Shown here one piece after another: positions 1 to 26,894 of a stretch of 26,894 nucleotides of DNA. A model generated the notes under the pieces. It saw only the letters and a list, made by a program, of their open reading frames with translations. It was not told where the DNA came from and searched no databases. Made by a program: the position numbers and the translations under genes. This DNA comes from a virus, in the IMG/VR virus record IMGVR_UViG_3300025168_000541, positions 1-26,894 of that record; one strand, given 5' to 3'. Every line of letters begins with the position of its first letter. Position 1 is the stretch's first letter.

Positions 1-105
1 ACACCCACATGAATCACCAAAGATTTTTTTGATTGCTCCTTTTATTCCTGTTTTTGTGGTGATGGAATCAATTGTGTCACCAAGTCCTTTGTTAGTTTTT
101 GCCAT
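1..105 (-). CDS. Small CxC-motif phage protein, 3' end outside window (partial)
   Basis: An ATG at 105-103 opens a frame that stays open to the window edge (35 residues visible). It begins MAKTNKGLGDTIDSITTK and reaches IFGDSCGC at the edge. A short protein with a GLGDTI...TGIK start followed by a CGC motif is, from memory, a common small conserved protein of Bacteroidota phages with no assigned function; the cysteines could bind metal. It overlaps the end of the sigma-like gene by 14 bases, as is usual here. The frame is intact across the seven-base homopolymer at 24-30. Only the N-terminus is seen, so the family assignment is tentative. Confidence 0.6.
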   Translation of the reverse strand, partial: MAKTNKGLGDTIDSITTKTGIKGAIKKIFGDSCGC

Positions 106-655
106 GAAATATTTTTTTTACTTTTTTAATTGACGCATAGAGTGTGTTCCTGTTGATACCTGTGTCTTTTGACATTTTATTGAGTGAATAAGACTTTCCC
201 ATTTGGAAATAGATTCTGAACACTTCTGAATCAAACCAATGAATCTCTTTCAATGTTTTGTTCACTCTTTCAATGTCCTTTTCAAGTTGAATTTTGAGTT
301 TCACACCATCATCATCAATCATTCTATGCACTCGGCTTGGTGTGTTGTTGATATAATATTCATTCCAACAATTAAGAACAAATCTTTCATCTTTGTCTTG
401 ATAATATTTTCTGTATTTTTTGAAAAAAGGTGATGTTTTTGAATGATATTGGTTGACCATGATTCTTGCAATCCAAAAAATGAGTTGATTATTGTCAATT
501 AATGTTTCAATTTTTGTTTTGTCACTGTCATACAAAGCAATAATGGTATCATGCAACAAGTCATCTGTGTCATTCTTTTTGTTGCTTGTGATTTTAGATG
601 AAATTTCTTTCAATTTGTCATAGTTTTTTTCAATGTATTTATTGAGTTTATACAT
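92..655 (-). CDS. Sigma-70-like / HTH transcription regulator
   Basis: This protein of about 187 residues looks like the small sigma-like regulators of Flavobacteriia phages. The N-terminal part has an acidic DDLLHDTIIALYD stretch resembling sigma region 2, followed by an aromatic/basic segment (FWIARIMVNQYH). The C-terminus (MSKDTGINRNTLYASIKKVKK) reads as a helix-turn-helix resembling region 4. I infer that it redirects host RNA polymerase, perhaps to late genes, since it sits near the end of the early block. ATG 655 is preferred over a TTG at 688, which only increases the overlap with the upstream gene. Sequence similarity to true sigma factors is weak, so it could be another HTH protein. 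Confidence 0.6.
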   Translation of the reverse strand: MYKLNKYIEKNYDKLKEISSKITSNKKNDTDDLLHDTIIALYDSDKTKIETLIDNNQLIFWIARIMVNQYHSKTSPFFKKYRKYYQDKDERFVLNCWNEYYINNTPSRVHRMIDDDGVKLKIQLEKDIERVNKTLKEIHWFDSEVFRIYFQMGKSYSLNKMSKDTGINRNTLYASIKKVKKIFHGKN

Positions 656-933
656 TGGATAATGTTTGGAACACCACACAACTTGCAAAGGTCGTATTCA
701 GTTTTTGACAAATGATCTGTTTCAAATTCAACAATGTTTTGTGTTTCATTTATTTTTTTATAAATATATTTTTCAATCTTATTGTCTTTTTTTAGATTTC
801 TAAATATATAGTTTTTTTCAATCAATTGATTATCATGCAAATAGATTATTTTGAACAATAGATTGTTAGTATCATGATAGTCATGAAACAATCTTTCTTT
901 TCTGCTATTAAAAAAAGTCATTTTTGTTTTCAT
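610..933 (-). CDS. Hypothetical protein, 107 aa
   Basis: I do not recognise this protein. It is basic, rich in Lys, Asn and Ile, and has an N-terminal half with HDYHDTNN and a C-terminus with a CKLCGVPNIIQC cysteine cluster that could bind metal. Its ATG (933-931) overlaps the stop of the VRR-NUC gene in an ATGA junction, which supports both the start and translational coupling. Its end overlaps the start of the sigma-like gene by 46 bases. The context is the early/replication operon. Confidence 0.6.
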   Translation of the reverse strand: MKTKMTFFNSRKERLFHDYHDTNNLLFKIIYLHDNQLIEKNYIFRNLKKDNKIEKYIYKKINETQNIVEFETDHLSKTEYDLCKLCGVPNIIQCINSINTLKKTMTN

Positions 934-1274
934 TTAATCTTTTTTTGAATGTATTTGTCAATCAATTCTGTTGCCTCAACATATCCATACACAATTTCTG
1001 CAACATAGTTTCTTTTATTCAGTTCATCTCGCCACCAAAGTTGCTCTTTTGTTGGTCTGCCTTTTTCAGTCTTTATTTCTAAGAATAAACCATTGTATTT
1101 GTTGACCTCAAAGATTGCAAGATCTGGAAACCCTTTGACATATCCACTATATTTCATGCGTTTTGCAACTGATATTGATGTTCTCATGCCTCCTGCACTT
1201 GCACAATACAACACTTTAGGATATTGTAATTTAATATAAGAAACAATTGCCTTTTGCAGTGTGTATTCTTTCAT
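930..1274 (-). CDS. VRR-NUC domain nuclease
   Basis: A stand-alone VRR-NUC protein (PD-(D/E)XK nuclease superfamily), 114 residues, the normal size for phage versions. Visible motifs are KGFPDL (48-52, catalytic Asp51) and LEIKTEKGRPTKEQ (Glu66 and Lys68 of the E-x-K motif), followed by an amphipathic C-terminal helix. Such proteins are structure-specific nucleases; in phages they sit with replication and recombination genes, where a role in processing branched DNA is likely. It overlaps the preceding replication gene and the following gene by four bases each (ATGA junctions). Confidence 0.88.
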   Translation of the reverse strand: MKEYTLQKAIVSYIKLQYPKVLYCASAGGMRTSISVAKRMKYSGYVKGFPDLAIFEVNKYNGLFLEIKTEKGRPTKEQLWWRDELNKRNYVAEIVYGYVEATELIDKYIQKKIK

Positions 1275-2077
1275 TTTTTAATCCATTTAGATGAACCATT
1301 CCATGAATTAACTTGTTTTATATATCCAATACTTTCAAGATGTGTGTGATATTGTCTTGTTTTGTTTTGGTCTTGTTCAATTCTCTTTGCAAAATGAACA
1401 TCAAAGTAATCTGGAAAGGTAATGCCATCACTTTTCTTTTGAAATTGTTTTTGTGTTGAAACCCATCTTTTGATTCTAAGATTCAATGACCATGTTTTTT
1501 CAGTTTCCCATCTCATTTTTGGGTTTGATACTGACTTTGTTGTTTCAGACCAATAGTCAATGAATGATTCTTTAATATCTTTATTAATACCCTCTATTGA
1601 AAAAACAGAGTTCTTGAACTCTGCAAGTCTTTCATTTATATCTTTTTTACTTTTATTTAATTTACTTTTCTTTAATTTACTTTCATTTAATAGCATTGCA
1701 GTTGCATTACTATTGCTATGCGTTTGCATTGCGTTTGCATCACCAGACCATCTTTTCTTTGCGTTTAATGATGCTTTTGTTGATTTAGATGTGATTTGTT
1801 CAATGGTGTCATTTAATCGCTTAGAATAGAAACAATCATCTTCAATGACAAAAAGGTCATAGTTGGTGATGATGTCTTTCAAAATATCTTTGTCACACTG
1901 CAATCCAAATGCAAGTGTTTCATAGTCATCAATGCAAAGTCTGTTGTTTTCAGAAAATAGCAATTCTAATATTGCAAAATATATGCCAAAACCCTCATAT
2001 GAATGTTTTGATCTAACTTTTATTAATTTGATATCATTCCGAGCATTGGAATCATGTGGAAAGTATGTCTGTTTCAT
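1271..2077 (-). CDS. Lin1244/DUF4373-type replication initiation protein
   Basis: Residues 1-100 (YFPHDSNARNDIKLIKVR, then YEGFGIYFAILELL) match the Lin1244/Lin1753-like N-terminal domain (DUF4373), a winged-helix domain of phage replication proteins related to DnaD. A low-complexity linker follows (about 105-145) with KKSKLNKSK repeats and an Asn/Ala/Met/His-rich part, then a C-terminal domain rich in Trp (MRWETEKTWSLNLRIKRW). It probably binds the phage origin or loads the helicase. The linker DNA includes an 11-base perfect tandem duplication at 1719-1740. A 78-base spacer with repeats lies just upstream, the longest internal gap of the early block. It overlaps the VRR-NUC start by four bases. 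Confidence 0.8.
   Translation of the reverse strand: MKQTYFPHDSNARNDIKLIKVRSKHSYEGFGIYFAILELLFSENNRLCIDDYETLAFGLQCDKDILKDIITNYDLFVIEDDCFYSKRLNDTIEQITSKSTKASLNAKKRWSGDANAMQTHSNSNATAMLLNESKLKKSKLNKSKKDINERLAEFKNSVFSIEGINKDIKESFIDYWSETTKSVSNPKMRWETEKTWSLNLRIKRWVSTQKQFQKKSDGITFPDYFDVHFAKRIEQDQNKTRQYHTHLESIGYIKQVNSWNGSSKWIKK
1719..1740 (+). repeat. 11-bp perfect tandem duplication inside the replication gene
   Basis: The unit TGCGTTTGCAT occurs at 1719-1729 and again at 1730-1740, within the Ala/Asn/Met/His-rich linker of the Lin1244-type protein. The unit length is not a multiple of three, so loss or gain of one copy would shift the reading frame. Confidence 0.8.
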
Positions 2078-2078
2078 T

Positions 2079-2099
2079 GTTCTCTATTTATAAAAGAAC
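2079..2099. promoter_or_regulatory. Imperfect palindrome just upstream of the replication gene start
   Basis: GTTCT at 2079-2083 and AGAAC at 2095-2099 are inverted around an 11-base AT-rich centre, two bases upstream of the ATG at 2077. It could be an operator dimer site or a hairpin in the mRNA leader. There is no matching evidence elsewhere in the window. Confidence 0.4.
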
Positions 2100-2111
2100 C
2101 CCCATGCAACA

Positions 2112-2137
2112 CAAAATAGAGTTAAAGCACTGCACAA
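2112..2137 (-). promoter_or_regulatory. Candidate Bacteroidota-type promoter for the replication gene
   Basis: On the minus strand a TTG (2137-2135) is followed after 16 bases by TATTTTG (2118-2112), resembling the Bacteroidota -33 TTG and -7 TAnnTTTG elements but with one base missing in the -7 box and a short spacer. It sits in the 78-base gap before the Lin1244-type gene. A tandem 8-mer overlaps the putative -33 side and a palindrome lies downstream. Motif-only evidence. Confidence 0.3.
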
Positions 2138-2150
2138 GGGTTCAAGGGTT
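2135..2150 (+). repeat. Tandem 8-bp repeat in intergenic region (possible operator or iteron)
   Basis: CAAGGGTT occurs twice head to tail (2135-2142 and 2143-2150) in the gap between the SSB-like gene and the replication gene. G/C-rich for this genome and directly repeated, it could be a binding site for the Cro-like regulator (2897-3124) or the replication protein. Only two copies are present. Confidence 0.6.
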
Positions 2151-2155
2151 AGTGA

Positions 2156-2476
2156 TTAAAATGGTAAATCTTCGTTCAATTTAGTTTCTTGATCTTCTGC
2201 ACTAATATTGACAATATTGAGTGAATTAAAAAACTTGTCTTTCCATTGGTTTGATTTGATATAAAATTCAATTGTCACAAAACCACCAACTTTTGCATGG
2301 TTTTCTTGCAGTTCAATTGCGTCTTTGCCAAACAACTCAAATTGATGTTTGTTTGTGAAATCGGTTTCACTTTCTTCAATAGTGACAAACATTTTTTCAT
2401 AAGGTTCACCACCTTTTTTGTTTTCAATGGTTTCTTTTTTAGTGTCAAGGACTTTGCCTCTCATTTTGTATTTCAT
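2156..2476 (-). CDS. DUF3127-type single-stranded DNA-binding protein (SSB-like)
   Basis: A 106-residue protein of the DUF3127 kind, a Bacteroidota OB-fold family. The strands read as KMRGKVLDTKKE, YEKMFVTIEE and HQFELFGKDAIEL, followed by VGGFVTIEFYIKSNQW. The C-terminus is acidic and ends EDLPF, like the tip of bacterial SSB that recruits partner proteins. I infer ssDNA binding during phage replication or recombination, fitting its neighbours: the putative recombination protein just upstream and the replication protein just downstream. The fold assignment is fairly secure; ssDNA binding is inferred from the fold and tail. Confidence 0.8.
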   Translation of the reverse strand: MKYKMRGKVLDTKKETIENKKGGEPYEKMFVTIEESETDFTNKHQFELFGKDAIELQENHAKVGGFVTIEFYIKSNQWKDKFFNSLNIVNISAEDQETKLNEDLPF

Positions 2477-2491
2477 TTTATTATTTATTTA

Positions 2492-2893
2492 TTAATTATT
2501 ATTTCTTTTAAATGTTTCACTTTCATCTTCTGCATAATGACCTAATGCAGAAAACCCAACTAATTGCAAAACTGCTCTGGACATTGCTCTTTTTTCTGCC
2601 ATCTCTAACACATACCAACTATTAGTGTTTCCATCTTTAAATGTGCCACCTTTCAAGGCAGAACCAAATGTTTCAATTTTTTTATCACCATATTTTGCAT
2701 TTGCCTTAACAGATGCAAAGTTTTCTTTGCTGACAATAACATCATATTCAATTTGAATGTTATGATTATTTAAAATCTTTAGAACTCCTGCTCTTGTTAT
2801 GATTTTAAAATGTTGATGTGAAAAAACATCTTCTGATGTCAAGTTGTTTTCTATATATAATCTATTTAATATATCATTTTTGTTTTCTTTCAT
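2492..2893 (-). CDS. Conserved phage protein, possible recombination/replication accessory factor
   Basis: A 133-residue protein. After a short N-terminal helix it has a compact beta-rich section (HFKIITRAGVLKIL, IQIEYDVIV, FASVKANAKYGDKKIETFG) and a helix with MAEKRAMSRAVLQLVG followed by EDESE. The AEKRA..RAVL helix recalls the C-terminal helix of Rad52/ERF-type annealing proteins and related phage proteins, and the gene lies next to the SSB-like gene, a usual pairing. I cannot assign a family, so the recombination role is an inference from motif style and context. Confidence 0.55.
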   Translation of the reverse strand: MKENKNDILNRLYIENNLTSEDVFSHQHFKIITRAGVLKILNNHNIQIEYDVIVSKENFASVKANAKYGDKKIETFGSALKGGTFKDGNTNSWYVLEMAEKRAMSRAVLQLVGFSALGHYAEDESETFKRNNN

Positions 2894-2896
2894 TTT

Positions 2897-3124
2897 CTAT
2901 TTTTTTTTAATGAGTAATTCATTGACTGAAATTTTCAACACCACACACATTTTTGTGAATTCAGTCAAAGTCATTGAATGTGGTTGTTCTATTTTTTTGA
3001 GCATTGTTGGATAAGATACAAACAATCTCTTTTGCATGTCTTGTTTGTTCAAGTTGTTTTTCAACATCTCAATCTGAATGTCTTTTGACAACTCTTTGGT
3101 GTCTTTCATGTTGTTAATTTGCAT
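2897..3124 (-). CDS. Cro/C1-type HTH protein
   Basis: A 75-residue (or 70-residue from ATG 3109) protein. The central helices IQIEMLKNNLNKQDMQKRLFVSYPTMLKKIEQ then TLTEFTKMCVVLKISVNELL follow the five-helix Cro/C1 pattern, with a recognition helix around VSYPTMLKKIE. It probably regulates early transcription. It is co-directional with its neighbours rather than divergent, so it does not mark a classical lysogeny switch. Starting at 3124 gives an 11-base overlap with the previous gene; starting at 3109 gives none. Confidence 0.75.
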   Translation of the reverse strand: MQINNMKDTKELSKDIQIEMLKNNLNKQDMQKRLFVSYPTMLKKIEQPHSMTLTEFTKMCVVLKISVNELLIKKK

Positions 3125-3419
3125 AATAATCTAATTTTAATGTTTCTAAAATATCATTGTATTCATCAAGTGTCATCATTTTTGGATATGAATCTGCATC
3201 AACAATGTTCTTTCCTTTGTATGTTTTGAATTTCAAGTTATGAATCAAATCACCTCTTTGTGCATTTTCAATAATCAGTTTCCAGTTCTTAAAATTACGC
3301 ATATTTTTATATAGTGCAGTTCTGTATGATTTTTTGTCATCTTTGAAATATATGTGAAACCAAACACCACCATGTGCAGACTTGTATTCTTTGCCTATTT
3401 TTACAAACTCTAATGTCAT
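3114..3419 (-). CDS. Hypothetical protein, 101 aa
   Basis: I do not recognise this protein. It appears to be a small beta-rich domain (LEFVKIGKEYK, GGVWFHIYFKDDKKSYRTALY) followed by NWKLIIENAQRGDLIHNLKF and a helical C-terminus. The middle is reminiscent of OB-fold-like small phage proteins, but that is only an impression. The ATG at 3419 shares a base with the stop of the previous gene (TAATG), supporting translational coupling and the chosen start. Confidence 0.65.
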   Translation of the reverse strand: MTLEFVKIGKEYKSAHGGVWFHIYFKDDKKSYRTALYKNMRNFKNWKLIIENAQRGDLIHNLKFKTYKGKNIVDADSYPKMMTLDEYNDILETLKLDYYAN

Positions 3420-3661
3420 TATTTTAAATCTTTGTGTATTCCTATCACTTTGAAGAAACTTTCATCTTTGGTCAATTTAATCAAATAGTCATCAAGTTCC
3501 CTTTCTGTTCCATAAAATGTGATGTCACCATATTTCAAAAGTTGTGATTCTGCACTCAAATATCCTTTCCCTTGAATTGTCCAAGTGTGTTGTGTCATGC
3601 CTTTGTCTATATAGTCAAAAAAGTCATTAGTGATTTTGTTTATATTATCAAGTTCTTTCAT
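3419..3661 (-). CDS. Hypothetical protein, 80 aa
   Basis: An unrecognised acidic protein of 80 residues with an N-terminal helix (NKITNDFFDYIDKG), a beta segment (TWTIQGKGYLS, LLKYGDITFYGT) and a C-terminal helix (ELDDYLIKLTKDE). No cysteines or signal sequence are seen. It is the last of a run of small early genes read from the candidate promoter at 4213-4242, and ends in a TAATG junction with the next gene. Confidence 0.6.
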   Translation of the reverse strand: MKELDNINKITNDFFDYIDKGMTQHTWTIQGKGYLSAESQLLKYGDITFYGTERELDDYLIKLTKDESFFKVIGIHKDLK

Positions 3662-3672
3662 AATTTAATATT

Positions 3673-3813
3673 TTAAATAGATTGACAAATATCTTTAATG
3701 TCGCTATCTGGCAACAAAATTAATAATTGTATTAATTCATTTTCTAATTCTTTTTTTGATTTTTTTTTGCACCAATTTTGTGCAATTTTTTCAACTAATT
3801 TATATTTGTTCAT
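3673..3813 (-). CDS. Small hypothetical protein, 46 aa
   Basis: An ATG at 3813-3811 opens a 46-codon frame ending in TAA at 3673. The product starts MNKYKLVEKIAQNWCKKKSK and continues with a leucine-rich amphipathic helix (KELENELIQLLILLPDSD). It begins two bases after the end of the small Cys-rich gene upstream and ends 11 bases before the next gene, so it neatly fills a gap that would otherwise be empty. Function unknown; the helix could mediate protein contacts. Confidence 0.6.
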   Translation of the reverse strand: MNKYKLVEKIAQNWCKKKSKKELENELIQLLILLPDSDIKDICQSI

Positions 3814-3815
3814 AA

Positions 3816-3983
3816 TTATATGTTTATTATTTGACAATGTTCTTTGCATTTTGAACAGATGTCTGTTTCTGATATTACTTTGCTACAACAACAATCAGAA
3901 ACTTGTTCATTGTGTAGCATATTATTCTGAACCTCAAACAAGGCACGATCTAAAAACTTTTGAATGTTTTGTTCTAAATTCAT
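3816..3983 (-). CDS. Small cysteine-rich, zinc-ribbon-like protein, 55 aa
   Basis: ATG at 3983-3981 shares its A with the TAA of the previous gene (TAATG). The product has an N-terminal helix (NLEQNIQKFLDRALFEV) and a cysteine cluster: Cys31-33, Cys43-x2-Cys46 and Cys50, with a His at 49. This spacing suggests a single zinc site. Very small zinc proteins of this sort are common early phage proteins that bind nucleic acids or host proteins, but the target cannot be read from the sequence. It lies beneath the usual gene-length cut-off and would easily be missed. Confidence 0.65.
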   Translation of the reverse strand: MNLEQNIQKFLDRALFEVQNNMLHNEQVSDCCCSKVISETDICSKCKEHCQIINI

Positions 3984-4189
3984 TATAATTTATTTAATAA
4001 GTTTTTAATTGAATCAAGTTTTTCTTTCATCACTTGCAAACGCAATGTTGTTTCACCAACTTCTGTGATGTTTTTTGACGCATTGAGTTCATCAGTGGTT
4101 TCCTTGATTCTGTGTTCTGTTCGCACTTTGTTTTCTATTAATGAGAATCTCAAAGTGATGTTTTCATTTGGTGTTAGTTCTATTTTCAT
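3983..4189 (-). CDS. Small coiled-coil protein, 68 aa
   Basis: A 68-residue protein with a short beta-like N-terminus (MKIELTPNENITLRFSLIENK) and then one long charged helix with heptad-like spacing of Leu, Val and Ile (residues about 22-68), probably a coiled coil. It is the first gene downstream of the candidate promoter at 4213-4242 and therefore the likely leading gene of the early operon. Function unknown. Confidence 0.6.
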   Translation of the reverse strand: MKIELTPNENITLRFSLIENKVRTEHRIKETTDELNASKNITEVGETTLRLQVMKEKLDSIKNLLNKL

Positions 4190-4212
4190 TTTTTAAATTA
4201 TTAATTATTTTA

Positions 4213-4242
4213 CTAATATACACAATATTTTGAATATATCAA
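4213..4242 (-). promoter_or_regulatory. Candidate early promoter (TTG-N19-TATATTAG)
   Basis: On the minus strand TTG (4242-4240) is followed after 19 bases by TATATTAG (4220-4213), one mismatch from the Bacteroidota -7 consensus TAnnTTTG. It lies in the 109-base gap (4190-4298) between the lysis/phosphoesterase genes and the early block, 24 bases before the first early ATG. I see no convincing terminator in that gap, so read-through from the late operon may also occur. Confidence 0.5.
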
Positions 4243-4298
4243 TAAAACTTTATAAATAATAAAAATATTTTAATTCAACAGATAGAGGTTTTCTGCAA

Positions 4299-5075
4299 TT
4301 AATAGACAACACCATTCCATTCACCCCCCTTTTTGAGTAACATTGGCAAAAGTTTTGGTTGTCCGTTTATGATAATGCCACAACCAAGAATCACTCTTGT
4401 TGAATTCACCTTGTTGTATGCAAACGCAAGACTTTTGTCATCTAAAAGACACCCCACTGCCATGTTCCAAGATAGTGACAAAGGTGAAGATGTATAGTTG
4501 ATTTCAAATGTTGTGTGATAATGACCTTGAATCACGCACATTCCCATTTCTTTGGCAAGTGCAAGACCATTTTTTTTCATTCCATGAGTCATAAACAACC
4601 ATTGACCATTGTTCATTTGATATTTAAAGTCTGGAAACCATTTCCAACCCTTTCCAACACCAATCACTTCATTGTAATCTCTTAACATATAGTTTGGAAT
4701 ACCATGTTTCTTGCCTCTCCTGTATAACATTGAACCATGATTGGAATGAACAAGTGTCATTTTTGGAAACATCTGTTCAAGTTTTTTGAATACCTTTCTG
4801 GCTTTGAGTGTTTCATTGTGTTGTGTGTCAAGTGATGTTTCAGAATCATGCATTGAGATTCCATGAAAGTCTGCCTCATCACCTACATTCAGAATCAATG
4901 AATTTTTGTTGATATACTTGTCTTTAATTGCTTGAAGATATTCTAGTGCTTGGGGGTGGTGGTAAGGAATATGCAAATCACTGATGCACAAAATGACTTC
5001 ATCTGTGTCACTCCTTTGGTTTTTAATTTGTTCATGTTCTGTTTTTGTCAATCTAAGTCTGTGGTCTTTTTTCAC
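4299..5075 (-). CDS. Calcineurin-like metallophosphoesterase
   Basis: A 258-residue metallophosphoesterase. The motifs are in the expected order: SDLH (Asp33, His35), GDEAD (Asp66), SNHGS (Asn112, His113), THG (His164) and GHYH (His185, His187), giving a complete two-metal site. Differences from the common pattern are GDEAD in place of GDxxD and NHGS in place of GNHD/E, so the general acid arrangement may be unusual. Substrate is unknown; phage members may act on nucleotides, DNA 3' ends or RNA ends. It starts with GTG overlapping the holin stop (GTGA). Its place directly after the lysis genes but before the early promoter is odd. Confidence 0.82.
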   Translation of the reverse strand: MKKDHRLRLTKTEHEQIKNQRSDTDEVILCISDLHIPYHHPQALEYLQAIKDKYINKNSLILNVGDEADFHGISMHDSETSLDTQHNETLKARKVFKKLEQMFPKMTLVHSNHGSMLYRRGKKHGIPNYMLRDYNEVIGVGKGWKWFPDFKYQMNNGQWLFMTHGMKKNGLALAKEMGMCVIQGHYHTTFEINYTSSPLSLSWNMAVGCLLDDKSLAFAYNKVNSTRVILGCGIIINGQPKLLPMLLKKGGEWNGVVY

Positions 5076-5458
5076 TTTCTTTTGATTTTTTCAACCCCCC
5101 TTGAACCAAAATAAAATGAAATTGTGGTGACTAATGTTGTTGATAGTAATGTCACAAACTCACTTTTCACATTGAATTCAATCATTCCTGCATCAATAAA
5201 TATTAATAAAAGAGTGCAAACAATCAAAAAGATCAAGGTCATTGGTCGCACATTTTTTGACAACCATGAATCTGATTTCATGTCATTGGTGTGTCTTTGT
5301 GTGATTTCTTGTTCAAGTTTTGCTTCTGCATCTAATATTATTTTCTTTAAATTAGACTTTAAAGTCATGCGTTCTTCATCACTTGTTGAAATATTGTCAA
5401 CAATTTTGTTCACATTATTCAGAAAGTCACCACCAAGAAGTTTTGACACTATACTCAT
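5072..5458 (-). CDS. Holin, GTA-type 3TM family-like
   Basis: A 128-residue protein. The soluble N-terminal half carries a coiled helix (AKLEQEITQRHTNDM), then KSDSWLSKNVRPMTLIFL, a membrane span about residues 73-88, a short polar turn and a second hydrophobic span near 104-116, ending SFYFGSRGVEKIKRK. The WLSKNVRP...GSRGVEK signature is that of the gene-transfer-agent 3TM holin family. It should form membrane lesions that release the M15 endolysin encoded just upstream, to which it is joined by an ATGA overlap. Confidence 0.75.
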   Translation of the reverse strand: MSIVSKLLGGDFLNNVNKIVDNISTSDEERMTLKSNLKKIILDAEAKLEQEITQRHTNDMKSDSWLSKNVRPMTLIFLIVCTLLLIFIDAGMIEFNVKSEFVTLLSTTLVTTISFYFGSRGVEKIKRK

Positions 5459-5919
5459 AAAGATGCAAATTGGTTTGTGATGTCAATGTATTTTGTTTTG
5501 TTGTTTTCTTTGATTGCTTTCAACACTTGTTTTCTGTTTCTTTCCATATTATATGACACATGTATCCATGAAAAGTTGAATTCTTCAATCAATTGGTCAA
5601 AGTCACCATGTTCAATGATTGCATCAAATATTGTCTTGTTCTGCATTGTTCCATCAATATGATATTGCATATCAACCGCCTGTCCTTTGCAATGTTGACT
5701 TGATTCTGATGAACCAATTGCAACTGAAAGTTCTGGATTTCTGTATCCAGATGTAATTCTGATTGCACCAATTTTGTTTCTTATTGGTTGCAATAGATTA
5801 TCAACCAATTGTTTGATGTTGAAAACATGACTGATGTCTGGTTCATTTTCAATTCCAAGTCTTTTTGCAGTTGAACTCTTTGTAAACTCACTTAAATAAA
5901 AGTTTTTGGACAATTTCAC
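5455..5919 (-). CDS. M15-type peptidase endolysin
   Basis: A 154-residue peptidase of the M15 (Peptidase_M15_3-like) family, which cleaves peptidoglycan cross-links. The zinc site is visible: SGYRN (57-61), SQHCKGQAVDM with His76 and Asp83, and WIHVSY with His120. There is no signal peptide, so export through the holin is expected. The start is GTG, overlapping the TGA of the small membrane protein gene (GTGA), and the stop overlaps the holin start (ATGA), making a coupled three-gene lysis cassette. Confidence 0.88.
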   Translation of the reverse strand: MKLSKNFYLSEFTKSSTAKRLGIENEPDISHVFNIKQLVDNLLQPIRNKIGAIRITSGYRNPELSVAIGSSESSQHCKGQAVDMQYHIDGTMQNKTIFDAIIEHGDFDQLIEEFNFSWIHVSYNMERNRKQVLKAIKENNKTKYIDITNQFASL

Positions 5920-6092
5920 TTTAAGCGCTTTAAGAGGTTTTTAATCCATTGATATAGGTCTTTGCTTAACATAGCAACAAAACCCCCTACAAGTCCTAAA
6001 ATGATGGTTTCTGTTAATGTTTCCATTGGTATCATACCTACAGTTAAAAGGTTGCCACATAAAAAACAATTAAAATACTCTAACTTTTCCAT
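5916..6092 (-). CDS. Small membrane protein, 58 aa, in lysis cassette
   Basis: ATG at 6092-6090 shares a base with the previous stop (TAATG), and the TGA overlaps the endolysin GTG (GTGA). The product has a CxxC near the N-terminus (FNCFLCGN), a single hydrophobic segment around residues 26-42 (ETIILGLVGGFVAML) and a basic C-terminus (KNLLKRLK). A second possible start lies at Met20 or Met23, giving a 36-39 residue form. Position between tail and endolysin suggests a lysis accessory such as an antiholin, pinholin or spanin-like partner, but none of these is proven. Dual starts would be typical of a holin/antiholin pair. Confidence 0.62.
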   Translation of the reverse strand: MEKLEYFNCFLCGNLLTVGMIPMETLTETIILGLVGGFVAMLSKDLYQWIKNLLKRLK

Positions 6093-6628
6093 TATAATAT
6101 TTTTGTATAAGCATAAGTTACATAAATATCACAAGACCAACCACCATTAAAACCAGTTCCTTCAGCCCATACCTTAAAAGGTTTATTTAATATAGTTGCA
6201 TCATAAGATACAGTTCTTGGTTCACCTCGCCCTTGTATAATGTATGTTCCATTAAAAGTTAATGTGTCCATAGTAGAATCAACTTTTGCCCAATAAAAAA
6301 AATCACTTGATTCATCAAAACCAAATAATAAATCTTTTCTTGTTGTTTCTGTTGGTGAAGCATACTTGCATAAAACAGTCACACTTATGGGAGTGACCAT
6401 GTATCCAGTTTTTATTGGCACTAAAGTGATTGGTGTAGTGTCTAAAGCTAATACATCAGCATTAGTCAATGTAACTTTATCTGTTGTTATTATATATTGA
6501 GCCTCAATTTTTTTGCTTGTTCCCTCTGCTGAACCAGACAAATCACTTTTGTCCACCACCATCAAAAGGTCATCTTTTGCTAGTTGTTCAGCAAGTTCGC
6601 TTTTGTCTGTCAATCTGTAATTTGCCAT
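6092..6628 (-). CDS. Virion fibre-like protein
   Basis: A 178-residue protein. The N-terminus (LAKDDLLMVVDKSDLSG..GTSKKIEAQYI) is a module I recognise from phage tail or head fibre proteins, where a DxxMVVD..D...GTSKK stretch precedes a receptor-binding domain. The rest is beta-rich, ending CDIYVTYAYTKIL, compatible with a trimeric fibre tip or a short adsorption protein. It follows the connector gene and precedes the lysis cassette. Family resemblance is limited to the N-terminal module, so host recognition is an inference. Confidence 0.5.
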   Translation of the reverse strand: MANYRLTDKSELAEQLAKDDLLMVVDKSDLSGSAEGTSKKIEAQYIITTDKVTLTNADVLALDTTPITLVPIKTGYMVTPISVTVLCKYASPTETTRKDLLFGFDESSDFFYWAKVDSTMDTLTFNGTYIIQGRGEPRTVSYDATILNKPFKVWAEGTGFNGGWSCDIYVTYAYTKIL

Positions 6629-6659
6629 TCTTTATTTTTTTAATGTATTTTTTTAATTT

Positions 6660-6678
6660 TTCAAAGTTGTTCTTTGAA
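6660..6678. other. Perfect 7-bp inverted repeat in a 66-bp gap
   Basis: TTCAAAG (6660-6666) and CTTTGAA (6672-6678) are inverted around a 5-base loop between the connector and fibre genes. The hairpin is AT-rich and followed on the minus strand by A-runs rather than a T-run, so it is not a classical terminator. It may be an mRNA processing or stability element, or an operator. Confidence 0.4.
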
Positions 6679-6694
6679 CTTTTATATTTTCCCC

Positions 6695-7270
6695 TCAACA
6701 TATATTATATCCTTTCATGACTAGAATGTTTTTCAATCTTTCATTTGGCATTGTGTTTCTGTCCATATTCAATCCAGAATAATAATTTCTAGTTGTTGCA
6801 CCAAGTTGATTGTCTGTGTTTGTTTGATACTGACTGAATGATGATGCATTTTTTCTTAAATAATCAATCAATCTTTCTGTGTAAAATTGTGCAGTATCTT
6901 CTGCACTTGACATCAAAGGTTTTAACTCATCATAAGATGCAGTCTGTCCTTGCTCATTGTTCATAGACACAACACTATGGTTCACCGCTCTGTATTTAAG
7001 GACAGGATACAATGTCATGAGTGACCAAAAACACAATGGTTTTTGAATATAATCATTTAATAAAACCTTATAATCACCAGTTATGAAACCAGTGGACACA
7101 TTATCTGTCAAGTATTTGAACAAGTCTGTTCCAAGAATGGGTTGAATATATTGATCTTGTGCAACCATGATGACAGGGTGAATCAAATTGTCATCAACAT
7201 TCTGACTGATTGTTGTTGTAAGTTTCAGTGTTTCTGCACTGATTAAAAGATTGTAAACTGAATTTGGCAT
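6695..7270 (-). CDS. Head-tail connector, DUF6712-like
   Basis: A 191-residue mostly helical protein, ISAETLKLTTTISQNVDDN then QDQYIQPILGTDLFKYL, with a middle helix KPLCFWSLMTLYPVLKYR. This layout matches the DUF6712-type adaptor proteins of Bacteroidota phages, which resemble gp6-like connectors that dock beneath the portal. The gene follows the portal by two bases, supporting a connector role. The C-terminal part (YYSGLNMDRN) is polar and may contact the tail. Function is inferred from family and place. Confidence 0.6.
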   Translation of the reverse strand: MPNSVYNLLISAETLKLTTTISQNVDDNLIHPVIMVAQDQYIQPILGTDLFKYLTDNVSTGFITGDYKVLLNDYIQKPLCFWSLMTLYPVLKYRAVNHSVVSMNNEQGQTASYDELKPLMSSAEDTAQFYTERLIDYLRKNASSFSQYQTNTDNQLGATTRNYYSGLNMDRNTMPNERLKNILVMKGYNIC

Positions 7271-7272
7271 AA

Positions 7273-9516
7273 TTATCCTACTTTAGTGTTTGAACTTTTT
7301 TGTTTTTCTTTTCTTGGTTTTATAAAACCATGATTCTTTTGATTCCATGATGGTGTTCTCATTTGCTTGTCATCTGGCATTGGAACTTTGCCATTCGCAA
7401 ATTGTTGTGATACAAGTTTAAAATTGTTTAATGTTCCATTTGGTAGATACTCACCCTCTGTGTATATCTCACCACCATCACCAACAAAGGTTTGCCCTTT
7501 AGGAACTTGCCTCCTAAAATACCAAACCCTTTCCCATTTATGTCTGCAATTCGCACCTCCACCATACAATTGAATAGAATAAGTATTTGAACCACCTGCA
7601 CCAAACCCTTTGTTGACTGCCTTTGTTGATGCCTTTTCTAAATCTTCAAGGTTGTAAAGTGTGCCAGATACAGATTTTGCAACCATCTTTTGACAAAATT
7701 CTCTGCTTGACACCTTGCCTGTCTTGTTGTTGATTGATAGTGTTTGAGAGTATCTGTATAACAATCTGAACATTCCAATGTCTGATGCTTTTGATATTGC
7801 GTTTGGTGTTCCTGCAGGTGCATAGGCAAATTCATGATAGTTTTTGTCAACTTGGTTGTCATCAATAGTTTCAACATGTGCCTCAAACCATTCATCTTTG
7901 TCAAGAGTGAAACCCACTTTGTCAAAATATTCAAGTGAAACAGGACTTTCATTCTCACTTTTGAATTGTGCAACACTATTGCTTATCTTTTTTTTTTTAA
8001 GATTTCGCAATATATCTTTCAAATTTTCAACTAATGGTTTTGACGAAACTTCTGTGTCTGCAAAGAACCTTTGTGCAACCTCTGGTGGTAACTGCAAGAA
8101 CTGAATCAAGAACACAATTGCTTGGTCTTTGGTCAAAATTCCCTCTTGGACTTTTGCAACAATGTCAATTGCACTACTAATTTGCGCACCATTATATGAT
8201 GCCTCAACATCTTGCACAATTTCAATTTCATCACTTTCAACCACATCATTTGATGGTTCAATGGTTTCTTCTGTTTCTTCTGTTGGTATATCTTCTGAAA
8301 TTTCACCAATGTCAACACCTGCATCTTGTTCATCTATTGCATCAACTTCATCAAGATTGATGAAATCGGCAGGTTGCAGAGTTTTGAAATATATTGATAA
8401 ATCAACAATTCCATTGATTCTGAATAGTGTATCTAATGATTCCAAGAGTGTGGATTGTAGTGGTTTGATGACTATTGAATTTAGTAATGAATAAGCATCA
8501 CGCAATTCATCTGCATTGTTTGAACCAAAACCAGAATCTGACTTGATTCCAAAAAGGAGTGGGGATACAATTCTGTGTGCAGTCAGAATTTTTCTTGAAA
8601 CTTCTGATGATAAGAATTGATATTTGTCATCATTGTCACCTGTGTTCAGTGGTGTGATTTCTGGTGCAGTTTCTTTCCCATCATTAAATGTGATGACTAA
8701 CTTTCCACTATTACCAGAACCACTGAATTTTTGATTGATTTTGTTTTCAACTTCTTGTCTTTCTTCATCTGTTGGAATTCCATTGTTGAATGAAATCATT
8801 GCACTACCAAAGAAATTGTTGTCAACATTGGCAAGGTGTAGTTCTGCAATAGACATATCAAGTCTTATATAATCAGTTCCGCCAATGTAGTCTGGTATGC
8901 CATAATAAAATGATTGTGGATTGTATTCTTTCACCTGCATAAGTTGTGATGATTCCGTTCTGTCATCTGGATTAAATGCCTTGATGATTCTTGGTTTGTT
9001 CTTTGATGTGTTTGCCCAGTCAAATGAATAGTGATATTCTGTGACCTCACCAAATGAATTCACCTTTCCACTTCTGATGTATTGTGCAGGTGTGTGTTTA
9101 ATTTCTGCAATTGCAGTTTTTGTCTTGTTCCATATAATATTGATATAACATGAACCAAAGAGTTTCAAATCAAAAGACAGATTCTTGATTGTGTTTCTGT
9201 CACCCCTTTTCAATAACTTATTTAATAACAAATATTGTTCTTTCAATGAACCCTCAAGTTCATCTTTGTCAACTACATCAAGACCTTGCATTGTGCCTTG
9301 TTGATCCCCTGCAACCATTGATGAAACACCCTTAATGATTGCACTATTGATTCCAGAACCCGTGAACAACTCAATCAAATATTGTGGATATAAATTGTCA
9401 AGACCAAAAGTCACATAATTCTTTGTGCTATTTTCACCAATGTGTGGAATATTATAGTGTGCTAAGTCCACAACAGACATGTTGAATTTCTTTTCTTTTT
9501 TATTATACTTGTTCAT
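7273..9516 (-). CDS. Portal protein with MuF-like C-terminal extension
   Basis: A 747-residue protein. Residues about 15-390 are a phage portal: FGLDNLYPQYLIELF (37-51), the helical stretch near 100-125, the wing HTPAQYIRSGKV, the clip/stem around 240-320 and the crown ADELRDAYSLLNSIVIKPLQ. An acidic linker follows (390-435), then the portal-tail helices YNGAQISSAIDIVAKVQEG (441-459). Beyond about 525 there is a separate domain with FCQKMVAKS and GGGANCRHKWERVWYFRR (653-670), which resembles the C-terminal region of some MuF-type minor head proteins. The fusion would put DNA-gatekeeping and a minor capsid function on one chain. ATG 9516 overlaps the previous gene by 14 bases; Met13 is an alternative start. 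Confidence 0.8.
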   Translation of the reverse strand: MNKYNKKEKKFNMSVVDLAHYNIPHIGENSTKNYVTFGLDNLYPQYLIELFTGSGINSAIIKGVSSMVAGDQQGTMQGLDVVDKDELEGSLKEQYLLLNKLLKRGDRNTIKNLSFDLKLFGSCYINIIWNKTKTAIAEIKHTPAQYIRSGKVNSFGEVTEYHYSFDWANTSKNKPRIIKAFNPDDRTESSQLMQVKEYNPQSFYYGIPDYIGGTDYIRLDMSIAELHLANVDNNFFGSAMISFNNGIPTDEERQEVENKINQKFSGSGNSGKLVITFNDGKETAPEITPLNTGDNDDKYQFLSSEVSRKILTAHRIVSPLLFGIKSDSGFGSNNADELRDAYSLLNSIVIKPLQSTLLESLDTLFRINGIVDLSIYFKTLQPADFINLDEVDAIDEQDAGVDIGEISEDIPTEETEETIEPSNDVVESDEIEIVQDVEASYNGAQISSAIDIVAKVQEGILTKDQAIVFLIQFLQLPPEVAQRFFADTEVSSKPLVENLKDILRNLKKKKISNSVAQFKSENESPVSLEYFDKVGFTLDKDEWFEAHVETIDDNQVDKNYHEFAYAPAGTPNAISKASDIGMFRLLYRYSQTLSINNKTGKVSSREFCQKMVAKSVSGTLYNLEDLEKASTKAVNKGFGAGGSNTYSIQLYGGGANCRHKWERVWYFRRQVPKGQTFVGDGGEIYTEGEYLPNGTLNNFKLVSQQFANGKVPMPDDKQMRTPSWNQKNHGFIKPRKEKQKSSNTKVG

Positions 9517-10003
9517 TTGTAATGTGTGTTGGTGATGTTGGTGTCAATTGATTATAAGGTGCAGGTTCTCTGAAACGCACTGCACTTTCTGTTGTGTATT
9601 CATATTTTCTTAAATTAAACATTCCTTTATATAATATAGGCAATGAAGAACCTGCATTTCCTGTTGACAAATTGGTTGCATTAGAATTTTCATAAATTGT
9701 TATGTCAAAAAAACCATACGGAAAGAGGTCATCACCCAAATATATCAATCCACTTTGTGGTGATTGTGTTTCATTAGCATCTTTATTCAATACATAATAC
9801 AAAATCACATATCTTTCTTTGTTTGTCACATCAAATGCTAATGATATAAATGTCTTTGTCATGTTTGTTGATTGACTTCTAAGAGTAATCAATGGATTAT
9901 ATTTCAATTTTGGTTCAGAACCAACACCAACCGCAACATCATACAAATTGAGAACAATTGTGTTTAAGTTATTACTGTTATTTTTTTGAATTCCTTGAAT
10001 CAT
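9503..10003 (-). CDS. Virion-associated hypothetical protein, 166 aa
   Basis: An unrecognised beta-rich protein: TIVLNLYDVAVG, NPLITLRSQST, TFISLAFDVTN, YVILYYVLN, GFFDITIYEN, with an Asn/Thr/Ser-rich C-terminal region. No signal peptide or membrane span is seen. The strand-rich, low-charge composition and the position between the capsid genes and the portal suggest a head decoration or neck protein. Its ATG overlaps the TGA of the previous small gene (ATGA). Confidence 0.55.
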   Translation of the reverse strand: MIQGIQKNNSNNLNTIVLNLYDVAVGVGSEPKLKYNPLITLRSQSTNMTKTFISLAFDVTNKERYVILYYVLNKDANETQSPQSGLIYLGDDLFPYGFFDITIYENSNATNLSTGNAGSSLPILYKGMFNLRKYEYTTESAVRFREPAPYNQLTPTSPTHITNEQV

Positions 10004-10131
10004 TTTTTTAAAAAATATTTATTCAAAAAGTCTGGTGCAGAATCATTTATTGTTTTCATTTCATTGTCATTTAACAAATTGAAATCTCCAACAATTATCA
10101 AACCCTCATATTCCTTTTTTAGTTCCCACAT
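10000..10131 (-). CDS. Small hypothetical protein, 43 aa
   Basis: I chose ATG 10131, giving a 43-residue product (MWELKKEYEGLIIVGDF then DFLNKYFLKK), over the longer frame starting at 10188, because the latter overlaps the upstream gene by 83 bases. The stop TGA overlaps the next ATG (ATGA), which supports translation. The YEGLIIVG...LL.D pattern and terminal hydrophobic helix resemble tiny conserved proteins in structural regions of Bacteroidota phages whose role is unknown. Confidence 0.6.
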   Translation of the reverse strand: MWELKKEYEGLIIVGDFNLLNDNEMKTINDSAPDFLNKYFLKK

Positions 10132-10276
10132 CTTTCTTTGCTTTTTTTGGTGTTTCAAAATACTTGTTTCCATACCTTTCTTTGACATATTGCAATTGAT
10201 GTTGGTTCATCTTTCCAAGAGCATATCTCATTGGTTTAATTATAGTGTTTTTGTGTTCTTCTTTTAGTATTAACAT
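10106..10276 (-). CDS. Small hypothetical protein, 56 aa
   Basis: The start at ATG 10276 (MLILKEEHKNTIIKPMRYAL) fits better than the longer frame from 10336, whose first 20 residues would be encoded by the terminator and its A/T-rich flank. The basic product, ending FETPKKAKKDVGTKKGI, is unrecognised. It lies seven bases downstream of the conserved 15-base motif at 10284-10298 and overlaps the following small gene by 26 bases. It is the first gene after a strong terminator and so may begin its own transcript. Confidence 0.6.
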   Translation of the reverse strand: MLILKEEHKNTIIKPMRYALGKMNQHQLQYVKERYGNKYFETPKKAKKDVGTKKGI

Positions 10277-10283
10277 GTGATTG

Positions 10284-10298
10284 TTTTTTATAAATATA
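10284..10298 (-). repeat. Conserved 15-bp leader motif, copy 1
   Basis: TATATTTATAAAAAA on the minus strand, ending seven bases before ATG 10276. The match with the copy at 13612-13626 extends to 19 bases (adding CAAT). See the copies at 13612-13626 and 22556-22570. Confidence 0.75.
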
Positions 10299-10318
10299 AA
10301 TATACTTGTTTTGTTTAT

Positions 10319-10349
10319 AAAAAAAAAGGCAACCATATTTGATTGCCTT
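10319..10349 (-). terminator. Rho-independent terminator after the capsid/tail-tube genes
   Basis: On the minus strand AAGGCAA (10349-10343) pairs with TTGCCTT (10332-10326), with two further possible pairs inside the loop, followed by an uninterrupted nine-T run overlapping the stem end (10327-10319). It lies 30 bases after the stop of the tail-tube-like gene and before the small gene at 10276. The strongest terminator seen in the window; it would end the abundant capsid transcript. Confidence 0.85.
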
Positions 10350-10378
10350 CTTTCACAAAAATAGAAAACTGATATTTC

Positions 10379-10987
10379 TTAATAAGTTCCTGCAGTAATT
10401 GTGATATTTTCATTTGTTGTCAATCCATCAAATGGATAATTTGTTGTTCCAACTCCTGCACTTGGAAACACTTCATAGTTCTCAGTCTCTTGACCTGTGA
10501 ATGTTAATGTAAAACCACTCATGTCTGCCTTTGCAGTTCCAGTTGACATTGCACCTGCAGTCACATCAAGACCAAATCTTGTGCCTAATAAGAACACATT
10601 GTCATTTGCATCAAGAACCCATGCTTGAACTCTGCCCTTTAGTATTGTATCTAAATGATGCAAGTCCTCTGGGTGTATCTTTTGCAATACTACTTCAAGA
10701 ACTTGTTCATAATATGTTGTGCCTTGAACAGGGTCAGAGGTCATGTTTGCAGTGTATGAACTTGTATTAGGTCGCAAATCAAATTTAAAAGTTGCAACAT
10801 CTGGTGTTGATGTTATGTCTGTGATTTGATTAACCAAAGAGGCAGAACCAAATGATAATTTTGAAAGCAAGTCTGCATCATATACATTCAAATATATTGT
10901 TTGTATTCCACCAATTGCATCTTTGCAATCCAATAACCTGCCATCATTAACTGCACACGCAAAATTGTATTTTTTATTTTTAGCCAT
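10379..10987 (-). CDS. Putative major tail tube / virion structural protein
   Basis: A 202-residue protein with a Cys-containing N-terminus (FACAVNDGRLLDCKDAIGGI), a middle YYEQVLEVVLQKI helix and strands around VQAWVLDANDNVFLLGTRFG, ending with FTLTFTGQETENYEVFP. This pattern matches an abundant virion protein conserved among Bacteroidota phages and looks like a tail-tube fold (TFTG.E near the C-terminus). It follows the major capsid gene and sits between two hairpins, consistent with high expression. Tail tube versus capsid-associated protein cannot be settled from sequence alone. Confidence 0.6.
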   Translation of the reverse strand: MAKNKKYNFACAVNDGRLLDCKDAIGGIQTIYLNVYDADLLSKLSFGSASLVNQITDITSTPDVATFKFDLRPNTSSYTANMTSDPVQGTTYYEQVLEVVLQKIHPEDLHHLDTILKGRVQAWVLDANDNVFLLGTRFGLDVTAGAMSTGTAKADMSGFTLTFTGQETENYEVFPSAGVGTTNYPFDGLTTNENITITAGTY

Positions 10988-11007
10988 TCTTATGTATTAA
11001 AGTGTTA

Positions 11008-11032
11008 AAAGGGTGACATAAAGCCACCCTTT
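11008..11032 (-). terminator. Hairpin after the major capsid gene (attenuator or 3'-end stabiliser)
   Basis: AAAGGGTG (11008-11015) and CACCCTTT (11025-11032) form a perfect eight-base stem with a nine-base loop, in the gap between the capsid and tail-tube genes. On the minus strand only a short T-run (TTTT) follows, so it may be a leaky terminator or protect the 3' end of the capsid mRNA. Confidence 0.65.
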
Positions 11033-11044
11033 AAAATTCATTTA

Positions 11045-11971
11045 TTATGAGTAAAGAACAATGTCAGAACCAAACCCATGTTGAACACCTGCACTGAATC
11101 TCATTCCAATTCTCACATTGTCACTCATGTCTTGGTCAGTCATGTCAAGAACTCGCACTTCACTTGTTGAACCACTTGTTCCAAAGAATAGATTTGATAT
11201 TCTTGCACAAATCATTGTGTCATCTGCCATTCCAGGCGCATGAGCAAGTGTCACTCCATTGAAAGATAAAGCAAACTCACTACCCATGTTGTATGTTTGA
11301 GCAAAACCAAGTGTTGCTTGTGCTTGAATGTAGAATTTCCAAATTGATGTTGGAACATACAATCTTAAATCTTCTTTTCCATATACTGTATTTGGTAAAG
11401 CATCAAGAACTTTTTGCATTTCTGCAACAACATTTCCTGCGTTTACTGTTGTTCCTGTAACATCAACAACATCTGCATCTGCTAATAGATTTACTTTCAT
11501 TCCTGCAAAAGAACCTGCACCGATTGCACCATTCCAGATGTTTGTTTCAATCTCACCTGCAACTTGTTCTGCAGTTACACCAATTAAGTAATCAGTGAAA
11601 GATATTGGCAATCTGCCATCAAGACCTGCAGTCATGTTTAAACCCTCCCATGTTGGAATAAAGTCTTTCTTGCAAAGTTCTAAATTTACTGCTAATAATT
11701 TTGGTTCTAAGACTGCCTCTGTATATGACATGTCTGTTGCAGTGCTAAAGTCACAACCTGCATCAATCATTACATTTCCACTTGTAGGAACTGCAATCTT
11801 TCGCACATTAGTTTTGTATCTAACATTATTTAACAATGTGATATTTCCCTCTGCAAGTGTTGTTCCAGAAAGGATACTTGCACTTATATAACCCTCTGCC
11901 TCAGTTCCCACAAAGTTTGATGTGATAGTGTCTGCAAAGTTGTATTTTTTCAAATTATAATTTTTTGCCAT
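11045..11971 (-). CDS. Major capsid protein (HK97 fold)
   Basis: A 308-residue protein with the features of an HK97-fold capsid protein: an N-terminal arm, a beta-rich E-loop-like stretch (residues about 35-75, ILSGTTLAEGNITLL and VRYKTNVRKIAVP), the P-domain helices LPISFTDYLIGVTAEQVAGE and NVVAEMQKVLDALP, and an A-domain ending RFSAGVQHGFGSDIVLYS. Length is within the usual range. It lies directly after the scaffold-like gene and the prohead protease and is followed by a hairpin. Alanine codons are almost all GCA, an indicator of strong codon bias in the virion genes. Confidence 0.82.
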   Translation of the reverse strand: MAKNYNLKKYNFADTITSNFVGTEAEGYISASILSGTTLAEGNITLLNNVRYKTNVRKIAVPTSGNVMIDAGCDFSTATDMSYTEAVLEPKLLAVNLELCKKDFIPTWEGLNMTAGLDGRLPISFTDYLIGVTAEQVAGEIETNIWNGAIGAGSFAGMKVNLLADADVVDVTGTTVNAGNVVAEMQKVLDALPNTVYGKEDLRLYVPTSIWKFYIQAQATLGFAQTYNMGSEFALSFNGVTLAHAPGMADDTMICARISNLFFGTSGSTSEVRVLDMTDQDMSDNVRIGMRFSAGVQHGFGSDIVLYS

Positions 11972-11984
11972 TTTGATAGTTTTT

Positions 11985-12593
11985 TTATTTATTTAAATTT
12001 CTAATGTGATATGCAACTCGTTCTTTTGTTGACATCTTTGATAGGTTCATTCTTGGTTCTCTTGATTCGTTTGGTCTAACATTTAAACCATCACTTGAGG
12101 GTGTTTCTTCTATTGCTGAAAGTTTTGTTTCAAGGTCGTTGATCTTAGTCAACATCTCACCCATAACATCAGTTGACATTTCAACTTCATTGTCACCACC
12201 ATCTTTTTCTTTTTTAAGGTCTGCAACTGCATCTTCAAGATTTTGTATTCTTTTTTCCATTCCCTCCCAGTCCTCAACAACTGCAAGTTCTTCAACAACT
12301 TCTTCTTTCACTTCTTCTTCAACAACTGCATCTTCTTCACCATATCCTGCAATCTTTGATTCTGCATCAATACGCAATTTTGTTCCATCTTGTAGTGTAT
12401 ATATATTTTCTGGTAAGTTTTCAACTTCACCTGCATCATTGATGACATACACTTCTGCACCAACATCAAAGGCATCAGAATCAGTTGCAATAACTCTTGC
12501 ATCATCTAAGATTGCTTCTGCATACATATTGATTCTGTATGATTTTTTTTTGCTGAACTTCAAAAGTTCTTGAATTTTTTTAATTGAACTCAT
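11985..12593 (-). CDS. Scaffold-like acidic coiled-coil protein
   Basis: A 202-residue, very acidic protein. The N-terminus (SIKKIQELLKFSKKKSYRINMYAEA) is basic, followed by a compact domain and then a Glu/Val-rich stretch (EEEVKEEVVEELAVVEDWEGMEKR) and a coiled coil (NLEDAVADLKKEKD and MLTKINDLETKLSAIEE). The C-terminus is basic (ERVAYHIRNLNK). Acidic coiled coils between a prohead protease and a capsid gene are typical of scaffolding proteins. No sequence family is recognised, so the role comes from position and composition. Confidence 0.65.
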   Translation of the reverse strand: MSSIKKIQELLKFSKKKSYRINMYAEAILDDARVIATDSDAFDVGAEVYVINDAGEVENLPENIYTLQDGTKLRIDAESKIAGYGEEDAVVEEEVKEEVVEELAVVEDWEGMEKRIQNLEDAVADLKKEKDGGDNEVEMSTDVMGEMLTKINDLETKLSAIEETPSSDGLNVRPNESREPRMNLSKMSTKERVAYHIRNLNK

Positions 12594-12646
12594 AATTGCG
12601 TTTTTATTTTTTATATATATTATTATTGATGATTTGTTTATTTTCG

Positions 12647-13603
12647 TTATTTATTTTTGATAGAACCACACACCTTTTCTGCAATCTCTCTTGAACCATA
12701 TTCTGCCATCTGGTCAGAGATACACTTATCCCAATCATAAGATGCAAGGTCTTTTGTTGCATATTTTGTTTTATATTTTGCACTTTTATATTGAACTTTT
12801 TTCTTTCTTCTTTTCATGATTTCTTCATGAGATTTGCAACCCATATAATACACAGAACCATCAATGTCATGTTGATGTGAACCAATACAGTCAAAGAATA
12901 ATTGTCCATACAATTCTGCCTTTTCAATATCTTTGTATATTGGTGTTCCATCAAGTGTTTTGTCTGGTGTCAATTCTGCATCTAACAACACAGACTTGAT
13001 TTCTTCTAGCACCTCAGCTTGTCCACAATCAACACATTCTTCTGCAAGATCTAAGATGTCCGTTTTTTGCATTTGTTCAATGGAATCAACAAAATAACCT
13101 TCAATTGAATATCCTTTTATATCACCACTTTTCACTTGTTTCCACACATCATCATTGTCAATTTTCATCTTAATAAACCATGAGCCAATTGGAATGTCAG
13201 AAAAACCATATAAATTTGACTTGTCATTCTTATCTTCTTTTATCCATGTTTCAATCACACTCACACCATCAACTTCATTTTCATGTTGTATTGTTGCGTT
13301 GTTGTTTTTTAATCCTTTCATGAACAATTCTTGTGCCTTTTCAATTGTTTCTTTTGAAAAGTAAACCATGTAATCTTCACCAGTTTCAGAATTATATCTG
13401 GCAATTTTTTTGTCTGGAATAAGTGCAACACCAATCAAAATCTTTTTTTCATCATCTAGTTTTGCCAATGAAAGAAAATTGTCTTTATTTAATGCCACAA
13501 ACCCTCTTTGAATTGCAGGTTCTTGAACAAGTGAAATTGCTTGAATTCCAAAGATTTCCTCTGTTTCATCAATTATTAATTCTATGATTTTTGGTGTTTT
13601 CAT
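12647..13603 (-). CDS. XkdF-like prohead serine protease
   Basis: A 318-residue protein of the phage XkdF-like protease type. The domain at 50-175 reads LIGVALIPDKKIAR, DYMVYFSKETIEKAQELFM, NATIQHE (His107), YGFSDIPIGSWFIKMKI and VKSGDIKGYSIEGYF (Ser166), consistent with a His/Ser catalytic site used to mature capsid proteins. A separate C-terminal module of about 30 residues (YDWDKCISDQMAEYGSREIA then a second Cys) is appended. The gene starts eight bases after a conserved leader motif at 13612-13626 and opens the head module. No frameshift is seen. Confidence 0.78.
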   Translation of the reverse strand: MKTPKIIELIIDETEEIFGIQAISLVQEPAIQRGFVALNKDNFLSLAKLDDEKKILIGVALIPDKKIARYNSETGEDYMVYFSKETIEKAQELFMKGLKNNNATIQHENEVDGVSVIETWIKEDKNDKSNLYGFSDIPIGSWFIKMKIDNDDVWKQVKSGDIKGYSIEGYFVDSIEQMQKTDILDLAEECVDCGQAEVLEEIKSVLLDAELTPDKTLDGTPIYKDIEKAELYGQLFFDCIGSHQHDIDGSVYYMGCKSHEEIMKRRKKKVQYKSAKYKTKYATKDLASYDWDKCISDQMAEYGSREIAEKVCGSIKNK

Positions 13604-13611
13604 TTATATTG

Positions 13612-13626
13612 TTTTTTATAAATATA
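13612..13626 (-). repeat. Conserved 15-bp leader motif, copy 2
   Basis: TATATTTATAAAAAA on the minus strand, followed by CAAT as in copy 1, ending eight bases before ATG 13603 of the protease gene, in a 39-base gap after the tape measure gene. Confidence 0.75.
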
Positions 13627-13642
13627 TTAATGTGCTATTTGT

Positions 13643-15298
13643 TTATAATGTTGTTTGCATTTCAACTTCCTGTTGCAGTGTTTGTGCATTGGTGATTTCG
13701 TTTTCAACCACATATGCTTGAATTGGTGGTGTGTCACCACCATCTGCAAATGTTTCTGTCAATTGATTTGGTATCATGTTTTGAAGTGTTCCAACCAAAC
13801 CACTTGTGTTCTCTGGTGGTGGTGGTGTATTTCCACCACTGTCTGGTGATGGTGGTGTTGTTGTGTCATCTGCTGTTTTTAGAATGTTTTTCACTGCACC
13901 CATTCCTTGCAACATGGTTGTCCCTGCAACTACAAAATTGAATGGTGCAGGGACATTTGCAAGTGCATTTGTCACACCAAGATATGTGTTTCGGATTGCG
14001 TTTGCAACTGCAATTCCTTTCCCAATTTTTGAATTTTCACCAAGTAGTCCCGTGATTGCACCAAGACCATCTTGAACCATTTTTTCTTTTGATTCTTGTG
14101 TAAGTTTTTCAACATTTTCTTCTTTCTTTGCATAAGTTTTGTTTATTCCAAGAACTTGTGCATCATATTTTTCAGTGAGTTTTGCAGTGTCTTGTCCATA
14201 TTTTTCTGCTAAAACAAGAAGTGCATCATATTGTGTTTTTGCTTGGTCAAGTTCAAGTTCATGTTTTGAAAGATTTGAGATTCTCAAAAGTTCAAGTTCT
14301 GTCACCGCAATTTCTTGGTCTTTGATTGCTTTGTCATCTGCAATTTTTTGCAATGCATCTGCCTTTTTTTCTTCGGCAATTCTTGAGTTTTCAATTGCTT
14401 GTTTTTCTTGGTCTAATTTTGTGACCGCCTCTTTTCTAATTGAATTGATTTTGTTGTTTAATTCAATTTGTTTTGTGAATGATTCTTGTTTGATATTTGC
14501 AAGAGCAATTTCAAGTTCTGTCAATTTTTCTTTGTCTTCTTCTAGGTTTTCTGACAATGCCATTTCTTCAACTTGTATCCGCACACTTTCTTCTGCATTT
14601 GCAACCCTTTTTGCCAAAAGGTCATTTTCAATTTCAAATGCTCTTTCTGATGCAATCAACCTTTCTTCTGTTGCTTTGCTTTGATCCTCTGCAATCAACT
14701 TCAATTGTTCCACTTCTGCTCTCCTTTGTGCAGTTTCCAGATTGATTTCCCTTTCCGCTTTTCTAAGTGCAATTGCAGATTTAGTTAAATCACTCATTAA
14801 TTTGACATCATTAGATATTTCATCACCTATCCCTTTGAAAGAATCTTTCATGTCTTGCAAACCCTCTTTGCCTTTGCCTGTGAATAACTTGATTAAACCA
14901 CCACCAAATGCAGACATTCGGTCTTTTAGAACACTAAATGTTGCACCAATTTTGGTCATTATGATTTCAAGTTTTTCAGCACCTTTCTGTGTGCTTGTGA
15001 AAGAAGAAATCAAAGTTCCAACAATCACAACAAATGCACCAATTCCTGTTGCTATAAGTCCAACCCTTATTGATGTGAACATCAATTTTGATGCAGTCAT
15101 CACCGCTTTGAAATTTTTCTTTAAACCACCGACTGTCATTCCAAATGCACCAAATGAATCAATCAATTCACCTTGTTCTTTTTTAAGATCTGCCTCCTCT
15201 TTTTTTGCTTTCTTAATAGCCTCAGCAAGTTTGTCAACTTCTTTCTTTCCTTTCTCTGCGCCTTTTACATTAATATTAACATCTACTTCTTCAGCCAT
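13643..15298 (-). CDS. Tail tape measure protein
   Basis: A 551-residue protein. The N-terminus is charged and helical (KKEVDKLAEAIKKAKKEEADLKKE), followed by a hydrophobic helix with Gly (about 74-100, SIRVGLIATGIGAFVVIVGTL), a long coiled coil (about 170-400) and a hydrophobic C-terminal portion with AIRNTYLGVTNALANVPAPF, found in other tape measure proteins. A Pro-rich linker (TTPPSPDSGGNTPPPPEN) lies near 480-500. At 551 residues it is short; at about 1.5 angstrom per residue a tail of roughly 80 nm would be expected. No lysozyme or peptidase domain is seen in it. Confidence 0.82.
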   Translation of the reverse strand: MAEEVDVNINVKGAEKGKKEVDKLAEAIKKAKKEEADLKKEQGELIDSFGAFGMTVGGLKKNFKAVMTASKLMFTSIRVGLIATGIGAFVVIVGTLISSFTSTQKGAEKLEIIMTKIGATFSVLKDRMSAFGGGLIKLFTGKGKEGLQDMKDSFKGIGDEISNDVKLMSDLTKSAIALRKAEREINLETAQRRAEVEQLKLIAEDQSKATEERLIASERAFEIENDLLAKRVANAEESVRIQVEEMALSENLEEDKEKLTELEIALANIKQESFTKQIELNNKINSIRKEAVTKLDQEKQAIENSRIAEEKKADALQKIADDKAIKDQEIAVTELELLRISNLSKHELELDQAKTQYDALLVLAEKYGQDTAKLTEKYDAQVLGINKTYAKKEENVEKLTQESKEKMVQDGLGAITGLLGENSKIGKGIAVANAIRNTYLGVTNALANVPAPFNFVVAGTTMLQGMGAVKNILKTADDTTTPPSPDSGGNTPPPPENTSGLVGTLQNMIPNQLTETFADGGDTPPIQAYVVENEITNAQTLQQEVEMQTTL

Positions 15299-15465
15299 AA
15301 TAGTCTTTTAATTTCATTAAACATTCGTTTTAAACTTGTGTGTCTTTCATTGTGACCATACAAGAACATGTATTCTTTTTGACCATGCAATTCAAATTCA
15401 TTGATTGCTTTGAGTTGTGCCATCATTGACAAACCCATTGCGTTGATATATTTTTTTAATTCCAT
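15283..15465 (-). CDS. Small hypothetical tail-region protein, 60 aa
   Basis: I prefer ATG 15465 (MELKKYINAMGLSMMAQLK) to the GTG at 15513, which would overlap the upstream gene by 58 bases. The product is basic and helical, with YMFLYGHNERH in the middle. It overlaps the tape measure start by 16 bases and the upstream gene by 10, implying coupled translation. The place, directly before the tape measure gene, is where tail chaperones usually sit, but this sequence does not resemble one. Confidence 0.55.
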   Translation of the reverse strand: MELKKYINAMGLSMMAQLKAINEFELHGQKEYMFLYGHNERHTSLKRMFNEIKRLLWLKK

Positions 15466-16181
15466 AGTAATTGATCGTAATTTTGAAACAATAAAGGTGA
15501 ACCATTCTGCCACAATGCCCCACCGCTTTCACCACCTTGATGAAGTCTATGTTCATTTAATACAAAAGTGACTTGTGATGTCCATTCTGTGATTCTTTCC
15601 CCTGTGTTTTTTATAAGCAAACCAACACTTTCTGCGGTTGTTCTTTTGGCTGATGTTGATGATGTGTCATTGTAATTAATATAAACAGAGGGTGTTCCAA
15701 CATTAGAATCTGAAAACCTTGTCACATGAACACCACCTGCAGATCCAATTTGAGTGACACCAGATTCAGTGATCTTGAACAATGTTTCTGAATCTATTTT
15801 GAAACAATTTCCAATTCCACCATCTGTTCCACCAACAATGATTCCTTGTGTTTCTAATTTAATAGAAAAACAACCAGTGAATTTTGGTGCATAGTAATAA
15901 TTTAAAGAACTATTTCCAACCCTTAACACATTAGAACTTGTTTTTGTTGTTCTGCCAAACATAGAAACAGACTGTGTTTCTGAATAGATTGGTGGTGTTT
16001 GGGTGTTTGGTGTGAAAGTGGAAGTTTGGGTTGTCAAACTACTTTCAACCTGTGGAAGTCTTGCTTGTTGATTGACAGAGTTTCCAAATGATGACTGAAA
16101 CTTTCCATTGTTATTTTGACCACCTTGTTGTTTGGTGATTTTTAAAATTTCGCCACTTGTTAATTTTTTTCTAATTGCCAT
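15456..16181 (-). CDS. Virion-associated hypothetical protein, 241 aa
   Basis: Residues 1-85 are Gln/Asn/Ser/Thr-rich and probably disordered (QQGGQNNNGKFQSSFGN). The remainder is beta-rich with short repeating strands: CFSIKLETQGIIVGG, CFKIDSETLFKITESGV, GVHVTRFSDSN. This resembles the shafts of phage tail fibres or tip proteins. It lies between the large baseplate-type gene and the tape measure gene. No family is recognised, and the tail tip role is an inference. Confidence 0.55.
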   Translation of the reverse strand: MAIRKKLTSGEILKITKQQGGQNNNGKFQSSFGNSVNQQARLPQVESSLTTQTSTFTPNTQTPPIYSETQSVSMFGRTTKTSSNVLRVGNSSLNYYYAPKFTGCFSIKLETQGIIVGGTDGGIGNCFKIDSETLFKITESGVTQIGSAGGVHVTRFSDSNVGTPSVYINYNDTSSTSAKRTTAESVGLLIKNTGERITEWTSQVTFVLNEHRLHQGGESGGALWQNGSPLLFQNYDQLLWN

Positions 16182-16192
16182 AATAAATATAT

Positions 16193-19129
16193 TTATCCCT
16201 CAACGAAACCACTTGTATTGCCATCTGAGTTGGTGCCATCAATAATTGGATTGTTACAAATTGCATTTCCACCAAATTCAGTATATGAATATCCAAACGC
16301 AATGCAACATTCTGCAGGAACTAAGAAAGTTTCCGTTATGTTGTCATTTGCATCAATCCAAATCACTGTGTCTGTGTTTCCATAATAGCCTCCAGATGGA
16401 TAATAGTTGCAACCAACATCATCATTCAATTGACTGACTGCATCAATAATTTTCACAAGTTTAACTTTCACACTTGCACCGATTCCTGCTTGATAATTTT
16501 GGATTGATATAACCCTCCAAAACGCATCTTTCACAAAGATTGAATCATTAAATTCAAATTGTGAAATATCAATTTCATCAAGCATGAAATAAGCAATCAT
16601 AATTCTTGATGATGTATTGTATAATTGTGAAATATAGTTTGCCCAGTATAGATTGAAAAATGTGTTTGATAATGATGAAGAATATCCAAATGGAATGTTT
16701 CCAGAACCAAAATTGAATGATTGTCCCCACCTCAATGCTTTGGTGTTTGCGTTCATACCAGTTGTTCCACTTGGTTCTGTCAATGACCTGTCAATATTAA
16801 ACGCACTACAAAGTGGATATTCATTCACACCAACAAGTGATGCAATTCCAAAATGAAAATAGATATTATAATCACTATTATTTGGAACAGGCAATTCAAC
16901 AGGTCTACCACCATAATAGAACAATTTTGGTTTTGTTGCAGGAAAGGTCAAGTTTCCATCATCATCATAACTGTATCCTCTATGAACCAAGATTCTTTCT
17001 GCTGATAAATCAACATCTGATGAAGTCAAAGAAATAGGTGTTTCTTCAACAATGTAAGGTGAAAAGATAGATTCATTTTTTAATGTCTTTCCAGAATTGT
17101 AATTGCTTGAATTATAAATCATATCAAACCGACCATGTGGACTGTTTGATGAATTGAAATCATTGACAAATTTGTTCATGAAATCAACATCTGGCAAATC
17201 TGACAAATGAATTTCTTTGAAACGCATTGATGTTGTCGGTTCATTGATTATTTCTTTTGATGTGTCCAATTTGTCTGTCCATAATTTTATTGAACTATTT
17301 GTTGACAAAAAGTCATTCATGGGTTCAATAATCAAATTGCTTGAATCTTCCTCATTTGTTTTGATTACTAGATTGAACCTGTCTGTCAAGTCTTTCAAAA
17401 GTCCTTTTTGTGACAATGATGGATCAATGCAATTTTGAATATTAATATCTTGCAACATTGTATTGTCATATTGTGATGGTGCGCCATTAATGGTGATAGT
17501 TGTCACACAGTCCACATCATTCACTTGACCAACATATTGTGATGGTTTCCCTAGCAACACCACAATGTTTCCTGCAACCGCCTCAAAACCCCCTGTGCCA
17601 ATGTTAATGACATCATTAGTTGCAGGATTAACCGCAACAACATGAGCCATGATTGTCACTTTTGTTCCAGAAGGTATTGCATAATTTGTGTTAGTTACAA
17701 AAGGAATAGATGGTTGAAAGTCACCATCTGGATATGAAGAACCATCACTGAAATTAATGTTGTTTCTGACACTATCAAAACCACCAAAAGATGATTGATT
17801 TGCAAGAGTGTTTACACCATTAACTTGTGATGCGCCAACAATTTTTGTTGGTGAACTTTGACCATAAACAAGACCATCTTCACCCACAATTTGATAAATC
17901 ACACCAACATTTGACCGCCAATTGTTAACACCAAGTGTTGCAGTTGTTGAATCATCATCTAGTGGTGTGACTAAATCTCCACTGATTTGTTCACAAACTA
18001 CTGAAACATTTGTGTTGATATTAACTTGAAGTTGATTTGTGGTGCATGTGGTTTGAACTTCTATATACATTCCATCAACAATTGTTGCCATGTTTCCCTC
18101 TGCTTGTTGTGGTGGTTCTAGACTTAATGAACCATCATTCCAAGTTAAATTTTGATATGTTTGTGTTGATGTTTCAATTGCTCTCAACATGGGTGTTCCT
18201 GCCAAAGGATTGCTCAGATATGCAGATTGATTAAAAAACATTGCCCTCATGTCTGTATATCCAAATTGTCCCCATGATGGGGTTGAACCAACTTCTGTTG
18301 AAACTATTGATGGTGATGAACCTTGTCCCTCTAAGTGGTTGCAAGTGGTCATGTATAATTTCCTAAAATAAACAGAATCAAAAAAGTTTGATGTCCATGT
18401 ATATCCATTTGTGATGAACATTCTTTCCAAAAGTGTTCTAATTTGAATTGCAGGTTTTTGTTCCGTTAACTTCAAAGAGTTTGTTGGTGCCATTAGGAAA
18501 GAATCAATTGAACCATCTTCAAGTTCGTATTCAAATTCTTCAGTCAAAGTTGAATTGTTTAAATAGTCATTTTCTTGCCAGATCATTGGTGCTGATGCTG
18601 ATGTGATTGGATACACTATTTTTGAACAGTCTGCAACTGTATCATCAAAATTTGCACCCATTGTGTTGTTCCATGATGCTTGAATTGTGCTTGTGTTGAA
18701 AACATGGTTCAAATCTGTGTATCCTGCAAATGCTGAACTTAATGTCTTTTGACCTAACGCGCTGAACAAGTTTGCAACACTACTCAACAATATGACATCA
18801 TAATGTTTTGATTTATTGAAACTACCTTTTAATTGCAAGAAACCTGTGAATTGTTTGACATCATTAACAAACAATGATGCATTGTTTTCTGTTATTGTTG
18901 AAAACCCATTTTCTATATATATAGTATTCGCATTATTCCAATCTTGAAAATATGCATTGTTATTGTCTGTGAAAGGCAACTTGAATGTTTGTGAATAACT
19001 TGATTGTTTGGAGGCAGGATCTTTGATGTCAGTGAAGTTAAAATTCAATGATATATTTGGGAAACTTAATAAGTCCAAAGGATACGAAACTCCATTTCTA
19101 TATGCAACAAGTCTGATTGTCTGTGCCAT
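16193..19129 (-). CDS. Large tail/baseplate hub-like protein
   Basis: A 978-residue protein. The start (RLVAYRNGVSYPLDLL then FTDIKDPASKQSSYSQTFKL) matches a conserved N-terminal module of large tail-tip proteins of Bacteroidota phages. A central region (KGLLKDLTDRFNLVIKTNEE then NLIIEPMNDFLSTN and WTDKLDTSKEI) recalls the hub domain, where a jelly-roll-like ring joins the tail tube to the fibres. The C-terminus has a Cys-rich segment (CNYYPSGGYYG, PAECCIAFGYS). It shares a base with the previous stop (TAATG). Hub versus other distal protein cannot be decided here. Confidence 0.65.
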   Translation of the reverse strand: MAQTIRLVAYRNGVSYPLDLLSFPNISLNFNFTDIKDPASKQSSYSQTFKLPFTDNNNAYFQDWNNANTIYIENGFSTITENNASLFVNDVKQFTGFLQLKGSFNKSKHYDVILLSSVANLFSALGQKTLSSAFAGYTDLNHVFNTSTIQASWNNTMGANFDDTVADCSKIVYPITSASAPMIWQENDYLNNSTLTEEFEYELEDGSIDSFLMAPTNSLKLTEQKPAIQIRTLLERMFITNGYTWTSNFFDSVYFRKLYMTTCNHLEGQGSSPSIVSTEVGSTPSWGQFGYTDMRAMFFNQSAYLSNPLAGTPMLRAIETSTQTYQNLTWNDGSLSLEPPQQAEGNMATIVDGMYIEVQTTCTTNQLQVNINTNVSVVCEQISGDLVTPLDDDSTTATLGVNNWRSNVGVIYQIVGEDGLVYGQSSPTKIVGASQVNGVNTLANQSSFGGFDSVRNNINFSDGSSYPDGDFQPSIPFVTNTNYAIPSGTKVTIMAHVVAVNPATNDVINIGTGGFEAVAGNIVVLLGKPSQYVGQVNDVDCVTTITINGAPSQYDNTMLQDINIQNCIDPSLSQKGLLKDLTDRFNLVIKTNEEDSSNLIIEPMNDFLSTNSSIKLWTDKLDTSKEIINEPTTSMRFKEIHLSDLPDVDFMNKFVNDFNSSNSPHGRFDMIYNSSNYNSGKTLKNESIFSPYIVEETPISLTSSDVDLSAERILVHRGYSYDDDGNLTFPATKPKLFYYGGRPVELPVPNNSDYNIYFHFGIASLVGVNEYPLCSAFNIDRSLTEPSGTTGMNANTKALRWGQSFNFGSGNIPFGYSSSLSNTFFNLYWANYISQLYNTSSRIMIAYFMLDEIDISQFEFNDSIFVKDAFWRVISIQNYQAGIGASVKVKLVKIIDAVSQLNDDVGCNYYPSGGYYGNTDTVIWIDANDNITETFLVPAECCIAFGYSYTEFGGNAICNNPIIDGTNSDGNTSGFVEG

Positions 19130-20607
19130 TAGTTATTATTATTTAATGAATTTGAATATTCAATTTCAAATGTATATTGAATTTGCAACCTATCCTTTCC
19201 TTTTTCTTTCATCACAAATGATTTGTTTGAAATGATAACCGATTGTGAAACAGGAACAACAGAACCAGATTCAATTATCATCACATTGTTTGATTGAAAC
19301 AAACTTTCCAAAAACACACTTTCTTCTTGTGTGATAAATTGAGTTGTTAATGTTGATTTCAATTTTGATGTGGTGTTGTATGTTCTTGTTCCGCCTTGCC
19401 AATTTTGATAGTCAAATGAATTTCCAGAATCTAATGATTCAGAACCAATCAATTCACTGTAATTCATTCTGTCACTTGCAATTGTCTGTGTTTGTCCTGC
19501 ATTGAAATTGAAATAATCCCAACCACCAACACTGTTTGACCAACCAAGCCTAACAATATTGGCTCCTTTGCAATTTTCATTTCCAACAAAATCTTTCACA
19601 AAATAATAAGTTACACTTTTAAATGCAAACGCACTGTTTTTAAATACAATTGTATAATATGACCACCCCACATTTGCACTGTCAGATGGGTTTGCATCTG
19701 TGTCAATTGTTTGATTTTCAAGGTTCCCAGTTCCAACACCTGCAAAAAGTAAAAATTCAGAATCAATGGTTGCTGATGTCGGAACTTGTCCACCATTTGT
19801 TGCGTTTTGACTGATTGTTGTTGTGCTTAGTTGCAAACCATCTTTGTCAAAATATGTGACTATCATTTTTGTAATATCAGAACCCCAACCACTCTTGTTC
19901 ATGAAACCTAGTATGTGATAATCGGTTAATGAATTTAGATAATTGATGCGACCATTTAAGATTGCACCACCACCAATTTCTTTGTTTTGATGTCTAGTGT
20001 CATTGAATGTTTCTGTAAGGTCAGAAAAAGCCAATGATGTGATTGATGAACCATTGTAATATGAAACAAGTGGGTTTGTTATTGATGAATATTCAAATGT
20101 TCCAAATGATGAAAGCGAAAAATACATGGACAAAGTGACAGGTGAACTAGTTTGTTCAATTGGTGCGGATTCTGATGTTGTTGCATACTCATAGGTTGCT
20201 TTGACAACAATGGTTCTGATTGTATTGTCATTTAATGAAAACAATGTTGCAGGTGCATTCACTCCGATTTTGTGAATCTCTTTTGAGGTTGCATTTGAGT
20301 TTTTGAAAGTTGCTTGTAATTGAGTGTTCACAATACTCCTTAAATCAAAAATAGCATTGGAATTTGTGGTTGTTGAAAACATGTTTGGTGACTGTCTAAG
20401 TGTTGCAAGTATATTTGCATCAACCACCGCATTTGCATAAATTCTTAAAATAAACCTAAATTTAAACCATGATGAAATATCTGATGATTGCTTGACAACT
20501 ATGGGTGCAATCGGTTTCCAATTTATTGGCAAGGGTGAATCTTCTGTTTGTGTTCCTGTAAGTGTAACAGTTTCTTGTGGTGGTATTTGAATGATTGATA
20601 GTGCCAT
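19129..20607 (-). CDS. Tail/baseplate structural protein, 492 aa
   Basis: A 492-residue beta-rich protein, starting IIQIPPQETVTLTGTQ with an early FKFRFILRIYA strand. Towards the C-terminus it has IVRLGWSNSVGGWDYFNF, a motif I associate with conserved distal tail proteins of Bacteroidota phages, followed by VVPVSQSVIISNKSFVMKE. The C-terminal part may be a Dit-like ring domain, to which the next gene's hub attaches. The gene lies between the tail completion protein and the hub-like protein, which supports a baseplate role. The exact family is not proven. Confidence 0.6.
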   Translation of the reverse strand: MALSIIQIPPQETVTLTGTQTEDSPLPINWKPIAPIVVKQSSDISSWFKFRFILRIYANAVVDANILATLRQSPNMFSTTTNSNAIFDLRSIVNTQLQATFKNSNATSKEIHKIGVNAPATLFSLNDNTIRTIVVKATYEYATTSESAPIEQTSSPVTLSMYFSLSSFGTFEYSSITNPLVSYYNGSSITSLAFSDLTETFNDTRHQNKEIGGGAILNGRINYLNSLTDYHILGFMNKSGWGSDITKMIVTYFDKDGLQLSTTTISQNATNGGQVPTSATIDSEFLLFAGVGTGNLENQTIDTDANPSDSANVGWSYYTIVFKNSAFAFKSVTYYFVKDFVGNENCKGANIVRLGWSNSVGGWDYFNFNAGQTQTIASDRMNYSELIGSESLDSGNSFDYQNWQGGTRTYNTTSKLKSTLTTQFITQEESVFLESLFQSNNVMIIESGSVVPVSQSVIISNKSFVMKEKGKDRLQIQYTFEIEYSNSLNNNN

Positions 20608-20609
20608 AA

Positions 20610-21215
20610 TTAAACGAAATAATCTTCTGTTTTTAAATTCTCAACAAGGTCTTTTGCATAAGACTTTCCAAGATTGATTGTCAACTCTTTGATGTTTTTT
20701 TTAAGTGTTATTGAAAAGAAACCCGTTCCTGCAATAGAATTATATGAACCACCTTGTCCAAGTCCTTGTCTATATATAGCAATTGCAATTGCCATTTTCA
20801 AACTCTGTCTTGAAACAAACCGACCTTTTGCATCTCTTGTTTCTTCTGGTAATTTTTGAACTGTCCACCTATCAATTGCACTTGGATTGATCATCTTAAA
20901 GTTTCCAGAGAATGAAGGTGTTTTATTGAAACCAAATATTGACTTTGCAAAGGCACTTTGTTGACCTTGCAATTGTGTTTTCATTTTTAATGGTTTGCCA
21001 TTCTTGAATTTTTGCCCTGTTCCTTTCACACCCATATCCACAAAGGCAAGTGCAAGTGGCATTGTGAATGTAAGTTTTAATTTTTTGTCAAAACTACCAA
21101 GAACAGTTGAAGTGATTTCATCTGCAAGGCTTGAACCTTTTGCCTTTTTTTTTGTGTCTGCTATTTGTTTTTTTGCAAACCCCTGCATCACTCTGATTGA
21201 ATTTTCAAATGCCAT
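20610..21215 (-). CDS. Tail completion / HK97 gp10-like protein
   Basis: A 201-residue basic protein with conserved-looking GVKGTGQKFKNGKPLKMK and DAKGRFVSRQSLKMAIAIAI segments, followed by GTGFFSITLKKNIKEL. Proteins with this GRFVSRxSL..AIA pattern lie near tail genes in Bacteroidota phages and probably complete the tail or the neck, like the HK97 gp10 group. It overlaps the previous gene at a TAATG junction and is followed after two bases by the baseplate gene. Confidence 0.55.
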   Translation of the reverse strand: MAFENSIRVMQGFAKKQIADTKKKAKGSSLADEITSTVLGSFDKKLKLTFTMPLALAFVDMGVKGTGQKFKNGKPLKMKTQLQGQQSAFAKSIFGFNKTPSFSGNFKMINPSAIDRWTVQKLPEETRDAKGRFVSRQSLKMAIAIAIYRQGLGQGGSYNSIAGTGFFSITLKKNIKELTINLGKSYAKDLVENLKTEDYFV

Positions 21216-21760
21216 TATGAATTAGGTGTTATTGGAACAATGCAAAGATTGTTGTCGTTATTAACTACAATTGAAAATGAACCAGACCAACCACACAACA
21301 TGTTTGAAAACCTTGCATTGAATGGTGTCAATGTTATAGGTAAAACAATGTCTGTTCTACTGTCTGCCCATGATGTTGATTGTGTTGCTTGTCTGAATTC
21401 TGCAATCACATCTTTCATGATTTGTAATGTATTTGAATACGCATCATCAACTGCATTAGAATAAATACTTTGATATTGATTTGCAATTGTTCCTGTGTCA
21501 AGTCCTTCATTGTTTTCAATGATTCTGTCTGCAACTATAATGTCAAATGTGTATGTCAATGTTCCAATGTCAACTGTTGCAGGTTGTGGTTCTGCATATA
21601 ACAATGGAAATCTTATTGAATCAAGTTTTTCAATATCCACATTATCAAGTTGACCAGAATTAAATGATTGCAATTGCAAGTGATTTTGTGCAATTGTTCT
21701 GAATGTATCAACAATGTTTCTGAATGTGATGTTGTTTTTTGAGTTGTATATATTAGCCAT
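21215..21760 (-). CDS. Putative tail terminator-like protein
   Basis: A 181-residue protein with an N-terminal helix (NIVDTFRTIAQNHLQLQSF), strands around RFPLLYAEPQPATVDIGTLTYTFDIIV, and a helix with DDAYSNTLQIMKDVIAEFRQ before beta strands LPITLTPFNARFSNMLCGW. The alternation of helix, central sheet and a C-terminal sheet matches the small alpha/beta fold of tail terminators, which cap the tail tube. The gene starts at a TAATG junction with the frameshift extension. Assignment rests on predicted topology and position. Confidence 0.5.
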   Translation of the reverse strand: MANIYNSKNNITFRNIVDTFRTIAQNHLQLQSFNSGQLDNVDIEKLDSIRFPLLYAEPQPATVDIGTLTYTFDIIVADRIIENNEGLDTGTIANQYQSIYSNAVDDAYSNTLQIMKDVIAEFRQATQSTSWADSRTDIVLPITLTPFNARFSNMLCGWSGSFSIVVNNDNNLCIVPITPNS

Positions 21761-22041
21761 TATGCAATTTGATTTGGGTTAGATTGTTTTTTTTCAAGAA
21801 TGAATTTGTCTTGTTTATAAGACAAGAATGTCAATGCTTGATACAATTTCAATTCAGTTACTTTGTCCATGTTTAAAATATTGCCATTTGCTAATTCATA
21901 TATTATTGGATACCATTTCCATTTTTCTTGATACCTTGTTTCTGTTGTCACTCTCCTTTCATTTGGTTTGCCCTCATTTTGAACTACTTGAGTTTTGCCA
22001 AATATTTGTTGAAATCTCTTGAAAGTGGTTCGCCTAAAGCA
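21760..22041 (-). CDS. -1 frame extension of the tail assembly chaperone (frameshift product C-terminus)
   Basis: Read in the -1 frame relative to the gene above it, the sequence is open from the slippery run to TAA at 21762-21760, giving 93 residues that start CFRRTTFKRFQQIFGKTQ and continue with KWKWYPIIYELANGNILNMD. The stretch from 21951 is usually taken as a separate GTG-started ORF of 63 residues, but the reading frame stays open for 144 bases upstream of that GTG and beyond the slippery run, and the first ATG is far inside. A WYPIIYELA motif is typical of the C-terminal extension of phage tail chaperones. The joined protein would have 265 residues. Confidence 0.75.
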   Translation of the reverse strand, partial: CFRRTTFKRFQQIFGKTQVVQNEGKPNERRVTTETRYQEKWKWYPIIYELANGNILNMDKVTELKLYQALTFLSYKQDKFILEKKQSNPNQIA

Positions 22042-22556
22042 AAAAAAAAACTTAACACACCAAGAACATTGTGCATTGGAAAGGATAAGAACAATTCATC
22101 ATTTTCTGGTGTTGGTGAGTATGGTTCAATTGTGTATCTTTCAAACCTATCAACATCATCAATTATTGGTCTATATAGTATTGCCATCACTTTGTGCAAG
22201 TTTTTCATCATATCATCTTCACAGTATGTTTCAAGGTCAACAAATTCACCTGTGGTCATGTTTGATAAGTTTGGAATAATTGCATATTTTCTTTTGTTAA
22301 ACATGATATTTTTTTCAATTTGTTGTTCTGTGTGTTCTGTGTCAATCATTTTAATGATTATACTATAAATGCGTTTTAAGTCTTTTAAACCAATTTGTTT
22401 CGTTTCCTTTGTGTTTATATTACAAAAGATTGAAACACTACCAATCATCTTCTTTTCGTTACTCTTGTCCGATTCAATCAATTCCATAAATCTTTGGTAT
22501 TGTTGGATTGTGACATCTTTCCAATTGTTTGGAACACTTAATTTCAATTTCTTCAT
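21984..22556 (-). CDS. Tail assembly chaperone-like protein (short form)
   Basis: A 190-residue protein beginning MKKLKLSVPNNWKDVTIQQY, with helices QRFMELIESD, KDLKRIYSIIIKMI, then RKYAIIPNLSNMTTGEFVDLETYC and the helix NLHKVMAILYRPI. This is a conserved Bacteroidota phage protein that I would place in the tail chaperone (G/GT-like) role. Near the end VLSFFFALG is encoded by ten T residues (22050-22041), and the normal reading gives 18 more residues to TAG. A -1 slip here yields the longer form with the extension at 21760-22041, as in lambda G/GT. The ATG is preceded directly by the conserved motif at 22556-22570. Confidence 0.7.
   Translation of the reverse strand: MKKLKLSVPNNWKDVTIQQYQRFMELIESDKSNEKKMIGSVSIFCNINTKETKQIGLKDLKRIYSIIIKMIDTEHTEQQIEKNIMFNKRKYAIIPNLSNMTTGEFVDLETYCEDDMMKNLHKVMAILYRPIIDDVDRFERYTIEPYSPTPENDELFLSFPMHNVLGVLSFFFALGEPLSRDFNKYLAKLK
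22041..22050 (-). other. Probable -1 slippery site (ten-T run)
   Basis: Minus-strand reading is AGT TTT TTT TTT GCT in the zero frame; a -1 step gives TTT TTT TTT TGC TTT AGG, which joins the open -1 frame. The run allows ribosomal slippage at T TTT TTT or RNA polymerase slippage. No strong downstream hairpin is obvious. Confidence 0.75.
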
Positions 22557-22570
22557 TTTTTATAAATATA
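22556..22570 (-). repeat. Conserved 15-bp leader motif, copy 3
   Basis: TATATTTATAAAAAA on the minus strand, with its last A being the A of ATG 22556, in the 30-base gap after the terminase gene. It is identical to copies 1 and 2, although it sits closer to the start codon. Confidence 0.75.
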
Positions 22571-22586
22571 AATATTTAATTTTTGT

Positions 22587-23753
22587 CTAAGCAATATAAT
22601 ACTTTCCAGAATAAGACACCATTAATTTGTTCAATGCAACATATCTCACTGCATCAATTCCATGATTCCAATTGTCAACAGGCTTGTTTGTGATCTGGTT
22701 ATTTTTGTCTTTTATCCATTTGTAATTTCTAAACTCTTTTATCAAATTTACACTTCTTTTTGTCAAGTTTATTTTGTGCCTTTTCAATATATCAATGCCA
22801 ATTCTGATTGAATCATGTCCCTTTTTTGTTGCTTTTATATTGATGCCACCCATTAGAAAGATTTCATGAATTGACTTTGGTTCACTACTATCTGCAAATA
22901 TTTCTGTTGTTTTTGTGATTCCAAGTTCTTTGATTCTGATTGCAATGTCTTGATTTGTCAACCCCCTTTTATATATAAGTTCATCAATGTATATATCCAT
23001 ATCATGCTTGTAAACTCTGCACAGAGATGTTGGGTCTGCAGTAAAACCCCAATCAAGACCACACGCAATCTCTTTTGCGTTTTCTGGTATTTCATCAATG
23101 ATGTTGAATTTTGGAAAGATGGTTTCTGTTGATATGCCCCTTTGACCTTGTGCAAACACTCTGAACATATTTTCATCAATATCTTTCAACCTTTCAATTT
23201 CATCAATTGTGGATTGTTCAAGGAATGGGTTGTCTTTATATGTTGAAATATGAAAGTCCACATCATCTCTGTCTGCATCAATTAGGTGTGTATATAGCCA
23301 ATGATATTCTTCTGATGGATTAAAGTCAATGATGATTTTGAATGTGGTTCTCAAACTCATTTGAATGAATGATTCAAGGTCAAATTCATTGCACTCATTA
23401 AGAAACAGAACACTTCTTTTTCTACCTCTGATTTTCATACTGTCATCAACACTCAAGAATTCAAAATTATTTCCAAATAAATGATATAAATGATTAGTTT
23501 TGTTGTGATATTTTTCATCATACAAGTTTTCTGTTTTGAGTATTTCAAAGAAATCACGCATAGATGTTGACCTCAAACTTGGAAATGTTTGTCTTGCAAT
23601 GGTTATATATAAACCTTTGCCTTTGTTTTTATATGCAAACTCAATCAATGCAAGTAATATGGAATAAGTCTTTCCAGACCTTGTTCCACCTTGCAATATG
23701 CAAATGCGCTTGGTTGAATTTTTTACATCATAGTATGGTTTCGCTTGTTTCAT
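22587..23753 (-). CDS. terL: Terminase large subunit
   Basis: A PBSX-type (Terminase_3-like) large terminase of 388 residues. With Met1 as the ATG at 23753, the ATPase shows GGTRSGKT (Walker A, about 22-29), VLFLNECNE (Walker B and catalytic Glu, about 115-123) and the coupling motif IIDFNPS (about 141-147). The nuclease shows GLDWG (Asp near 234), IFADSSEP (Asp near 288) and NHGIDAVRY (Asp near 367). All motifs are present, so both packaging activities look intact. ATG 23753 is preferred over TTG 23759. It overlaps the small terminase gene by 26 bases. Confidence 0.93.
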   Translation of the reverse strand: MKQAKPYYDVKNSTKRICILQGGTRSGKTYSILLALIEFAYKNKGKGLYITIARQTFPSLRSTSMRDFFEILKTENLYDEKYHNKTNHLYHLFGNNFEFLSVDDSMKIRGRKRSVLFLNECNEFDLESFIQMSLRTTFKIIIDFNPSEEYHWLYTHLIDADRDDVDFHISTYKDNPFLEQSTIDEIERLKDIDENMFRVFAQGQRGISTETIFPKFNIIDEIPENAKEIACGLDWGFTADPTSLCRVYKHDMDIYIDELIYKRGLTNQDIAIRIKELGITKTTEIFADSSEPKSIHEIFLMGGINIKATKKGHDSIRIGIDILKRHKINLTKRSVNLIKEFRNYKWIKDKNNQITNKPVDNWNHGIDAVRYVALNKLMVSYSGKYYIA

Positions 23754-24099
23754 CTTCAATTATATCATCATAATCTTGTTCATTGTTTTCTTCATTGAGC
23801 CATGATGGTGCATTTGCACTCACATTGACATTCTGTTCTGGCAATCCATCAATTCGGTCAAGTATCTCTTTGATTGCTTTGAGTTTGTCATTGTTGTTTG
23901 AATCATTACTGAACGCAATTTTTATCAACATTTTTGCAAGTGGTGAACCAAAATCACCAATTCCACCCATGTTTGTGTCTTGTGTTGACAATAGTTCTTT
24001 CAATACTGTTGCAACATTTCGCACTCCTTTTGGTCTACCTCTTTTTTCTGGTTGATTAGTTGAACTAAATTGTGTTGATTTGTTTGGAAATTTATTCAT
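23728..24099 (-). CDS. terS: Terminase small subunit (DUF5681-like)
   Basis: A 123-residue protein with a GRPKGVRNVATVLKELL motif at the N-terminus and DKLKAIKEILDRIDGLPEQ in the middle. The GRPKG motif followed by the helix-rich domain matches the small terminase/DUF5681 group, which recognises packaging sites and recruits the large subunit. The C-terminus is acidic (NEQDYDDIIEDETS). It overlaps the upstream methyltransferase by four bases (ATGA) and the large terminase gene by 26. Confidence 0.75.
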   Translation of the reverse strand: MNKFPNKSTQFSSTNQPEKRGRPKGVRNVATVLKELLSTQDTNMGGIGDFGSPLAKMLIKIAFSNDSNNNDKLKAIKEILDRIDGLPEQNVNVSANAPSWLNEENNEQDYDDIIEDETSETIL

Positions 24100-24827
24100 A
24101 ATAAATTCTTTATTCTTTGTTCTGCTATTTTAAAATAGTCTTTATCTAATTCAATACCTATGAAATTTCTATTAGTATTGCAACAAGCAACACCCGTCGT
24201 TCCACTACCCATTGTAAAGTCTAAGACTATTTCATTTTCATTTGTGTAGGTTTTAATAAGATACTCCATTAATTTAACAGGTTTTTGTGTAGGGTGAGTG
24301 TTTTTACTATCTTTTTTAAATACTTGGATAGACTTGGGATAAAATCCTTTATGCTCTTTATTTAATGCTTTGGAATTCCAACTGTTTAAGTTTTCAGATT
24401 TAGTAGGTGTTCCGCTTTTGTGTTTAATATGAGTATCAGTTTTAATGGGATAATAAGGAACAGAACCTCTTTTATTATTAGTAATTCCACCCGTTGAAAA
24501 TATAGAAATAATTTCGTGTGATTTCATTGGAGCGTAATTGGCTTGAGCAAAATTATACCCTCTTGTCTTATCCCATATCCAATCATACTTAAACATTTTA
24601 ATATTGCTCATTCGTAAAGCACTACTAAAAGGCTCACTACCAAATAAAACTATTGCTCCATTATCTTTTATTATTCTGTTTAATTGTTCCCACATTAAAT
24701 CAAAGTCAATTACGCTGTCCCATTTACAAGCGGTTGTTCCGTATGGGGGGTCTGTAATAATTGCATCAATACTTTTGTCTGGTATCAATTTCATTATCTT
24801 CAAACAATTTCCGTTGTATAGTTTCAT
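24096..24827 (-). CDS. DNA adenine/cytosine-N4 methyltransferase (beta class)
   Basis: A 243-residue amino-methyltransferase. The catalytic DPPYG is at 26-30 and the SAM-binding FTMGSG is at 204-209, near the C-terminus; this order (DPPY first) is the beta class. The target domain between them (about 85-185) has KTDTHIKHKSGTPTKSENLNS. It should add N6-methyladenine or N4-methylcytosine to a short DNA motif, either to escape host restriction or to mark its own DNA. Alanine codons are mixed (GCA 4, GCT 5, GCC 1 by hand count), unlike the mostly-GCA capsid gene. It ends in an ATGA overlap with the small terminase. Confidence 0.88.
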   Translation of the reverse strand: MKLYNGNCLKIMKLIPDKSIDAIITDPPYGTTACKWDSVIDFDLMWEQLNRIIKDNGAIVLFGSEPFSSALRMSNIKMFKYDWIWDKTRGYNFAQANYAPMKSHEIISIFSTGGITNNKRGSVPYYPIKTDTHIKHKSGTPTKSENLNSWNSKALNKEHKGFYPKSIQVFKKDSKNTHPTQKPVKLMEYLIKTYTNENEIVLDFTMGSGTTGVACCNTNRNFIGIELDKDYFKIAEQRIKNLL

Positions 24828-24839
24828 TTTGTTCCGTTT

Positions 24840-25562
24840 TTATACCGATTTTTTTATTTTATTATTTATTAATTCACAGAATTTTTGGCTTATTTCTGAA
24901 CCTATATAGTTTCTATTAGTCTTTATACACGCAAATGCAGTTGTGCCCGATCCCATATATGGATCAAAAATAATATCATTTTCGTTTGTGCAAGATAATA
25001 TGCAATTTAAAGGAATTTCAATTGGAAAGGGTGCTGAAAATTTATTTTTTCTATCAGGAGGAATTTCCCAAATACACTTATTGAATATTGCTTTTTTTCT
25101 ATCAAATTTAACTCTGCTTTTATTTGTTTTTTGAATCCAATATATATACTCTATAATTGGAAAAAAATAACTTTTATCTAATTTAGGTGTGTTTTTTCTG
25201 TTCCAAACTATAGTCTGTTTCACTGGAAAGTCATATATATATAATGGGTTTATTTCTTGGTGCAATTTTTGTATTGGTTGATGGTTGTAAAACAATGAAC
25301 CTGTAGGTTTTAAAATTCTTAAACATTCTTTTATAATTTTTTTTTGATTATTAATATAATCAATAGGTTCTAAACAATCAATAAATGTATCGTATTCAAT
25401 TCTCCTTGATTTAGTTTTAAATCCATTATTAATATTTCTATTACTTGACCAATAACCCTTATTGTATGGTGGACTTGTAACGATTAAATCAATATAATTA
25501 TCTGGTATTTTTGACATTGTTTTTAAACAATCTTCATTATATATATTATTTAATTTTATCAT
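24840..25562 (-). CDS. DNA amino-methyltransferase, SPPY type
   Basis: A 240-residue methyltransferase of the same beta-class layout, with TSPPYN (29-34) and FDPYMGSGTT near the C-terminus (199-208). SPPY in place of DPPY is common in N4-cytosine and some N6-adenine enzymes. The centre (QTIVWNRKNTPKLDKSYFFP) likely forms the target recognition part. The gene has conserved positions with the neighbouring 24096-24827 enzyme (for example TNRNYIG versus TNRNFIG) but overall divergence is high, so they probably recognise different sites. Confidence 0.85.
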   Translation of the reverse strand: MIKLNNIYNEDCLKTMSKIPDNYIDLIVTSPPYNKGYWSSNRNINNGFKTKSRRIEYDTFIDCLEPIDYINNQKKIIKECLRILKPTGSLFYNHQPIQKLHQEINPLYIYDFPVKQTIVWNRKNTPKLDKSYFFPIIEYIYWIQKTNKSRVKFDRKKAIFNKCIWEIPPDRKNKFSAPFPIEIPLNCILSCTNENDIIFDPYMGSGTTAFACIKTNRNYIGSEISQKFCELINNKIKKSV

Positions 25563-25575
25563 ATAAATTTTTTAA

Positions 25576-26894
25576 TCATAATTTAGTTGCTTTTTGTCCT
25601 GTAAACTGTTCCCATCTTTCTATAATTACATCACAATACTTTGTATTTAATTCCATTCCATAACATACTCTATTAGTTTTTTCACAAGCTATTAATGTTG
25701 AACCACTACCTAAAAATGGCTCCATTACTTTTTTCTTGCTACTTGTTTTAATTATTCGTTCCATCATTTCTACTGGTTTTGGTGTAGCATGGTTGTGTCT
25801 TTCATTTCCTGTTACTCTTTTATAATTCCAGACATCAGTCATATTATCGTGCGTATTGTTAAAATATGCTTTTGTATTGTAAAATGCTTTTTTTAATTCT
25901 TGGTAGTCTTTTTTAAAAGCATCTATATTATTTTCTTTGCAATAAAATTTCCAAGAATTATATACTTCTTTTGTGGGCATTTGCCATTGTGATTTATCAA
26001 ACCAATGACAACCACTGTTTTCACTATGTCCTGCAATTTTTTTTAATTCTTTAATTGTTAATTTAGATTTATTTTTTTCTTCTTTTAAATAATTAAGCAT
26101 AAAGTCCCACCCTTGCCAATAATTATCTGCATTATTATTAAATTCTTGTTCACCTATCATAAAAAACAAACATCTTTCTGATTGTGTAAAACTTCTATCT
26201 TGATCAAAAGTTGCACCGCAAACCCTTAATGTTGGGTTTCCTTCGTGCTGTTTATCCCACACTATCACATTTCTATATGATAACCTTTCTGTGTTTTTTA
26301 AAAGTGTAAACCATAATCTCCACAAGTCCTCAGCATTGCCCCAAATATAGCAAGAGCCATTATCATCTAAATAAGGTCTAAAAGTTTTAAACCATTCTAG
26401 TTGAAAAGTGTCTAATTTTTCCTTATATAAATTGTCATTTAATACACCATCTTTTTCTTTGCCCATTCCATAAGGGGGATCTGCGTGTAATAATTCTGCC
26501 TTTTCTCCATTCATTAGTTTTTCAACATCACTTTCTTTTGTGCTATCTCCACACATTAATCTGTGCTTTCCTAATTGCCAAACATCTCCAAGTTTTACTC
26601 TGCTTTCTTTAATTTCTGGTATCTGGTCATCTTCAATGTTCCCTCCAATTTTATCAATATTAATGTCAAGATCAATGTGTTTGAAACCCCAGTCAACCAA
26701 TGAATCCACATCAAAGAAATTTGCAAGTAAATCCATATCAAATTCACCACCAGACTTGTTCAATCGGATATTCAATTCCATTTCTTTCTCTTTGCTTAAA
26801 TCAAGAACCACACAAGGAATGTTGTCTGTTTCCATCTCTTGCAATATCTTAAACCTTTGATGACCACCAATGATTGTGTTTCCAGTTTTTGAAT
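25576..26894 (-). CDS. ParB-methyltransferase fusion (5' part outside window)
   Basis: The frame is open past position 26844 to the edge, where it reads KTGNTIIGGHQRFKILQEME, the GxxRxxA-like ParB/Srx motif (here GGHQR), so the gene starts outside the window. After the ParB-like part (to about 26580 in coordinates) comes an N6-adenine-type methyltransferase with HADPPYG near 26470 and EPFLGSGST near 25710. Between them is a long insertion with GCHWFDKSQWQMPTKEVY that may be the target recognition domain. Such ParB-methylase fusions are frequent in phages and mobile elements; the ParB part may bind or cleave DNA. Only 439 residues are visible here. Confidence 0.85.
   Translation of the reverse strand, partial: SKTGNTIIGGHQRFKILQEMETDNIPCVVLDLSKEKEMELNIRLNKSGGEFDMDLLANFFDVDSLVDWGFKHIDLDINIDKIGGNIEDDQIPEIKESRVKLGDVWQLGKHRLMCGDSTKESDVEKLMNGEKAELLHADPPYGMGKEKDGVLNDNLYKEKLDTFQLEWFKTFRPYLDDNGSCYIWGNAEDLWRLWFTLLKNTERLSYRNVIVWDKQHEGNPTLRVCGATFDQDRSFTQSERCLFFMIGEQEFNNNADNYWQGWDFMLNYLKEEKNKSKLTIKELKKIAGHSENSGCHWFDKSQWQMPTKEVYNSWKFYCKENNIDAFKKDYQELKKAFYNTKAYFNNTHDNMTDVWNYKRVTGNERHNHATPKPVEMMERIIKTSSKKKVMEPFLGSGSTLIACEKTNRVCYGMELNTKYCDVIIERWEQFTGQKATKL

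Follow-up and report, generated by a model that had tools for sequence, protein, structure and literature searches.

A probable two-box late promoter and a candidate phage-encoded sigma factor in a group of uncultured phages

Why does the same 15-base motif stand in front of several gene blocks of one phage genome? The window analysed here is a whole virus record of 26,894 bases with an A+T content of about 67%. All of its main genes lie on the minus strand, in the order methylases, TerL, tail chaperone and tail genes, tape measure, protease, scaffold, capsid, portal and an early block whose last gene is sigma-like. The initial annotation had placed exact copies of TATATTTATAAAAAA on the minus strand at 10284-10298, 13612-13626 and 22556-22570, and read them as a promoter element or a translation leader. 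A sequence search confirmed these copies and the extension of the first two (10284 and 13612) by CAAT, and the downstream genes were as described, namely a small gene (10106-10276), the prohead protease gene (12647-13603) and the tail chaperone gene (21984-22556). A fourth exact copy, at 754-768 on the minus strand inside a small gene (610-933), had been missed. All four copies are on the coding (minus) strand, compared with an average of 0.002 in dinucleotide-preserving shuffles, which bears out the claim that the recurrence exceeds expectation.

The 15-mer proved to be the downstream half of a longer element, [AG]ACAA[AT]-N11-TATATTTATAAAAAA. An upstream half, ACAAA, which was absent from the initial annotation, lies 11 bp before three of the 15-mer copies and before a variant, AATATATATAAAAAA. 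The four sites are as follows.

22556-22586, minus strand: putative late promoter of the tail chaperone gene; ACAAA 22582-22586, N11, TATATTTATAAAAAA 22556-22570, an exact bipartite match
13612-13642, minus strand: putative late promoter of the prohead protease gene; ACAAA 13638-13642, N11, 15-mer 13612-13626; ATG at 13603
12607-12637, minus strand: putative late promoter of the scaffold-like gene; ACAAA 12633-12637, N11, AATATATATAAAAAA 12607-12621; ATG at 12593
10284-10314, minus strand: putative late promoter behind the capsid block; ACAAA 10310-10314, N11, 15-mer 10284-10298; the small gene (10106-10276) has its ATG at 10276

The window has four matches to the pattern ACAAA-N11-[AT]ATAT[AT]TATAAAAAA, and none of 500 shuffles has any. 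Two near copies had been proposed in addition to the exact ones. The one at 12607-12621 is a true member of the set, in front of the scaffold-like gene, whereas the one at 4248-4258 in the leader of the early genes was excluded for lack of a correctly spaced ACAAA box.

A search with TerL recovered about 33 viral contigs at 73-88% identity, and the element was found in nearly all of those that were sufficiently long, never on the opposite strand. It was absent from the other TerL and capsid relatives (TerL at most 56% identical), and whole records agree. Scanning all viral contigs for the bipartite pattern returned 76 stretches, many from the window's group and a few from more distant phages. 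About 30 uncultured relatives, which are mutually related and include near-duplicates (G010/G013, G019/G021 and G008/G009), have the element on the coding strand at sites matching those of the window, and the four orthologous positions could be followed across twenty near-complete or long records. The chaperone-site element keeps its place in nearly all of them; in L041 and L062/G023, where a methylase replaces TerL upstream, it stays with the chaperone gene and its upstream box reads ACGAA. The AATATATATAAAAAA variant is retained at the scaffold site, and the protease and post-capsid sites have orthologous elements. The upstream box reads AACAA at most sites, but at the chaperone site the window and many relatives have GACAA.

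The initial annotation had proposed comparing upstream regions in relatives, and this revealed orthologous sites with a fixed internal spacing. Among 26 genomes selected by TerL and motif, the distance from ACAAA to TATATTTA was 11 bp in 64 cases and 12 bp in 14, part of the latter being in-gene copies, and every other length from 0 to 40 occurred three times at most. Antisense pairs numbered one at 11 bp and one at 29 bp. The spacer itself has diverged and carries little information. A comparison of motif counts inside genes and in gaps had been named beforehand as a refuting test, which the motif survived: 57 of 70 coding-strand 15-mers lie outside called genes, in sequence that makes up 6.7% of the total. 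Gene calls in relatives came from a simple script, and the in-gene 15-mers mostly represent one orthologous codon position or a gene start called too early by the script. A genome so rich in A and T could repeat short A+T words by chance, but four copies against 0.002 expected, the bipartite pattern found four times in the window against none in the shuffles, and orthologous sites conserved in the relatives make chance recurrence a negligible explanation.

The sites could act in the DNA, as promoters, or in the mRNA, as leaders. Evidence on this came from the region behind the capsid block.

10319-10347, minus strand: predicted intrinsic terminator, GGCAATCAAATATGGTTGCC followed by T9; hairpin of -9.4 kcal/mol, ending 4 nt before the ACAAA box

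At post-capsid sites the terminator T-run ends 4-12 nt upstream of ACAAA in 17 of 20 genomes. Terminators are likewise placed at the protease site of G002 and G020 and the chaperone site of G002, and by eye also just upstream of the protease site of G006 and G024. The hairpin sequences vary among genomes while their placement is kept. Genes directly downstream of a terminator need a new transcription start, indicating promoters rather than translation leaders. The distance from motif to ATG is 13-28 nt overall and varies by site: 14 nt for the chaperone, 23 nt (main clade) or 13-17 nt (a diverged clade) for the protease, and about 20-28 nt for the others. A promoter, unlike a ribosome leader, needs its two boxes at a set spacing but leaves the distance to the start codon free, as seen here.

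Help for initiating ribosomes from an A-rich, unstructured stretch at the 5' end would be plausible in Bacteroidota, which do without Shine-Dalgarno sequences, and A-rich bases just before the ATG fit the Kozak-like starts of Flavobacterium (PMC6847099). The AAAAAA tail of the element may additionally serve ribosome start. Nevertheless, this tail is altered in G004, G017, G020 and G036 with both boxes intact; together with the upstream terminators and the variable ATG distance, this makes a translation leader as the main function very improbable. Sites for another phage DNA-binding protein (a repressor, or a packaging or replication protein) at module boundaries would also be expected to keep two boxes at a fixed spacing, as operators typically do. 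Such sites are even less probable here, since the element has one orientation only, always just before a start codon, and sits immediately behind terminators, at points that call for a promoter. Of the two functions first suggested for the motif, the promoter is thus well supported and the leader is not, and we consider the bipartite sites very likely to be promoters on the basis of their arrangement.

The contact of the third copy with the ATG had been offered as an argument for a leader. The chaperone ATG starts at 22556, the last base of the TATATTTATAAAAAA copy. Whether the element is set in an ECF-like or a sigma-A-like register, the predicted transcription start falls at motif position 13-16, and the chaperone mRNA would therefore be leaderless or nearly so. 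In the sigma-A-like register TATATTTA occupies -12 to -5 and transcription would begin 4-5 nt after it (PMC6847099). The copy touches the ATG because the predicted transcript start coincides with the start codon or falls a few bases from it, which accounts for the contact without a leader function. A near-leaderless start at this site is rather likely from its position; in flavobacteria a minority of mRNAs, 5.5%, lack a leader (PMC9723704).

Which sigma factor might read these promoters? The initial annotation had named a sigma-like protein as a possible partner.

95-655, minus strand: gene of a sigma-like protein of 187 aa, candidate promoter reader; stop codon at 92-94

ECF sigma factors consist of regions sigma2 and sigma4 only and measure about 170-200 aa. 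The protein matched PHROG 1740, "RNA polymerase sigma factor" (E 3.8e-5), and Sigma70_r2 was detected in 6 of 25 members of its family, weakly and below the Pfam cut-off. Its AlphaFold2 model has two helical domains (pLDDT 79, pTM 0.46, with an unreliable loop at 91-115). The top fold matches in the PDB were nearly all sigma factors, mostly of the ECF type, with modest whole-chain E-values (best 0.013), and the -35-binding domain alone reached TM 0.78-0.80. Viral fold matches included phage sigma-70 region 2 proteins (E 4e-6). Every genome with the motif also has the gene, as long as its record covers the region. In more distant phages (G027-G031) a sigma-like protein 29-31% identical occurs without the window motif, and no clear bipartite motif emerged when more distant phages with a 30% identical sigma-like protein were searched de novo for 7-mers. 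G039 combines a diverged sigma type with the main-clade motif; within the clade, then, changes in the sigma are not cleanly matched by changes in the motif. The proposed partnership is plausible from the PHROG match, the ECF fold and the presence in motif-bearing genomes, and the link is one of association; on that footing the phage protein quite probably reads the late promoters.

Alternatively, host sigma-A could read these promoters with a phage activator bound at ACAAA, the sigma-like protein having another job. The flavobacterial sigma-A -7 element reads TAHHTTT from -12 to -6, followed at -5 by a G that hardly varies, and further AT-rich blocks have been described at -18 and -28 (PMC6847099). 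TATATTTA fits TAHHTTT and would be a TAnnTTTG element with A replacing G at -5; such a -7 register also sets the start at motif position 13, nearly where it is predicted otherwise. However, A occupies the place of that G in the orthologous late sites compared, whereas early leaders of several relatives keep the host form.

4213-4242, minus strand: TTG-N19-TATATTAG in the early-gene leader, judged from sequence to be a probable host-type early promoter; differs from TAnnTTTG at one position

The early leaders of G011, G015, G023 and G039 carry the canonical host element TATATTTG where late sites have TATATTTA, which points to two promoter classes dividing early from late genes. Bacteroidota sigma-A promoters (TTTG/TAnnTTTG; PMC6847099) also differ in having TTTG at -33, where the window has ACAAA 11 bp upstream, and leaders averaging 33 nt, compared with near zero at one site here. 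In a cultured phage, Nonlabens phage P12024L, the same ACAA box is followed by CGTTAAT, which is no sigma-A element. Reading by host sigma-A is accordingly unlikely, and the phage sigma-like protein is the preferred reader.

P12024L, a marine flavophage reached via the protease, is the nearest cultured phage found; tblastn of the sigma-like protein against cultured phages, with three queries, gave no match, and a TerL search of bacterial genome contigs for a host found none. Gene 35 of P12024L has Sigma70_r2 above the Pfam cut-off and adjoins a VRR-NUC gene a few genes before TerL, the same synteny as in the window's clade; the profile comparison of P12024L_35 with the sigma family was moderate (hhalign probability 77, E 2e-5). 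Late genes of P12024L have ACAA-N14/15-CGTTAW in seven places, with the ATG 11-12 nt after CGT. In an unsupervised count CGTTAAT was the top 7-mer upstream of P12024L genes, with 6 of its 8 genome copies at -11/-12.

ECF-type promoters have the form AAC-N16/17-CGT. ACAA-N15-CGTTAAT of P12024L corresponds to the ECF arrangement AAC-N17-CGT, and the window motif aligned on the ACAA box becomes AAC-N17-ATTTAT. Read from this alignment, the geometry of the window motif is the same as in P12024L, with an A+T-only -10. The window motif shares with ECF-type promoters the 17 bp spacing, within the 16-17 bp usual between AAC and the -10, and its upstream box is AAC-like at most sites but often GAC at one. 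It differs in the -10 box, where the window clade has ATTTAT and CGT appears only in P12024L (as CGTTAAT). A CGT box of ECF type also occurs in SM6 of Flavobacterium psychrophilum (PMC9723704). We give roughly even weight to a widespread family of Bacteroidota phages with ECF-like phage sigmas and leaderless late mRNAs, in which the start codon lies where the transcript begins, ACAA is kept across wide divergence and the -10 has switched between CGTTAAT and an A+T-only ATTTATAA.

Systems of this kind are known from a few other phages. The sigma factor SaPh711_gp47 of Salmonella phage 7-11 reads GTAAtg-(16)-aCTA late promoters with host RNA polymerase (PMC8948821). Phage 7-11 resembles the window in its two-box promoter with a spacer near 16-17 bp and several copies before late or structural genes, in a phage-encoded sigma working with host RNA polymerase (predicted here) and in host-type early promoters, and relatives of 7-11 have other boxes at similar genome positions, a further likeness. 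It differs in its boxes and its enterobacterial host, and it was proven experimentally. The middle and late promoters of phiEco32 (tAATGTAtA) are read by the sigma gp36 (PMC8948821); they share with the system predicted for the window a phage sigma, late genes and starts 6-8 bp downstream of the box, but consist of a single box without a -35 element, while the window keeps an upstream box. In the literature searched, neither this family nor its boxes appear to have been described, and no promoter motifs of Bacteroidota phages were found. The T4 late promoter, TATAAATA, is read with gp55. It is likewise an A+T-only late phage element. Its letters occur in the window only on the non-coding strand, and no clamp-dependent system was noticed. 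A T4-like reading of TATAAATA on the other strand was rejected because no genes are transcribed in that direction here.

Taken together, we think it likely that the 15-mer provides the -10 half of a late promoter, [AG]ACAA[AT]-N11(12)-TATATTTAT(AAAAAA), present four times in this genome and read by the sigma-like protein. Host RNA polymerase would first transcribe the early operon (4189 to 92) from the host-type TAnnTTTG promoter, and the product of its last gene, the sigma-like protein, would then join the polymerase and direct it to the four late promoters. Recognition would be of ECF type by geometry, with an AAC-like -35, 17 bp and then the -10. The chaperone transcript would begin 0-3 nt from its ATG and so be near-leaderless, and the others would begin roughly 7-15 nt from their start codons. 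As far as the sequence indicates, the particle-building genes appear to be switched on late in infection in this way, in a virus of Bacteroidota-type bacteria.

This scheme provides a testable transcription programme for uncultured phages. The closest cultured relative found for them infects marine Flavobacteriia, hosts whose phage promoters seem undescribed in the literature searched. The scheme also assigns likely target sites to a phage protein that lacked annotation. ATTTAT and CGTTAAT behind the same box offer a natural comparison for a change of sigma specificity, the predicted leaderless late mRNAs bear on ribosome start in bacteria without Shine-Dalgarno sequences, and the element can serve as an annotation marker for late operons in such phage genomes.

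The fourth exact copy of the 15-mer stands apart from these sites.

754-768, minus strand: fourth exact 15-mer, in gene 610-933 for a conserved small protein, encoding YIYKK; upstream box ACAAT, N12

We considered an autoregulatory promoter of the sigma-like gene here and rejected it, as the upstream box follows codons and the spacing is 12. The copy is probably a coding coincidence, with weak activity possible. In relatives the YIYKK codons are conserved, and ACAA is present when Asp is encoded by GAC and not when it is encoded by GAT.

The small gene that follows the capsid block was called with a start that is probably misplaced; its true start is likely the ATG at 10276, immediately past the late promoter. 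The called gene and two further features of the window are as follows.

10106-10336, minus strand: small post-capsid gene as called, with its start (10336) falling within the terminator hairpin
24832-24848, minus strand: element TCGGTATAAAAACGGAA, with a start codon immediately downstream and a methylase gene following
610-933, minus strand: conserved small gene, upstream of the one for the sigma-like protein, containing the DTNN codons

In the cultured Nonlabens phage P12024L (L251), a late promoter box also precedes the gene at 22090, which lies between the genes for the sigma-like protein and the large terminase (TerL), with 11 nt from CGT to ATG; the packaging genes may thus be late in that phage too. 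L235 / G037 is a more distant phage (19,857 bases; TerL about 40%), where ACAA-N11/12-TATATTTA was found before genes in at least five copies, and this copy number suggests that a wider set of genes is controlled in that phage.

At most one copy of TCGGTATAAAAACGGAA was found in each genome, and this element may be a site for packaging or represent a third class of promoter. The small terminase gene lies immediately 3' of it in many relatives.

Across about 22 orthologs of the gene at 610-933, the DTNN codons GAT ACT AAC AAT are nearly invariant. ACT and AAC are minority codons, yet they are near-fixed at this position, and an element acting at the DNA or RNA level may be concealed in the DTNN codons.
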